DNA of 64,000 nucleotides, taken from contig NZ_CP028897.1 of the NCBI RefSeq assembly GCF_003072645.1, positions 3,361,658 to 3,425,657 on the forward strand, given 5' to 3'. This DNA is from Dongshaea marina (GTDB lineage Bacteria; Pseudomonadota; Gammaproteobacteria; Enterobacterales; Aeromonadaceae). Shown here in pieces: positions 1 through 64,000 of this stretch. How positions within the stretch are numbered: position 1 is the stretch's first letter; every line of letters starts with the position of its first letter. The position numbers and the translations under genes were made by a program. The notes under the pieces are model-generated. The model saw only the letters and a list, made by a program, of their open reading frames with translations, ran no database searches and was not told the DNA's origin.

Positions 1-1
1 T

Positions 2-274
2 GAATTCCACGTCAATAACTGTCTTGATGATTTTGCCAAGGGAGAGGCTTCGATTGTCTTATGTAATCCCCCCTTCCATCAGCAGCAAACGATCACCGAT
101 CATATCGCCCGTCAGATGTTCCGCGATGCCCGCCAAGCCCTGGCTCGCGGGGGAGAGCTGTGGGTCATAGGAAACCGCCATCTTGGCTATCATATTCAGC
201 TCAAAAAACTCTTCGGGAACTGCCAAAATATCGCGGGAAATAAAAAATTCTCTATCCTGAAAGCGTTACGTTAG
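2..274 (+). CDS. rlmG: RlmG, 23S rRNA guanine-N2 methyltransferase, C-terminal part
   Basis: The 5' end lies outside the window; about 90 C-terminal residues remain, read from base 2. RlmG methylates N2 of G1835 in 23S rRNA with S-adenosylmethionine. The catalytic NPPF motif of N2-guanine methyltransferases is present (CNPPFHQ), followed by the conserved stretches GELWVIGNRHL and LKKLFGNCQNIAGNKKFSILKA, which match the end of E. coli RlmG closely. The reading frame ends normally at TAG. No terminator with a clear T-run follows. Confidence 0.9.
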   Translation, partial: EFHVNNCLDDFAKGEASIVLCNPPFHQQQTITDHIARQMFRDARQALARGGELWVIGNRHLGYHIQLKKLFGNCQNIAGNKKFSILKALR

Positions 275-366
275 CGATCGCACAAGCAGCTTAAAAAAAA
301 GCGTCTACACTTGTCGGTGAGAGGTGAGCCGAACTGTGCAGTTTCCCGGTTTTTGAGGCTGTCAGG

Positions 367-498
367 ATGGCCACTTTTCATGAAAATCAGTACACCTACG
401 CAAAATGGATCTTTGCTCGCTCGCAGTTTGAGCGGTTTTCACAAGCCTTGGTAACGAGGCGCTGTATCGAAATGGACTTCAACTCCCTGTGGCTTTAG
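367..498 (+). CDS. Possible 43-residue ORF between rlmG and the next gene
   Basis: The 327-base gap after rlmG holds one short ATG-started frame encoding 43 residues (MATFHENQYTYAK at the start, ending FNSLWL). The ribosome-binding site is weak (GTCAGG directly before ATG). I recognise no family. It could be a small protein, a decayed gene or chance. Nothing else stands out in 275-601 except the strong AGGAG site at about 590 that serves the next gene. Confidence 0.2.
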   Translation: MATFHENQYTYAKWIFARSQFERFSQALVTRRCIEMDFNSLWL

Positions 499-601
499 CC
501 CGGGGCGCGGGTGCGTTGGTTTTCTCGCTCAGGCCTTTGGTGTTCTGTTTGTCTTTACAGGCCTTGGTGATTCATCATTTGGAGCCTTTAGGAGTTTTAT
601 C

Positions 602-925
602 ATGAAAATCAACGATTATATTGAGCATCACAGCCAGCAGCTTGCCTGCTTCGTCTTTGCCTTCCTTGCCCATGAAATCGCGTTTCGCGAATTGCACAAC
701 TTTACCTGGAGTGCACTGGCTGAGTGGACACCACTTTGTGACGAGGATAAGCAGCCCGAATCGGATCAGGAGCGTGTCTTCTGGCACCTGTTGTATGAGT
801 TACATCAATGGGATGAGGGCCAGCTATCGCAAGACAAGTGGCTTCGCTTACAACTTTGGAACTGTGCCCTGTTTCTCAATGGCCAGGGTAGCTGCCCCGC
901 ATACTGTGTTGGGACACGTCCTTAA
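602..925 (+). CDS. Small conserved-looking protein of unknown function
   Basis: 107 residues, with an AGGAG ribosome-binding site 8 bases before ATG. The protein is soluble, acidic in the middle and rich in Trp and aromatic residues, and has no signal peptide. The C-terminus carries a CPAYC motif followed by VGTRP, which looks like a natural end. It lies just upstream of the AmpG-type gene on the same strand. I do not recognise the family and suggest no function. Confidence 0.6.
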   Translation: MKINDYIEHHSQQLACFVFAFLAHEIAFRELHNFTWSALAEWTPLCDEDKQPESDQERVFWHLLYELHQWDEGQLSQDKWLRLQLWNCALFLNGQGSCPAYCVGTRP

Positions 926-987
926 GCCTTGAAGTACAAGGAGTTCTCCTCCAAAATGGGGAACTTTTAAGCTTAAGGATCAGAGCC

Positions 988-2379
988 ATTAAGTCATTAT
1001 CTCCTTCCTGGACACGCGCTGTCTTTGTTTACTTCGACAGGCGTGTCCGTTTTATGTTCGCCCTCGGCTTCTCCTCGGGACTACCGCTCCTGCTGGTGTT
1101 TGGCACCCTATCCTTCTGGCTCAGAGAAGCCGGGGTGAGTCGTTCCGAGATCGGTTTTTTCAGCTGGGTGGTGCTGGCTTACGGGTTTAAATGGGTCTGG
1201 TCTCCCCTGGTGGATCGCCTGCATCTTCCCCTGCTGACCCGGTTACTGGGACGGCGCAGGGGCTGGATGCTGCTATCGCAGCTGATGATTATTCTTGCCC
1301 TGTGCGGAATGGCCCTGAGCGATCCGACCACCCATCTGATCTGGTTTGCCCTGTGTGCCCTGCTGGTTTCCTTCTCCTCGGCGACCCAGGATATAGTGAT
1401 CGATGCGTTTCGTATTGAGTCCGGATCTGAAAAACTCCAGGCGGCGATGGCTGCCGCCTATATGGCTGGGTATCGACTGGCGATGATCCTCGCCGGGGCC
1501 GGAGCCCTGGCGATTGCCGCCTGGGCCGGAAGCAATATCGGCTATAACCTCCACGGCTGGCAGGTGGCCTACTTCTGTATGGCTGGCTTTATGCTGGTCG
1601 GTGTCGTCACCACTCTCATTGCCAGGGAGCCAAAGATCGAAGAGAGGGCGATTGAGCAGGAGGAGGTATCGGTTCGTAAAGATCTCTTGGAGAAGGGCTA
1701 CGGCAGGGTGAGCTCGACGGCCCTCGCCTGGCTGCATGGAGCCCTCTATGAACCCTTTGCCGACTTTTTCCGCCGCTATGGCTGGAGTGCGCTGCTGATC
1801 CTGGCCCTCATCTCAACCTACCGGATCTCCGATATCGTGATGGGAGTGATGGCCTACCCCTTCTATGTGGATATGGGCTTTACCAAGGAGCAGATCGCAA
1901 CCGTAACCAAGGTTTACGGGGTGATCATGATCCTGGTGGGGGCCGGCATCGGTGGGATCCTTATTAACAAGCTTGGCACCCTGAGGATTTTGCTGGCCGG
2001 AGCGATCCTGACCGCGGCAACCAACCTGCTGTATGCCTGGCTCTCCCATCTGGGCCCGAGTGTCCCCGTACTGACCCTGGTGATCTCTTTGGATAACCTT
2101 AGCCAGGGATTAGCCACGGCCGCATTCATCACCTATCTCTCTTCGCTCACCTCGGTCGCCTTCTCCGCGACCCAGTATGCGCTGTTCAGCTCGGTGATGG
2201 TGCTGTTTCCTAAATTTCTGGCAGGGTTTTCAGGGGTCTACGTGGATCATTTTGGCTACGCCTCGTTTTTTCATGGCACAGCGATGATCGGCGTCCCCGT
2301 GGTGCTACTGATCCTTTGGCTACAGCGAGTAAGGCCCGAAAATAAACCTGTGGTCTCGACATCAAGCCCAAACCTGTAG
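988..2379 (+). CDS. ampG: AmpG-type muropeptide / MFS transporter, probable ATT start
   Basis: An inner-membrane major facilitator of the AmpG family, which imports GlcNAc-anhydro-muropeptides for cell-wall recycling and beta-lactamase induction. The family signatures are clear: LGFSSGLPLLLVFGTLSFWL, FFSWVVLAYGFKWVWSPLVD, GRRRGWMLLSQ and SATQDIVIDAF. About 12 membrane segments are visible. The first ATG (1054) would cut off the usual N-terminus, because the sequence before it (SWTRAVFVYFDRRVRF) is open and typical of the family. No ATG, GTG or TTG exists in frame between the upstream stop (889) and 1054. ATT at 988 lies 7 bases after an AAGGAT ribosome-binding site, so I place the start there, giving 463 residues. 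An alternative is an ATG at 956 joined to this frame if one G is missing from the 958-961 run. Substrate is assigned by family only. Confidence 0.8.
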   Translation: MKSLSPSWTRAVFVYFDRRVRFMFALGFSSGLPLLLVFGTLSFWLREAGVSRSEIGFFSWVVLAYGFKWVWSPLVDRLHLPLLTRLLGRRRGWMLLSQLMIILALCGMALSDPTTHLIWFALCALLVSFSSATQDIVIDAFRIESGSEKLQAAMAAAYMAGYRLAMILAGAGALAIAAWAGSNIGYNLHGWQVAYFCMAGFMLVGVVTTLIAREPKIEERAIEQEEVSVRKDLLEKGYGRVSSTALAWLHGALYEPFADFFRRYGWSALLILALISTYRISDIVMGVMAYPFYVDMGFTKEQIATVTKVYGVIMILVGAGIGGILINKLGTLRILLAGAILTAATNLLYAWLSHLGPSVPVLTLVISLDNLSQGLATAAFITYLSSLTSVAFSATQYALFSSVMVLFPKFLAGFSGVYVDHFGYASFFHGTAMIGVPVVLLILWLQRVRPENKPVVSTSSPNL

Positions 2380-2422
2380 CATGTTAAATATGGAGAAATA
2401 AAGAAAATCGGGAGTAGGCCCA

Positions 2423-2908
2423 ATGCTGATCAAACTCATCGAAACAGTGCGAATTGCTGGTGCCTGCCTCGGCATCTATTTCGCCTACCGACTGGGGATG
2501 GATTCCCCGGCACCCGCCCAGGCGGTGCTCCACATCATCAGCCCCTGGCTACTGGTCTCGATCGCCGGAATCTCCGGGGTCGAAGGGTTACTGTTTCCAA
2601 AGCTTGCGGCTAAAGAGAAAGGGTTTGAGCAGGGCAGTAACTACCAGAGGCAGTCGGCGATCGCCCTGCTCTCCTATGCAGCTATTGCTCTGCTGGTCTA
2701 TTTTGCAGATCTGGGGACGGGAGCCGAAATCGCGATTGTTTCGGCATTTGCATTCTTTATCCTGTTCTCGGCGGTAAATCATGCCTGGCAGAGCATCGCT
2801 CACAAGAACTACCGATGGGCTAACCTCAACCGTCCGTTCCTGACAATCGGACTCCTGGCCGCACTCTGGTATCCGCTGCTCCACAGCCTATTACCCTATC
2901 TCAGATAA
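2423..2908 (+). CDS. Unknown integral membrane protein
   Basis: 161 residues with about five hydrophobic segments (roughly residues 10-27, 40-58, 75-95, 100-118 and 135-157). It begins 43 bases after the AmpG-type gene, with a GGGAG site before ATG, so it may be co-transcribed. The middle holds a charged loop (FPKLAAKEKGFEQGSNYQRQ) and the region NHAWQ near residue 115. It may belong to one of the DUF membrane families seen beside transporters, but I cannot name one with confidence. Confidence 0.65.
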   Translation: MLIKLIETVRIAGACLGIYFAYRLGMDSPAPAQAVLHIISPWLLVSIAGISGVEGLLFPKLAAKEKGFEQGSNYQRQSAIALLSYAAIALLVYFADLGTGAEIAIVSAFAFFILFSAVNHAWQSIAHKNYRWANLNRPFLTIGLLAALWYPLLHSLLPYLR

Positions 2909-3188
2909 AGAAAAGGGGCGACTTACGTCGCCCCTTTGGTCCCTATTGCTCTGTCCCTGAACGCTCTTGCTCCCTGCAAGTCCCTGACTCATCCTATCCC
3001 TAAGATTTCCTCTTACCAGTCCTTTAGCGCGTCCTTGGTACTATCCCTGTTCACGAATTCCGCTTCGTGACCCATCTCCTTCCTGGAGGTGTCCTTTATC
3101 TCCTTCCTGGAGAGCTCCCTGTGACATCCTGTCACCGTCCTTAACCTTCCTGGTTGCGAGTCATCCTGTCCCGCCATCCATCCTTCCC
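2908..3188 (-). ncRNA. csrB: CsrB-family sRNA that sequesters CsrA
   Basis: Read on the minus strand this stretch of about 280 bases has no ORF but about two dozen GGA motifs, many as CAGGA, AAGGA or AGGGA. Several sit in the loops of short hairpins: GTGACA-GGA-TGTCAC (3121-3135), AACC-AGGAA-GGTT (about 3144-3156), two copies of CTCC-AGGAA-GGAG (about 3083-3113) and TTGC-AGGGA-GCAA (about 2968-2980). The block AAAGGACACCTCCAGG is nearly identical to E. coli csrB. Such RNAs titrate CsrA through multiple GGA loops and so control carbon storage, motility and virulence genes. The 5' end is set by the promoter at 3194-3221 and the 3' end by the terminator at 2912-2937. The boundaries are inferred. 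Confidence 0.88.
2912..2937 (-). terminator. Rho-independent terminator of csrB
   Basis: An 11-bp perfect stem (AAAGGGGCGAC with GTCGCCCCTTT) and a 4-base loop. On the minus strand it is followed by TTCTTTATC. On the plus strand no T-run follows, so it serves csrB; it may also block read-through from the convergent membrane-protein gene that ends at 2908. Confidence 0.85.
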
Positions 3189-3193
3189 CTACA

Positions 3194-3221
3194 ACTATAA
3201 GGGGTTGACCAATTCAAACAA
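3194..3221 (-). promoter_or_regulatory. Likely sigma-70 promoter of csrB
   Basis: On the minus strand TTGTTT (3221-3216) is followed after 16 bases by TATAGT (3199-3194). This puts the transcript start near the G at 3188, just before the first GGA motifs. The location is inferred from sequence only. Confidence 0.6.
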
Positions 3222-3352
3222 GCAACTATCTGATTAAAATATTTAGTAAGATATAACCTCAGGAAATAAATCACTATTTATCATTAACTTGTATTGAACT
3301 GAGCGAGATATCAATCGCGATTATAAATTAATCTCCCACCCCAGATATAGCT

Positions 3353-3385
3353 AATGTCTCACAAGAATAATGGCCAATGTCTCAC
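3353..3385 (-). promoter_or_regulatory. Direct repeat upstream of csrB, candidate UvrY/GacA-type site
   Basis: Two identical 10-base copies (GTGAGACATT on the minus strand) lie at 3353-3362 and 3376-3385, about 165 to 197 bases before the inferred csrB start. The UvrY/GacA site of E. coli csrB carries the half TGTGAGA at a comparable distance. The rest of 3229-3568 is AT-rich and shows no gene; it also holds the unmapped promoter of the lipoprotein gene. Confidence 0.4.
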
Positions 3386-3568
3386 GCGGCATCATTGAAA
3401 GAAAATTCATTTATCGATAATAAAAAAGCAGATGTGAGGATTATCACGTTTATTTATGCAGATTGCGTCATGAAAAGCCGTAGCAACAACTGTGGCTCTT
3501 TTCTTTAACATAAATTCAGCTTACCCTCTATGAGATACTCCCCCCAGAGCAACAACAGGGACTCATAG

Positions 3569-3955
3569 ATGCAAAAGGCAATTTGCAACCTCATGTTGAT
3601 CGCGGCAGGCTTTACTCTGCTCTTTGGATGTACCCCCGGCGGTAAACTCACCCAGGCTTCAAAAAACCCTCAGTGCTCGGCTGAGCTGATCCAGGCCCTC
3701 AAACTTTTCTCTGAGAAAAAGGGACTCCACTATCAGGTAAGCCCTTCCGATCCCGAAATCCTGTTCAACCAAGGGACACTGCAAAAAACCTATGGCCGTG
3801 ATGGTAAAGAGATCACCAGCTACTTCGGGTTTGAGAAAGAGGGCAAGCAGTGCCGACTCAAGCTCTACAAGATGGCAACCTCGGGTCCGGGAGAAAGCAC
3901 CTCATCCACCGGCGATTACGGAAGCGTCGGGCTTGAGAGCTGTAAATGTCAGTAA
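3569..3955 (+). CDS. Putative small lipoprotein
   Basis: 128 residues. The N-terminus is a type II signal peptide (positive MQK, hydrophobic core, then lipobox LFGC), so Cys21 is the predicted lipidated residue. The mature part is polar, with four further Cys residues including a CKC close to the C-terminus that could form disulfides in the periplasm. A weak inverted repeat (AGCGGC with GCCGCT) follows the stop at 3957-3978. I do not recognise a family. It stands alone between csrB and the repeat at 4028. Confidence 0.6.
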   Translation: MQKAICNLMLIAAGFTLLFGCTPGGKLTQASKNPQCSAELIQALKLFSEKKGLHYQVSPSDPEILFNQGTLQKTYGRDGKEITSYFGFEKEGKQCRLKLYKMATSGPGESTSSTGDYGSVGLESCKCQ

Positions 3956-4027
3956 TAGCGGCCCTGAGAGTGCCGCTCATCACCGTAAGCGTGCACTCCC
4001 CCTGATCTGCCGTCACTCGGCTGATAT

Positions 4028-4100
4028 TTGTTATCCTGCGGATAGCCTTTTTGCAGCTTCGCTACATTATTGCCGGGGTGCCGGCAGCACATTACCGTTG
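4028..4100 (+). repeat. Dispersed repeat, copy A
   Basis: The core TATCCTGCGGATAGCCTTTT, followed by a CAGC-TCGCT segment and GCCGGGGTGCCGGCAGCACA, recurs at 39155-39230, and its first part recurs at 42380-42420. The GCCGGGGTGCCGGC piece can fold into a hairpin. It is non-coding and lies between two convergent genes (3955 and 4123). Confidence 0.75.
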
Positions 4101-4122
4101 GCACAAAGCTGTTGACCACTGG

Positions 4123-4641
4123 TCAGTCAAACCGACCGAATTTAGTAGAAGAATCAAGGGTGGTGAAAAGATGCTGGCCGTCGGAGCTGATCAGCACAGT
4201 CACATGCTTTGGGCCCCGGTGATAATCGATACGTCCAAAGTGATGAACACCATAGGTGTGCTTCGCCGTATTCAGCTCAGAAATGGTATAGGAGAGCACA
4301 CCATCCCTGTCGCTGGCCTTGATCTGGTTATCATAGGCAAATAGAAAAATGGTATGGAAAACCTTCAGATAGAGCCCTTTAGCCTGCCAGTGATAGATCT
4401 GATCCTTGTACTCAAAGGCATTACTCACCTTGGCAAACCCGCCACGGCACTGCATGGAAAACGTATTTGTGGGATCGAGTGGGATCTGCTTCGCTCTGAG
4501 CTTCACCGAAAAATCACAGCCCTGGCTATCCACCACAAAGTAGAGCAGTGGCAACAGTAGGATCAGGGTAACCAGCGCCATTGCCAGCCACAGACGCCGA
4601 GACTTCAGCCAGGAGTTAATCTTAAGGAGTTTCACGGACAA
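4123..4641 (-). CDS. Single-pass membrane protein, possible partner of the ToxR-like regulator
   Basis: 172 residues: a short basic cytoplasmic start (residues 1-17), one strong membrane segment (about 18-37), then a periplasmic domain of about 130 residues with two Cys (CDFSV and MQCRGG). Its start overlaps the end of the ToxR-like gene by 20 bases, so the two are surely co-transcribed and probably translationally coupled. The arrangement (membrane-bound winged-helix regulator followed by a one-pass periplasmic protein) is like toxR-toxS and tcpP-tcpH, where the second protein stabilises the first. I see no clear sequence similarity to ToxS, so the role is inferred from context. Confidence 0.6.
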   Translation of the reverse strand: MSVKLLKINSWLKSRRLWLAMALVTLILLLPLLYFVVDSQGCDFSVKLRAKQIPLDPTNTFSMQCRGGFAKVSNAFEYKDQIYHWQAKGLYLKVFHTIFLFAYDNQIKASDRDGVLSYTISELNTAKHTYGVHHFGRIDYHRGPKHVTVLISSDGQHLFTTLDSSTKFGRFD

Positions 4642-5298
4642 TCAACTTCCCGGAGCGTTTAAAAAGAAAAAGATCATGCTTGGCAAAGTTGGGATTCGCT
4701 TTAAGCTGCTGCTGGAAGTAGTGCTCTGCCTGACTCTGACTCATCCCCTCCCAACAAAGGGTCTGCGGGCCTATGGTCTTACAATCCACCTTGTGGGTTT
4801 GCACCAGTAACCAGAGGTACAGGCACAACACCAGCAGGGGGATGCCTATGAGCAGACTCAGCTTAACCCAGGCCATCGATGAGATTGAGCTTATTTCAGC
4901 AACGGTCGAGCTCTGAACTGGCTCAGGAGAAGGCTCACAGTGGGGGGCTCTACAACGTCTGGCTCTATATAGAGTCGATAGCCAACCCCTTTCACCGTAA
5001 TAATTCGACTCGCATCATCACCAATCGCGGCCAGGGCCTTACGCAACTTGTTGATCGCAACATGCAACGAGTTATCGGTGACGACTCGATCCCGCCACAC
5101 AGCTTCAAAGATGACCGCGCGCTCTACTACCTCCCCATCAGCCTCAAGCAGCAGCCTGAGTAGTGCCAGCTCACTGCCGCCAAGGGCGATGAGCTTGACG
5201 CCATCGGATGAGATGACTTCACCATCGACCAGATGAATACTCCCCTTAGGGAGCTTCAACTGATCCGGAAGACTTATTGAGGTAGGACTTGATTCCAT
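4622..5298 (-). CDS. ToxR/CadC-like membrane-anchored winged-helix regulator (frameshifted)
   Basis: As read, a winged-helix protein ends at 4891 and an 84-residue membrane protein starts at 4876. Adding one base to the run of six G at 4942-4947 joins them into one 225-residue protein. Its order is an OmpR-type DNA-binding domain (about residues 20-112, with VITDNSLHVAI-like helix and the typical IITVKGVGYRL wing), a Pro/Ser-rich linker, a membrane segment (about 143-167) and a 57-residue periplasmic tail with a Cys pair. This is the ToxR/CadC architecture: a transcription factor sensing periplasmic signals. I start at MESS (5298), because a longer start would overlap ispG. The break is most likely a sequencing error. 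Confidence 0.72.
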
Positions 5299-5317
5299 CA
5301 CAGGAGGGAGGGTGTCA

Positions 5318-6415
5318 TCATGCCTTACAGACCTTGATCGCCTCGGCGCGGGCACGGATCCGCCGCTCCAGGGTATCGACCAGGGTATCATTGGCTAATC
5401 GTTCGCGGCGCTCGCCATTTTCATACAGTGCACTGCCACCGTTTGCTCCCGCCAGACCTATGTCAGAAGCCAAGGCCTCTCCGGGACCATTGACCACACA
5501 GCCGACGATACTGACATCCATGGGAGTGATAATATCCTCCAAACGCTCCTCAAGGGCGTTGACCGTGTTGATCACATCAAACTCCTGACGCGAACAACTT
5601 GGGCAGGCGATAAAGTTAATGCCGCGGCTACGAATGCCTAATGACTTGAGGATATCAAAACCAACCTTGATCTCCTCCACCGGGTCCGCGGCCAGGGAGA
5701 CACGCAGGGTATCACCGATCCCTTCAGCAAGCAGCATTCCCAAACCCACCGCTGATTTCACCGCGCCGGAGCGAAAGCCTCCCGCCTCAGTGATCCCCAG
5801 GTGCAGGGGTTGCTCAATCTGGGTTGCCAGTTGACGATAGGCTCCGACCGCCATAAACACATCCGATGCCTTGACGCTGATCTTGAAGTTATCAAAATTA
5901 AGCCGGTCTAAAATCTCAACATGGCGCATCGCAGACTCAACGAGGGCCTCGGGAGTTGGCTCGTGATATTTCTGCATCAACTCTTTTTCCAAGGAGCCGC
6001 CATTGACCCCGATCCGGATCGGAATATTCTTATCCCGCGCACAATCAACCACGGCACGCACCCGATCTTCTTTGCCAATATTTCCCGGGTTGATCCGCAG
6101 GCAATCCACGCCATATTCGGCAACCTTGAGGGCGATCCGGTAGTCAAAGTGGATATCCGCCACCAGAGGGACCTTGACCTGTTGCTTGATCTGACGAAAC
6201 GCCTCGGCCGCTTCCATAGTGGGTACCGAAACCCGGACAATATCCGCCCCGACCTTCTCCAAAGAGCGGATTTGCGCCACAGTCGCTTCCACATCCACGG
6301 TACGGGTATTGGTCATGCTCTGTACCGAAATCGGTGCATCGCCTCCAACAGGAACATCTCCGACCCAGATCTTCTTAGACTGACGGCGCTTAATCGGTGA
6401 TTGATGATGGGCCAT
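5318..6415 (-). CDS. ispG: IspG, 4-hydroxy-3-methylbut-2-enyl diphosphate synthase
   Basis: The [4Fe-4S] enzyme that reductively converts MEcPP to HMBPP in the MEP isoprenoid pathway. 365 residues from [11 protein letters not shown], which aligns with the E. coli start; a start at 6436 would overlap rodZ. The conserved cluster-binding region [12 protein letters not shown] and the later [10 protein letters not shown] are present, as are [14 protein letters not shown] and [12 protein letters not shown]. It follows rodZ by 1 base in the pilF-rodZ-ispG order common in this group. hisS, which usually comes next, is absent here; a ToxR-like gene takes its place. Confidence 0.96.
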
Positions 6416-6416
6416 A

Positions 6417-7337
6417 TTACTGCTGCTCCGGAACAATTAGTTTTGCAATACTGTTTTTAAATGCATCGAGACTCACGTGTTTACCCTGATAACTCACGTC
6501 TACCAGCTGAGGTGCCCCAAGGATCAGGTGGAATGGCGGCTGTCCTTCCAGCTCCAGGGTATCCCCCTGTTTTTTGATCCCGACCACCAGCTGTTTGCCT
6601 GTGCCATCGGTGACCTTCACCCAACAGTCGCCACGAAAGCTTAACACTAATCCTTGCTGCTGGTTTTGTGTCTCTGCGGCAGCTGACTCGGTTGCCGCAG
6701 TTGAGGTCTCTGTGGGAGATACATGGGTCGAAGAGGATTCATCTGCCACTGATGGTGTTGAATGAGTGTCCACACTGGCCGGGCTCTGCTCCTGGGATCC
6801 CGCAGGGGATACGGCCGGCTCTGAGGCTGGCTGCGCCGGAGTTGTTGCGCTCTGGGTAGCTGTTGCTGGCTGTGGAACAGGCTCCACACTACTTTTTGTC
6901 ATCGACTCCTGCCACCACCAGGCGATCAGCAAAATGATCAGCACCAGGATGATCAATCGGGTCACCCACTTGAGCCGTGAGTCACTCGCCTCTTTGTGGG
7001 TGCGTTTAGAGAAGCTGTGCATCCCGGTTTGAGCCTTCCCGGTTCCCAGCTGCTCATAGGAAGCCAGAACCTGTGCCTCCTCAATTCCAAGCAGCTTACA
7101 GTAGGATCTCAGATAGCCACGGATAAAGGTCTCGGCCATATGCGCAGGAAAATGATCCTGCTCAATATCCTGGACCAAAGTGAGCCGCAGGTTCAACCGT
7201 GAGGCAACCTGTTCCTGGCTCATCATCTGTTGCTCGCGTGCCTCGCGCAGCAAGCGTCCGGGACTGATCGCGAGTTGCTCGCCAATGTCGGCCTCGGTTT
7301 CTTGGATCTGTTCAGGATGTTCGCTCTTAATACTCAT
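6417..7337 (-). CDS. rodZ: RodZ, cell-shape cytoskeletal adaptor
   Basis: A bitopic inner-membrane protein that links MreB to the elongation machinery. It has an N-terminal Cro/CI-type helix-turn-helix fold (about residues 25-95, [20 protein letters not shown]), one membrane segment (about 125-145, [14 protein letters not shown]), a long Ser/Thr/Ala/Gln-rich periplasmic linker, and a C-terminal DUF4115 beta domain ([19 protein letters not shown]). The start is overlapped by the end of pilF, so translation is likely coupled. Confidence 0.93.
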
Positions 7338-8109
7338 TCGCAATGTACTTTTTAGCTTGAATCGATTGAGGATATTTACGCATCAGCTCGGCACCATACT
7401 TATGGACTCCCGCCGGATGGTCATCCGCCTCTTCCAGCTTCACCCACAGCCATAAGCTATCGGCAGTGGCTAAGTTGTCTTTACCATAGCGTGCCAGGTA
7501 GCCCCGGGCCGAAGCCAGATCCTTTTGCTGCAATGAGATATCGGCCAGTCCCAACAAAATCGTGGGGTTTGATGGCTCATATCCAAGTGCACGTCTGTAA
7601 TAATCTTTCGCTTGTGGGGTATCTCCCGCACTCTGAGCACAAACGGCAGCATTTTCGTAGGTGCTGGCAACCTTGATGTAGCCAGGCACCGCCACCGCTC
7701 GCAAAAACATCTTCTGCGCTTTAGCATAGTGTTTCTCGGAGCAAAGGAAGGTCCCGTAGTTGTTAAGGATATCAGGATTGTTGGGCGCCATGCCAAGGGC
7801 TTTTTGATAAGAGGCGTCAGCCTGTGACATCTCTCCGACGCTTTGGTGGAAATAAGCGATGGCGGCATAGATCATCGGATTACGAGGATCATAGCTCAGA
7901 GCCTTCTCAAGATTGTATTTCGCCTGAACTGCATCTCCCTGCTGCAGATACTGCAGCCCGAGATCCAGGCGATTCTTGGCCGCATTCTTCGGCTCAAAGG
8001 TCTGAACCGTATGAGTCTGCTTATTATCGACATAGGTCGTCTCCTGAACACAGCCCGCCAGCAGAAGCGCTACCATCCCTATGCTCAGGAGTTGTAATCC
8101 TCTTTCCAT
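7327..8109 (-). CDS. pilF: PilF/PilW type IV pilus assembly TPR lipoprotein
   Basis: 260 residues. The lipobox LLAGC follows a short signal sequence, so this is an outer-membrane lipoprotein. Six or so TPR repeats follow (for example NPMIYAAIAYFHQSVGEMSQA, trimmed to its core here as PMIYAAIAYFHQSVG, and the NPDILNNYGTFLC repeat). PilF is the pilotin that helps PilQ secretin multimerise. It sits between rlmN and rodZ, its usual place. It overlaps the start of rodZ. Confidence 0.92.
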   Translation of the reverse strand: MERGLQLLSIGMVALLLAGCVQETTYVDNKQTHTVQTFEPKNAAKNRLDLGLQYLQQGDAVQAKYNLEKALSYDPRNPMIYAAIAYFHQSVGEMSQADASYQKALGMAPNNPDILNNYGTFLCSEKHYAKAQKMFLRAVAVPGYIKVASTYENAAVCAQSAGDTPQAKDYYRRALGYEPSNPTILLGLADISLQQKDLASARGYLARYGKDNLATADSLWLWVKLEEADDHPAGVHKYGAELMRKYPQSIQAKKYIANEY

Positions 8110-8129
8110 TCCCTAGCCATCAGATTAAA

Positions 8130-9254
8130 TTAGGATTCACAGATTTTGACGGAAATCGCTTCGTTCTGCATCCGTTTTTTGATGACTCGCTTGGTTCTGT
8201 CGATTACGTCACCAACCAGCTGTCCACAGGCGGCATCAATATCATCGCCACGGGTCTTGCGCACTATGACGGTGTAGCCATACTCCATCAATACCTTGCT
8301 GAAGCGGTCGACCCGGCTGTTACTGGGCTTACCAAAAGGGCTGCCCGGGTAGGGATTAAAGGGAATGAGGTTAATCTTACAGGGGGTGTTCTTCAACAGA
8401 CGCGCCAACTCGCGGGCATCATCCATATCATCATTGATGTGATCGAGCAATACATATTCGATAGTGACCTTGCCCTGGTTGGCATTGGACTTCTGAACAT
8501 AGCGGTGAATGCCATCCAGCAGCTCCCGAATGTTGTACTTATCGTTGATCGGCATGATCTCGCTGCGAAGCTTATCATTGGGAGCATGCAGCGAAACCGC
8601 CAGCGCAACATCAATCTGATCGCCCAGCTTATCCAGGGCGGGTACCACTCCGGATGTAGACAGAGTTACCCGACGTTTGGAGAGCCCAAAGCCATAATCA
8701 TCCAGCATCAGCCCCATTGCCGGCACCACATTATTAAGGTTCAGCAACGGCTCTCCCATCCCCATCATCACCACATTGGTGATGGGGCGCTGGCCGGTCT
8801 CGCCCTTAAAGCCAATCGACTTGGACGCCCGCCATACCTGACCGATGATCTCAGAAACCCGTAGGTTACGGTTAAAACCCTGCTGAGCCGTAGAGCAGAA
8901 ATGACACTCAAGGGCACAGCCGACCTGAGAGGAGACACACAGGGTCGCGCGGTCTTCATCCGGGATATAAACAGTCTCAACTTCCTGATCGCCAACCTGC
9001 AGGGCCCACTTGATGGTGCCGTCACTGGAGCGCTGCTCACGGGCGATCTCAGGCGCACGGATCTCGCAGCGCTGCTGCAACTTGGCACGCAGCACCTTAT
9101 TGATGTTGGTCATTTCGTCGAAGTTGTCACAACCAAAATGGTAGATCCACTTCATTAACTGATCGGCACGAAAGGGTTTCTCACCCAGATCAGCCATCAG
9201 CTGACGCATCCCATTCCGATCAAGATCTAGCAGATTGATTTTAGTTTCACTCAT
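8130..9254 (-). CDS. rlmN: RlmN, dual-specificity 23S rRNA / tRNA adenine-C2 methyltransferase
   Basis: A radical-SAM enzyme that methylates C2 of A2503 in 23S rRNA and A37 of some tRNAs. 374 residues from [16 protein letters not shown]. The radical-SAM cluster motif CALECHFC is present, along with [13 protein letters not shown] and the C-terminal catalytic Cys (DIDAACGQL). A longer frame to 9332 exists, but MSETKINLL matches the family start. In relatives it lies directly after ndk; here about 18.4 kb of other genes separates the two. Confidence 0.95.
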
Positions 9255-9543
9255 TGTTGCCCCAACTTTTGACAGCCATACATCGCTAAACAGCGCCGAA
9301 TTGTACAAATTTTGACTAGTGCTTTCCAGCAAAGGCAGTGATTTTGCTAAAGATAGGTGGGTAAATGCAATCCTTTCTCGTCATTTGACACCAAAAAATC
9401 CCGATTGGCGAAGAATTCAGTCCGGGATCGAGAGTAGATGAGCTCATAGCGTATTGCATTTGAGTCTTCCTTTTGTCACAGTAGCGCGAAATTGGCTCCT
9501 TCTGAGCCCTAAGTTACTCAGGCCCCTGTGAGAGCTCCTCTTC

Positions 9544-10233
9544 ATGGCAAATTTTCATACCCATGCCAGCGTTGCTATCGGTTGCAGCGCGATTGCTGCC
9601 GCCGCCCTGCATACCGCAGGGATTATCCATTCCCAGTTCACCATGCCACTCATCCTGTTTGGCTCGATTGGCGGCCTGCTGCCGGATGTGGATTCAGATC
9701 ACTCGACCTCGATCCGGGTGATCTTCAACCTGCTCTCCATTATCGGGGCCACCGCCACCATGATGCTGGTCGGCCGGGACTATGGGATTGTGCCTGGGAT
9801 CGGCGCCGGGGCCTGCTTCTTTGTCATCGCCCGCTATATCATCTTTTATCTCTTTACCAAGGCAACCCGGCATCGCGGGATCTTTCACTCTCTGCCGATG
9901 GGAGTGATCTGTGGTCTGGTGACCGCCAGCGTCTCCTGGCACCTGCTGCGTTACAGTGCGCCCAATGCCTGGCTGGCGGGACTCTTTGTCAGTGGAGGAT
10001 TTCTGGTGCACCTGCTGCTTGATGAGATCTATAGTGTCGATCTCTCGGGTGGACGGCTTAAAAGCTCATTTCTGAGCGCCTGCAAACTGATGAGTCGTGA
10101 TAGCTGGCTGTTGTATGTCGGCCTTTACCTGCTGATCGGGATATTGCTGATCCCGGCCCCTCCCCTGACCATCTTGCGTGAGCAGATCCTGACGGCCCAG
10201 CTTGCCCAAACCCTGTGGGCACATAGGTGGTAA
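9544..10233 (+). CDS. YdjM-like membrane-bound metal-dependent hydrolase family protein
   Basis: 229 residues with about six membrane segments. It shows the DUF457 (YdjM) pattern: HTHASVA at the N-terminus, GGLLPDVDSDHS, HRGIFHSLP and HLLLDEIYSVD, giving conserved His and Asp residues that could bind metal at the membrane face. The biochemical role of the family is not established. In E. coli ydjM is LexA-regulated, but I find no CTG-N10-CAG LexA box in 9333-9543. It stands alone, facing the NRPS region. Confidence 0.8.
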   Translation: MANFHTHASVAIGCSAIAAAALHTAGIIHSQFTMPLILFGSIGGLLPDVDSDHSTSIRVIFNLLSIIGATATMMLVGRDYGIVPGIGAGACFFVIARYIIFYLFTKATRHRGIFHSLPMGVICGLVTASVSWHLLRYSAPNAWLAGLFVSGGFLVHLLLDEIYSVDLSGGRLKSSFLSACKLMSRDSWLLYVGLYLLIGILLIPAPPLTILREQILTAQLAQTLWAHRW

Positions 10234-11703
10234 TCATTCATGAGCTATTTTGGTTGGCTACATTACCTATCGGCCCAGTCACATCTCCTAACCTGAAGAA
10301 TATGTACCTTTGATATCCCCAATAAAGGTGGTATCTCAGCCATCATGGGAATAGCCTGTAAGCCCGAATCGCTCCCAGTTTGCTATCCTGCCCCTCGTTT
10401 CCCTGCTTTGAGTGACCCCTGTTGCAGAAGGCTGTCGATATTGAAACCAGCGCATCTAAAATATGAGCCGTCTCCCTGGAAAAACATAACCCCAAGGATC
10501 AGATTTGTCTCAGCTAATCCGAGTAGTAATCACAAAGACTTTGGCTATTATCTTATTCCCATCCGAGAGGGATGAAGATTTTCTTAAGGGATTTCATAAG
10601 CACTCAAATGAGCCTAAATGCCTATCCTCTAAATAAAGGACTCATAAGAGTTTGTGAGTAGTTAATAAATCGATGGATGAAAATCAATACCAACTCGATA
10701 TTTAAATACATTAACCTAACAACTCACAACAATCATTAGGCATTTGAGGTGATTGATAAAGTACCACCCTGTTTATCACGAAACGCAATTTAGATAGTAG
10801 TCGCACATTACTTATATAAAAAACCGACACTCTAGCACAATCCAGCAATCAAAAAACAAAAAGCACGACCATTATTAAAATGGTCGTTAATTGTTAAATT
10901 AAAAGCAAGGACAAAAATATAACCATTTTCAGCCGATAATCTATATGAATTAATTTCTTGATCTAACTTTATCCTTAAGTATAATCCGCTCCACTTCAGA
11001 ACCTCTGCTATAAATAACAAAAAATTGGACTTGCTTGTTGTTTACACCTATCGGAAAGACTGTTTTTTATTGATTTTCGGTAAGGCTTGTTGTCTGTTGT
11101 TGATGTCTGGATCTATTCTTCACTAACGCACTGAAAATCCAAGTCAGTTATGAGTAATTTCTCCAATAGAACTTTATAGTTTGGTTAGGCTAAATAACTC
11201 CTCCAAATAGCAGATCACTTGGAGCTGTTGCTGAGGTTTTCTCAGGCAGACTCTTTGTGTCAGGGATGATGCGGTTGAACTTCCATGGGTAAGTTGCTCT
11301 CAAAGCAGCGCACGCAAAGCAGGGATTCTCGTGGATAAGAAATGGATTCACTGTGGGTCTGCTGGTGCATTTCGATAGATGTAGCAGTATTAGGCTCAGC
11401 TATTTAGCTGAGAGCAATCTCCTTGAAGGCGTATAGCCAGAGAGGGAGGACAGTAAAGTCAGGACATTATTATATGTTGAAATCACTCTGAGTTATGAAT
11501 GACTTTAATATATTAATTTTTATTATATTTAATATCCCATGCTCCATATGGAGACATGATTTAAATGAGCTATTTAATTCTCTGTTTATCCATGCTCTGC
11601 CTATTCGGGAGCTTTAATCTTAGCTTATTCGCCAACTGAATAGTTTTTCATTACCCGATTGAGACTATTTGTATCGAATTGATTTTTATCAGGCAACATC
11701 CAT
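10234..11703. other. 1.47-kb AT-rich region without a convincing gene
   Basis: No ORF here looks real: the 76-codon frame at 10345 and the minus-strand 62-codon frame at 11020-10832 have no family features, and the second runs through a terminator hairpin. The region holds that terminator (10865-10887), a perfect inverted repeat CTCAGCTA/TAGCTGAG (11395-11412) in a more GC-rich block at 11200-11460 that could be a structured RNA, and the palindrome CTCCATATGGAG (11542-11553) in very AT-rich DNA before the NRPS gene. The low GC suggests acquired DNA. Confidence 0.6.
10865..10887 (-). terminator. Minus-strand terminator without a known gene
   Basis: A perfect 9-bp stem (ACGACCATT with AATGGTCGT) and a 5-base loop, followed on the minus strand by GCTTTTTGTTTTTTG. 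It would end a transcript coming from about 10900-11100, where I find no recognisable gene. That transcript may be a small RNA. Confidence 0.55.
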
Positions 11704-14697
11704 ATGAATCATCTAGTGAAATTAAACAACACCTCACAGCACTTAACTATTTGTGACCCAGTTGTAATCTTCCAAAAACAAGTAACACTATATCCTAAAG
11801 CTATAGCAACTATCTTTAGAGATCGAGAGCTAACCTATCAACAGCTCGATCGACTCTCTGATAATGTTGCATACCATCTGCAAAAAACATTTGGAAAAAA
11901 TAAACTGAAGCAGCAAAATATTGCACTCTCTATTGAGCGTAGCGATATGATGGTAATTTTGATCCTAGGTATCCTAAAAGTTGGCGCAAGCTACGTTCCA
12001 CTCGATCCGACTCATCCAGATAAAAGGCTAAGCTATGTACTCAAAGACAGCTCAGCTTTGTTACTGATTACCGAAAGGGCTCAAAAAAATCGCCAAACAA
12101 TCTGCCCGGAACTATATTTGGATGACATAGACTTCAAGGCACAGCTGGATAAATTCCCGCTATCTGATATCACAGAAAACGCCATTGCATACATTATGTA
12201 CACTTCAGGATCAACCGGGCAGCCTAAAGGGGTTCGGGTTACGAAAACCGGAATTAATCGTCTTGTTCTGAATACCAACCATGTTCAAGTTACTAGAAGC
12301 TCTGTTGTCTCTCAGGTGGGCAATTCTGCTTTCGATGCGTCTGTTTATGAGATCTGGAGCGCTCTTCTTAATGGCGCTAAATTAGTCATCCTTCCTTACG
12401 AAACCGTTATCGATAGCCAAGCTCTGCAGTTGGCACTGACACGATATAAGGTCACCGACACCTTGCTGACCGTCGCCTTATTTAATCAACTTGCAGCTGA
12501 AAATCCTAACGCATTTGGCACAGTTACTAATCTTCTGGTGGGTGGAGATGCCCTCAGCTCAAAGAGTATCCTCTGTGTATTAAGAGCTGATAATCCACCT
12601 AAAAAGATTTGGAACGCTTACGGACCAACTGAGAATGCAGTTATCACAACCATGCATCTAATCACTGAAGATGATTGTCAACGCAAATCAATCCCCATCG
12701 GCCGTCCCGTATCTAATACCACATGTTATGTACTTAATAAACAGCTGCACCCTGTTGCTATAGGTGAGGCTGGAGAGCTTTATACCAGTGGCTATGGACT
12801 CGCTGAAGGCTATCTGAATAAGCCAGAAAAAACTGCAGAAGCCTTTGTTTCCAATCCATTTTATACTGACCCGAGAGTTCGTAACGAAACTCCTGCCACC
12901 GAGATCATGTATAAAACAGGTGATCGGGTTCGCTGGCTGGAGAATGGAACCCTTGAATTCATAGGTCGTGTCGACAACCAGGTAAAAATTCGTGGTTTTC
13001 GACTGGAGCTTGGTGAAGTCGAGTCCCGCCTCACTCAGCTTGAGAGTGTGGAGCAAGCTGTGGTTATTGCCCGTCCCCATCAGGGTCAAAAACAATTGAT
13101 AGCCTACTGTGTAAGCTCTGCACCTCAAAGTAAGATCCTCGAAGAGTTCCGCTCACAGGTTCCCGCATATATGATTCCATCCCATCTCGTGGTGATGGAA
13201 AGCTTCCCGCTTACCAGCAACGGGAAAGTTGATAAGCGTCAGTTACCCGAGCCTATGCACAGCATCACTACTCAGGAAGTGATTGCACCAAGAAACCTGG
13301 CCGAAGCCAAGCTAGTCGATATCTGGAAGGAGCTACTCCCCGACCTCAACGAGATTAGCGTCGAAGATCATTTCTTTGAGATTGGCGGACACTCCCTACT
13401 GGTGATCAAAATGCTGCAAAAAATTCAAGAGAGATCCGGTAAAAAACTGGAAGTCGGTGACGTATTTAAAGCACCCCGTCTTAGTGAATTAGCCCGGGTT
13501 CTCGATGGTGAGGTACATCAGAATGATCTTGAGGTGCAGGCCCTGTTTGAAAAGGATCAATGGCTCAACCTAAATAAACCATTTATCTCCAGCCCCTCGG
13601 TCAAGCTAAAAAATGTTCTGCTGACCGGAGCAACAGGATTCCTTGGTGCCCACCTTCTATATGAACTGCTGAGATTTCAACCAGATACCACCGTTTATTG
13701 CCTGGTACGAGGCAATGATAGTGATTCTGCAATTCATAAGTTGCAGCAAACATGTGAGAAGTACAGGCTTAAGATCGATCCGACCCGGCTTAAAGTGCTA
13801 TGTGGAGATCTGAATAAGCCCAAGCTAGGGCTGGAGCAACTCACCTGGGATGAGCTGAGTAACGATCTCGATGGCATTATCCACTGTGGTGCCTGGGTTA
13901 ACCACCTTCATAGTTATGAGACCCTGCGTAGTGCTAATGTCTTAAGTACTCTGGACATGCTGGAGCTATGCCAGCAAGGTAAAGCAAAACAGATGTTCTA
14001 CGTATCCAGCATCGCATCCGCACCTATGGGAGACTCAGGGATCCAGGAAAAAACCGTTGCCCAAAACCCCAATGAGGAAAATGGCTATCTGCAAAATGGC
14101 TATGTCCAATCCAAGTGGGTTTGTGAACGGCTGATGGAGCAAGCTTTCGAAAGAGGCTTGTACGGCACCACGTTCCGAATGGGTAATATCACAGGCTGTA
14201 CCCGCCATGGAGCCTCAAATGCAGAGATCAATCATATCCTGAATCTAATCAAGGGCTGCTTGCAGATGGGAACTGCTCCGGACTGGACAGAACACAACCT
14301 GGATATCAGTCCCGCTGATTTGTTGGCATCACTTTTGGTTCAGAGTGCTCTGCAATTCAGGCATCCAAATGAAATTGTCAACCTTAGTAATCTTGGGTTT
14401 ATAGGCTGGCGAGAAAAGCTTGAATACTTCAGCAAAAAAGGACATCCACTGAAATTTGTCTGCCCCAATGAGTGGGCTAAACACTGGGTTCCAAAGGTCT
14501 GTGACGATAATGCCCTTTATCCCTTCAAGTCTTTCTATCTTGAGCCTCAACAGCACCAAGAGGTCGAAGTTGAACGAGATTTTGTAGAGCAATCGAATCT
14601 AACATTTGATATAGAGGCTCTGTTAGAGACCTACTACCAGTTCTGGGTAGAAAGCGGCTTTATTTCAAAGAATCAGGCAGCATTGCTTTTGGATTAG
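11704..14697 (+). CDS. Single-module NRPS with adenylation, carrier and reductase domains
   Basis: 997 residues. The adenylation domain (about 20-515) has all core motifs: YTSGSTGQPKG (166), FDASVYEIW (210), NAYGPTE (304), YKTGDRVRW, KIRGFRLELGE and NGKVDKRQLP. A carrier domain follows (about 530-600, GGHSL with the phosphopantetheine Ser), then a thioester reductase (about 635-990, TGATGFLG nucleotide motif and a YVQSK catalytic pair). There is no condensation domain. Such A-T-R enzymes load one amino acid and release it reductively as an aldehyde or alcohol; aldehydes can dimerise to pyrazines. Aligned by eye with GrsA the pocket reads about D-A-Y-L-L-G-A-V-I, suggesting a hydrophobic amino acid such as Leu. 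No other biosynthetic gene or phosphopantetheinyl transferase is adjacent. Base composition is clearly more AT-rich than its neighbours, a sign of transfer. Confidence 0.9.
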   Translation: MNHLVKLNNTSQHLTICDPVVIFQKQVTLYPKAIATIFRDRELTYQQLDRLSDNVAYHLQKTFGKNKLKQQNIALSIERSDMMVILILGILKVGASYVPLDPTHPDKRLSYVLKDSSALLLITERAQKNRQTICPELYLDDIDFKAQLDKFPLSDITENAIAYIMYTSGSTGQPKGVRVTKTGINRLVLNTNHVQVTRSSVVSQVGNSAFDASVYEIWSALLNGAKLVILPYETVIDSQALQLALTRYKVTDTLLTVALFNQLAAENPNAFGTVTNLLVGGDALSSKSILCVLRADNPPKKIWNAYGPTENAVITTMHLITEDDCQRKSIPIGRPVSNTTCYVLNKQLHPVAIGEAGELYTSGYGLAEGYLNKPEKTAEAFVSNPFYTDPRVRNETPATEIMYKTGDRVRWLENGTLEFIGRVDNQVKIRGFRLELGEVESRLTQLESVEQAVVIARPHQGQKQLIAYCVSSAPQSKILEEFRSQVPAYMIPSHLVVMESFPLTSNGKVDKRQLPEPMHSITTQEVIAPRNLAEAKLVDIWKELLPDLNEISVEDHFFEIGGHSLLVIKMLQKIQERSGKKLEVGDVFKAPRLSELARVLDGEVHQNDLEVQALFEKDQWLNLNKPFISSPSVKLKNVLLTGATGFLGAHLLYELLRFQPDTTVYCLVRGNDSDSAIHKLQQTCEKYRLKIDPTRLKVLCGDLNKPKLGLEQLTWDELSNDLDGIIHCGAWVNHLHSYETLRSANVLSTLDMLELCQQGKAKQMFYVSSIASAPMGDSGIQEKTVAQNPNEENGYLQNGYVQSKWVCERLMEQAFERGLYGTTFRMGNITGCTRHGASNAEINHILNLIKGCLQMGTAPDWTEHNLDISPADLLASLLVQSALQFRHPNEIVNLSNLGFIGWREKLEYFSKKGHPLKFVCPNEWAKHWVPKVCDDNALYPFKSFYLEPQQHQEVEVERDFVEQSNLTFDIEALLETYYQFWVESGFISKNQAALLLD

Positions 14698-14774
14698 TTC
14701 TGAGAACGCGATCCATTAACAACGCAAGGGGCACAACTTAAGTTGAGCTCCTCTGTTTAAGTTAACCACTGAGT

Positions 14775-17143
14775 TTAAAACAGATCCAACTGCTGGCCTG
14801 TCAGACGCTCAAAGTCCTGACCAATGAAGGGGAGAATCGCATCGGCAATTGGCTGGAGTTGCTTCTCGATATAGTGCTGATAGTCGAGCGGTGAATGTTG
14901 ATACTCCACAGGCTCAGGGCCGCTGAGGGTGATCACATAAGCGATACTCCCCTTGCGCTGATAACGCAGGGGTAATCCCCTTTTGGCGTTCTCCTCATCG
15001 GCCAGCCGCGCCGCTTTCACATGGGGTGGCGTGCTCTTTTGATATTCGGCCAGGGGCTGGCGTAATCGCTTGTGATACACCAGCAGTTCATCCAGCTCCC
15101 CATCCCGGGTCTTCTGTACCATCTGCTGAACATAGGCCCCCGGATCCTGATCAAAGAATATCAGCTCATACAACCGGCTCTGAAATACCTTCGCCAACTC
15201 GGTCCAGTCGGTACGCACCGTCTCAAGCCCTTTAAACACCAGCTGCTCTTTTCCCTGGTTGAGAACAACTCCGGCATAGCGTTTCTTGCTGCCCTTATCC
15301 GTGCCGCGGATGGTCGGCATCAGAAAACGCTGATAGTGGGTCTCATATTCGAGCTCCAGGCAGGAGCTCAGAGCAAACTCGGTTTTAAGCTTTTGCTGCC
15401 AGCTTTGGTTGATCCACTGAGCAAGCTCTGAGCCAATGCTATCGGCTTGATCTCCCTGGTCCTTATCAATCAAGACGAACAGCGAGTCGGTGTCCCCGTA
15501 GATCACCTGATATCCCTGCTGCTCGATCCACTCCCGGGTGGTTTGCATGATCCAGTGGCCCCGCAGGGTAATCGAAGAGGCAAGCCTTGGATCATAGAAG
15601 CGACAGCCTCCCGAGCCCAGAACCCCATAAAAAGAGTTCATGATGATTTTTATCGCCTGAGACAGGGCCTTATTCTTGTCTGCTTTTGCCCTGTCTCGCG
15701 CAGCCCACAGGGTCTCGATAAGTCCCGGGAGATAGTGACGCTCTCTGGAAAACAGCGCTCCCCGATAGCCCTCAATGGCATCTTCGGGGTGCTTTAACCC
15801 CTCGATCAATCCCATGGGATCGATCTGAAAGGTGCGGATGATACTGGGATAGAGGCTCTTAAAATCCAGCACCAGCACGTGGCGATATAAGCCGGGCTGA
15901 GAGTTCATCACATAGCCGCCGGGACTTGCCAGCCCTCCCCCTTCAGGCAGGTTTGGGGCAACGTAGCCCCCCGATGGAGTCTCGGAAGATATAGGTTACT
16001 AAACGCCGCCACCGAGCCACCAGCCCGGTCCATTTCCAGCCCGGTCAGTGACGCACGCTCAATGGCAAAATCGATAAGCTCACAGTGCTCAAAGATCTCC
16101 CAGACCAGTCGACAATCCTCAAGGTTATAGCGTGCCAGAGCGATTTTATCCTGATTGAAAAGATCGGTTATTTTCTGGCCACGATTGGCCACATCCTCAA
16201 TATCCTTGCCGCGCCCTAAAAGCTCCTGGGCAACACTCTCCAAGCTAAAGCAGGCAAAACTCCAGGTTGCGCTCTTAAGTGTTGCAATCCCATCGAGCAC
16301 CACACGTCCGGGCATACTGATGGCGCCTGTTCCGGGTTCGCCGCGAAACGCCCTCCAGCTAACCCTTGCCCCGCCTCGTCCAAGACACAATGCCACCCGA
16401 TGCAGAGCCGCACGCTCCACCAACAGCTTGAAGTCAAAGTTAATGACGTTCCAGCCTAACACCAGATCAGGATCATAGCGCTCGAACCAAGCGAGCAAGG
16501 CGAGCAGCAACTCTTTCTCATCAGCGACCCACTGAATATGGCAGCCATCACAGCTCTCTTGAGCCGAGCCAATCATCAGCACTCGCTGGTCTAGTTCACT
16601 GAATAAACCGATAGAGTAGAGCTCCCCGGACATAGAACACTCGATATCCAGAGAAACCCAGGAAAGATTTGGACGGTAATCGCTGGCTGTGCAACGAGGC
16701 TCAGATACCTCAAGATAGCCAGTTCGCTGCTGACAAAACCCCTCAAAAGAGACCGCAGATGTGATAAAGCGCTCCATCAAAAAGCGCTCACTGAGATGAA
16801 TGTCGGCCTCAAGATGCTCAATTGCGTTGGCATCAAGCAGATCCCGCGCCTGATAAAAGAGAGCTATAGATGGAAAGTAGCAGCCGACAACCGGCTCATC
16901 ATCGAAAGTCTTGAGAGTGAGCCTTCTGAATCTCCCCTGCCAGTTTTGCTGGCGAAATAACCGGGCAACTGTATCCAGATCGCTCGCCCGGATAAAAAAC
17001 AGAGGCTCCTGCCCCTTGATGGTTAACCGGGCAGGCCCCTGATCGGTCTTCACCCACAGTACAAGCTCGGCTTTGCCATCACGATCCCAGCTATGGCGGG
17101 TTAACAGAAAACCTTGCTGGTTTGATTGTGATGATATGTTCAC
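14775..17143 (-). CDS. polB: DNA polymerase II (frameshifted)
   Basis: A family B polymerase with 3'-5' exonuclease, used in SOS repair and translesion synthesis. As read, the N-terminal part ends at 15908 and the C-terminal part starts near 15911. One extra base in the run of six C at 15967-15972 restores a 789-residue protein that reads through GYVAPNLPEGGGLASPGGYV, matching E. coli (783 residues). The exonuclease motif SLDIECS, polymerase motif DFKSLYPSIIRTF, KIIMNSFYGVLG and YGDTDS are intact, as is the C-terminal QLDLF-type end that binds the clamp. I use GTG at 17143, with GGGGAAG 7 bases before it; a TTG at 17173 is possible. No LexA box is visible upstream. The break is probably a sequencing error. 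Confidence 0.9.
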
Positions 17144-17329
17144 TATGAGCTTCCCCAATGGTTGAAAGAGCAAAGCCCCTTACTCGAAATTCCATGCTCC
17201 CGGTCTTTTCGGGCTGGATTTATTAGGCAAGGAGACGATTGTAGGGCTGCTTTGTGGAAGCAGGATACTGAACCAGGGAAGATGATCAAGAAGAAGCCGT
17301 ATAAAACACTCCCGGTAAGATGAATGACT

Positions 17330-19267
17330 TTAATTTTTATCCCGGGATGGCAGAGAAACAACCTGTCCCTGCTGCTTGCTATCCTGGCGTAAACGCCACA
17401 GCAGATCACAAAGCTCATCGCTGGGCTCAAAGCCTGTCGGAGCACTGAGTAATAGTTCACGAATTCTCTGGTGATCAAGGGATTCACAGGCTCTGTCCAG
17501 CTCAGATAAAAGCTTCAGAAGCTCTTGATCCCCCATCTTCTGCTCCTGAGCACTCATGATCTTGGGATGCCGAGTCCCACAGACTGAGCGCCCGATCAGA
17601 AGCTCCTCATAAAGCTTCTCCCCCGGGCGTAGTCCGGTAAACTGGATCTCAATGTCTCCCTGAGGGTGCTCACCATCACGTACCTGCAAACCACTTAAGT
17701 GGATCATCCGCTTAGCTAAATCCAGAATCTTAACCGCACGCCCCATATCCAACACAAAGAGCTCTCCTCCTCTCCCCATGGCTCCGGCCTGGATCACCAA
17801 CTGCGAGGCCTCCGGAATGGTCATGAAGTAACGGATAATCTCAGGGTGTGTCACGGTAACAGGGCCTCCTTCATCGATCTGCCGCCGAAAAAGAGGAACC
17901 ACCGAGCCCGAAGAGTCCAGCACATTGCCAAAGCGCACCATGCAAAAACAGGTCTTAGGTTTTGTCACTGCCAGGTTTTGCAAAACCAGTTCAGCCAGGC
18001 GCTTGGTTACACCCATGAAATTAGTGGGCCGGACCGCCTTATCCGATGAGATCAATACAAAACGTTTAACCCCGGCCTGTAGCGCAGCGAGAGCGCAGCT
18101 TTGAGTGCCAAAGACATTGTTGCGGATCCCCTCAATAAGGTTGTACTCAACCAGGGGGACATGCTTGTAGGCTGCGGCATGATAAACCGTATCAACCGAG
18201 AACTCCCGCATCAGGGTTTGCAGATAGCTCTGGTTTTGCACCGAGCCAAGAAACGGCAGTAGCAGTACGTCGAGCTGCTCACGCGCTTTGAGTTGCTCAA
18301 GCTCTTTTTCCAGGCTGTAGAGACCAAACTCTGAGAGATCAAACAGCAGCAAGCGCTCAGGTTTTAATCTTAGGATCTGCCGACATAACTCAGATCCAAT
18401 GGAGCCAGCGGCCCCGGTCACCATCACGGTTTTATCCTGTATATTGGCCGATAACAACTCAGGAATCGGCGCCACCGCATCCCGCCCCAGCAGCTCATCT
18501 ACACTCACCTCTTTGAGCTCATCGATGGCCGCACTGCCACTTAACAACTCCGCCGTACTTGGAACCGACAGCACCTCACATCCCAGATGCTCCAGTCGCT
18601 CAATAATCGCTTTTCGCTGCGCTTTCGATGCACTGGGAAGCGCCAGCAGAACCTTATGAATCTTGTGACTGGTAACCAGGCTGTCCATCTCTGTACGGCT
18701 ATATACAGTTAACCCCTGGATCTCAACACCGTGAAGCTTATGGTCATCATCGATAAAAGCTACCACATAATATTGGGCTCCCTGGCCCATAGACAGATGC
18801 AGGTGGCGACCAGAAACACCGGCACCATAGATGAGTACAGGGTATTTTTGCTCGCCTCCCTGGGTCAGCAGAAAACGCATCAGGCTGCGCCCTCCCGCAA
18901 GGGTGATTAGCATCAGGGGAAAAAACAGTACGGGGACGGTTCTGGGCATCATCAACTTACTGTAATAGGAGATAAGGATCAGGGCGGCCGTTGAGAACAC
19001 CGCACCGATAAAGCAAAGCCATACCATCCTGGCCCCCGCATAACGTACCACCACTTTATACAGGCCAAGGCGCATCAATAGGGCTAAAGTCAGCAGGATA
19101 ACGGCGGTAACGACCATCCATTGGGCGATCGAGTGAATCTCAACCTCCTCCCCCAAGCGGATCCAGTAACAAAACCAATAGAGCAACAAGATGCTAGCCG
19201 CGTCAAACAACAGGGCGATGATGCGTTTCACTACCCTTGGTAATACCAATATTGACTCAAGCATCAC
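17330..19267 (-). CDS. Membrane-bound NDP-sugar dehydratase (WbpM/PglF/FlaA1 type)
   Basis: 645 residues. About four membrane segments lie in residues 10-125, then a Rossmann-like domain (about 140-260), then an extended SDR domain (about 280-590). The NAD motif VTGAAGSIGSE is at about 283. SSDKAVRPTNFMG and MGVTKR show the Met replacing Tyr of the usual YxxxK pair, a hallmark of the WbpM/PglF dehydratases that make UDP-4-keto-6-deoxy-GlcNAc. The C-terminus has FTGLRPGEKLYEELL. It is the last gene of the glycan operon and overlaps the glycosyltransferase by 11 bases. The product is probably the precursor of a dideoxy or amino sugar on the glycan. Confidence 0.88.
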   Translation of the reverse strand: MMLESILVLPRVVKRIIALLFDAASILLLYWFCYWIRLGEEVEIHSIAQWMVVTAVILLTLALLMRLGLYKVVVRYAGARMVWLCFIGAVFSTAALILISYYSKLMMPRTVPVLFFPLMLITLAGGRSLMRFLLTQGGEQKYPVLIYGAGVSGRHLHLSMGQGAQYYVVAFIDDDHKLHGVEIQGLTVYSRTEMDSLVTSHKIHKVLLALPSASKAQRKAIIERLEHLGCEVLSVPSTAELLSGSAAIDELKEVSVDELLGRDAVAPIPELLSANIQDKTVMVTGAAGSIGSELCRQILRLKPERLLLFDLSEFGLYSLEKELEQLKAREQLDVLLLPFLGSVQNQSYLQTLMREFSVDTVYHAAAYKHVPLVEYNLIEGIRNNVFGTQSCALAALQAGVKRFVLISSDKAVRPTNFMGVTKRLAELVLQNLAVTKPKTCFCMVRFGNVLDSSGSVVPLFRRQIDEGGPVTVTHPEIIRYFMTIPEASQLVIQAGAMGRGGELFVLDMGRAVKILDLAKRMIHLSGLQVRDGEHPQGDIEIQFTGLRPGEKLYEELLIGRSVCGTRHPKIMSAQEQKMGDQELLKLLSELDRACESLDHQRIRELLLSAPTGFEPSDELCDLLWRLRQDSKQQGQVVSLPSRDKN

Positions 19268-20519
19268 AGCTCTCCCGTATCACTTGCGGTGGTATTTCCA
19301 GCAGCTCCGCTATCACCTCGAATACCTTGTCTCTGGCATGACCGTATTCAGGTAATCCTCTGTAATTCACCTGCCCCATGAGTGATCGCCTGATCGCACC
19401 AGGTAGATCCTCCAACTGCCTGACCCCCAGGGCCCACCCCAACTCATCATAAGGCATGATGAATGACAGAATGGACAACCGGATACTAATGAGAGGCACC
19501 CTCAACAGTGCAGCCTGGAGCCCAACCGTCGAAGCCATCACGATCACACAATCACAAGCACTGATGAGCTCGAACAGATCCTCATCTGAGAAGCTAAGCT
19601 CGACTCTTTTACTCGAAGGTATCGGTAGGTAAGTATCATTGGGATGACTGCGAAAAACGGCTCTTAAATTTGGCTCCTGCCCGACCATGGTTTCAAGAAT
19701 CTTCTCAATTTTTCTCGGAAGTTCGGGATCACCCTGCTCATCTGTTGCAGGGTGAGTGCTTGGTTCAATGCCCGAAGCCCATAGAATCACCTTATCATCC
19801 TGGCTCCATCCCCGGTCGAGTCGATATTGTTGCCGATCAAATTCAGCTGATTTTTCTTTGAGACGATCAAAAGCCGGGTTTCCCGTCACAACAACCTCGT
19901 CATGGTGCCGCCCCGCCTCAATAAATTTCTGTTTGACCGACTCAGACAGTACGCAGATACGCGAAGCGTACCCAGGCTGACCAATCCAACGAATATCCTG
20001 GGTCGCGAACATATCAACCAGGCAGATGGATGGGATCCCAAGCTCTGTCGCAGCATCAATTGCTGCTTTTTCTGAGCGGGGGCTGTTGGTTGCGACGACC
20101 AGCTGAGGCTCAATTTTAAGGAGCAGTCTTTTTAAAATAGAGAGGGGATAAAACGACTTTCGCCCCAGCTGCTGATAACGTTCAGCGGCCTTATTCTCAC
20201 CATAGCGCTCCTCAAGCACCTGATAATTAAGCCCCAAATAAGCCCTCGATTCAGCCTGGGATACCAGAGGATGGGAGCTCGTTTCCTGGGTAAGTTTAGC
20301 CCCGACCTCTATGGCCCGCTGATCGGATGAGCAGATCAGATCCACATAACCCAGCGCCTCAATCCCCTCGGCTTTTAAAACCTGATAAGCGGTCGTCAGC
20401 CCCAGTACATGAACCTCATAATCCTCCCTGGCCTGCAGCGCTTTGATAAGGGGGATCACCATGTTGACATGGCCTCCCCCATAGGTGACAAACAGTACCC
20501 TGTGTCGCCCGCTACTCAT
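19257..20519 (-). CDS. Putative GT-B glycosyltransferase or glycerophosphotransferase-like protein
   Basis: 420 residues from MSSGRHRVLFVTYGGGHVN; a longer frame to 20690 overlaps asnB and is not plausible. The GGGH loop near the N-terminus and a later nucleotide-binding half (VILWASGIEPS, then SHPNDTYLP, then CDCVIVMASTVGLQAAL) fit a two-domain GT-B fold, similar in outline to CDP-glycerol transferases and UDP-GlcNAc 2-epimerases. The final region (SACDCVIVMASTVG) is the typical donor-binding Ser/Thr-Gly segment. Position in the operon says it acts in glycan assembly. Donor and acceptor are unknown. Confidence 0.65.
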   Translation of the reverse strand: MSSGRHRVLFVTYGGGHVNMVIPLIKALQAREDYEVHVLGLTTAYQVLKAEGIEALGYVDLICSSDQRAIEVGAKLTQETSSHPLVSQAESRAYLGLNYQVLEERYGENKAAERYQQLGRKSFYPLSILKRLLLKIEPQLVVATNSPRSEKAAIDAATELGIPSICLVDMFATQDIRWIGQPGYASRICVLSESVKQKFIEAGRHHDEVVVTGNPAFDRLKEKSAEFDRQQYRLDRGWSQDDKVILWASGIEPSTHPATDEQGDPELPRKIEKILETMVGQEPNLRAVFRSHPNDTYLPIPSSKRVELSFSDEDLFELISACDCVIVMASTVGLQAALLRVPLISIRLSILSFIMPYDELGWALGVRQLEDLPGAIRRSLMGQVNYRGLPEYGHARDKVFEVIAELLEIPPQVIRESCDA

Positions 20520-22322
20520 CGCATGCCTCCCGCTCCCCCAGAGGATCAAACACCTCACGAAACCAGATCTCAAGGGCCATAAGGGCCCGGATCTCCCGGG
20601 TATAGTTATGGGTACCGGCCTGATGGCAACTGAGCATTCTGGCCAGCTCATCTGTTGCAAATAATCCCCGCTCGCGGCTTTGCTCCCCAAGCAGCAACTC
20701 TTCGCTCATCCCCTTGAGCTTGCCACAAAACCATCGCCCAATCGGCACGGTGAACATCTGCTTTTTCCGATAGGTCAGCTCATTACCAATCAGGGGAGCA
20801 ACCGCTTTTTTGTAGATATATTTGGTAGTATCCCCCGCAACTTCAGCTCTCCGGGCATAGCAAAAGCAAGCTCAACCATACGGTGATCCAGAAAAGGTGA
20901 GCGGTTTTCAATGGATACCGCCATCCCCATCCGGTCCGGTTTCACCAGATTATTTCCGGACAGAAGCAGCTGCGTATCCAGATAGAGGGCCTGATTGATG
21001 CGATCCATTTCCTGAGCCTTGTCAAACCAGGGCTCAATTACCCTTTGTCTGCAATCTTCATCGGGGAGCCTTGCCTTGAGCTCAGCAGATAATAGTCTTG
21101 AACGCGCCGGATTATCAAACAGGGATAGATTATCCAGGTAACTGGCTTGAAATCGTGACTGAGTCTCTGCGGCGCGCTCCGGTGCGGTAAAAAAATTAAG
21201 GTACTTATCATAGCCGGCAAACAGTTCATCGGCGCCATCGCCCGTCAACACCATCTTCACCCTGCGACTGGCAAGCTCTGCAACCCTATAGGTCGGCATG
21301 AAGGAGACATCACCATGGGGCTGATCGCAGTGATAGATGGCCCTGGACCATAGAGACAGAAGATCGCTATCGACCTCTTCAGAATGATGAATAGTATCAA
21401 AGCGCTGAGCCGCCTGGGCCGCAAAGGGTGACTCATCAAACTCAGGCTCGGCAAAACCGATACTAAAGGTGTGAACCGGTTGCTCCATCAGTTGGGACAT
21501 CCAACCCACCACTGAGGAGGAGTCCACCCCACCTGAAAGGAAGGCCCCAAAAGGCACATCAGAGCGCAGGCGGATCCGGACCGCATCCTCAAGAGTCTGG
21601 TTAAACTTCTCTACCCACTCGGATTCACTGCGTTTCTCTATGGTGATCTGGCTGAGATCCCACCAGCGCTGCTCCTCTATCCCATTGGCATCAACCCTTA
21701 GGTAGCACCCGGGTTGCAGATGCCTGATACCTGCAAACATAGTCCGGGGTGGGGGGACATAGTTAAACGCCAGAAACTCTTCAAGTGCCAGGTAATCGAG
21801 ATCCGGCCTTGGCATCACGCTACACAAGGCCTTGATCTCTGATCCAAACAGCAGGAGCTGCCGATCCCAGGCATAATACAGAGGCTTCTCACCGACCCTA
21901 TCCCGAACCAGGTAGAGCGCCTGCTCTCGCCTATCATAGATGGCGATCGCAAACATCCCGTTGAGCTTGTTAAGGGCGCTGATTCCCTCAAGCTGATACA
22001 ACCCCAGGATCACCTCGGTGTCACACTGAGTGCGGAAGCTGTATCCGGCAGCAGCGAGCTCCCGGGCCAGCTCAAGATAGTTAAAAATCTCACCATTTTG
22101 CACCACAACAATGGAGCCATCATCCGAGATAAATGGCTGCTGACCATGCTCCACATCTAAAATAGCCAGTCGCTGATTACCAAGCCCCACGCCAAGCTCG
22201 GGTTGATGGTATATCCCCATACCATCGGGCCCACGATGTGAGAGGGTCTGCCCCATCGCCAGCAACTGGCTGTGGGTGAGCCCTGAATCAGGAGCACTGA
22301 AGTAGCCAAAAATCCCACACAT
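20512..22322 (-). CDS. asnB: Asparagine synthase, glutamine-hydrolysing (frameshifted)
   Basis: As read the gene stops at 20790 after LKLRGILPN. One more base in the run of five C at 20832-20836 restores LKLRGDTTKYIYKKAVAPLI and a 603-residue protein, including a tail that ends near FDPLGEREACDE. The glutaminase nucleophile is Cys2 (MCGIFGYF), and the PP-loop SGGVDSSSV binds ATP. In glycan loci AsnB-type enzymes often amidate a sugar carboxylate or a linked amino acid instead of aspartate. It lies 3 bases after the sugar transferase and overlaps the next gene by 8 bases. The break is probably a sequencing error. Confidence 0.88.
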
Positions 22323-22325
22323 GGA

Positions 22326-22883
22326 TTAATTCCCTCCCCGGATGAAAAGCTGCCTGACGGTTAAACCGAGGATCCACAGATCGTAAAAAAAGCCTGCCCG
22401 ATCGCAATACTCCAAATCCAGTGCTAAGCGCTGCTCCCAGGTGGCCCTGGAGCGAAGCCTTGCCTGGGCTAATCCGGTGATCCCGGGACGCACCCGATGA
22501 CGCAGCCGCCACTGCTCCTCGCTGTATTCGGCTTTCTGCTCGGGAACATTGGGTCTTGGCCCGACCAGACTCATCTCGCCACGCAGGACATTAAAAAGCT
22601 GGGGAAGCTCATCAATACTGGTACGGCGCAGAACTCGCCCAAGCTTGGTGATTCGGGGATCATCGGTTTGTGTGGCATAGCCTCCCCTGCGCTCGGCGTC
22701 CACCACCATGCTGCGAAACTTAAGCATCTCAAATGGCCTACCATCCAGCCCTACCCGCTGCTGACGGAACAGGGCTGGTCCTCCACTATCTCGGCGGATC
22801 AACAGCGCAGCCAGCAACAACACAGGGGAGCTCAACAGGATCAAAAGACTGCTAACAATGAGATCAAAGGTTCGCTTGATCAT
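22326..22883 (-). CDS. Initiating phosphoglycosyl transferase (bacterial sugar transferase)
   Basis: 185 residues, a small monotopic PglC-type enzyme. It has one N-terminal membrane helix (about 8-30), then the conserved LKFRSMVVDAE, TSIDELPQLFNVLRGEMSLVGPRP and RPGITGLAQ. It transfers a sugar-1-phosphate from a UDP-sugar to undecaprenyl phosphate and so starts glycan assembly. It overlaps the aldolase gene by 4 bases. Together with the PglF-like dehydratase it suggests a diNAcBac-like or related first sugar. Confidence 0.9.
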   Translation of the reverse strand: MIKRTFDLIVSSLLILLSSPVLLLAALLIRRDSGGPALFRQQRVGLDGRPFEMLKFRSMVVDAERRGGYATQTDDPRITKLGRVLRRTSIDELPQLFNVLRGEMSLVGPRPNVPEQKAEYSEEQWRLRHRVRPGITGLAQARLRSRATWEQRLALDLEYCDRAGFFYDLWILGLTVRQLFIRGGN

Positions 22884-23704
22884 GGGCGAGCCCTCACAAT
22901 CTCTTCGACCGCCAGGACAAACTGCAGATGATCCTGCTTTATTCGGGGCTCGGAGCGCCCTTTGTGCTGCAGCCTGAAGTGCTCAAGCTTCTCAATCTCA
23001 AGCTGAAGGCTTACTCCCGGCTCTAGTTCATCCTGATGCTCATAGTCACCATGAAAATCACGAGACAGGATCACCGAGTGAGAGCCCAGGCGGGAGTATT
23101 CGCCGAGGACCTGCTCTCCCGGAATAAGCCCCTTGCCGACTCTGGCTACACCTCCTATGCCAAAAGGCTTCCCCCAGGCTTTAAGTTGTGGGATCAGCAA
23201 ATCAATAGTGCCATTTGTCAGGGGCTCAAAAATGAAGTTCAGTCCCTGACTCAGATGCAGATCATTAAGACCGATATAAAGCTCATCCACAAGGGGCTGG
23301 GCCAAAATATCCGGTAGTTGCGCCGCCGCGCTTGCAGTCTCCAGCAATGGGATAAACCGCGCTCGTCCGGCGATAAGCTCCCCCACCCGTACGACCTCAT
23401 CGACAGATGTAAACATCGGCAACATGATGAGATCCGGCTGGTAAGCCAAAACTGCTTCAAGCTCTTCTTCATACCCCGGATGCAGGGGGTTGGTTCGCAC
23501 CAGCAGCTCGGCATTAGTCAGCACGGCTTTGACCCTGGGGATATCCTCAATCGAGTGATCACTGATCAGGGTCTTGCCCCGTCCCTGGCGCTCCTCTTTA
23601 CCGATACGTTCCAAATCAATGACAATCCGGGTGGCGCCACTGAGTTCAGCTGTGCGGGCAACCCGAGGGATATTGGTGATAAACAGATAATCAAACTCTG
23701 CCAT
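22880..23704 (-). CDS. HpcH/HpaI aldolase / citrate lyase family protein
   Basis: 274 residues with a TIM-barrel pattern: IVIDLERIGKEERQ (metal and phosphate region), LLVRTNPLHPGYEEE, LIMLPMFTSVDEV, FIPLLETASAA (metal-binding Glu) and LYIGLNDLHLSQG. These match class II pyruvate aldolases that use phosphoenolpyruvate or pyruvate-type substrates. The start overlaps the flippase end by 14 bases. Members of this family are not standard glycan genes, but are seen in some capsule loci. Here it may make a C3-extended acid sugar or a lactyl-type substituent. The substrate is unknown. Confidence 0.7.
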   Translation of the reverse strand: MAEFDYLFITNIPRVARTAELSGATRIVIDLERIGKEERQGRGKTLISDHSIEDIPRVKAVLTNAELLVRTNPLHPGYEEELEAVLAYQPDLIMLPMFTSVDEVVRVGELIAGRARFIPLLETASAAAQLPDILAQPLVDELYIGLNDLHLSQGLNFIFEPLTNGTIDLLIPQLKAWGKPFGIGGVARVGKGLIPGEQVLGEYSRLGSHSVILSRDFHGDYEHQDELEPGVSLQLEIEKLEHFRLQHKGRSEPRIKQDHLQFVLAVEEIVRARP

Positions 23705-25193
23705 AACCCCTCCAGTATGCTCTTAGTCTGGTACGGAACTCGGGATGTGCCCAACCAACCGCTATCAGGCACAGCCCCCCTACGCTCATCCCCAACAGCA
23801 GCAACCAGCCGCTGTGAATACTGAACTTCCCCCACCAGGAGATCAGCCCATAACCACAGGCGGCACAGAGGAATAGCACTCCCCAAAAACCGGGCTCCTG
23901 AGTCAGCATCGACCAGTGAAACGACTCAATATTCACCGCCAGCAGTAACAGGCAGGCGATCAGGGCATAAGCCGTGACCATCATCCACAGGATTGAACTC
24001 ATGGTCAGCTTGTCAGCAAAAACAGTAAAAGCGAGCAACAGGCACAGGGTGCCAAACCCGTTGATCAGCATCGGCTTGTGAGTTTCTCCCCTGGCATTAA
24101 AGATGGCGCTCAAAAACAACGCCAAAGCCTGAAATACGAAACCACTGAGGGCAATTGCGCACAGATGCGCTATCTGCACCACATCCTGAGAGCTCAGGCT
24201 CCAACCAAATACCAGATTTGTATAATCAAGGCTCATCGCCCCCAACAGGGCGGAGATCAGTACCGCCAGGACCAGTGTTGCCTGCAATCCATATTTGATT
24301 AGCTTGGCATGAAGCACAGAGTCTTCCTGATAACTTGCGGCAAGCCTTGGAAAGAGCACGATCGACAGGAAGGAGACCGCAATCAGTAGGGGAAACTCCA
24401 CCAGCTTAGAGGCATAGTTAAACAAGGCCACTGAGCCCTCCCCCTGATAGGAGGCAAATGCCCGGCCAATCACAGGTAACAGCAGCAGCAAGCTGGTTGA
24501 AAACATCGCCTGCAGGTAACGGTGCAGTAACGAGCGATCCGGCAGCCAGGTTTTTAAACTCAAAAGCGGTGTCCATGATGGGCGCAGTTGTATCAGCTGC
24601 GACAAGTAACGTATCCCTGCGCCAAGCAGGGCAAAGCCAGCCAGCAGTGCAAAGGAATGGCTCTTATCAAATTGCATGAAAATAAGCCCGCTGATCACGC
24701 AGCCATTGAAGATCAGGGTTCCGAGACTTGGGAGAAGAAATTTGTTTTGCGCATGAAGATAAGCCGTAGTCACACCGCACAGCACCGTCAGAGGCAGCAG
24801 AGGAATGATATAGCGAACCGCTTCAATGGCATTTTGCAGCTGCCCCGCTTCAAAACCCGGGGCCAGTAGCGTAACGACTGGACCTGCCAGCAAAAACACC
24901 CCGGCACTAACCGTGGTGAAGAGTAGCAACAGTAGAAGACTGACCTGGTAACACAGCGCCCGGGCCTGCTGTGGCTTTCGCTCAAACTGAGGGATCAAAG
25001 AAGCACCAATCGCTCCACCGACCAGCAGACTCAACAGCAGATCCGGAAGGGTTAACATCAGGATCGCCACATCCGCTCCGGATGACACTCCGTAAACCGA
25101 TGCCAGCAGGATCTCTCGCAGGAAACCTGAGCAGCGACCCAGTAACAGGCCTCCACTGACGATAAGCGACGAGATCACAATTGCCTTAAACAT
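23691..25193 (-). CDS. MurJ-type polysaccharide / lipid-linked flippase
   Basis: 500 residues from MFKAIVISSLIVSGG, with about 14 membrane segments. The start of the first helices (FLREILLASVYGVSSGADVA) and LLVGGAIGASLIPQFER are the MurJ/MVF family pattern. It probably flips lipid-linked glycan across the inner membrane. It is the first gene of the glycan operon. A housekeeping MurJ is expected elsewhere, so this copy is likely dedicated to the glycan made here. Two starts are possible (25226 or 25193); I prefer 25193. Confidence 0.8.
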   Translation of the reverse strand: MFKAIVISSLIVSGGLLLGRCSGFLREILLASVYGVSSGADVAILMLTLPDLLLSLLVGGAIGASLIPQFERKPQQARALCYQVSLLLLLLFTTVSAGVFLLAGPVVTLLAPGFEAGQLQNAIEAVRYIIPLLPLTVLCGVTTAYLHAQNKFLLPSLGTLIFNGCVISGLIFMQFDKSHSFALLAGFALLGAGIRYLSQLIQLRPSWTPLLSLKTWLPDRSLLHRYLQAMFSTSLLLLLPVIGRAFASYQGEGSVALFNYASKLVEFPLLIAVSFLSIVLFPRLAASYQEDSVLHAKLIKYGLQATLVLAVLISALLGAMSLDYTNLVFGWSLSSQDVVQIAHLCAIALSGFVFQALALFLSAIFNARGETHKPMLINGFGTLCLLLAFTVFADKLTMSSILWMMVTAYALIACLLLLAVNIESFHWSMLTQEPGFWGVLFLCAACGYGLISWWGKFSIHSGWLLLLGMSVGGLCLIAVGWAHPEFRTRLRAYWRGYGRV

Positions 25194-25623
25194 AGCTATC
25201 CATGCCCTGTTCCCCAAGTATTTCAACAGACTCGATTTATCTTATTCTCTTTGTCTGGTCTGCCAGCGCCAAGGCGATGGTGGGCATCTTCCCAGCATCA
25301 TTCTCTAGTGCTGTTAAAAATCCTATACAATATTGATACCAGACACAAAAGAATCCGATTTAATACTGCCTCGATCGCCCCTGCAGCATGAAGTTAGGAC
25401 TGGTACCCCTCATATTTCTCCTCACCCAGAGTTCCCCTGATCACTCAACCAAGAGAAATCCACCCGGAAGTCAAACTATTGACTCCAGGCGCTCACAGGA
25501 TATTCGGTGCGGACACCTGCTGAAGGTGAAGTCCATCTGCCGGCATATACTTGAATAAGATTTAAACAGGTCTCTAAGTTGCACCCTACAATATTAGGGA
25601 GCACTGAATATGAGGAATCGGAA
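25194..25623. other. Intergenic region before the glycan operon
   Basis: Contains the likely minus-strand promoter of the glycan operon near 25320-25350 (TTTTGT, 17 bases, TATAGG on the minus strand). I see no gene, no JUMPstart/ops element and no clear hairpin. The plus-strand gene after it is served by GAGGAATC before ATG at 25624. Confidence 0.4.
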
Positions 25624-25956
25624 ATGATTGTTCACACCCATAAAATTACCAAACTCTCCCTGTTTAAACTGCTGATCATAGGAATTGGTATATTTCAGCT
25701 ACTGACCTCGGTTTTTTTTGGGATCTGTGCCCTGATAGGGATTGGCTGGGTTCATCTCAATGGCGAGATAGTGACCGGAGTCAAGGGCTTACTTACAAGC
25801 TTACTGCTCTGGCCTGTGATGACCATTTTTCTCACTCTGACGGTATGGATCGCCTGCATCATCGGACTTTGGATCTATTCCTGGTTTGGCACATTGAAAA
25901 TTGAGCTTAAAGAGGTGAGTCAGGAGAGGGAGATTGAGCCTGACCCAAGCAGGTAG
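25624..25956 (+). CDS. Small two-helix membrane protein of unknown function
   Basis: 110 residues from MIVHTHKITKLSLFK. I use this ATG because it has a GAGG site before it, while the upstream ATG at 25579 does not. Two hydrophobic segments lie at about residues 15-40 and 60-90, with a Glu-rich cytoplasmic tail (EVSQEREIEPDP). It may belong to the DUF3566-like or similar short membrane families, but I cannot assign one. It converges with the outer-membrane protein gene. Confidence 0.5.
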   Translation: MIVHTHKITKLSLFKLLIIGIGIFQLLTSVFFGICALIGIGWVHLNGEIVTGVKGLLTSLLLWPVMTIFLTLTVWIACIIGLWIYSWFGTLKIELKEVSQEREIEPDPSR

Positions 25957-25974
25957 AGTAGAGGGTTGACGACG

Positions 25975-25992
25975 GCCCGCATCGAAGCGGGC
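25975..25992 (-). terminator. Hairpin between two convergent genes
   Basis: A 6-bp GC stem (GCCCGC with GCGGGC) and a 6-base loop, just after the stop of the small membrane protein and before the end of the outer-membrane protein gene. There is no strong T-run on either strand, so termination is uncertain. Confidence 0.4.
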
Positions 25993-26001
25993 CAAACAGG
26001 C

Positions 26002-26646
26002 TCAGAAGTGGTAAGCAACCCCCATGGTCAGCATCCCCACCGAGGCAACCTTGTTATAGTCATCTTCAGAGCCAGCAGAGCCGAATTGAGCAGGTTTATC
26101 ACCAAATACCTGGCTCATCTCCACACTTGCACTCCAGTTAGGTGTAAAGTCATACCCAACGCCAATAGCCAGCTTGGGAAGAAGCTTGTGCTCAGTCTTA
26201 TCATATTCTCCTGAAACAGTATCACTTGATAAAGTGAGCTCTTGGGTTACATAAGCTGCACCTGCTTTTCCAAAAATGTTCCAACCATTGCTGAAGCTAT
26301 ATTTACCCACCCCGAGTAAGTCAATGTAGTGGCCTTGATATTTACCATTTAGCACGTGCAAACTTCCGAAAGGACTTGAGTAATGGTATGTATTATCTGC
26401 ATAGGTGTAATAGCCCATCTCTGCACCATATTGAAATGGGGTATGACCTGCCAAAAACCCAACGTTGACCCCGCCAGCTGCGCCACCGACATCTGAACTA
26501 GAATTAGCAATATTGGAAGATAGAATATCGTCCATCTGCATTCCGCCTACACCAAAATTAAGGCCGACATAGGGGGACACCTGTGCCATGGCGCTACCAC
26601 AAGCCATAGCTCCTGCCAGAGCTGCTACCACTGCAATTTTTTTCAT
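26002..26646 (-). CDS. Outer-membrane beta-barrel protein (OmpA/OmpW-like, AcfA-like)
   Basis: 214 residues. A signal peptide (MKKIAVVAALAGAMACGSAMA) ends at an AMA-Q cleavage site. The mature part has alternating beta-strand repeats (YVGLNFGVGG, GAEMGYYTYAD, WSASVEMSQVFGD) and ends in Phe (GVAYHF), the outer-membrane assembly signal. The family is the eight-strand opacity-type barrel. The function could be adhesion or a small pore. It is monocistronic; its promoter lies in 26660-26720 but I cannot place it exactly. Confidence 0.75.
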   Translation of the reverse strand: MKKIAVVAALAGAMACGSAMAQVSPYVGLNFGVGGMQMDDILSSNIANSSSDVGGAAGGVNVGFLAGHTPFQYGAEMGYYTYADNTYHYSSPFGSLHVLNGKYQGHYIDLLGVGKYSFSNGWNIFGKAGAAYVTQELTLSSDTVSGEYDKTEHKLLPKLAIGVGYDFTPNWSASVEMSQVFGDKPAQFGSAGSEDDYNKVASVGMLTMGVAYHF

Positions 26647-26969
26647 GATCTCTCATCCATCTAATTGTGAATATAAAGATAAAAACCAATAGGAATGGAA
26701 AAACAATCTGATAGTAAATGGGGCCTTAGGCTCCACAAACTAAAAAGTTCCCGATATCTCAAATCACTGCGACAAGTTTGTACTTATGCAAGCGGGATGT
26801 CCGCTATAGTCTTCGCAGAGAGAGGGATCATAAGAAAGATAAGGGTGAGCTGCGTTTCAAATCTTGCTCTTATGTGCTTTATTTTGAAATCGTCTTGAAA
26901 ACACAAATATTTTAAACTCAGTTTCTGCAGTGAGGGGCCTGTGACTTGTAACTGTGTTTAAGGACTGTC
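26647..26969. other. Intergenic region with no recognised feature
   Basis: It must hold the promoter of the outer-membrane protein gene. A plus-strand frame of 67 codons (26695-26898) has no family features and no good ribosome-binding site, so I leave it out. Confidence 0.4.
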
Positions 26970-27551
26970 TCAACTTCTTGCTGCGAACCTTTCCGACATC
27001 AACCGCATAAAGGCTGTGAAGTCACCCTCGATCTCCTGATAGTGACTCTGCAGATCAGCGATCCCAGCAGAAAGATCGTGCTTGCCTTTGAGTCTGTGTT
27101 TTGAGAACCGCTCAAGTACCTTCCCAATGTAGCTCAGCTCCCGGTAAGAGGTCAGCCAGTCATCGGCCTTGATCGACGGGAAGAGCTGCTGAAACCTGAG
27201 AGGTAAAATATCTATTTTGCTCTCGATTGTTTGATATAGATCGCTGGTGAAGGCTTCAAGAGCTAGCTCAGAGTAATCATTCCAGTTTTTTGCCAGAAAG
27301 TGATCATAAAAGATATCCACCATGATCCCTCTGAACAGGCCAAACCGCTTGTCCAGTCGGTGCTTGCTGATAAGGAAGTGTTTATTTGAGTCTGAAAATG
27401 AGTCGATCGCCCGATGCAGCAGCAAGCCACTTTTTATATCTTCGCCGTAGCTCAGGGCCGAAATATCTCCCTTCACGAAATCCCCGATGAAGTTCCCGAT
27501 CGCTATGTCAGTATTTTCACCCGAAAAATAGGAGTGAACCAGGTAGTTCAT
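26970..27551 (-). CDS. acpH: Acyl carrier protein phosphodiesterase
   Basis: 193 residues of the AcpH (DUF479) family, which removes the 4'-phosphopantetheine group from holo-ACP. The family pattern is clear: MNYLVHSYFSG, NFIGDFVKGD, LHRAIDSFSDSN and DIFYDHFLAKNW give His and Asp residues of an HD-like metal site. It stands alone, 153 bases before ndk. An enzyme that removes pantetheine arms is an interesting neighbour for an NRPS some 12 kb away, but AcpH is widespread. Confidence 0.88.
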   Translation of the reverse strand: MNYLVHSYFSGENTDIAIGNFIGDFVKGDISALSYGEDIKSGLLLHRAIDSFSDSNKHFLISKHRLDKRFGLFRGIMVDIFYDHFLAKNWNDYSELALEAFTSDLYQTIESKIDILPLRFQQLFPSIKADDWLTSYRELSYIGKVLERFSKHRLKGKHDLSAGIADLQSHYQEIEGDFTAFMRLMSERFAARS

Positions 27552-27704
27552 CGCTCAAGCCTCGGTAAAAGAAAATGGATCATCGAGCTATTGACCGTAC
27601 TGTAGCCAGTGAAGCCTGGCAACCTTTACTCGCGATCCGGAGCGTGACGGATAGAAGGCGCCTAGCCGCAGCGCCTGCGCTGCGGCGGCCTGCCAGGAGT
27701 GCAA

Positions 27705-28130
27705 CTATCGGGAGTGCAGCTCGCTGTCGGTAAAGAAATAAGCGATTTCGCGAGAGGCAGATGCAGGTGCATCCGAGCCATGCACCGAGTTCTCCTGAAG
27801 GCTCTGGGCATAATCGAAACGAATCGTCCCCGCCGCAGCATTCTCCGGGTTGGTTGCCCCCATGATCTCACGATTACGGGCAATCGCCTGCTCTCCTTCC
27901 AGCACCTGAACCATCACAGGCCCTGAGGTCATATACTCGACCAGATCATTAAAGAATGGCTTGCCATCATGCTCAGCATAAAAACCCTGCGCCTGTTCAC
28001 GGCTCATCTGTAGCATCTTAGCAGCAACGATCTTAAGGCCTGCCGCCTCAAAACGCTGGTAAATTGTGCCGATCAGATCGCGCTTTACCGCATCGGGCTT
28101 CACAATCGAGAATGTACGTTCAATCGCCAT
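27705..28130 (-). CDS. ndk: Nucleoside diphosphate kinase
   Basis: 141 residues, the full family length. It balances NTP and dNTP pools by moving phosphate through a His. The active site NSVHGSDAP is present, as is the start [16 protein letters not shown]. It follows pepB at the end of the isc cluster, as in E. coli and Vibrio. In relatives rlmN follows directly; here it does not. Confidence 0.97.
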
Positions 28131-28156
28131 TTATAACTTCCTTTTATCTTGAGACA

Positions 28157-28176
28157 AAGCCCGCCCATGCGGGCTC
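28157..28176. terminator. Terminator-like hairpin before ndk
   Basis: The stem AGCCCGC with GCGGGCT and a 4-base loop, followed by CTTTTTG on the plus strand and TTTGTCTC on the minus strand. It lies between pepB and ndk and may partly end pepB transcripts. Confidence 0.5.
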
Positions 28177-28193
28177 TTTTTGATGAATCACCG

Positions 28194-28236
28194 AGAGCCA
28201 GGAGTGGCAGAGTAAACGGCCACTCCTGGCTCTTCA
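28194..28236 (-). terminator. Long perfect inverted repeat after pepB
   Basis: A 13-bp perfect stem (GAGCCAGGAGTGG with CCACTCCTGGCTC) and a 12-base loop, 25 bases after the pepB stop. There is no clear T-run on the minus strand. It may protect the 3' end of the isc-pepB mRNA or help stop it. Confidence 0.4.
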
Positions 28237-28261
28237 TTACCTATTGCACTAAGAGAAGCCC

Positions 28262-29556
28262 TCAGTCACAAAGATTTTGCAGCGCCCGCGCCAGAGTTCG
28301 CACCCCATGCCCCTTGGCACCGACGCCCCACAGCTCGTTACCACTCTTCTGGTAGGATCCCGCAAGATCCATGTGTAGCCAACGGACTCCCTCAGGCACA
28401 AAACGCGACAGGAAAGCCGCCGCCGTCGAGGCGCCTGCCATCCCCTCTCCCGAGTGCACATTCGCCATATCCGCAAAAGAGGAGCTCAGTTGTTCGCTGT
28501 GCCAGGGAGCCAAAGGCAATGGCCAGGCCAACTCATGCTCAACTGCCGCTGCATCCAGCAGCTGGTGTGAGAGCTCGGGATCCAGGCTAAACACGGCGTT
28601 GTAATCACGACCCACCGCGACCTTGGCTGCACCGGTCAGGGTTGCAGCATCAATGATAAGCGGCGCCCCGGTTTCGGCTGCGGCCAAAAGGCCGTCTGCC
28701 AGTACCAGCCGCCCCTCAGCGTCCGTATTGAGCACCTCAACGGTTAAGCCATTTTTATAGGTGATGATATCACCCAGCTTATAGGCATTACTGCTAACCA
28801 GGTTTTCCGCACAACACAAATAGAGTCTGACTCTCTGATTGAGCCCCCGGAGAATCGCCAGAGCCAGAGCTCCGGTCACAGTCGCTGCGCCGCCCATATC
28901 GGTGCGCATCACCGTCATACCATCGGCTGATTTAAGAGAGTAACCTCCGGAATCAAAGGTGATCCCCTTACCCACCAGGCAAGCCGCAACCTGGGCATCA
29001 TCGCTCCCGGTCGGGTTGTAATCCAGCTCCAGCAGCACCGGCTGATGCTCACTGCCACGACCCACGGCATGGATCCCGGCAAAGCCCTCATCCAGCAGTT
29101 CACTTCCCTGGATCAGGCGGTAGCTCACCTTATCCCCTGCCACCACATTCAAAAGCTCGACAGCTTCAAGGGCCAGTGTCTGGGGTAGATGCAGTCGGGC
29201 TGCCCATTGATCATCCGACGTACCCAGTCGGTGGTCAGCTGAAGATCGTTAAGCTCCTGGAGCTCACTTGCCTCAAGCTCTCCCCAATCCAGGCTCTCAT
29301 TGCCCTTGGCGGTGCGAAATCCGTTGGCAAAGGCCCAGCGGCGCTCGGTATCCCAACGCTCTCCATCCAGGCGAACATTGTTAAACCCCTGAGCACTGAG
29401 CTTACGCCCTGCCATCTGGATCCGGCGCAAGGCATCATCAGCCTGACAATCCACATGAATAAACGCTTGCTCTGCACCAAAACTCACGAGTTGAGACTCA
29501 CCCCAGGCAACCGAGGCAGGCTGAGTCGATAACTTAACCCTGATCGCAGAGTACAT
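28262..29556 (-). CDS. pepB: Peptidase B, leucyl aminopeptidase family (frameshifted)
   Basis: An M17 metallo-aminopeptidase. As read, the N-terminal domain ends at 29149 with [12 protein letters not shown]. One more base in the run of four G at 29182-29185 restores [20 protein letters not shown] and a 431-residue protein (E. coli 427). The metal site is intact: [23 protein letters not shown] and [14 protein letters not shown]. It follows the isc operon and precedes ndk, its normal place. The break is probably a sequencing error. Confidence 0.9.
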
Positions 29557-29589
29557 AGTTGTTTCCTATTGTTATATTTTTCTAAGCCG

Positions 29590-29620
29590 TATAAAAAAGC
29601 GGCTGCATGGCAGCCGCTTT
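29590..29620 (-). terminator. Terminator of the isc operon
   Basis: The stem AAAGCGGCTGC with GCAGCCGCTTT and a 3-base loop, followed by TTTTTTA on the minus strand, directly after the iscX stop. This separates the isc operon from pepB. Confidence 0.85.
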
Positions 29621-29621
29621 G

Positions 29622-29822
29622 TCAATCCGCCTCATCCATCCAGGCAAGAATGATCGCTTCGAGAATCGCTTCATTACTGCGTCCCGGCTCATCATCAAAC
29701 TCTTCCAGCTCACAAATCCACTGATGCAGATCGGTAAATCGCACCGTTTTGGGATCCAGATCGGGGAAGCGCTCAACAAGTTCGATCGCTATCTCACGTG
29801 AATCGGTCCATCTCAGGCTCAT
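29622..29822 (-). CDS. iscX: IscX, Fe-S assembly modulator
   Basis: 66 residues, the usual length. It binds IscS and iron and slows the desulfurase. It is small and acidic, with the conserved [23 protein letters not shown] and ILAWMDE. It is the last gene of the isc operon, 18 bases after fdx. Confidence 0.95.
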
Positions 29823-29840
29823 CATCCTCTCCCTGTTTAA

Positions 29841-30179
29841 TTAATGCCGTTCAGATACCTGGTTCAGGGTGTAGCGCGGGATCTCCACCTCAATATCTTC
29901 ATCGCCAAGCTTAGCCTGACAGCTCAGGCGTGACGTCGCCTCCACACCCCAGGCCTTGTCCAACATATCATCTTCGCGCTCTTCGGGCTCATTCAGGGAG
30001 TCCTCTCCCTCACGCAAAATCACGTGACAGGTCGAGCAGGCGCAGGAGCCCTCACAGGAATGCTCTATCTCAATTCCATTTCGCAGTGCAACGTCGAGTA
30101 TCGACTCGCCGGTGGTAGCTTCAATCTCCATCCCCTCAGGACACAGCTCGTCATGAGGTAAAAAAGTAATCTTTGGCAT
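29841..30179 (-). CDS. fdx: ISC [2Fe-2S] ferredoxin
   Basis: 112 residues, a vertebrate-type ferredoxin that supplies electrons for cluster assembly. The cluster ligands are in CEGSCACSTC, with a further Cys in LSCQAKLG. It starts 2 bases after the hscA stop, so the two are tightly coupled. Confidence 0.97.
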   Translation of the reverse strand: MPKITFLPHDELCPEGMEIEATTGESILDVALRNGIEIEHSCEGSCACSTCHVILREGEDSLNEPEEREDDMLDKAWGVEATSRLSCQAKLGDEDIEVEIPRYTLNQVSERH

Positions 30180-30181
30180 GG

Positions 30182-32028
30182 TTAAACCTTATCTATATTT
30201 TGACCCTGCAACGCCTCACGGATACTGTGATCCATACGGCGCGCAGCAAACTCAGCACTGGCAGTGTCGACCGCTTCTATCGCACCCTTGATCGCATCGG
30301 TATCCTCCTCCAGGCAACGAGCCCGCAGGATAGCCATACTCTCTTCGATCTGCTGACGCTCCTCGGCGCTCAAAAGCTCCTGACCATGGGCCTTAAGGGC
30401 CGCCTCAAGGCTCAGGATCACCCGCTCACCCTCAACCCGCTGCTCAGCCAGCATCCGGACCTGCACATCATCCTTAGCATGGGCGATGGAGTCGCGGATC
30501 ATGGTTTCGATGTTTTCATCGGACAAACCATAGGAGGGCTTGACCTCGATCGAGCTTTGTACCCCGGTCGATTTTTCCATGGCGGTCACAGACAAGAGTC
30601 CATCGGCATCCACCTGAAAGGTCACGCGGATATGTGCGGCTCCGGCCGCCATCGGTGGAATATCTTTAAGAACAAAGCGAGCCAGAGAGCGACAATCACT
30701 CACCATCTCCCGCTCGCCCTGAACCACATGGATCGCCATCGCGGTCTGGCCATCTTTGAAGGTGGTAAATTCCTGGGCCTTGGCCACCGGAATCGTGGTG
30801 TTGCGGCTGATCAGCTTCTCGGTGAGACCTCCCAGTGTCTCTAGTCCCAGAGATAGGGGAACTACATCCAGCAGAAGTAGCTCAGAGTCCGGCTTATTTC
30901 CCACCAGGAGATCGGCCTGGATCCCGGCGCCCAACGCCACCACCCGATCCGGATCGATACTGGTCAATGGCTCCCGGCCAAAGAACTCGGCAACCGAGGC
31001 TCGGACCTGGGGAACCCGGGTCGAACCACCAACCATCACCACTTCCAGCACCTCATCAGCACTCACCCCCCATCTTTGAGGGCACGGCGGCAGGCGCGAA
31101 TAGTGCGTTGAATGAGTGGCTTGATCAGTGACTCAAACTGCTGCCGGGTCAGGGTGAGCTGCTGCTCAGCATAATTGATCTCAACCTCAGCCTGGTTCGT
31201 CAGTTGCAGCTTGGCCTCGCAGGCCAGTTGCTGCAAGGTACGCAGCTGCTGAGCATCCACAGAGGCTGGCAACTTAAGTTCATCTCTTATCCACTGTACT
31301 ATGGCATGATCAAAGTCATCCCCACCCAGAGCAGAGTCGCCTCCGGTGGCTAACACTTCAAAAACGCCCTTGTTCAGGCGAAGCACAGAGATATCAAAGG
31401 TCCCACCGCCCAGATCATAGATAGCGATGACGCCCTCCTGCCCCGAGTCTAGGCCATAGGCGATGGCGGCTGCAGTCGGCTCATTGAGAAGCCGCAGCAC
31501 ATGCAGGCCTGCCAGACGGGCCGCGTCCTTGGTGCACTGACGCTGGGCATCATCAAAGTAAGCGGGAACCGTGATCACCACCCCATCGAGGGATCCACCC
31601 AGGCTCTCTTCGGCGCGTGAAGCCAGGGCCTTGAGGATCTCAGCAGAGACTTGGATCGGGTTGACCGGCCCCTGACGGGTTTGAATTTCGACCAGCTGGT
31701 CACTGGCGCCACTGAGCTCATAGGGAAGATGCTGATCCTTTAGATCGGCACTCGCCTTCCCCATCAGGCGTTTGACAGAGACGATTGTATTATGTGGATC
31801 AAGTGCCGCTTTTGCCTTGGCCTTGGCTCCGACCTCAATGCTGTCCATCTCATAGCGAACCACCGAGGGCAGGATCACCTGACCCGAGTGATCGGGTAGG
31901 GTAACGGCTTCACCGCTACGAACCGTTGCGACCAGAGAGTTAGTTGTTCCTAAATCGATACCGACCGCTCGCCGGTGTTGATGCGGAGCGGCACTTTGCC
32001 CGGGTTCCGCGATCTGAAGTAATGTCAT
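30182..32028 (-). CDS. hscA: HscA, Hsp70-type chaperone for Fe-S transfer (frameshifted)
   Basis: HscA with HscB releases clusters from IscU. As read, the ATPase domain ends at 31063 and the rest starts at 31066. One more base in the run of six C at 31066-31071 restores [17 protein letters not shown] and a 615-residue protein (E. coli 616). The ATPase signatures are intact: [24 protein letters not shown] and [10 protein letters not shown]. The C-terminal substrate-binding part follows ([12 protein letters not shown]). The break is probably a sequencing error, as hscA is needed by the operon and everything around it is intact. Confidence 0.93.
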
Positions 32029-32043
32029 GTTGTTAATCGATTA

Positions 32044-32562
32044 TTATATTTCGAACAGTTTATCCGCGAGCTGCTCCAGCTCCTGCTGTAGCTTATCGAT
32101 AAACTTGAGCTTGCGTAACATATCCGCAGCTTCGCTGTACTGTTGCTGGCTAAAAAAGGCGACAAATTGCTGCTGCATGGTCAAAAACTCATCGCTCAGC
32201 AGCGTTTCAAAGTCGGTGATACTCTGCTCCGGATCCTTGTGATGCGCGATCTCGGCAAGCTTTTCCCGCCACTCCATCTGCTGCATCAGAAAGGCAGGAT
32301 CCCGCAGCGTCTGCTGCTCAGATTTAAGATCGATACCACGCAGAGAAAGCAGGTATTCTGCCCGGCGCAGGGGAGAGCTCAGGGTCTGGTAACCATCGTT
32401 GATCTCGGCTGCGCGCTGCACAGCAATCAGACGTTCATTTGCCGGTGCCGCAGCAAATTTATCCGGGTGAAACCGGGATTGTAACTGGCGATAAAGCGCG
32501 GCAAGCCGCGCTTTATCTATCTCAAAGTCCTCTGTAAAACCAAACAGCTCAAAGTAGTTCAT
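32044..32562 (-). CDS. hscB: HscB, J-domain co-chaperone
   Basis: 172 residues from MNYFELFGF, the E. coli-like start; an earlier ATG at 32601 overlaps iscA. The J-domain HPD motif (RFHPDKF) stimulates HscA, and the C-terminal helices bind IscU. It lies 15 bases before hscA. Confidence 0.95.
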   Translation of the reverse strand: MNYFELFGFTEDFEIDKARLAALYRQLQSRFHPDKFAAAPANERLIAVQRAAEINDGYQTLSSPLRRAEYLLSLRGIDLKSEQQTLRDPAFLMQQMEWREKLAEIAHHKDPEQSITDFETLLSDEFLTMQQQFVAFFSQQQYSEAADMLRKLKFIDKLQQELEQLADKLFEI

Positions 32563-32570
32563 CAAAGGCC

Positions 32571-32894
32571 TCATACATGGAAGCTTTCGCCGCAACCACA
32601 CTCATCCGTAGCATTGGGGTTATTGAATTTAAACCCTTCATTCAGCCCCTCTTTGACGAAATCCAGCTCAGTCCCATCCAGATAGATCATGCTCTTAGCA
32701 TCAACCACCACCCTTACACCCTGGATCTCAAAGACCTGATCGTCATCCGCCAGCTCATCGACAAACTCCAGCACGTAAGCCAGTCCCGAGCAACCTGAAG
32801 TTTTGATTCCCAACCGCAGGCCAATTCCACCGCCCCGTTTCTGTAAGAAATCACTAACCCGGCTTGCTGCTGCATCGGTCATGGTGATGGCCAT
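32571..32894 (-). CDS. iscA: IscA, A-type Fe-S carrier
   Basis: 107 residues. It holds the three conserved Cys of A-type carriers: one in [10 protein letters not shown] and two in the C-terminal CGCGESF. It carries clusters or iron to target proteins. It lies between iscU and hscB in the usual order. Confidence 0.97.
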
Positions 32895-32908
32895 TACACT
32901 ACTCCTAC

Positions 32909-33295
32909 TTATTTATCTGTATGTTTATTCTTGTAATCGTCAATCGCGGCCTTGATCGCATCTTCCGCAAGGATAGAACAGTGGATCTTCACCGGAGGCA
33001 GTGCCAGCTCTTCGGCAATCTCAGTGTTCTTAATAGCGCTCGCCTCATCCAAGGTTTTACCTTTCACCCATTCGGTGACCAGTGAGCTGGATGCAATCGC
33101 AGATCCACAGCCATAGGTTTTAAACTTGGCGTCTTCAATCACACCCTCGTCACTCACCTTGATCTGGAGCTTCATGACATCGCCACAGGCGGGTGCACCA
33201 ACCATTCCGGTCGCAACATTTGGGTCATTGGCATCCATGGCCCCAACATTACGCGGATTCTCATAGTGATCAATCACTTTTTCGCTATATGCCAT
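32909..33295 (-). CDS. iscU: IscU, Fe-S cluster scaffold
   Basis: 128 residues. The ligands are present: the Cys in GAPACGDVM, the Cys in YGCGSAIAS and the Cys in [10 protein letters not shown], which is next to LPPVK, the HscA-binding motif. Clusters are built here from IscS sulfur. Confidence 0.97.
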
Positions 33296-33331
33296 AATCA
33301 GCCTCGCTTAATCTGTGTTGCTTGATGCATC

Positions 33332-34546
33332 TTAGTGATGCTGCCACTCGACCTGGTCCAGATCGACACCCTGCTTGTACATATCCCAAAGTGGAGACAT
33401 CTCACGCAGCTTGGTGATCGACTTTTGGATCAGCTCGATCGCATAATCGATATCTTGCTCTGTGGTAAAACGACCAATGGAGAAACGAATGGAGCTGTGT
33501 GCCAGCTCATCATTGAGCCCCAGAGCGCGCAATACATAAGATGGCTCAAGGCTGGCGGAGGTACAGGCTGAGCCCGAGGAAACCGCCAGATCTTTAAGGG
33601 CCATCATCAGTGACTCACCTTCGACGTAGGCAAAGCTCACATTCAAAATACCCGGTACATGGTGCTCTAAAGAGCCGTTGAGCTGGACCGCCTCAATATC
33701 CTTGATGCCGTTCCACAGACGCTCACGCAGTGCCAGGATACGCTGAGTCTCTTCAGCCATCTCAACTTTGGCAAGGCGTGCCGCTTCTCCCATACCCACA
33801 ATCTGGTGGGTTGCCAGAGTCCCTGAGCGCATGCCACGCTCATGGCCACCACCATGCATCTGAGCTTCCAGGCGAACCCGGGGCTTACGACGTACATACA
33901 GGGCACCGATCCCCTTAGGTCCGTACATCTTATGGCCGGAGATAGAGAGCATGTCGATGTTCATCTCATTGACATCAACCGGAATTTTTCCAACGCTCTG
34001 GGCACCGTCCACATGGAACAGGATCTTACGAGAGCGACACAGCTCACCGATCGCCTTGACATCCTGAACCACACCAATCTCGTTATTGACGTGCATCAAG
34101 CTCACCAAAATGGTGTCATCACGCATCGCCTGTTCAATCTGCTCAATGCTGAATAAGCCATCATCTCCGGGGGTGAGGTATGTGACCTCGAACCCTTCAC
34201 GCTCCAGCTGGCGGCAGGTGTCAAGCACCGCCTTATGCTCGGTCCGGGAAGTGATGATGTGATTGCCCTTCTTTTTGTTGAAGTGGGCTGCGCCCTTAAT
34301 CGCCAGGTTATCGGACTCGGTCGCCCCGGAAGTGATCACGATCTCGCGAGGATCTGCGCCAATCAGCTCGGCTACCTGATCCCGTGCCAGATCCACCGCC
34401 TCTTCGGCTTGCCAACCGAAACGGTGTGAGCGTGATGCAGGATTACCAAAGGTGCCGTCAAGTGTCAGGCACTGCATCATTTTTTGGGCAACTCGCTCAT
34501 CAACTGGGCAAGTTGCCGCATAATCTAAATAGATAGGCAACTTCAT
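33332..34546 (-). CDS. iscS: IscS, cysteine desulfurase
   Basis: 404 residues from [16 protein letters not shown], matching E. coli. A PLP enzyme that takes sulfur from cysteine for Fe-S clusters, tRNA thiolation and cofactors. The PLP-binding Lys is in [12 protein letters not shown] and the persulfide Cys in [13 protein letters not shown]. Confidence 0.97.
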
Positions 34547-34597
34547 CTTCTTCTCCATTATCCCCAAGGCGCTTGGCTCTACTAAGCCAAGAAAATA

Positions 34598-35053
34598 TTA
34601 CTGCTGAACCTCGATCTTATATTGATCGTCGTTCTCTGAAGTGAGTGACTTCTCAGAGCGCAGAATCAACTCTGCCAATGAAATACCTTCCAGGAAGCTT
34701 GACACCTGCTCACTGAGATCCTGCCACAGATGGTGAGTGAGGCAACGCTGGCCTCCCTGACACCCCTCCTCTCCATGACAGCGGGTTGCGGTGACCGACT
34801 CATTAACGGCAGAAATCACCTTTCCAACCGAGATCTGTGCCGCTTCCATTCCCAGGCGATAACCGCCCCCCGGTCCCCTGACACTGCTCACCAACCCCTG
34901 GCGGCGTAGCCGGGCAAACAGTTGTTCAAGATATGACAGGGAGATCCCCTGCCTGTCCGATATATCGGCCAGCGGCACGGGACCTTGCTGACTATTCAGG
35001 GCAACATCCAGCATCGCAGTAACAGCGTATCGTCCTTTTGATGTCAATCTCAT
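34598..35053 (-). CDS. iscR: IscR, Fe-S-sensing regulator
   Basis: 151 residues from [15 protein letters not shown]. The N-terminal winged helix is of the Rrf2 family. Three Cys and a His that hold a [2Fe-2S] cluster are in RCHGEEGC, then RCLTHHLW. The holo-form represses its own operon through the type 1 sites just upstream. A longer frame to 35116 runs through the promoter and is not used. Confidence 0.96.
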
Positions 35054-35087
35054 AAGAATTCCCGAACCAATGAAAATAAGTGTGCGG

Positions 35088-35145
35088 ATAATTCCATAGT
35101 TGACTAAATTAGTCAACTTATTACCTGACTATTTTAGTCAAGTAT
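35088..35145 (-). promoter_or_regulatory. isc promoter with two IscR type 1 sites
   Basis: Two 25-base type 1 sites (TTGACTAAATTAGTCAA core at 35096-35120 and CTGACTATTTTAGTCAAG core at 35121-35145, written on the plus strand) stand side by side. On the minus strand TTGACT (35116-35111) is followed after 17 bases by AATTAT (35093-35088), so the inner site covers the -35 element. Holo-IscR would repress here. This is the arrangement known from E. coli iscR. Confidence 0.88.
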
Positions 35146-35178
35146 TTCAACTTTAAGTTTAGCTGAATATTGACATGG

Positions 35179-35907
35179 CTATTTCTCGCTCTGCATCTTC
35201 TTTTGCAGGGAGCTGAGAATACCGCGCAGGATGTTCAATTCCTGAGCTTCAGGACGTACCCGGGTAAATAAACGACGCAATTTACTCATGACCTGCCCCG
35301 GGTGCTGGCGGATGATAAAGCCGCTCTCAAGCAGGGTCTGTTCAAGATGTACAAAAAAGCGCTCGAGATCCTGCTGCAGCGGATACTCCTGCTCTTGTGA
35401 CACCTCCTCCTGTGTCTCAAGGGCCAAGGTCGCCATACGCACCTCATAGCAGAGGGTTTGCACCGCCATTGCCAGATTCAGGGAGCTATATTCAGGGTTT
35501 GCCGGAATCGCCACATGGAAGTGACACAGTTGCAGCTCATCATTGGTCAGACCGGTTCGCTCCCGACCAAATACGAACGCAACCTTGTGTTGCGCTGACT
35601 CGCCGGCAGCCTTCTCTCCAGCCTCACGCGAATCCAGCATCGGCCACTGCAGAGTACGCGAGCGCGCGCTGGTTCCGATCACCAGACCACAATCGGCAAT
35701 CGCTTCCTGCAAGCTATTTACCGTTCGGGCCCTTGCCAGTATGTCACTGGCTCCGGCCGCCAGAGCCACAGATTTACCATCGGGCTGCTCAACAGGATTA
35801 ACCAGCACCAGATCGGTGATTCCCATGGTTTTCATCGCCCGGGCAGCGGAGCCAATATTTCCAGTATGTGATGTATTAACCAGGACAACTCGGATATTTT
35901 GTAACAT
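35179..35907 (-). CDS. trmJ: TrmJ, tRNA Cm32/Um32 methyltransferase
   Basis: 242 residues of the SPOUT class, with the knot motifs [33 protein letters not shown] and [11 protein letters not shown]. It 2'-O-methylates base 32 of some tRNAs using SAM. It precedes iscR, as in E. coli. Confidence 0.96.
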
Positions 35908-36028
35908 CTTTCATTCAAATCTTGAAAATAGGTGGCAAGTCTATCACAGCCAACTCGTTTTGTGCGCCGCTAAGAGACAAGCTTTTCTATCCCATCTCTT
36001 ATCAGGACTACACTAAAAGCAATAGAAC

Positions 36029-36420
36029 ATGGATGTGGAACCGTTGCAGATGCTTAACCGTTCAACCTATGAGCTACTTCCCTATATCTACCTGGTTGCA
36101 GGTGCAGGCTTGATCCTCTCGAAGCAGAACATTGTTTTCACCATTGCTGGTATCATCTTATATTTAGCAGGCTCCATCGTCTGGATCATGCGCTCCAATC
36201 ATCGGCGCACCAACCCGGACCAGCGCCCCCGAAGAGTATTTTTCTTCCCAAGGGGCTCTATGAGTTCAATCCATTTCTGAACGTCTTGATCGCAATCGTT
36301 CTATTTTCTTATGCAGAAAAAACCCTGATTCTGGTGATCGCCATTGTCCTGCTGGTTTATGGCTTAATGCAGTTTCATATCCGAACCCGCCACCGGGATC
36401 ATCAGAAAAACCAATACTAG
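36029..36420 (+). CDS. Unknown small membrane protein (frameshifted)
   Basis: As read the frame stops at 36280 after 83 residues. One more base in the run of five C at 36226-36230 gives RPPKSIFLPKGLYEF and a 130-residue protein with four short hydrophobic segments in two pairs, each pair followed by a basic stretch (MRSNHRR and RTRHRDHQKNQ). Both halves look alike, so the longer form is more likely to be the real gene. It converges with ubiT and overlaps its stop by 4 bases. Family unknown. Confidence 0.55.
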
Positions 36421-36938
36421 GCTGTTTTTCCTGCAATCGGCATCGCTGAAACATCAAGCTGCGCCGACTCAATAAAACGTGCCAGCTCGCCAAGCCCCTG
36501 GCGCATCAGCTTTGGCAGAGTCTCCAGATCGATACTATCCAGCAGGTTTTTAACCTCTAATCCAAGCTCGGTATCTCCCTCGATCCGCAGACGGCGCTGG
36601 AAAAACAGGGTATCGGGATCGACCTTATGAGCCGCTACAAGGATCAGATCGTTGAGCTCCCCGCTAAAGCAGACATCTACCCGCGAGCTGTGCTCAGCAA
36701 CCTGAAGCTTGTCATTCTCATAGCTGATATACCAGCACAACCCGAGATCCCGGATCTCGACCTTGAGCCATTGGTTCTCAAGAAACTCAAAATCCCCATC
36801 TTCGAGGGCTTCCTGAAACACAGTTTTCATCACCCGCAGCAAGATCTCTTTTTGCAGCACAAAGGGAGTGAAACGTGCCGGGATCCGTAACATGGCAGGT
36901 GCATAGCGAACCAGATTATGATGAATTGTTTTGATCAA
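36417..36938 (-). CDS. ubiT: UbiT, SCP2-domain protein for O2-independent ubiquinone synthesis
   Basis: 173 residues with an SCP2 lipid-binding fold (FLENQWLKVEIRDLGLCWY, LILVAAHKVDPDTLFFQRRL). It works with UbiU and UbiV to make ubiquinone without oxygen, probably by binding the lipid intermediates. It starts at TTG, with a strong AAGGAGG site 8 bases before. It is divergent from ubiU, so a shared control region lies at 36939-37130. Confidence 0.9.
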   Translation of the reverse strand: MIKTIHHNLVRYAPAMLRIPARFTPFVLQKEILLRVMKTVFQEALEDGDFEFLENQWLKVEIRDLGLCWYISYENDKLQVAEHSSRVDVCFSGELNDLILVAAHKVDPDTLFFQRRLRIEGDTELGLEVKNLLDSIDLETLPKLMRQGLGELARFIESAQLDVSAMPIAGKTA

Positions 36939-37130
36939 AATATCGCCCTCCTTCAGATCAGCCGCACAGTATATAGGACATAGCAGGAAAATAACCTGTA
37001 AAACATCAATTTTTAGCTCATCGTCTGGCTAGTTTGTGAGCAAACAGTTTCATCTCATGCCTCAGGTCAAGATTGGCAATAAAACTCAGTCTAGAATAGG
37101 CGCAATTTTGATTGTTGGGATCTCACAGCC

Positions 37131-38126
37131 ATGGAACTTCTCTGCCCCGCCGGGAGCCTGCCGGCGCTCAAAGCGGCCGTCGACAACGGAGCCGATGCTG
37201 TCTATATCGGTTTCAAAGATGAAACCAATGCCCGCCATTTTGCCGGGCTTAATTTTAACGACAAAAAACTGCAAAAGGCGGCGGATTATGTCCACCTGCA
37301 TGGCCGCAAGCTACATATAGCGATCAACACCTTTGCCCACCCGGACAGTGGTGAACGCTGGAAGCAGGCGGTCGATAAGGGGGTAGCCCTGGGAGCCGAT
37401 GCGCTAATCATCGCCGATCTGGCGGTGTTAGATTATGCCGCGCAGCGCTACCCCGAGATGGAGTTACACCTGTCGGTCCAGGCTTCCGCAACCAACAGCG
37501 CGGCGATCGCTTTTTACCAGAAGCAGTTTAATATCAAGCGGGTGGTCTTACCCCGGGTACTCTCCTTGCAGCAGGTTCGCCAACTTTCACAGCATACGGA
37601 TGCTGAGCTGGAGGTGTTTGCCTTTGGTAGCCTGTGTATCATGGCTGAGGGGCGTTGTTATCTCTCCTCTTATCTCACCGGAGAAAGCCCCAACACGGTT
37701 GGTGCCTGTTCCCCGGCTAAGTTTGTTCGCTGGAATGAGACGCCGGCCGGATTAGAGACTCGTCTCAACGATGTACTGCTGGATCGCTGTGCAGGGGGTG
37801 AGCAAGCCGGATATCCCACCCTATGTAAGGGACGCTATAAGGTCGATGGTAAGCTTGGCCATAGCCTGGAGGAGCCGACCAGCCTCAACACCCTTGAGCT
37901 GCTGCCGGATCTGTTCGAGCTTGGGATCCGCTCGGTGAAGATCGAGGGACGCCAGCGCAGCCCGGCCTATGTGGCAACTGTCGCCAGGATCTGGCGTGAG
38001 GCGATCGACAGCTACCAAAGCAACCCTGCGGGATATCGCGTTGCCACAAACTGGCAACAACAACTGCAATCCATCTCTGAAGGAAATCAAACAACCCTCG
38101 GTGCCTATCACCGCCAGTGGCAATAG
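37131..38126 (+). CDS. ubiU: UbiU, U32-family protein for O2-independent hydroxylation
   Basis: 331 residues of the peptidase U32 family, which forms a heterodimer with UbiV carrying [4Fe-4S] clusters. Cluster Cys are seen in FGSLCIMAEGRCYLS, VGACSPAKF and YPTLCKGRYKV. The start MELLCPAGSLPALKAAVDNG is typical. UbiUV add hydroxyl groups to the ubiquinone ring from prephenate without O2. Confidence 0.95.
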   Translation: MELLCPAGSLPALKAAVDNGADAVYIGFKDETNARHFAGLNFNDKKLQKAADYVHLHGRKLHIAINTFAHPDSGERWKQAVDKGVALGADALIIADLAVLDYAAQRYPEMELHLSVQASATNSAAIAFYQKQFNIKRVVLPRVLSLQQVRQLSQHTDAELEVFAFGSLCIMAEGRCYLSSYLTGESPNTVGACSPAKFVRWNETPAGLETRLNDVLLDRCAGGEQAGYPTLCKGRYKVDGKLGHSLEEPTSLNTLELLPDLFELGIRSVKIEGRQRSPAYVATVARIWREAIDSYQSNPAGYRVATNWQQQLQSISEGNQTTLGAYHRQWQ

Positions 38127-38134
38127 GAGACATC

Positions 38135-39013
38135 ATGAAGTTTTCTCTAGGACCCATCCTCTATTTCTGGCCCCGGGAGAGAGTTGAGGATTTTTATCAA
38201 AAAGCCAGCCAATCCCCCTGTGACATCGTTTATCTTGGCGAAACCATCTGCAGCAAACGTAACCAGATACGACCTGAACTGTGGCTGGAGCTGGCGCGGA
38301 TGCTGGCCGATAGTGGCAAAGAGGTTGTTCTGTCGACCCAGGCACTGATTGAGGCACCCGGCGAGCTCAAGCTGGTGAAGCGTTACTGTGAGAATGGAGA
38401 GTTTCGGGTCGAAGCTAATGATCTGGGCGCGGTGCATTATCTCGCCGAGCAGGGCCTACCCTTTGTCTGTGGCCACGCCATCAACTGCTACAACGCTGAG
38501 GTGCTGCAGTTGCTCTGCCGCCAGGGGATGAATCGTTGGGTGATGCCGGTTGAGCTCTCCCGGGACTGGCTGGTGAAACTACTTGATCAATGTGCCACCC
38601 TCGGAATTAACGATAAGTTTGAGGTGGAGGTGTTTGGCCATGGCTACCTGCCACTGGCTTACTCGGCCCGCTGCTTCACCGCCCGCTCCGAAGATCTCCC
38701 TAAAGATGATTGCCAGCTACGCTGTCTCAACCACCCCAATGGCAAGCCGGTAATCAACCAGGATGAGAAGCGGCTGTTTACTCTCAACGGTATCCAGACT
38801 CAATCCGGCCTATGCCAAAACCTGCTCAATGATCTGCCCGGCATGCAGGAACTGGTCGATGTGGTTCGATTAAGTCCCCTTGGTGATGGAACTTTCGACT
38901 GGCTGGAAAAATTCCGGGCCAATCAACAGGGCGACGCCTCTGAGAAACTCGCAGCCGATGAATTTTGCAACGGTTACTGGCACCGAATCGAAGGGATGGA
39001 GCTGCGAAACTGA
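38135..39013 (+). CDS. ubiV: UbiV, partner of UbiU
   Basis: 292 residues from MKFSLGPILYFWP, 8 bases after the ubiU stop, with AGGAG before ATG. The Cys in GETICSKRNQ and those in ARCFTARSEDLPKDDCQLRC match the cluster ligands of UbiV. The earlier GTG at 38117 would overlap ubiU and lacks a site. Confidence 0.95.
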   Translation: MKFSLGPILYFWPRERVEDFYQKASQSPCDIVYLGETICSKRNQIRPELWLELARMLADSGKEVVLSTQALIEAPGELKLVKRYCENGEFRVEANDLGAVHYLAEQGLPFVCGHAINCYNAEVLQLLCRQGMNRWVMPVELSRDWLVKLLDQCATLGINDKFEVEVFGHGYLPLAYSARCFTARSEDLPKDDCQLRCLNHPNGKPVINQDEKRLFTLNGIQTQSGLCQNLLNDLPGMQELVDVVRLSPLGDGTFDWLEKFRANQQGDASEKLAADEFCNGYWHRIEGMELRN

Positions 39014-39045
39014 CCGCCGGGAGTGCTGCTCTCTTCCCTGGAGTA

Positions 39046-39071
39046 AAGAGGTGCAAAATAATGCACCTCTT
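39046..39071 (+). terminator. Terminator after ubiUV
   Basis: A perfect 10-bp stem (AAGAGGTGCA with TGCACCTCTT) and a 6-base loop, 32 bases after the ubiV stop. The T-run is short. Confidence 0.65.
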
Positions 39072-39110
39072 ATCCAGTTCCCTAACAATCCCTCCAGGCA
39101 AATCTGCCGG

Positions 39111-39240
39111 CCCGCAGGTCAAATTATCCTGTTCGCTTTGTACCAATAGCGAACCTTATATATCCTGCGGATAGCCTTTTTTCAGCTGCGCTGCGTTATC
39201 GCCGGGGTGCCGGCAGCACATTACTTTTGTACCGCCAAAA
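39111..39240 (+). repeat. Dispersed repeat, copy B
   Basis: Begins CGCAGGTCAAAT, continues TTCGCTTTGTACCAATAGCG and the core TATCCTGCGGATAGCC, then GCCGGGGTGCCGGCAGCACA. It shares the core with copy A and its longer left part with copy C. It ends some 25 bases before the IS21 insertion. Confidence 0.75.
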
Positions 39241-39264
39241 GTAATCAAAAGCTCCCTTCGCGTG

Positions 39265-39271
39265 ATGGGTC
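39265..39271. repeat. Target site duplication of the IS21 element, left copy
   Basis: ATGGGTC lies directly before the TGCG end of the element, and the same 7 bases follow it at 41899-41905. IS21 elements usually make duplications of 4 to 8 bases. Confidence 0.85.
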
Positions 39272-39505
39272 TGCGTTTTTTGGTCCATCGCGATCACCCA
39301 ATAAGATCGATAGCGATCACTGAATAATATCGATCGCGATCGCTCAATAATATCGATGGCGATCACTTTTGAGTTTTATATTATTGGGTGATCGGCATGA
39401 ATATTATGCAGTCCCGACCGAAATGTTATTCATTTCAACTCCCGTTTCGCAGGTGTTTTTTTAACCGGCTATGCTCTCTGTTTGACCTCGAGCGGAGAGC
39501 CAGCC

Positions 39506-41053
39506 ATGCCAACGGTGCATATCACCATGCGAAAACTCAAAGAGATCCTCAGACTCAAGTACCAAGGCGGCCTGAGTCACCGCCAGATCGCAAGCAGCCT
39601 GTCTGTGTCTCCGTCGACTGTGTCCAATTACTGCAAAAGGGCCCAACAGATGGGGCTATGCCAATGGCCTCTGCCTGCTGAGTGGGATGAAGAGCGGCTG
39701 CGCCGTGAGTTCCTTGAGACCCGGATCACGGTTCGTCAGACACCTCCTCTGCCGGATTGGGCCGTGGCCCATCAGGAGCTCAGACGCAAAGGGATGACGC
39801 TACAACTCCTGTGGGAGGAGTATGCTGAGCGACATCCCAAGAACCACTACAGCTATAACCATTACTGCATGCGTTATCGTGAGTGGCGTAAATGCCAGTC
39901 TCCCTCAATGCGTCAGAGCCATAAAGCCGGTGAAAAACTGTTTGTTGATTACTGCGGTCCAACCGTGCCCATCGTGGATCCGAGGACTGGGGAGGAGCGT
40001 CGGGCTCAGATCTTTGTCGCTGTGATGGGTGCATCCAGCTACACCTACGCCGATGCAACCTTGAGTCAGGGGCTGGAAGACTGGGTGATGAGCCATAAAC
40101 GGGCCTTCGAATTTCTGGGGGGAGTACCAGAGATGATCGTTCCGGATAATCTCAAAAGCGGAGTCAGTAGAGCGTGTCGCTACGAGCCAGATCTCAATCC
40201 TACCTATCAGCAGCTGGCTGCACACTATGGTGTTGCAGTGCTTCCTGCCCGTCCTTACAAGCCCAAAGATAAAGCCAAGGCTGAGGTGGGCGTGCAGATC
40301 GTTGAGCGCTGGATCCTGGCAAAACTGCGCCATGAGACCTTCTTCAGTCTGGCTCAGCTAAACCAGCGGATCGGGGCTCTGCTCACCGAGTTGAACAATC
40401 GCCCGTTCAAGAAGCTGCCGGGAAGCCGTAAATCACAGTTTGAATTGCTAGACAAACCGGTGCTCAAATCGCTGCCTCAAAACCCCTATCAGTTCACCCG
40501 GGTGAAGGCGGTTCGGGTTCATATCGACTATCACATCGAGCTCGACAAGCACTACTACTCGGTTCCCTATACCCTGCTCAAACGCAAGCTTGAAGCGCAT
40601 ATCTGCGACAACCTGGTACGGATCTATCATGGTGGTCGCTGTGTCGCGACACATCCACGCAGCTATCAGCAGGGAGGGCAAACCACCCACCCCGATCATA
40701 TGCCGGTCGCACACCAAAAGCAGATGCAATGGACCCCGGGACGCTTTCTGAACTGGGCTCAGGAGATAGGCCCCTCCACGCTTGCGGTGATCAAACAGCT
40801 GCTCTACCGAAAGTCCCACCCGGAGCTTGGATATCGGGCCAGCCTTGGGATCCTCAACCTGGAAAAGCGATATGGACGCCCCCGCTTAGAAGCGGCCTGC
40901 CAGCGAGCAGACCGAACGGGCGTTTACTATCAGAAAGGGATCCGCTCCATCCTGGAAAAGGGGCTGGATGGCCAGCCACTGCCCGAAACTCAGCCGGATC
41001 GTCTGGCGGAGCTCACTCACCTCAATATCCGTGGCTCAGGCTACTATCACTAA
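39506..41053 (+). CDS. istA: IstA transposase of the IS21 element
   Basis: 515 residues from MPTVHITMRKLKEILRL. It has an N-terminal helix-turn-helix (LSHRQIASSLSVSPSTVSNY) and a DDE integrase core with Asp in LFVDYCGPT, Asp in IVPDNLKSG and Glu in KAKAEVGVQIVERW. It cuts and joins the element's ends. A TTG at 39482 could extend it by 8 residues. Confidence 0.95.
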   Translation: MPTVHITMRKLKEILRLKYQGGLSHRQIASSLSVSPSTVSNYCKRAQQMGLCQWPLPAEWDEERLRREFLETRITVRQTPPLPDWAVAHQELRRKGMTLQLLWEEYAERHPKNHYSYNHYCMRYREWRKCQSPSMRQSHKAGEKLFVDYCGPTVPIVDPRTGEERRAQIFVAVMGASSYTYADATLSQGLEDWVMSHKRAFEFLGGVPEMIVPDNLKSGVSRACRYEPDLNPTYQQLAAHYGVAVLPARPYKPKDKAKAEVGVQIVERWILAKLRHETFFSLAQLNQRIGALLTELNNRPFKKLPGSRKSQFELLDKPVLKSLPQNPYQFTRVKAVRVHIDYHIELDKHYYSVPYTLLKRKLEAHICDNLVRIYHGGRCVATHPRSYQQGGQTTHPDHMPVAHQKQMQWTPGRFLNWAQEIGPSTLAVIKQLLYRKSHPELGYRASLGILNLEKRYGRPRLEAACQRADRTGVYYQKGIRSILEKGLDGQPLPETQPDRLAELTHLNIRGSGYYH

Positions 41054-41062
41054 GGATCAAAG

Positions 41063-41818
41063 ATGACAGAACAACTCAAACAGCAACTTCGGGAGCTGAA
41101 ACTAAGTGGTATCCGGGATGCCCTGGAAAGGCAACATCAGCAACCCGGGCACTACCAGGAACTCGGGTTCGAAGAGCGACTCAGCCTGCTGCTGGAGCAG
41201 GAGCTGACGGATCGGTCTCAGCGGCGGATCGAGCGCCTTATCAAGCAGGCCCGATTCCGGCTGCAGGCAAATCTGGAGCAACTGGATTATCGAAGTGATC
41301 GCGGCTTGCATAGAGCCCAGATCCGCTCACTGGCAGAGGGATACTGGCTTAGCCTGGGGCAGACTCTGATCCTGACCGGGGCGACCGGGTGCGGGAAAAC
41401 CTATCTGGCCTGCGCCCTGGGCCATCACTTCTGTCTGCAGGGACTCGGGGTTCGCTACTTCCGGTTTAAAGAGCTGCTGGAGCAACTGCAGCTGGCTCAG
41501 GCTGATGGCAGCTATCGAAAGCTGATGGTTCAGTTGAGAAACACGCCGCTTCTGATCCTCGATGACTGGGGACTGGAGTCGCTGAATGCGCTTCAGCGTA
41601 GCGATCTACTGGAGTTAATCGATGCTCGCCATGGTCACGGAGCCACACTGATCGGCAGCCAGCTTCCGCTGGAGCACTGGCACACAATGATCGGTGAATC
41701 AACCCATGCGGATGCGATCCTGGATCGTCTGGTTCATGGAGCGATCCGTGTAGAATTATGCGGAGAATCGATGAGAAAAATCACCGCAGAGTTGACGGAT
41801 GCCGATCACTCAGGGTAA
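41063..41818 (+). CDS. istB: IstB helper ATPase of the IS21 element
   Basis: 251 residues, an AAA+ ATPase that assists IstA. The Walker A is TGATGCGKTYLA and the Walker B LLILDDWG. It starts 9 bases after istA. Confidence 0.95.
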   Translation: MTEQLKQQLRELKLSGIRDALERQHQQPGHYQELGFEERLSLLLEQELTDRSQRRIERLIKQARFRLQANLEQLDYRSDRGLHRAQIRSLAEGYWLSLGQTLILTGATGCGKTYLACALGHHFCLQGLGVRYFRFKELLEQLQLAQADGSYRKLMVQLRNTPLLILDDWGLESLNALQRSDLLELIDARHGHGATLIGSQLPLEHWHTMIGESTHADAILDRLVHGAIRVELCGESMRKITAELTDADHSG

Positions 41819-41898
41819 AAAATAACCCAGTCTGTGAGACGGGATGTTGAGGTGATCGACATCATATTATTCGGTGATCGCCATCGCGATAATACGCA

Positions 41899-41905
41899 AT
41901 GGGTC
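41899..41905. repeat. Target site duplication of the IS21 element, right copy
   Basis: ATGGGTC, identical to 39265-39271, directly after the right end ACGCA. Confidence 0.85.
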
Positions 41906-43130
41906 CTTCCATCAAGCTCCGGTGCTCGGCATCCTGCCTCGAAAACAAAATAGTGGGTTTATCGTTCGCCTCAGCGCTCGCTAACGGGGTTTAAACTCCC
42001 CTTTGATTCGCACCGAAGGGTCACGTTGGTGTTTGAGATTGAAGGATATGGATATCCTGAAAGCAGGGTCGAGCCATGGATGGCTCGTTTCTGCGTATCT
42101 CATAAAACCAGTGGCTCTGAGGATCAACGCGAATCGGGGGGCACCCTCGGGGTTGTTAGGGGGACAGGGTGAGCAGTTCCTGCCATACAGGATGTATCAA
42201 TGCCGTGGAAGGCAGGATGCCTGGGAACGGCCTGACCCGCAGGTAGCTTACGTCATCCATGGCTACCGCTACATTCGCACTTCCTTGTGCAGCATCCGCG
42301 GTCGGACAATTGTGCCGCAGGCACAAAACCGCCGACCGCAGGTCAAATGATTAAGGTTCGCTTTGTACCAATAGCAAACCTTATATATATCCTGCGGATA
42401 ACCTTTTTGCAGCTGCGCTGCATGAATGTCGGAATCGCCCGACAGCGAGCAAAGGGGCAAACGCCTTTCCCCTTTGCAATCCCCTAGCGCCCCGAACCTC
42501 GCTGCATCCTCGTCTCACCTAAGGCTCAAGGCACCGCTTAGACATCACGTCCATGTGATGGCTAAGCTTTCACGATATCCCTATCGCTCAACCTTAATCC
42601 TTAACGGCTCGCCTCGGCGCTCGCTCACGGAGATTTAGGGCCCCGTTGCGCCGAGGGTTTCAAGTAGGAGCACAGAGGGAGTGGCAAGGATGCCACGAAA
42701 AGACAACCAGTACATGGAGGTACTGTTTGTCTGTACTTTTGCGAACTTGAAACATGAGGATGAAGCAAATACCGGGGTGTCCTTGGGAGTAAAGAGGGTA
42801 TTGGACAAGCAATACCCTTTTCCCGCCGCCGCTCGGCAGCGGCAAATGTACCGCTGGCACAAATACTTCAGTCCGAAGGACAAAGTAAAAGCTCGCTTTG
42901 TAGCAATAAAGAACATTTGTTCGTGCTATACACAGGCGGCTGATAACACCATGTTCAGGCATTCCACACTCCATGGAACCCTATGAAATATGAGCGGCAC
43001 CTTAAGGCTGCTACAGCTTGAAACCGAAAAACATCAACTGAACCTAAACCCTCATCAAAAATAAATCACCTATTAATCAATAGATTGAGCCAAACGCCAT
43101 AGTTATTTCGAAAAATACAGTAATAACGAT
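41906..43130. other. 1.2-kb repeat-rich region without a convincing gene
   Basis: Several short frames exist on both strands but none has family features. The stretch contains repeat copy C (42330-42440). The part at 42880-42920 (AAAGCTCGCTTTGTAGCAAT) is again like the repeat family. It looks like a patchwork of intergenic repeats, into which IS21 has inserted. Confidence 0.5.
42330..42440 (+). repeat. Dispersed repeat, copy C
   Basis: Shares CGCAGGTCAAAT, TTCGCTTTGTACCAATAGC, the AACCTTATATAT segment and TATCCTGCGGATAACC with copy B, then GCAGCTGCGCTGC, after which it diverges. Copies B and C stand about 3 kb apart on either side of the IS21 element. Confidence 0.75.
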
Positions 43131-43169
43131 TTGACACTACACATCATTAATTCTATATTTCCGGATATA
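43131..43169 (+). promoter_or_regulatory. Promoter of the permease operon with a candidate ArsR site
   Basis: TTGACA (43131-43136) is followed after 17 bases by TATATT (43154-43159), a near-consensus sigma-70 promoter. The near-palindrome ATTTCCGGATAT overlaps the -10 element and could be the operator for the ArsR-type regulator encoded third in the operon. The ribosome-binding site of the permease is AGAGAGG, 8 bases before ATG. Confidence 0.6.
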
Positions 43170-43198
43170 TCGAATTATAGTTAAGAGAGGTAACTGTC

Positions 43199-44248
43199 AT
43201 GAGTCCTGAAATATTTGCGATGTTTAAGGAAGCAGCCCATATGTTTGTTTTCTTAGCCGCAGAGCTTACCATTTTGTTCATTGCCATCAGCTATCTGGTT
43301 GGTGTGCTTCAGGAGTTCATCACTCCTGAAAAGATCCAATCGATCTTAAGCTCACGCAAAGGCAAAGGCTATGTGATTGCTGCGCTGCTCGGCTCAATCA
43401 CTCCATTTTGCTCCTGCTCGACCATCCCCTTTCTCAAGGGGCTACTTCGTGCTCGAGCGGGCTTTGGACCTATGCTGGTATTCCTCTTCAGCAGTCCACT
43501 GCTCAACCCGGTGATCATAGGCCTGTTTGTAGTGACCTTTGGGATCAAAGTCGCACTCTTCTATTTCCTGGTTGCCATGCTGGTCTCTATCAGTGCCGGC
43601 TTACTCCTGGAAAAGCTGGGCTTTGAAAGGTATGTACGCAAAGAGGCTTATGAGGAAACCGCAACTCCTTCGGGCTGTGGCACTTCAAAAACGAGTTCCG
43701 GATGTGGCTGTGATTCAGCGCCTAAGGTGAGTACTTCACACTGTGAGTCAGTGCGTGATCCGAGCAAGGCTTCAGATTGTGCGGGCTCAGTTACGATGAA
43801 CCTGAGCGGGGAAGCTGTATTGACTATCAAAGAGGAGAGTCGCTGGCTTCGGGTCTGGCGTACAACCTGGAAGGACTTTAAGCAGGTACTGCCTTACCTG
43901 CTGGCAGGAATTTTACTCGGATCTTTCATTTACGGCTTTATCCCCACGGATCTGATTGCGCAATACGCAGGGGCTGGTCATTGGTATGCGATTCCCATTG
44001 CGGCTGTGATCGGCATCCCGCTGTATATTCGTGCCGAAGCTGTGATCCCCCTGAGTGCGGCCCTGGTCAAGAAAGGGATGGCGATGGGCTCTGTGATGGC
44101 ACTGATCATCGGTAGTGCCGGAGCCAGCCTCACCGAGGTGATCCTTCTGAAATCTATTTTTAAGAATCAGATGATTGCCGCCTTTTTGACCGTGATCCTG
44201 ACAATGGCGATCGGTGCAGGCTACCTGTATAGCTACCTGTTTGCCTGA
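43199..44248 (+). CDS. Permease of the YraQ/ArsP (DUF318) family
   Basis: 349 residues with about eight membrane segments in two groups, separated by a large Cys-rich cytoplasmic loop (GCGTSKTSSGCGCDS). The family signature TPFCSCSTIPFLKGLL, with its Cys pair, is present, as is GIPLYIRAEAVIPLSAALVKKG. ArsP members export trivalent organoarsenicals; others are of unknown cargo. The Cys pair and the downstream ArsR gene support a thiol-reactive metal or metalloid substrate. Confidence 0.82.
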   Translation: MSPEIFAMFKEAAHMFVFLAAELTILFIAISYLVGVLQEFITPEKIQSILSSRKGKGYVIAALLGSITPFCSCSTIPFLKGLLRARAGFGPMLVFLFSSPLLNPVIIGLFVVTFGIKVALFYFLVAMLVSISAGLLLEKLGFERYVRKEAYEETATPSGCGTSKTSSGCGCDSAPKVSTSHCESVRDPSKASDCAGSVTMNLSGEAVLTIKEESRWLRVWRTTWKDFKQVLPYLLAGILLGSFIYGFIPTDLIAQYAGAGHWYAIPIAAVIGIPLYIRAEAVIPLSAALVKKGMAMGSVMALIIGSAGASLTEVILLKSIFKNQMIAAFLTVILTMAIGAGYLYSYLFA

Positions 44249-44254
44249 CAAGTC

Positions 44255-44287
44255 CCCCACTCTACCTCTTCTATGAGTAGAGTGGGG
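44255..44287 (+). terminator. Long hairpin between the permease and the next gene
   Basis: An 11-bp perfect stem (CCCCACTCTAC with GTAGAGTGGGG) and an 11-base loop, starting 6 bases after the permease stop. No T-run follows, so it may be an mRNA-stabilising or attenuating structure that lets less of the downstream genes be made. Confidence 0.5.
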
Positions 44288-44319
44288 TGACACTTCATCA
44301 CAAAAGTTGAGAGACAGAT

Positions 44320-44532
44320 ATGATTAAGAAACCCATAGTCCTGGCACAAATTCTATTGATCTCTTTTATCTTGAGCCTTGTCTCTAAAAACACAGATGTT
44401 GTTCAGGCATACCCGATAAGCTCCGCCATCGCCATTGCACTCCTGAGCATTGGCTCCATCATGGTGGCAGGAATACTCCGGGATAGATTGAAGAGTCCGC
44501 AGTCATGTTACTCTGACAACAAAGAGGATTGA
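44320..44532 (+). CDS. Small membrane protein in the permease operon
   Basis: 70 residues with two hydrophobic segments (about 7-22 and 30-52) and a polar tail with one Cys (PQSCYSDNKED). A ribosome-binding site (GAGAG) lies before ATG. I recognise no family. Its place between permease and regulator suggests an accessory role. Confidence 0.55.
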   Translation: MIKKPIVLAQILLISFILSLVSKNTDVVQAYPISSAIAIALLSIGSIMVAGILRDRLKSPQSCYSDNKED

Positions 44533-44612
44533 GTTCATGGCTCGATACGGCATTGAAGCCCTCATCTGTACTGTGTGAATATAATGAAGAGCAAAATAGA
44601 GGTGGAGATATC

Positions 44613-44945
44613 ATGAATATTGAGATCGCGGCTAATGCACTCAAGGAGTTGGGTCACCCGACGAGGCTGACCATCTACAAATGCGTGGTGAAGGCTGGAT
44701 ACCAGGGGATCTCAGTGGGCGGGATCCAGGCCCAGCTGAACATTCCAGCCTCAACCCTGTCTCATCATATTTCGGGCCTTGTCTCTGCTGGCCTTGTCAG
44801 TCAGAGAAGAGAGAGCAGAACCCTGTATTGTGTTGCCCAATACCAATACCTGGACTCAGTGATCAACTTTCTTGTTGAGGAGTGCTGTATTCACGAGCCG
44901 GGCGAGCAGCACCACCGGCCAGGCATTAAGCCCTCAAAGGCCTGA
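44613..44945 (+). CDS. ArsR/SmtB-family repressor
   Basis: 110 residues from MNIEIAANALKELGHPTRL, with AGGTGGAG before ATG; the longer frame from 44529 is less likely. The winged helix (IPASTLSHHISGLVSAGLV) is the ArsR type. A Cys pair (EECCIHEP) in the C-terminal part could bind a metalloid or metal. It is co-directional with the permease and probably represses the operon from the site at 43155-43169. Confidence 0.85.
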   Translation: MNIEIAANALKELGHPTRLTIYKCVVKAGYQGISVGGIQAQLNIPASTLSHHISGLVSAGLVSQRRESRTLYCVAQYQYLDSVINFLVEECCIHEPGEQHHRPGIKPSKA

Positions 44946-45157
44946 GAGATGGTCATCTCACTTCGGCGGAGCTGAACAATCCGGCCTAAATCTTTTTTGA
45001 CAGACAAATAGTCTTGCCCTATACCCGCAGTGACACGTGCGAGATAATCGATTTGAGCGAGGAGCAGCGGATAGGCAAGATTGAGTCAACTCGGCAGATC
45101 CAAGTTTCAGATGATTTAGATCACCTTGTATCTGATTGTAAATGGTATAGTTGAGCG

Positions 45158-45751
45158 ATGAAAAAAGGCAGACCCCTCACATTCAACCCCGATATCGCAC
45201 TCTCAAAAGCGATGGAGCTCTTTTGGAAAAAAGGCTTTGAGGCCACCTCAACGGCAGATCTGATGCAGGCGATGGGGCTTTCCAAAAGCAGCCTGTATCA
45301 AAAATTTGGCTCCAAGCAACAATTATTCGAGCAGTGCCTGGATCTTTACATCAAAAATGAAAATGCTATCTTCCATGAGTGCATCGAAAATGCGTCATCT
45401 GCGAAAGCAGCCATCCTTGAGATGACCCGGTTAATTGCCTTTCCTGCCGAGCAAAGCAAAAACTCAAAGGGCTGCTTCTTTGTAAACTCGATCTGTGAGC
45501 TGTCCGAAGACAGCACGGCTAAGCTTGTTTCCTCACGAATCGCAAAAGAGATGGAGAGGACACGCCAGGCGATCGAAGGCCTGTTAGCTCAGGCCCAGAG
45601 TGAGGGAGAGATGTGTAACACCAAGTCCCCTAAAGAGCTTTCCTCTTTATTGATGACTTTCATTATCGGGCTAAAAGTCATCAATAAGATGGAAGCCAGC
45701 CCAGAGACGGTAAACTCCCTGGTTGAACAGATCCACGAAATCCTAGCATAA
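45158..45751 (+). CDS. TetR/AcrR-family regulator
   Basis: 197 residues. The helix-turn-helix is STADLMQAMGLSKSSLYQKFGSK, given here by its core GLSKSSLYQKFG. The ligand domain includes SKGCFFVNSICE, a segment seen in TetR proteins that control quinone or electrophile efflux. It converges with the efflux genes. Its likely operator is the palindrome at 48385-48398 before emrA. It lacks a clear ribosome-binding site (no AGGAG before ATG). Confidence 0.85.
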   Translation: MKKGRPLTFNPDIALSKAMELFWKKGFEATSTADLMQAMGLSKSSLYQKFGSKQQLFEQCLDLYIKNENAIFHECIENASSAKAAILEMTRLIAFPAEQSKNSKGCFFVNSICELSEDSTAKLVSSRIAKEMERTRQAIEGLLAQAQSEGEMCNTKSPKELSSLLMTFIIGLKVINKMEASPETVNSLVEQIHEILA

Positions 45752-45797
45752 AACTATATGTCAGGATCTCGTACTATACTCGCTATCTGGCAAGCCT

Positions 45798-47360
45798 CTA
45801 ATGGAGCGCTATTCCCTCTTCATGCCCCTGCTCTACCCTAAACCAACCCCCTGGCTTTTTCAGTAAAAATGCCATGGGGATCATCAGCAGTGACAGTAGC
45901 ATGGTGAAGAAGAGTATATCGTTAAAGGCGATCATCGCAGACTGGGAGCCGAGCATGTTCTGCAGCAGCGCGACATCCTGTAAGTTAGAGAGCGAATACC
46001 CCTGGGCGTGAAGCCAGTTTCTCAGGTTTGGATTAAGCGGAGATAGCTGACCCCCAAGCTCATTCCAGTTCACCTGAGTCAGGCTAACATTGATGGTTGC
46101 CATGATGGAGACTCCGATTGAACTCCCTATACTTCGTGCTGAATTAAAAAGCCCTGAAGCTTCATCCCTGTCCTTCGATGAGAATCCCTGAAACGCCAGC
46201 TCCATCAAGGGTAGGAAAATAAAGCCGATTGCCAGCCCCTGGAGTATATTTGGAACAAACAACACAGAATCATTCACCAGCAGTGAAAAACTGGTCATCA
46301 TAAGATAAGAGCTACAGGCGGTGAGTACCAATCCTGTGATGACCAGAAGATAGGCTGGTACTTTACGGATCAGAGCTGACACAAGCATCATGCCAACAAT
46401 CCCAAAGATACCACGCACAGATATCGCCTCACCGGCACTAAATGCCGGGTACCCCAACAAGGTTTGTAAAAACTGGGGCAACCAGGTGACCAGCCCGACC
46501 GCAATCATGACAAAGAACATCAAAATAATAGAGGAGCCGGTAAAAAGTCTGTCTCTGAACAGGTTGAGGTTTATGATGTTCTGCGGGCCTAATTTGATTC
46601 CCCGGAGCAAAAACACAATGAAGCTAACGAGCGAAACTCCAGATAGAATTACGATGAGGTTCGAGTCAAACCAATCTTTGGAGGCTCCTTGATCCAGGGT
46701 GACCTGAAACGCACCGATACAAAGGCTCATGAGGAGTAACCCATACCAATCGATATTCTTGGGCTGCTTTTCTGTGTCCTTAATGAAGACGACCAGCAGG
46801 GGCAGAACCAGCATGATGATCGGGATATTCACGAAAAAATCCCAGTGCCAACTGACATTTTCAGTCAGGTAACCTCCCATGATCGGTCCAAAGACTGGCG
46901 CCGCCATCACGCCCATACCATAGATCCCCATGGCAGCTCCCAGCTTTGATTTATCCTTCTCCATGAATAACTCAGTGATGATCGATTGAGATATCGGTGC
47001 CATCAGGGCGCCAAAGGCTCCCTGAAACCCACGAAAAATAATCATCTCTTCAAGACTTGTGGATAAACCACACAGCATAGAGAAAATCCCAAAACCAACC
47101 ACCACTGCGAGTAGTAACTTTATACGACCCAGTCGTGCGGTTAAAAAACCACTCAGGGGCATGACGATGGCAGACATGACCACATAAGAAGTCACCGTCC
47201 AGCTGATCTGCTCCTGAGTCGCTCCCAGGGCACCTCCCATATCCTTTAGTGATACAGAGACTATGGTCATGTCGAGAATTTCTACGGCTGTCACCAAAGT
47301 CAGTATGCTAGTGACCAACCAGGGAATAAAATTACTCTGTGAGTCAAATGCCTTGCTCAT
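45798..47360 (-). CDS. emrB: EmrB/QacA-type 14-helix MFS drug exporter
   Basis: 520 residues with 14 membrane segments. The DHA2 signatures are LDMTIVSVSLKDM at the N-terminus, the motif A-like LSGFLTARLGRIK and motif C GPIMGGYL. With EmrA it forms a pump that spans the envelope with TolC. It starts 2 bases after emrA. Confidence 0.9.
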   Translation of the reverse strand: MSKAFDSQSNFIPWLVTSILTLVTAVEILDMTIVSVSLKDMGGALGATQEQISWTVTSYVVMSAIVMPLSGFLTARLGRIKLLLAVVVGFGIFSMLCGLSTSLEEMIIFRGFQGAFGALMAPISQSIITELFMEKDKSKLGAAMGIYGMGVMAAPVFGPIMGGYLTENVSWHWDFFVNIPIIMLVLPLLVVFIKDTEKQPKNIDWYGLLLMSLCIGAFQVTLDQGASKDWFDSNLIVILSGVSLVSFIVFLLRGIKLGPQNIINLNLFRDRLFTGSSIILMFFVMIAVGLVTWLPQFLQTLLGYPAFSAGEAISVRGIFGIVGMMLVSALIRKVPAYLLVITGLVLTACSSYLMMTSFSLLVNDSVLFVPNILQGLAIGFIFLPLMELAFQGFSSKDRDEASGLFNSARSIGSSIGVSIMATINVSLTQVNWNELGGQLSPLNPNLRNWLHAQGYSLSNLQDVALLQNMLGSQSAMIAFNDILFFTMLLSLLMIPMAFLLKKPGGWFRVEQGHEEGIALH

Positions 47361-47362
47361 GG

Positions 47363-48346
47363 TTAAGCCTTGGATGCATTGACGGTCACATTGGCACTGG
47401 CCCCCATACGTAACGGCTTGGAAACAGGCAGTGACTGGGTAAACTTAATTTTTACCGGGAATCTCTGAGTCACCTTGACCCAGTTTCCGGTCGCATTCTC
47501 GGGTGGCAAAATGGAGAAGCTTGAGCCACTTCCATCACTGATGTCTGCAACTTTTCCGTGAAGCTTGAGCCCGGGATAGAGATCCAGTTCAACATCAACG
47601 GACTGACCCACCCTGATCTTAGATAAGTCAGTTTCCTTGAAGTTTGCATCAACCCACCAATTTTTAGACTCAATCACCACGAATTGGGGCTGCATTTCAG
47701 TAATCGCATCCCCGGCTCTGAGGCTGAGCTTTTCTATGGTTCCATCTGCAGGAGCCAAAACCCGGGTATGCTGTAAATCTAATTCAGCTTGGGCCAATAC
47801 CGCTTTCGCCTGACGGAGCTGGGCATTCATATCTCCCGGGTTACCAAGCTCAACCTGAGTCTTATCCAAAGCTTGCCTGGCCACTTTTAAGCTGGACTGA
47901 GCAACCGCGAGCCTAGTCTGGGCATCGTCTTTTGCTGAGACAGGACTCTGTCCTGCCGCCACTAGGGCAAGGATCCTGTCGTTATTTTTTTGCGCTAACT
48001 GCAGCTGTGATTCTCTCTCCCGGACCATCGCCTTATCACTGAGGATCTGTGCCTGCATCGACTGGATATTCTGCCGAGTGAGATCCAGTTCAGCCTTTGC
48101 CTTGGTTACCGCAATCTCAAACGGCCGGGAATCCAGTGTAAATAACAGCTGCCCTTTGGTTACCTCTTGATGATCAGAAACCTCAACCGATGAAACCTGC
48201 CCCGACACCTGGCTGGAGATCTGATCGACATGGGCTTTTATATACGCATTGTCAGTACTTGGATGAAGAGAAGAATAGCGCCAGTAAAATGCCAGACACC
48301 CCACGACCACCAGTGCAATGACTGCAATGAACACTTTCTTTTTCAT
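47363..48346 (-). CDS. emrA: EmrA/HlyD-type membrane fusion protein
   Basis: 327 residues. One N-terminal membrane anchor (about 5-22), then a lipoyl-like half (SSLHPSTDNAYIKAHVDQIS), a coiled coil (about 80-180), and the second lipoyl and beta-barrel part (VLAPADGTIEKLSLRAGDAI). It couples EmrB to an outer-membrane channel of the TolC type, which is not in this window. It is the first gene of the efflux operon. Confidence 0.9.
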   Translation of the reverse strand: MKKKVFIAVIALVVVGCLAFYWRYSSLHPSTDNAYIKAHVDQISSQVSGQVSSVEVSDHQEVTKGQLLFTLDSRPFEIAVTKAKAELDLTRQNIQSMQAQILSDKAMVRERESQLQLAQKNNDRILALVAAGQSPVSAKDDAQTRLAVAQSSLKVARQALDKTQVELGNPGDMNAQLRQAKAVLAQAELDLQHTRVLAPADGTIEKLSLRAGDAITEMQPQFVVIESKNWWVDANFKETDLSKIRVGQSVDVELDLYPGLKLHGKVADISDGSGSSFSILPPENATGNWVKVTQRFPVKIKFTQSLPVSKPLRMGASANVTVNASKA

Positions 48347-48669
48347 GGATAAGCCACCGATATAAAAATAGGAAACACATTATGGGACCGATCGGTCCAT
48401 AAATTCAAGTGCGAATTTACTGGCCATAGCCAGCAACTTGGTCTCTCTCAGTTTCAGGGGCTCATTTTTACCAGATGAAAGACTTATGAGGAGCTATTTC
48501 CAGGGATAAGTAGGAGAGGTCACAATCGGGATAGTAGCCAGCAGGGCTGCCCTGCGCCACAGAGTCATCCCCCAAGCCGATAGTTCAACTCTGATGAAGT
48601 GCTCAATAGACGCCAGCAACCATGCTGACCGCCTCCAACACGGCTCAACTAAGCCTTAACAGATGCGGC
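48347..48669. other. Intergenic region between emrA and the M29-like gene
   Basis: Contains the emrA promoter area and the palindromic operator near 48385, and close to the M29-like gene end an inverted repeat (AACTAAGCC at 48647-48655 with GGCTTAGTT at 48666-48674) that may end that transcript. No gene is visible. Confidence 0.45.
48385..48398. promoter_or_regulatory. Palindromic operator before emrA
   Basis: A perfect 14-bp palindrome, GGACCGATCGGTCC, extended on each side to TATGG/CCATA with one extra G. It is 38 bases before the emrA start. The ACCGATCGGT core is a common TetR-family site type. The TetR protein at 45158 is the obvious candidate to bind it. Confidence 0.7.
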
Positions 48670-49650
48670 TTAGTTATAAATAAATTGGCCATTTTTGAAA
48701 AAAGTAGAATCATCAAAGGAGAGGCTGCCTCTTGAAAATATAAGGTCCAAATGATGGCTGCCTGAGATCCCTCCGCCAAGCCCAAGGTGTAATCCAGGAT
48801 GTCTCTCCTCAAAACCCGCATTTCTTCCGTAGAGCTCTTTTATGCCGATATTGGTTCCTATCCCAAACTCTTCAATGATTGAGTTACCCTGGTTGTGGTT
48901 AAGATACTTCATGAAGTCATCTCTGAATTGATGATTGTTCGTATGAAAATCAACCACCTTACTAGCCTCAACTTTCAGCATCATTAATTCATCAACGACA
49001 CCATATTTTATCGCAAAAGGCACGGTGCTTAAAAATGTACCGCTAAAGCATATCTCACCAGATAAATCTTTTATTCTTGTGGCAATCTCTCCTGGAACTA
49101 CATCCGGATTTCCAAAGCCATCAATAGATGTCCATTTTGCCTCATCATCTAATGTCCCTGTAATTTTCCCTCCATAACCATCATGGTAAGATAGCTTTTT
49201 TGCCGCTCCAGATAAGCAAATCAGATCATTATTGATAGCTCTAATCGTATCTGGCCCCTCTTGAAATGCGGTATCAAAATAGACGCCATAATCTTTAAAG
49301 ATCACAGACTTCTTCCATGTTCGAGACAAAACGTTTTTGAGTTCAACAATGAATGACGGGCCCTTGGGCATAGGTTTTTTAAGTGTTGCCGAAGAGTATA
49401 TAAAGATGTAAATATCTGATGAATCAATCTGCTCTTCAACATAATCGGAGGGAGATAGAGACAAATTAATGACATTAACACTGGATATATTTTTCAAGTG
49501 ACATGATTCAGAAATAGCTAAAGACAACTGCATATTCTCTTCATCTGAACCTATGAGAACTCTGATGTTATTACCTTGCTTTACCTTTTCTGAGATGGCT
49601 GGATGATTCTTTAAGCATTCATACATGTTATAAATACTTTGGCTCTTCAT
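48670..49650 (-). CDS. M29 aminopeptidase / dihydroxypyridine-dioxygenase-like metalloprotein
   Basis: 326 residues from MKSQSIYNMYECLKNHP; the start at 49701 would run through a hairpin and is not used. The C-terminal half has the pattern of the M29 (aminopeptidase T) / 2,5-dihydroxypyridine dioxygenase superfamily: VVPGEIATR, IIEEFGIGTN, then HPGLHLGLGGG and HHLDLIF, giving Glu, Glu, His and HxD residues that bind the metal. The metal ligands thus look kept, so it may be active. It follows a 36-codon peptide gene and is AT-rich like it. Its likely job is to process or modify that peptide. Family identity is by eye and only moderately sure. Confidence 0.6.
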   Translation of the reverse strand: MKSQSIYNMYECLKNHPAISEKVKQGNNIRVLIGSDEENMQLSLAISESCHLKNISSVNVINLSLSPSDYVEEQIDSSDIYIFIYSSATLKKPMPKGPSFIVELKNVLSRTWKKSVIFKDYGVYFDTAFQEGPDTIRAINNDLICLSGAAKKLSYHDGYGGKITGTLDDEAKWTSIDGFGNPDVVPGEIATRIKDLSGEICFSGTFLSTVPFAIKYGVVDELMMLKVEASKVVDFHTNNHQFRDDFMKYLNHNQGNSIIEEFGIGTNIGIKELYGRNAGFEERHPGLHLGLGGGISGSHHLDLIFSRGSLSFDDSTFFKNGQFIYN

Positions 49651-49683
49651 TTCAAATCCTATATTCCTCTTTATCAAGATAAA

Positions 49684-49710
49684 ATATAGAGGATGAAACA
49701 TCCTCTATAT
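49684..49710 (-). terminator. Intercistronic hairpin between the small peptide and the M29-like gene
   Basis: A perfect 12-bp stem (ATATAGAGGATG with CATCCTCTATAT) and a 3-base loop, followed on the minus strand by TTTTATC. It lies 11 bases after the peptide stop and 33 bases before the enzyme start. It would act as a partial terminator, allowing much more peptide than enzyme to be made. Confidence 0.7.
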
Positions 49711-49721
49711 CATGACATGTC

Positions 49722-49832
49722 TTATGGCCAAAGCGCTGTACCAAAAGGTACCACTGCACTTTCATTCATGATTTCAACACCATCTTCATGCGTTTCTTCA
49801 TCTAACCACTCTTCAAAAACTATATCCTGCAT
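49722..49832 (-). CDS. Candidate 36-residue precursor peptide
   Basis: A short frame too small for standard gene finders: MQDIVFEEWLDEETHEDGV then EIMNESAVVPFGTALWP. It has a good ribosome-binding site (AAGGAG, 11 bases before ATG). The first two thirds are strongly acidic (leader-like) and the last third is uncharged and hydrophobic (VVPFGTALWP), which is the layout of a RiPP precursor. It is followed by a hairpin and the M29-like gene. No homologue is known to me; the assignment rests on layout and context. Confidence 0.55.
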   Translation of the reverse strand: MQDIVFEEWLDEETHEDGVEIMNESAVVPFGTALWP

Positions 49833-50290
49833 TGGAATTTCTCCTTACTGAATGCCTAATTTAGAATGCTTGCTTAAAGAGTCTTGAGACTCGAATAGAA
49901 CCCTACCACACCCACAGCAACGATCAACACCCCAGCAACAACCACATTACATTTATGTTACATGCATTCATCCTGTCACCTCCTACATCTACAAAAAACG
50001 ACAAGTATGAATTTCTTAAGGCAAGTGCCCTTGAATCAAAGTTGTAGGATGCAACTCTCATAAAGAAAGTTAGCCGCAATTAGTCATGAAGCTGAACGGC
50101 ACATAAGAAGAGAGCGAAAGGACAAGCCCGGCAGAAACAACGGATCTTCTCGGAGTTGAGGAAACAGCAAAGTCCTTAGTCTACTGAACCAAACTCTATC
50201 AATGGGTCTTTGCGAGATCACCAAGCTGAGTAAAGCTAGCGTTGTGAGCGAGCCCGGCAACATTATCGATGCAAATTAAGGGAGTAAATC
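49833..50290. other. Control region of the small-peptide locus
   Basis: On the minus strand TTGATC and TAGGGT lie 16 bases apart near 49900-49930 and may form the promoter of the peptide gene. Further up are two direct TTACAT repeats (plus strand, 49947-49952 and 49958-49963) 11 bases apart, which could bind a regulator. The remaining part to 50290 holds no gene that I can support. Confidence 0.4.
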
Positions 50291-51186
50291 TCACTTCAAC
50301 TTAGGATCTTTTAATCCGACTTTTGGCTGGTTCAGTGCCAACTCCAGCAAGGCGTAGCGGTGAGTCGGCTGGGCATAGGAGTTTTGTGCAATCGCCAACC
50401 TGAAAAAGTAGTTAGCTAATTGATTGTTTCCTTTAAGTTGCTGATATTTCCCAAGGTAAAAGTAACTGGCACACAGATGCTCGGCCAGGGTCCGGTTGTT
50501 ACTCGACAGGGCCACACTCTGAGTGAGCAGCTCCCGATGTGGCAACTCACCCAGGTAGTAGTGACTCAAAGAGAGCACCAGTCCCTTACTTTGGCTGTTT
50601 TGCTGCCAGCTCTTTAGCTCTTGAATCGCCCTGTCAGGATCATCTTTATAGCGAGCCAGATAACGCCACAGGGCGGCTTCCGCAAAATAGGGGTGATGAT
50701 TCAAAAGCCACTGGAAATCGTCGATCGCCAGCTGGGGGCGTCGACCATAGAGAAGAGCCACCCCTCGCTGCAGATAGACCTCAAATTCGTCGGGATTCAG
50801 TTCAATCGCCGAGTCAAACTCATCATAGGATTGAGGGATCTTATTATTTTGCAGCAGGTAGAGGCCAAGGCTAAAATGCACATCGGCAAAATCCGGGCGC
50901 AGCCTCAGGGAGCGATTAAAGTCGACCAGAGCCAGGGCCCCCTGCCCCAGTCTATCCCAGATCACCCCGCGCTCGTAATGCAGCCTTGCCTGCTCAACCT
51001 GCTCCAGATCTTTTTGAGCCAGCAGGTGACCCAGCTGGAAGACCGCCCACTGATCCTGTTGGGTCGATTGAAGAGGCAGGGCCATCGGTGGGTAGTCGCT
51101 CACTTTCCCCCCCGGGAGCTGCAGCCTAAAAGGCCCGCCGCTAACAGGGCAATCGCGATCCAGCGCTGGAATACACCTCCTGACAT
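50291..51186 (-). CDS. nlpI: NlpI, TPR outer-membrane lipoprotein (frameshifted)
   Basis: As read the frame from 51103 lacks a signal. One more base in the run of seven C at 51107-51113 joins it to an upstream ATG at 51186 that supplies MSGGVFQRWIAIALLAAGLL then GCSS, a proper lipobox, with GGAGG 5 bases before. The result is 298 residues (E. coli 294). The TPR units (LHYERGVIWDRLGQGALALV, LGLYLLQNN, YLQRGVALLYG and HRYALLELAL) match NlpI, the adaptor of murein endopeptidases and the protease Prc. The break is probably a sequencing error. Confidence 0.88.
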
Positions 51187-51244
51187 CGGGCCTCCTGCCT
51201 CACCTCATCCGATATGTTAGTTAACGGCACTCTTTCCCTTAAGC

Positions 51245-51616
51245 TTAGCTTGGGTTTTCAATCGGGTAGCCCGCCTCCTTCCAGCCGCGAAAACCACCAT
51301 CCATGCTGATCACCTGCTGATACCCCATCTTGTTGAGATTATCCGCCGCCAGGATGGAGCGAAAGCCGCCACCGCAGTAGAGCACCAGAGGGGTTTCTTT
51401 GTCAGGAAACAGCTGCTCAATGTCGCGCTCGATCACCCCTTTTCCAAGGTGAGTGGCACCCGGAAGCTTGCCGGACCGGAGTTCATCCGCCTCACGAACA
51501 TCCAGCAATACAAACTCGCCCTCAGGATATCTTGCCTTTACCCAGTGAACATCCACCTCACGAACACAGGGGCGAACCCTATTAACCAGGGATAAAAAAC
51601 CTTCGCTATGTTGCAT
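51245..51616 (-). CDS. Rhodanese-domain protein
   Basis: 123 residues with one rhodanese domain: LLDVREADELRSGKLPGA, the active Cys in LVLYCGGGFRS, and DGGFRGWKEAGYP. The Cys loop differs from classical thiosulfate sulfurtransferase; the donor and acceptor are unknown. It lies 58 bases before nlpI and may be co-transcribed with it. Confidence 0.85.
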   Translation of the reverse strand: MQHSEGFLSLVNRVRPCVREVDVHWVKARYPEGEFVLLDVREADELRSGKLPGATHLGKGVIERDIEQLFPDKETPLVLYCGGGFRSILAADNLNKMGYQQVISMDGGFRGWKEAGYPIENPS

Positions 51617-51637
51617 CTTTGTGCTCCTTAATTAAAA

Positions 51638-51661
51638 AAAGGAGCGCTATTGCGCTCCTTT
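51638..51661 (-). terminator. Terminator of the queA-tgt-yajC-secD-secF operon
   Basis: A perfect 10-bp stem (AAAGGAGCGC with GCGCTCCTTT) and a 4-base loop, followed by TTTTAATT on the minus strand, 26 bases after the secF stop. Confidence 0.85.
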
Positions 51662-51687
51662 ATCACTCGAGTCAATCCAGAGACGAT

Positions 51688-52620
51688 CTAAGGCAGATCG
51701 GCCCCTTCTTTCTCAACCTTAGGCGGCATCAGGTGTTCGCGCTTCACACCCAGGAACATGGCAAAGGCACTTGCCACATAGATGGATGAGTAGGTACCAA
51801 AACCGATACCGATCACCAACAAGAGTGAGAAGTTGTGGATCATGGCGCCGCCCCAGACATACAGGGAGATCACCACCACCAGAGTCGTTGCCGAGGTGAT
51901 CAGGGTCCGGCTCAGGGTCTCGGTCATCGATACATCGATGATCCGCACCGAGTCGCCCTTACGCAGACGCCGGAAGTTCTCCCGCACCCGGTCGAATACC
52001 ACTATGGTATCGTTGAGTGAGTAACCCACCACGGTCAGTACGGCGGCCAGCACCGTGAGATCAAACTCGATATGGAAGAACGAGAAGATCCCCACAGTGA
52101 TGATCACGTCGTGGGCCAGGGCCAATACGGCTCCCAGCGCCAGACGCCACTCAAAGCGCATCGAGACATACATCAGGATACACAACAGAGCCACCAGAAC
52201 CGCGAGTCCACCCTGCCAGGCAAGTTGTTTACCCACGGATGGGCCAACAAACTCCATCTGCTTGAGGGTTGCAGAGGGATACTTACTCTGCACCGCATCC
52301 ATCAGCTGCTGACCCTGTTGGGCTGCCTTGAGGTCTTTGCTCGGGGCCATCCGGATCATAATGTCACGGCTGGTGCCATAGTTCTGCACCAGGGCATCAA
52401 CACCCTTCTCCTTAAGTACCTCACGCACCCCCGGCAGATCAGCCGCATGGCTGAAGCTTATCTCGATGACGGTACCACCGGTGAAATCAAGACCCCAGTT
52501 AAATCCCTTGATACAGATACTGGCAACAGCCAGTACCACCAAAATCAAAGAGAATACCGACGCCGGAACCGCAAACCTCATAAAAGGGATAGTCCGGCCT
52601 GGCTTCAAAATCTGAAACAT
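51688..52620 (-). CDS. secF: SecF, protein translocase accessory subunit
   Basis: 310 residues with six membrane segments. The signature WGLDFTGGTVIEISF and the later VGYSLNDTIVVFDRVREN are typical. With SecD and YajC it uses the proton gradient to help protein export. It lies 13 bases after secD. Confidence 0.97.
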   Translation of the reverse strand: MFQILKPGRTIPFMRFAVPASVFSLILVVLAVASICIKGFNWGLDFTGGTVIEISFSHAADLPGVREVLKEKGVDALVQNYGTSRDIMIRMAPSKDLKAAQQGQQLMDAVQSKYPSATLKQMEFVGPSVGKQLAWQGGLAVLVALLCILMYVSMRFEWRLALGAVLALAHDVIITVGIFSFFHIEFDLTVLAAVLTVVGYSLNDTIVVFDRVRENFRRLRKGDSVRIIDVSMTETLSRTLITSATTLVVVISLYVWGGAMIHNFSLLLVIGIGFGTYSSIYVASAFAMFLGVKREHLMPPKVEKEGADLP

Positions 52621-52633
52621 TTTGAAATACCCC

Positions 52634-54487
52634 TTAAATAGACAGAGATTTCACGCGCTTGCCACCCCAGATGAGGTTAACAATGGCACGTGTACCTGTG
52701 ATTGCAGTAAACATGGAAGCCGCAATACCGATCATCAGGGTCACCGCAAAGCCCTTCACCGAGCCGGTACCTATGGCAAACAGGATCACCGCTGAGATCA
52801 GCGTGGTCACGTTCGCATCGGCGATGGTCGAGAAGGCTCGTTCATACCCCAAACTAATCGCCTGCTGGATTCCCCGCCCGGCATTGAGCTCCTCGCGTAT
52901 TCGCTCGAAGATCAGGACGTTGGCGTCAACCGCCATCCCCATGGTCAGGACCATACCGGCAATGCCAGGCAGTGTCATGGTCGCCCCCGGAATGAGAGAC
53001 ATGGCTCCCACAATCAGCACCAGGTTGCACAAGACCGCCAGGTTGGCGATGAGGCCAAACTTACGATAGTAGATCATCATGAACACCAGCAGGATCAGGG
53101 TGCCATAAACCATGGCCTGAAAACCGTGCTTGATGTTCTGCTGACCCAGGCTTGGACCGATTGTGCTTTCACCAATGATCTGGATCGGTGCGATCAGAGC
53201 ACCGGCACGCAACAGCAGCGCCAGGTTGTGAGCTTCATTGATGTTCTCAAGGCCGGTGATCCGGAAGTTGCGCCCCAGACGTGACTGAATGGTCGCCACG
53301 TTGATCACCTCTTCCACCTTCTTGAACTTAGGCTTCTCACCCGCTTTTGGCTTGCCAACCGGCTTGTACTGAATAAACACGGTCGCCATCGCCTTACCGA
53401 CGTTGTCCTTGGTGAACTCGGACATGCGGTTTCCGCCACTACCATCAAGCTTGATACTAACCTGAGGTCGGCTGTACTCATCAAAGGCAGACTGAGCATC
53501 AGTGATGTGGTTACCCGTCAGGATCACCTGCTTTTTCAGAACAACCGGCTGGTCATTCTTGTTATACAGCAGTTGATCACCCGGAGGTACCTGGCCCGCT
53601 GCAGCTGCAGCCGGATCGGCATTCTCATCCACCATCCGGAACTCAAGGGTTGCGGTCGCACCGAGGATCTCCTTGGCACGGGTAGCATCCTGAACCCCTG
53701 GTAATTCAACGATAATCCGATCGGCGCCCTGGCGCTGAACCAGTGGCTCGGAAACCCCCAACTCGTTGACCCGGTTACGGATAATGGTGATGTTCTGCTG
53801 CAGCGCATATTCCTGGGTTTCCTGCAGCTTTTTCTGAGTCATCGCCGCCGTCATAGCAAAACGGCCGCCCTGATTCGCCTCAGTAAACAGGAAATCCCGG
53901 TAATGCTCACGCAGGTAGCTCATCGCCTTGGTGCGGGATTCTTCATTACGGAACTGCAGATAGATCTGATCCTTCTGCTGGCGAATGCCGGAATAACGAA
54001 TTCGCTCTGTTCTCAGGTCGGTCCTGAAATCCTGAACAGTCTGAGCAAGGGTCTTATTGATCGCCTCATTCATATCGACCTGCATCTGGAAGTGGATCCC
54101 ACCACGCAGATCGAGTCCGAGCTTCATCGGACTGCCACCGATCGCCTTGAGCCAGGCTGGTGTTGCCGGTGCCAGGTTGAGAGCAACTACATAGTTGCTC
54201 CCAAGCGCCTTGGCAACAACGCCCTGAGCCTTGAGCTGATCGTCAGTGTCATGAAACCGAACCAGGATCTGGGAATCATCAAAACTGACGCTCTTGAACG
54301 GGATCTTATCCTTCTCAAGCACATCTTTGATCTGATCCAGCGACTGCACCTGCAGTGCATCTCCGTGGGAGTTGGAGACCTGCAGGGCAGGATCCTCTCC
54401 ATAGAGGTTCGGAGCTGCGTAAAGAAACCCGATGACGATGACAAACAACACCAACAGGTACTTCCACAGCGGATATCTGTTTAGCAC
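52634..54487 (-). CDS. secD: SecD, protein translocase accessory subunit
   Basis: 617 residues (E. coli 615). An N-terminal membrane helix, a large periplasmic domain with [17 protein letters not shown], then five membrane segments with [20 protein letters not shown]. The Gly-rich and Asp-containing motifs for proton use are kept. Confidence 0.97.
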
Positions 54488-54507
54488 TTAACGCTCCTTG
54501 CTCCCAG

Positions 54508-54855
54508 TTACATAGACTGGATAGAACCCTTAGGCAGTACCGCGGTAACAAAGTCACGCTTGATGGTGATCTTGGTCTGCTCATCCAGAGACAGAACAAC
54601 AAAACCCGTGTCAGTGATCTTAACGATCTTACCTACCAAACCACCTGAGGTGAGTACCTCATCACCCTTAGACAAGGATGACATCAGGTTTTTATGCTCC
54701 TTGGCACGCTTGGACTGGGGGCGGTAGATCATGAAGTAGAAGATCGCAGCAAAGATCACCAGGATGATGATCATCTGAAATCCACCACCTGCCGGCTGAC
54801 CCGCTTCTCCCGCGGCATGGGCTGCACTAACCCCAAAAAAGCTGCTTAAAGACAT
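54508..54855 (-). CDS. yajC: YajC, SecDF-associated protein
   Basis: 115 residues. One membrane segment (about 28-45, IIILVIFAAIFYFMIY), then RPQSKRAKEHKNLMSSL and a soluble domain. It joins SecDF. It lies 36 bases after tgt and 20 before secD. Confidence 0.96.
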   Translation of the reverse strand: MSLSSFFGVSAAHAAGEAGQPAGGGFQMIIILVIFAAIFYFMIYRPQSKRAKEHKNLMSSLSKGDEVLTSGGLVGKIVKITDTGFVVLSLDEQTKITIKRDFVTAVLPKGSIQSM

Positions 54856-54891
54856 TTATCGTTCCTCTTCGTTATTAGAAGTTCACACTGA

Positions 54892-56027
<1,136 letters not shown>

Positions 56028-56069
56028 TGTCACTCCAGGTCAGAAATACAGTCTGACTCACTCAAACAG

Positions 56070-57119
56070 TTAAGCCGAACGCTGACGGCTCAGGAACATC
56101 GCATCTCCGTAGCTAAAGAAACGATACTCTTTCTTCACCGCCTCATTGTATGCCTTGAGAATGTTCTCTTTTCCGGCAAAGGCGGAGACCAGCATGATCA
56201 GGGTCGACTCAGGCAGATGAAAGTTAGTAATCATCGCATCTACCAGCTGAAACTCAAAGCCCGGGTAGATAAAAATATCGGTATCGTCGAAAAAGGGAGC
56301 AAGCGGCTTATTTTGTGCCAACGTGACCCGAGCGGCACTCTCTAATGAGCGAACCGAAGTGGTGCCAACGGCAATGATCCGTCCACCCTGTTCACGGGTT
56401 TTGGTGATCTGATCCACAACCTCCTGGGAGAGCTCCACATACTCGGAGTGCATCTTGTGCTCTTCGATGTTGTCGACCCGTACCGACTGGAAGGTTCCGG
56501 CACCCACATGCAGGGTGACAAAGGCAAATTCCACACCCTTGGCCTTTAGCTTCTCCAGCATCAGCTCATCGAAATGCAGCCCCGCGGTTGGCGCGGCAAC
56601 GGCACCTGGCTTTTCGTTATACACCGTCTGATAGCGCTCCTTATCGGAGTCTTCATCGGCGCGATCGATATAGGGAGGAAGGGGAATATGGCCAAACTCT
56701 TCCAGTAACTCAAGCACCGGGCGCTCTCCCTGGATCTCCAGCAGGAACAGATCGCCCTGGCGACCTTTCACTTCGGCGTGAACCGCCTGCTCGAAAATAA
56801 GCTTGGTGCCGGGCTTCGGCGCCTTGGATGCCCGCAGATGGGCCAGGATCTGCTGGCCATCGAGCAAGCGCTCCACCAACATCTCGACTTTACCGCCCGT
56901 CTCTTTTTGACCAAACATCCGTGCCGGAATAACCCGGGTGTTGTTAAACACCATCAGATCACCAGGGCGAACCTGCTCCAGCAGATCTGCAAACATACCA
57001 TGACACAGCTCACCACTGTTGCCATCGAGTTGCAGCAGACGACTCCCCGCCCGCTCGGGCATGGGATAACGCGCGATAAGCTCATCGGGAAGGTCAAAAA
57101 AGAAATCAGACAGCTGCAT
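56070..57119 (-). CDS. queA: QueA, SAM:tRNA ribosyltransferase-isomerase
   Basis: 349 residues from [11 protein letters not shown]; the upstream ATG at 57131 is also possible. It uses SAM to turn preQ1 in tRNA into epoxyqueuosine. Conserved parts are [39 protein letters not shown] and THVGAGTFQ-like [11 protein letters not shown]. First gene of the operon. Confidence 0.95.
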
Positions 57120-57280
57120 GATTACCACCAATTAATACAATTCAGGCGGCTAGTCTAGTGAGGCACTGACCGAGGATCAAGCAAAGAAAGCAAACTCAAG
57201 GCCAAACGAGGCCAAATCCAGTGAAAAGCTCCCCCTTTGGCCCCCTCAACCCAGTGGATTGTTGTCGAAAGGGCTCGCCC

Positions 57281-58173
57281 TCACCTGAATTTGGCAAAGC
57301 TCTCGATCGCCTTGAGGACCCGGCGGCAGACATCGGACAACTGCCGGGAGCGTAATCGATACAGAGCGATTTGGTGGTCATCGAAAAACGTCAGGGGCTT
57401 TTCAAGTTCGATCAGTTCACCACTTTTGAGCTCCTGCTCGACATTCATTCGGGTGGTGATGGTGAATGCCAGGCCACGTTTGGCAAGCTCAATACAGGAG
57501 AGCATGTTATTGATCTCATAGCGGTGTGCGCCATTTTTTTTGAGCTCGTTTCTCAGGGTATCGGATAAGCCCCGGCGGTAGCCGGTCGATATATAAGGCA
57601 GTGCCCAGGGGCATTTAAGCAGATCGTCTTCCTGTTTCAAAAAAGGGCTATTCGGAGAGCCGACACAGATCAGGGGATAACTCAACACAGGAGTCGCCAC
57701 GAAGCGCTCAGGGTGGGAAACATAGTTGATCTCTTGCCCGTCATAGAGCACAAAGTCAACCTCATGGCTGAGGAGTTTTTTGCTCAGCTCTTCAAAGGTA
57801 CCATCACAGATCCTCAGCTGGAGATCAGGAAAGTGAGTATAGAGCAGCTCAGCTAAAGGAACCGTGACCATTTGTGAAACCAGCGGGCCACAGCCGATGC
57901 GTACCTCACCAAGCTCCCCAGGGCGATCTGCTCGGCGCGCAGTTCGAAGCTGCGGGTCGCGGATACTATATCCAGCGCATGTTCATATAGGCCATGAGCG
58001 GCATCACTGGGAGACATCTCCCGGGTATGGCGGTAAAAGAGAGTCAGACCCAGCAACTCTTCCAGCTTCTTCAGGCTCTTGGTGATGGCAGATTGAGTGA
58101 CACCACACTCCTTGGCTGCTGCCGAGATACTTTTGAGCTCGTAAATTTGGATAAAGTGCTCAAGTTGATTCAT
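57281..58173 (-). CDS. LysR-family regulator (frameshifted)
   Basis: As read, a DNA-binding part (to 57853) and an effector part (from 57871) are in different frames. One more base in the run of four C at 57916-57919 gives ALGELGEVRIGCGPLVSQMV and a 297-residue protein. The helix-turn-helix is SISAAAKECGVTQSAITKSL and the hinge and effector domain follow (ICDGTFEELSKKLLSHEVDF). The target genes are not evident: it is flanked by queA and the Spy-like gene, which is divergent. The break is probably a sequencing error. Confidence 0.85.
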
Positions 58174-58323
58174 CCCGATGTTCTGCATTCTCTGTACTCC
58201 GAAGCTGAATGTTTAGCTACTAATCGCCACTGCCCCTATTCCAACATGGAATTCAGTTAGTCGCATCATGCATGCCAGCAAGGTTTAAGCTATGTCGTCT
58301 TCTTTTTACGAACGCTTGTTATT

Positions 58324-58728
58324 ATGACAAATTTTCACCTGAAAGCCTTTAAAATCATCTTTGCAGCCCTCTTTGTGACCTCCCTTCTATGTCACAGCGT
58401 CTTTGCGACGCCAGCCCCGGAGGGGATTTTTCAAAAAATTGAAAACACCACACCGGCACAGCGAGCCACCCGGCAAACCCAAATGATGAGCAAAAAACTC
58501 AACCTCACCCCGGCTCAAAAGAGTAAGGTCGAAAACATCAATCTTAAATACGCTAAAAAAGCGCAACAGATAGTGGATTCAGACAGCTGGCGCCTTGGCA
58601 AGGCCCGCGAACTACGCGAGCTGGTTTTTCAAAAAAATGACCAGCTGCAGGCCGTGCTCAATCATGCTCAGTTTGAGCACTATCAAAGGATCCAGCAGCA
58701 ACGGATGCAGGCCATGGTTAATGGCTGA
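58324..58728 (+). CDS. Spy/CpxP-like periplasmic protein
   Basis: 134 residues. A signal peptide (about residues 1-28, ending VFA-TPA) precedes an all-helical, basic domain with the LTPAQ motif (LNLTPAQKSKVENINL) found in the Spy/CpxP family, and Gln-rich helices at the end. Such proteins act as periplasmic chaperones or signal-modulating partners. It is divergent from lysR. Confidence 0.7.
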   Translation: MTNFHLKAFKIIFAALFVTSLLCHSVFATPAPEGIFQKIENTTPAQRATRQTQMMSKKLNLTPAQKSKVENINLKYAKKAQQIVDSDSWRLGKARELRELVFQKNDQLQAVLNHAQFEHYQRIQQQRMQAMVNG

Positions 58729-58797
58729 GCTCTCTAAAGCCAGTCTCATCGCTCCACTCCCCACAGTAAGTTGCCAACTTGTTTGGATACCCTGTCT

Positions 58798-59813
58798 CTA
58801 TCCCCGGCTACGCCACTTCACCGTGGCCGGGATCTGCAGCTGAAATTCCGTCAATGTCTGCTGTTCAATCAGGGCTGTCGCCAGCTCAAACCCCACCCGG
58901 GCGATCTGCTGACAATCCTGAGCGATCGAGTCCACCGGCCAGGGCAGGTAATTGAGCATCTCATAATCATCAAAGGTTCCAAGCCGGATCTCAGTGCCCA
59001 GGTGTGACTGCTCATGCACAAAGCGCAGCACCCCCTCCATCAGGGAGTAAGAGGCGGTAAACAGGGCCTCAGGTAAGCTACCTAGTTCCTGATAGAGCTG
59101 CTTGACCATCCGGTAACCCGTATCGGGCTGATAATCCTGCTCACGTATCCAGGATGTTTGCTCGGTGAGTCCAGCCTGCTGCAGGCCCAGCCTAAAACCC
59201 TCTAAACGATGGCGACTCGGTGAATACTGGGGCTGGCCCCCAGATAATAAACCGCGGGCTGGTCGGCGGCCAACGAAGCAACAAGCTCTTGTGTCGAACT
59301 GACCGCATCCGAGATCACATAGGGAAGTGACGAGTCTGCAATACAGCGATCGATCTGCACTACGGGGCAGTTTTTCTGGTGGATCGATTGGTATAAATCA
59401 TCTTCCTCGAGGGATGAAGCAACTAACAAGGCATCAACCTGGCGAGCCAGCACGCTGCGAACCACCTCCTGCTCAAGGGATGGATCATCCTGAGTACAGG
59501 CCAATAACAACTGGTAGCCCGCCTCACGCGCCTGGTGCTCCAGCTCGCGGGCAATGGTCACAAAACCCAAATTGGTAAAATCCGGGATCACCAGGGCCAG
59601 GGTCTGACTGCGCCCGGAGCGCAGGGTGCGGGCAGAAAAACTCGGTGTATATTCACAGCGCCGGGCTGCCTCCTGAACTCTGAGCTGAGTTGCCTCAGCG
59701 ATACGGTACTTCTTACTGGAGCCGTTGAGAACCAGGCTGGCGGTGGTCTTAGAGACCCCGGCCTGGCGCGCAACCTCCTCAATGGTAGCTCGTTTTCGGA
59801 CTGTCACAAGCAA
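58798..59813 (-). CDS. scrR: ScrR, LacI-family sucrose repressor (frameshifted)
   Basis: As read the N-terminal 203 residues end at 59202. One more base in the run of five C at 59237-59241 gives YLGGQPQYSPSRHRLEGF and joins a C-terminal part ending at 58798, 338 residues in all. The helix-turn-helix TIEEVARQAGVSKTTASLV is of the LacI/FruR type, and the effector domain is FruR-like (PWPVDSIAQDCQQIARVG). It most likely represses scrB, scrA and scrK. The break is probably a sequencing error. Confidence 0.87.
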
Positions 59814-59835
59814 AGACTCGACTGAAAAAAAAGAT

Positions 59836-61225
59836 TCATTCTACGCCTATCTTTTCAAGGATCCAGTAGTTCACATCCGCTGCCCCGGTGACCAGGGTGA
59901 GCTCAGGGTCACCCTCCTGACAGTAAAAACGACTACTCATGACTGCCTCCCCTGGTTGATGAATATCTCCAGGGTGCTGTGATCGACAAAGATCTGCAGC
60001 TGCCTCACCCTGCCCTGCCAAAGCCTTTGCTGCCAGCCCTCCTGCCAGTCATTTCGTTCCAATATGAGTCTGTTGTCGGTGCAACGAATTCTGAGCGCGC
60101 CTTCAACCTCAAGCTCAAGCTCTCCCCTGAGCTTTACCAGCAGCTCAGCCGAGCTCACCGCAAACCTGTCGCCGGGATTGGCAAGCCCACACCACGCCTG
60201 ACGCCTCAGTTGCCGGCTCTCAGAGACGGGCTGTTGGTAGAGCCGCCCCTCCTCAACTTTCAGCTCTCTGACCATGCTCAGACAATGCACCCAGCCCTTT
60301 GCGGCTGTGGGCAGGGCTTCATCTTCAACCTGGGGGCTTCCCAGCCAGCCAATCAGCAAGCGTCGTCCCTTGTCGTCCTCACAGGTCTGGGGGGCATAGA
60401 AATCAAAGCCATGATCCAGCGGCTCGAAGGCTCCATGCTGAAATCTAGCCCCGGGATAATCAAGCTGGCCGCTCAGATAGCCTGCGCTATCTGTTGGGGT
60501 ATCCTCTACCCCCTGGGGGCAACAGAGCAAAAACTCCTGTCCCCCAGCGAAAATAGATCCGGACACTCCCACATGTAACCAAAATCGCCCAAACCATTAC
60601 GCTGACTGCCTGCGATCTCCCCCCGCAGCAGCCAGCTTTTAAGATCGCTGGAGGCATACAGTAGGATTACCCCTTGCCGCTCCAGAGTCTGCGCCCCCAG
60701 CACCATATAGTAGCTCCCCTGGTGTAGCCAAACCTTGGGATCCCGAACATGCCCGGTGTAACCTTCGGGAAGCTCGATGACAGGCCCAAGCTTGCGCCAA
60801 CGCCCCTCCTGCTCCCGGACCGCCATACATTGATAGGCGGTTCGTTGCCCGGCAGGGAGCTTCACATTGCCGGTATAAAAGAGATAAAGCTGGCCATCTT
60901 TGACTATGGCAGAGCCTGAATAGCAACCATCCTTCTCAAAATCCTCAGTGGGTGCCAGTGCCAGAGGCTGATGCTGCCAGTGAATGAGATCGTCTGAGCT
61001 GACATGCCCCCAAGCCTTGGCGCCGTGGCTGCATGCCCAGGGATTCCACTGGAAGAACAGCTGGTAGCGCCCCTCAAAGTAACAAAAGCCATTGGGATCA
61101 TTGATAAGACCCAGCGGAGCCGAAACATGCCACTGCGGCCGCCAGGAGTCGCTGTGATGTGCTTGAAGTTGCTGAGCCAGGCGAGCCGTGAGCCTGGCTC
61201 GGTAAGCCAGTTCGCTGTCGTTCAT
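59836..61225 (-). CDS. scrB: Sucrose-6-phosphate hydrolase, GH32 (two frameshifts)
   Basis: It splits sucrose-6-phosphate to glucose-6-phosphate and fructose. As read it breaks twice. One more base in the run of five C at 60541-60545 restores FSLGGQEFLLCC, and one in the run of four C at 59949-59952 restores NQGEAVMSSRFYCQ and the true end at 59836. The result is 463 residues. The GH32 motifs are intact: LINDPNGFCYF (nucleophile), VRDPKVW (transition-state Asp) and WECPDLF (acid/base Glu). It overlaps scrA by 4 bases. Both breaks are probably sequencing errors. Confidence 0.9.
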
Positions 61226-62652
61226 GATAGCTCCCCAGAGATTTCACGATCATTTTGCGCCTGGTCCCTGGCGCTTTCTTTTCTACAGCCTCCAAATAAC
61301 CAGGTACCGACAAAAGCCAAACCAAAGGTCAGGAGCAGTCCCACAAGATATGCCCCCAGACCTCCCGGTTCAATCACAAAACTTCCGGGGATGACGGTCA
61401 CCCCGAACCCAAGAGAGTAAACCTGCATCGCCGCGGTAAAGGCACCACCAAGGGCTGCGGCGAGACTGGCAATAATGAAGGGACGAAACAGTTTCAGCGT
61501 CACACCATAAATGGCGGGCTCGGTGATCCCAAAAAAACAGGTGAGGCAGGCGGGCAGTGCGATCTCTTTAAGGGTTTGATCCTGAGTGCGGAAAAATACC
61601 GCCAGTACCGCCCCCGCCTGGGCGATCACGGCCATCGAGATCAGAGGATTAAGCACATCTTTGCCGGTATTCGCCAAAAGCTGGGCCTCGACGGCATTGA
61701 AGCTATGATGGAGTCCGGTGATGACGATCGCCTGGTTCAGTCCCGCAAAGATAAAACCACCAGCCATTGGTGCCAGGGTGTATACCGCCATGATCCCATC
61801 GGAGAGCATCTCCCCCAACCAGCGGCCGGCAGGGCCGATCGCAATTAAAGAGATAAACCCCATGATAAGCACAGACAGGAAGGGGGTCAGTACCAAATCC
61901 AGACAGTTTGGCACCAGACGACGCAGTTGTTTCTCAAGATGCGCCATCACCCACACCGCAAACAGAATCGGCAAAACGGTTCCCTGGTAGCCCACCTTAC
62001 CTACTTCCAGACCCCAGAGATCGAAATAGCCAGCCACTCCATGAGAAGTCATCCAGGCATTTTGAAGATCCGGATGGATCAGTATCCCGCCCAACACAGC
62101 AGCCACAAAGGGATTGCAGCCAAACTCTTTCGCCGCAGAAAAGGCGATCAGAATAGGCAGGATCACAAAGGCCGCCGAAGAAAACAGGCTGAGCATAGGA
62201 AGCAGGCCATTATCCGCCGGTATATGGATATAACCTCGCTGGTTGAGGTTATTCACCAGATTCAAAACCCCCATCAGCAGCCCCGTTGCCACGATGGCCG
62301 GGATAATGGGAACGAATATATTCGAAAGTACCGCGGCCAAACGTTGCAGCGGGTTCATATTCGCCCGGGATTGCTGCTTCACCTCATCGGTACTACTCAT
62401 CGAGAGTCCCGTCAGCCCCGGCAGCTCGGCAAACACCTTGTTGACCACCCCGGTTCCTAGGATGATTTGCAGCTGTCCGGAGGCAATAAACACCGCCTTG
62501 ACTCCGGCCACCTTCTCAATCCCGGGCTGATCGAGTTTCTCGTTATCCACCAGGGCTAAGCGTAACCGAGTCGCACAGTGAGCCATGGAGGCAATATTGG
62601 CTTTCCCCCCGATGAGGTTTAAGATCTGCCGGGCACAGTGTTGATAATTCAT
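61222..62652 (-). CDS. scrA: ScrA, sucrose-specific PTS EIIBC
   Basis: 476 residues. The EIIB domain (about 1-90) has the phospho-Cys in MAHCATRLRLAL. The EIIC domain (about 105-450) has about ten membrane segments and ITGLHHSFNAVE, a family motif. No EIIA domain is present, so it needs Crr. It imports sucrose as sucrose-6-phosphate. It lies between scrK and scrB. Confidence 0.94.
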   Translation of the reverse strand: MNYQHCARQILNLIGGKANIASMAHCATRLRLALVDNEKLDQPGIEKVAGVKAVFIASGQLQIILGTGVVNKVFAELPGLTGLSMSSTDEVKQQSRANMNPLQRLAAVLSNIFVPIIPAIVATGLLMGVLNLVNNLNQRGYIHIPADNGLLPMLSLFSSAAFVILPILIAFSAAKEFGCNPFVAAVLGGILIHPDLQNAWMTSHGVAGYFDLWGLEVGKVGYQGTVLPILFAVWVMAHLEKQLRRLVPNCLDLVLTPFLSVLIMGFISLIAIGPAGRWLGEMLSDGIMAVYTLAPMAGGFIFAGLNQAIVITGLHHSFNAVEAQLLANTGKDVLNPLISMAVIAQAGAVLAVFFRTQDQTLKEIALPACLTCFFGITEPAIYGVTLKLFRPFIIASLAAALGGAFTAAMQVYSLGFGVTVIPGSFVIEPGGLGAYLVGLLLTFGLAFVGTWLFGGCRKESARDQAQNDREISGELS

Positions 62653-62666
62653 CTCTAATCATCCTC

Positions 62667-63620
62667 TCAGGCTGCTGAAAACTGAAGGCTCTGCTGCTCA
62701 ATAAATTGCAGTAATGCCGGCTTATCGGGCAGGGCCTCCATCGCCCCTCTGGACTGCGTCACCAGGGCGCCACAACCACAGGCCCGGGCCAGAATGTCAT
62801 ACATCTGCACAGTATCAGGCCAGTGGGCATAACAGGAAAGTTCGCTCAAGAGTCCCGCCATAAAGCCATCCCCGGCTCCTGTGGTATCCACCACCTCAAC
62901 CCTGGGAGAGTCCAGCTCCAGAAACTCTCCCCGATACAGAGCCAGGCATCCTTTTGCCCCACGGGTAACAATCGCCAGCACGACGCCACGATCAGAAAGA
63001 CGCTTTAACCCCAACTCACAGCTCTCACAATCCGTCAGTTCATAAAGCTCCTCTTGTGAGCATTTCACCAGATGGCTCAGAGCCAGGGCCTGCTCCACCC
63101 TGTCTTTCATCAGGGATTGGTTTTCCCACAGCTGGTGACGCAGGTTAGGATCAAAGCTCACCCAGCCTCCCTGCTCACGAACCTTGTGCATCGCAGCAAG
63201 GCTTGCCTGATGCGTCGAAGAGCCGATAAGCGCGATCGAGCAGCTATGCAGGATGACCGGCCCTGCTATATCGGGCAGCTCTGCCTCGGTCAAAAACTGA
63301 TCCGCAGCTGGATTGACCATGAAAGTGAAACTGCGCTCAGCCTGCTGATCGAGACTGACCAGTACAGTCGAGGTTCGATGTGCCGGATCCGTTGCCAGGA
63401 AGGTCACATCCACCCCCTCGACAAACAGCCTGGCCTTGAGCTGCCTGCCAAATGGATCATCCCCCACCCTGCCGATAAACCCGCAGCTGCCTCCCTGACG
63501 GCTGATCCCCACGGCAACATTGGCCGGAGCCCCTCCGGGACAAGTCTCCAATAGACCACTTGGGGCTGGAATCAAATCCATCACAGCATCTCCCAATACC
63601 CATACCGGTTTTTTCTGCAT
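62667..63620 (-). CDS. scrK: ScrK, fructokinase
   Basis: 317 residues of the PfkB/ribokinase family. GGAPANVAVGISRQGG near the start and the anion hole/catalytic DTTGAGDGFMAG are present. It phosphorylates the fructose released by ScrB. First gene of the sucrose operon, 14 bases before scrA. Confidence 0.92.
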   Translation of the reverse strand: MQKKPVWVLGDAVMDLIPAPSGLLETCPGGAPANVAVGISRQGGSCGFIGRVGDDPFGRQLKARLFVEGVDVTFLATDPAHRTSTVLVSLDQQAERSFTFMVNPAADQFLTEAELPDIAGPVILHSCSIALIGSSTHQASLAAMHKVREQGGWVSFDPNLRHQLWENQSLMKDRVEQALALSHLVKCSQEELYELTDCESCELGLKRLSDRGVVLAIVTRGAKGCLALYRGEFLELDSPRVEVVDTTGAGDGFMAGLLSELSCYAHWPDTVQMYDILARACGCGALVTQSRGAMEALPDKPALLQFIEQQSLQFSAA

Positions 63621-63652
63621 AATGCCTCCTTATCCGCTGATAAAGCCAGACT

Positions 63653-63670
63653 AGCTAAAGCGTTTTAGCT
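63653..63670. promoter_or_regulatory. Likely ScrR operator before scrK
   Basis: The near-perfect inverted repeat AGCTAAAGCGTTTTAGCT, with a central CG, is the LacI-family operator pattern. It lies 33 bases before the scrK start, where binding would block transcription of scrK-scrA-scrB-scrR. A weaker similar sequence (GTAAAACGTGAGC) lies near 63699. Confidence 0.75.
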
Positions 63671-63830
63671 ACCGCAAGAAATTTGCTGAATCGATTAAGT
63701 AAAACGTGAGCTGATTAACAAAACAGCAGTTGTCGAATGGCTGAACTCGGGAGGAACTTGCTTGGGGGATTCAGGTGAACGCGGCAACATAGCCGTTTGA
63801 GACGAAACTCGGCAGGAGTACAGCCTGATC

Positions 63831-63864
63831 CAGTTGGCGTTTCAGGTGGTTGAAGCGCCAACTG
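63831..63864. repeat. Inverted repeat in the region after the sucrose promoter
   Basis: CAGTTGGCG (63831-63839) and CGCCAACTG (63856-63864) form a 9-bp stem with a 16-base loop. It stands between the sucrose operon promoter and the partial gene at the window edge. Its role is unclear; no T-run follows. Confidence 0.35.
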
Positions 63865-63899
63865 AGGCTTAGAGGAGATTCGATATAATCAGTAGGGCT

Positions 63900-64000
63900 C
63901 TATCCTGGGCTGCGTCTCATCCTAAGCCCAAACAGCAGGGGCAAAAGAAGCAGGCCATAGAGGGAGAAAGCCCCTCCTCCACCGCCTCCCCCACTTGATC
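63900..64000 (-). CDS. C-terminus of a GlyGly-CTERM surface protein (partial)
   Basis: The minus-strand frame enters from the right edge and stops at 63900. It reads SSGGGGGGGAFSLYG, then LLLLPLLFGLR and MRRSPG: a Gly-rich stretch, a membrane helix and basic residues at the very end. This is the GlyGly-CTERM sorting signal that rhombosortase cleaves in proteins sent out by type II secretion. The body of the protein lies outside the window, so its function cannot be seen. Confidence 0.7.
   Translation of the reverse strand, partial: SSGGGGGGGAFSLYGLLLLPLLFGLRMRRSPG

Follow-up and report, generated by a model that had tools for sequence, protein, structure and literature searches.

Results

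A short peptide gene and a metalloprotein gene on one strand

The window, by which we mean the whole 64,000-nucleotide stretch of Dongshaea marina DNA that was analysed, carries on its minus strand a short gene for a precursor-like peptide and, after it, a gene for a metalloprotein that resembles the M29 aminopeptidases and the crocagin protein CgnB. The features of the locus are the following:

49841..49846, minus strand: AAGGAG, the ribosome-binding site of the peptide gene, 8 nt ahead of its ATG, assigned from the sequence
49722..49832, minus strand: precursor-like peptide gene, 36 aa, stop included, translation MQDIVFEEWLDEETHEDGVEIMNESAVVPFGTALWP
49755..49832, minus strand: acidic leader-like part of the peptide gene, 26 codons (26 distinct peptides aligned)
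49725..49754, minus strand: core-like tail VVPFGTALWP of the peptide gene, family pattern [VI]V[PSA][FV]GTA[LMF]W[PAS]
49683..49711, minus strand: 13-bp stem-loop between peptide and enzyme genes, the sole terminator-like site in the 2 kb scanned
48670..49650, minus strand: gene of the CgnB/M29-like metalloprotein, 326 aa, putative ligands E188, E261, E282, H288, H300 and D302

The peptide contains ten acidic residues and neither Lys nor Arg before its neutral tail, and the GC content of the two-gene region is about 36–40%, as against about 47–56% in the flanks; the initial annotation, which had described a well-initiated gene for an acidic leader with a neutral end and a same-strand M29-like gene in AT-rich DNA, is thus confirmed in these points. 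The enzyme frame is open from an ATG at 49701, but the homologues do not support this longer version: in the alignment they begin near 49650, and the ATG at that position is probably the true start. The pair is bordered by emrAB and an nlpI-like gene. Farther along the window, an ArsP-type permease gene is followed by an ArsR-like regulator (43199–44942), adjoined by a TetR-EmrAB module (45158–48346), and this arrangement is unrelated to the pair.

Peptide and enzyme form a conserved pair

Enzyme homologues with 42–52% identity to the window protein were found at 91 loci in Photorhabdus, Burkholderia, Paraburkholderia, a genus that we call Pseudomonas-like on account of its gene content, a Pseudomonadales genus (f116) and an Enterobacterales genus (g44). 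The peptide gene adjoins the enzyme gene at 89 of these, nearly always directly upstream, and at the two others (L016 and L057) the end of the contig cuts the side on which relatives carry the peptide. A genome-wide scan gave 41 loci (13 in Photorhabdus, 27 in Burkholderia, one in Paraburkholderia), and tblastn against plasmid records located the enzyme on second replicons of three Burkholderia species (46–47% identity), each copy preceded by a 40-residue reading frame ending in VVPFGTALWPV. Matches occurred in 8 of 398 genomes in a survey of the phylum, one of them (G447) with a distant relative only, and in 73 of 199 sampled genomes of the Pseudomonas-like genus, one of which gave only a weak 29-position match. 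The window's genome holds one copy, and searches of phages, viral contigs and 60 of its relatives yielded no enzyme homologue. The enzyme tree broadly tracks taxonomy, with the window protein on a long branch, and the pair turns up repeatedly in bacteria associated with soil and insects, many of them unrelated.

The peptide gene is under strong purifying selection, with a dN/dS of about 0.06 (pooled pairwise) in Photorhabdus and in Burkholderia alike, where in most Burkholderia the comparison covers only the C-terminal ~27 codons. This value rejects neutral drift, which the initial annotation had named as one way in which its proposal might fail, and the 36-residue frame is kept beside the homologues. 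With 89 of 91 loci paired and this degree of constraint, peptide and enzyme are a conserved pair, far beyond chance. In Photorhabdus akhurstii (L047, 10004–11600), the peptide gene is intact and the enzyme gene is broken by an apparent IS200-type insertion, which amounts to a natural knockout.

Across the 26 distinct aligned peptides, V2, G5, T6, A7 and W9 of the core do not change, so GTAxW is invariant, and variation affects core positions 1 (V/I), 3 (P/S/A), 4 (F/V), 8 (L/M/F) and 10 (P/S/A); the residues after the Trp are free (P, PV, PF, PL, PM, PI, PH, AV or SS). In the leader, the best-conserved positions, counted from the core, are W (−18), TH (−13/−12), A/V (−9/−8) and MM (−6/−5), and W(−18) and M(−5) are likewise unchanged throughout. 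Between lineages, the core is better conserved, with 7–10 of 10 identical positions compared with 6–15 of 26–29 in the leader.

The two genes form a portable unit

In Photorhabdus, the pair lies between ribE and cfa in a gap of 1,523 nt that holds just these two genes, and ribE and cfa are 50–480 nt apart in 25 of the 30 Photorhabdus relatives checked. In g44, the ribE–cfa site is empty and the pair lies elsewhere in the order enzyme–peptide, with the enzyme gene at 8019–9050 of locus L120 and the peptide gene from 9326, downstream on the same strand. The neighbours vary by lineage: in the Pseudomonas-like genus they are genes for an amino-acid permease and a pseudouridine synthase of the rluB type, in Burkholderia a GNAT acetyltransferase together with an Lrp-type regulator or with other genes, and in Paraburkholderia, f116 and g44 they are different again. 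Neither a known RiPP-class enzyme, as the initial annotation had already remarked for the window, nor a dioxygenase was present among the neighbours scanned, and no protease or transporter recurs beside the pair with any consistency. The same annotation had proposed EmrAB as the exporter of the product; we reject this, because other loci have different neighbours and EmrAB adjoins no other copy. GNAT genes adjoin the pair in Burkholderia, where they are of two kinds (L037, 10972–11481; L005, 10905–11483), in g44 (L120, 9587–10090) and in f116 (L066, from 2532). Since identity among these GNATs does not exceed 30%, since they lie on different sides of the pair and since none adjoins the window, Photorhabdus or Pseudomonas-like copies, their adjacency is probably coincidental, with an association being possible.

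Strong stem-loops occupy the same position between the genes in Photorhabdus, Burkholderia, Paraburkholderia and the Pseudomonas-like genus. The element folded clearly in five peptide-first lineages (z −1.9 to −4.3) and more weakly in f116; it is without a U-run in most lineages, and an Rfam search returned no RNA element. In the window it is the only terminator-like site of the region scanned; it would favour an excess of peptide over enzyme, and it probably lowers enzyme expression relative to that of the peptide.

The enzyme has an M29-type fold and a conserved metal site

Neither the enzyme alone nor narrow family profiles matched anything in Pfam, NCBIfam or the PDB sequences, and none of 13 family members scanned matched Pfam M29. 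Distant relatives do match Pfam M29, one above the curated cut-off, and no Pfam M29 protein was found in the window's genome or in 40 relatives. With an AlphaFold2 model built from 31 sequences of the window protein and its homologues (mean pLDDT 79.7, pTM 0.78), Foldseek returned 2,5-dihydroxypyridine dioxygenase with the best E-value (1.9e-13), AmpS and PepS, CgnB (6zsv, 1.8e-9) and CgnE (6zsu, 2.7e-8); the sole further match below 0.001 spans 120 columns, and the TM-scores of the folds are moderate (0.50–0.61). A fold search of viral proteins with the same model gave no real match. According to the model, the enzyme has an M29 fold and is CgnB-like. Confidence is lowest near residues 207–212, 275–282 and 294–298, partly around the metal site, and the fine geometry of the active site is therefore not to be read from the model. 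The initial annotation had pointed to M29-like proteins in the crocagin pathway, and CgnB and CgnE are indeed M29-derived (PMC10070186).

Among sequence profiles, only that of the broadest alignment (A4) found a match among the PDB sequences, with CgnB at the top but weak (E 0.066). The A4 alignment pairs E261, E282, H288, H300 and D302 with glutamates, histidines and the aspartate of CgnB, whose metal ligands are given as E161, E252, E274, H280, H291 and D293 (PMC10070186); E188 lies outside the aligned stretch and is matched to CgnB by spacing and invariance only. All six residues are invariant in 17 of 17 sequences, down to relatives of 17–23% identity, which bears out the earlier impression that the ligands are kept.

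Longer M29-like relatives (373–397 aa; L068, L069 and L070 of genus g263, and L055 of G447) share a conserved C-terminal tail, DDCCGL[IT]K or DDCCGLLR, as if a Cys-Cys peptide had been fused there, and the relative L108 (G1343) has a similar CCG tail. The Pseudomonas-like genome G1343:C1 (L108, L110, L121) encodes, besides the canonical enzyme, a second M29-like paralogue that is only distantly related and a third protein that matches weakly, a set that could let different peptide cores be compared.

Discussion

We propose that the locus is a self-contained, two-gene RiPP-like cassette in which a stand-alone metalloprotein of the CgnB type acts on the core of the peptide, a reading to which we give a probability of roughly 0.7, and that the pair is probably a small, still undescribed pathway making one conserved modified peptide. 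The small gene would encode a precursor whose leader is acidic and whose C-terminal core reads [VI]Vxx-GTA-x-W, and the second gene an M29-derived protein whose two-metal site is predicted to be intact. By analogy with crocagin, the enzyme most likely binds the precursor and acts on the core near GTAxW. Its likeliest action would be a modification that depends on the metals, whether elimination, cyclisation or oxygenation, and aminopeptidase trimming is the less likely alternative. The residues after the Trp are probably dispensable or removed, as they vary, and leader removal and export, if any, would fall to general host functions, since no protease or transporter accompanies the pair consistently. 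The cassette reading is favoured by the near-constant pairing, the well-conserved core, the selection on the peptide and the CgnB-like fold with its aligned ligands, and also by the isolation of exactly two genes between ribE and cfa in Photorhabdus, by the unlike neighbours elsewhere, by the reversed order in g44 and by the stem-loop after the peptide gene; against it stand the lack of a CgnC-type dioxygenase partner among the neighbours scanned, the weak sequence link to CgnB, the moderate TM-scores and the low confidence of the model partly around the metal site.

The rivals fall in the order trimming, subunit role and toxin–immunity. A specialised peptidase that merely trims or cleaves the peptide, and so frees an unmodified VVPFGTALWP-like signal or inhibitor, would agree with the M29 fold, the six retained ligands and the presence of AmpS and PepS among the nearest solved folds. 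However, M29 aminopeptidases need the Tyr of the catalytic set EEHYHD (PMC7023490), and across the enzyme family there is no Tyr between H288 and H300, an outcome that goes against the plain aminopeptidase which the initial annotation had named as a refutation of its proposal. CgnB, which also lacks this Tyr in the aligned stretch, showed no aminopeptidase activity (PMC10070186), and an aminopeptidase would have to strip 26 leader residues to reach the core, so that we regard mere trimming as unlikely.

Somewhat less likely still is a role of the peptide as a small subunit or regulator that sits in the cleft of an enzyme acting on another molecule. For a RiPP, the core varies unusually little, and members of the CgnE type bind peptides apparently without catalysis (PMC10070186), but the acidic leader and a stem-loop favouring peptide excess fit a precursor better, the residues after the Trp vary freely and no other linked gene points to another substrate. 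A toxin–immunity pair, in which the M29-like protein would destroy or bind a bacteriocin-like peptide toxin, accords with the portable two-gene unit, the AT-rich insert in the window and the sporadic distribution; we nevertheless consider it improbable. The peptide lacks a secretion signal and the pair a linked exporter, the core hardly varies where a toxin would diversify, and P. akhurstii retains the peptide despite its interrupted enzyme gene, a state that would be hard to tolerate if the peptide were a potent toxin. Control of the enzyme gene in cis by the small frame, as a leader or arrest peptide like TnaC or SecM, is suggested by the conserved C-terminus, the Trp-Pro end and the stem-loop before the enzyme gene, but it is largely refuted by the reversed order in g44, where no leader is possible, and is at odds with a stem-loop mostly without a U-run and with conservation of the N-terminal half.

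Should the cassette reading be correct and the peptide be modified by this enzyme unaided, the pathway would rank with the smallest of the RiPPs. It would also give a chemistry to a branch of the M29 superfamily whose only studied peptide-acting members, CgnB and CgnE, work together with a dioxygenase. That the core stays so constant from Beta- to Gammaproteobacteria suggests that it has a conserved target, or a role like that of a cofactor or signal, and is less in keeping with a diversifying bacteriocin; a conserved product that serves some general purpose is a better fit than strain warfare. A bolder and more tentative idea, which we find conceivable but would not yet favour, is that of a new RiPP class, in which a single M29-type two-metal enzyme, without a dioxygenase, ATP-grasp, radical SAM or YcaO partner, turns the GTAxW core into one widely shared signal, cofactor or inhibitor of Pseudomonas-like bacteria, Burkholderia and Photorhabdus. 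The two core sequences searched were absent from the open full-text literature covered, which likewise held no other paper on CgnB and RiPPs. The crocagin authors report CgnB/E homologues of 21–42% identity in about 100 genomes, Beta- and Gammaproteobacteria among them, and they looked for precursors beside homologues present as single copies (PMC10070186). Our family probably lies outside that set, given its identity of about 12–13% to CgnB/E over the structural alignment and its commonness in at least one genus.

Relation to known systems

The closest comparison is with crocagin. There CgnE binds the precursor mainly via the core, and CgnB, which carries two metals, appears to be the catalyst of an elimination and cyclisation that follow the step of the dioxygenase CgnC (PMC10070186). 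The window enzyme shares with CgnB and CgnE the M29-derived fold, a similar length, the six ligands E/E/E/H/H/D, the absence of a Pfam family, the lack of the M29 catalytic Tyr in the aligned stretch and a short peptide encoded alongside, with Trp at or near its C-terminus. It differs in its low identity by structural alignment and in being a single copy with no degenerate CgnE-like partner. In contrast to crocagin, no CgnC dioxygenase, hydrolase or methyltransferase is linked among the neighbours scanned, the leader is acidic instead of basic, and the core is GTA[LMF]W without Tyr instead of IYW.

The M29 aminopeptidases (AmpT, AmpS, PepS; PF02073) have the fold and the dinuclear metal ligands in common with the window family, which differs in its lack of a direct Pfam M29 match and of the catalytic Tyr, in being shorter and in lying beside a conserved peptide gene. 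The 2,5-dihydroxypyridine 5,6-dioxygenase NicX (7cn3, 7cup) is the best fold match by E-value, and its identity is 13–14%. NicX is a mononuclear iron enzyme of nicotinate breakdown, whereas the window family keeps the full six-ligand set.

Methanobactin and PQQ (with PqqA) are made from minimal RiPP loci, in which a short precursor lies beside few enzymes and the product logic is conserved. Their enzymes belong to other families, and here there is one enzyme gene, accompanied at 89 of 91 loci by what is expected of a RiPP, namely a linked short precursor with leader and core.
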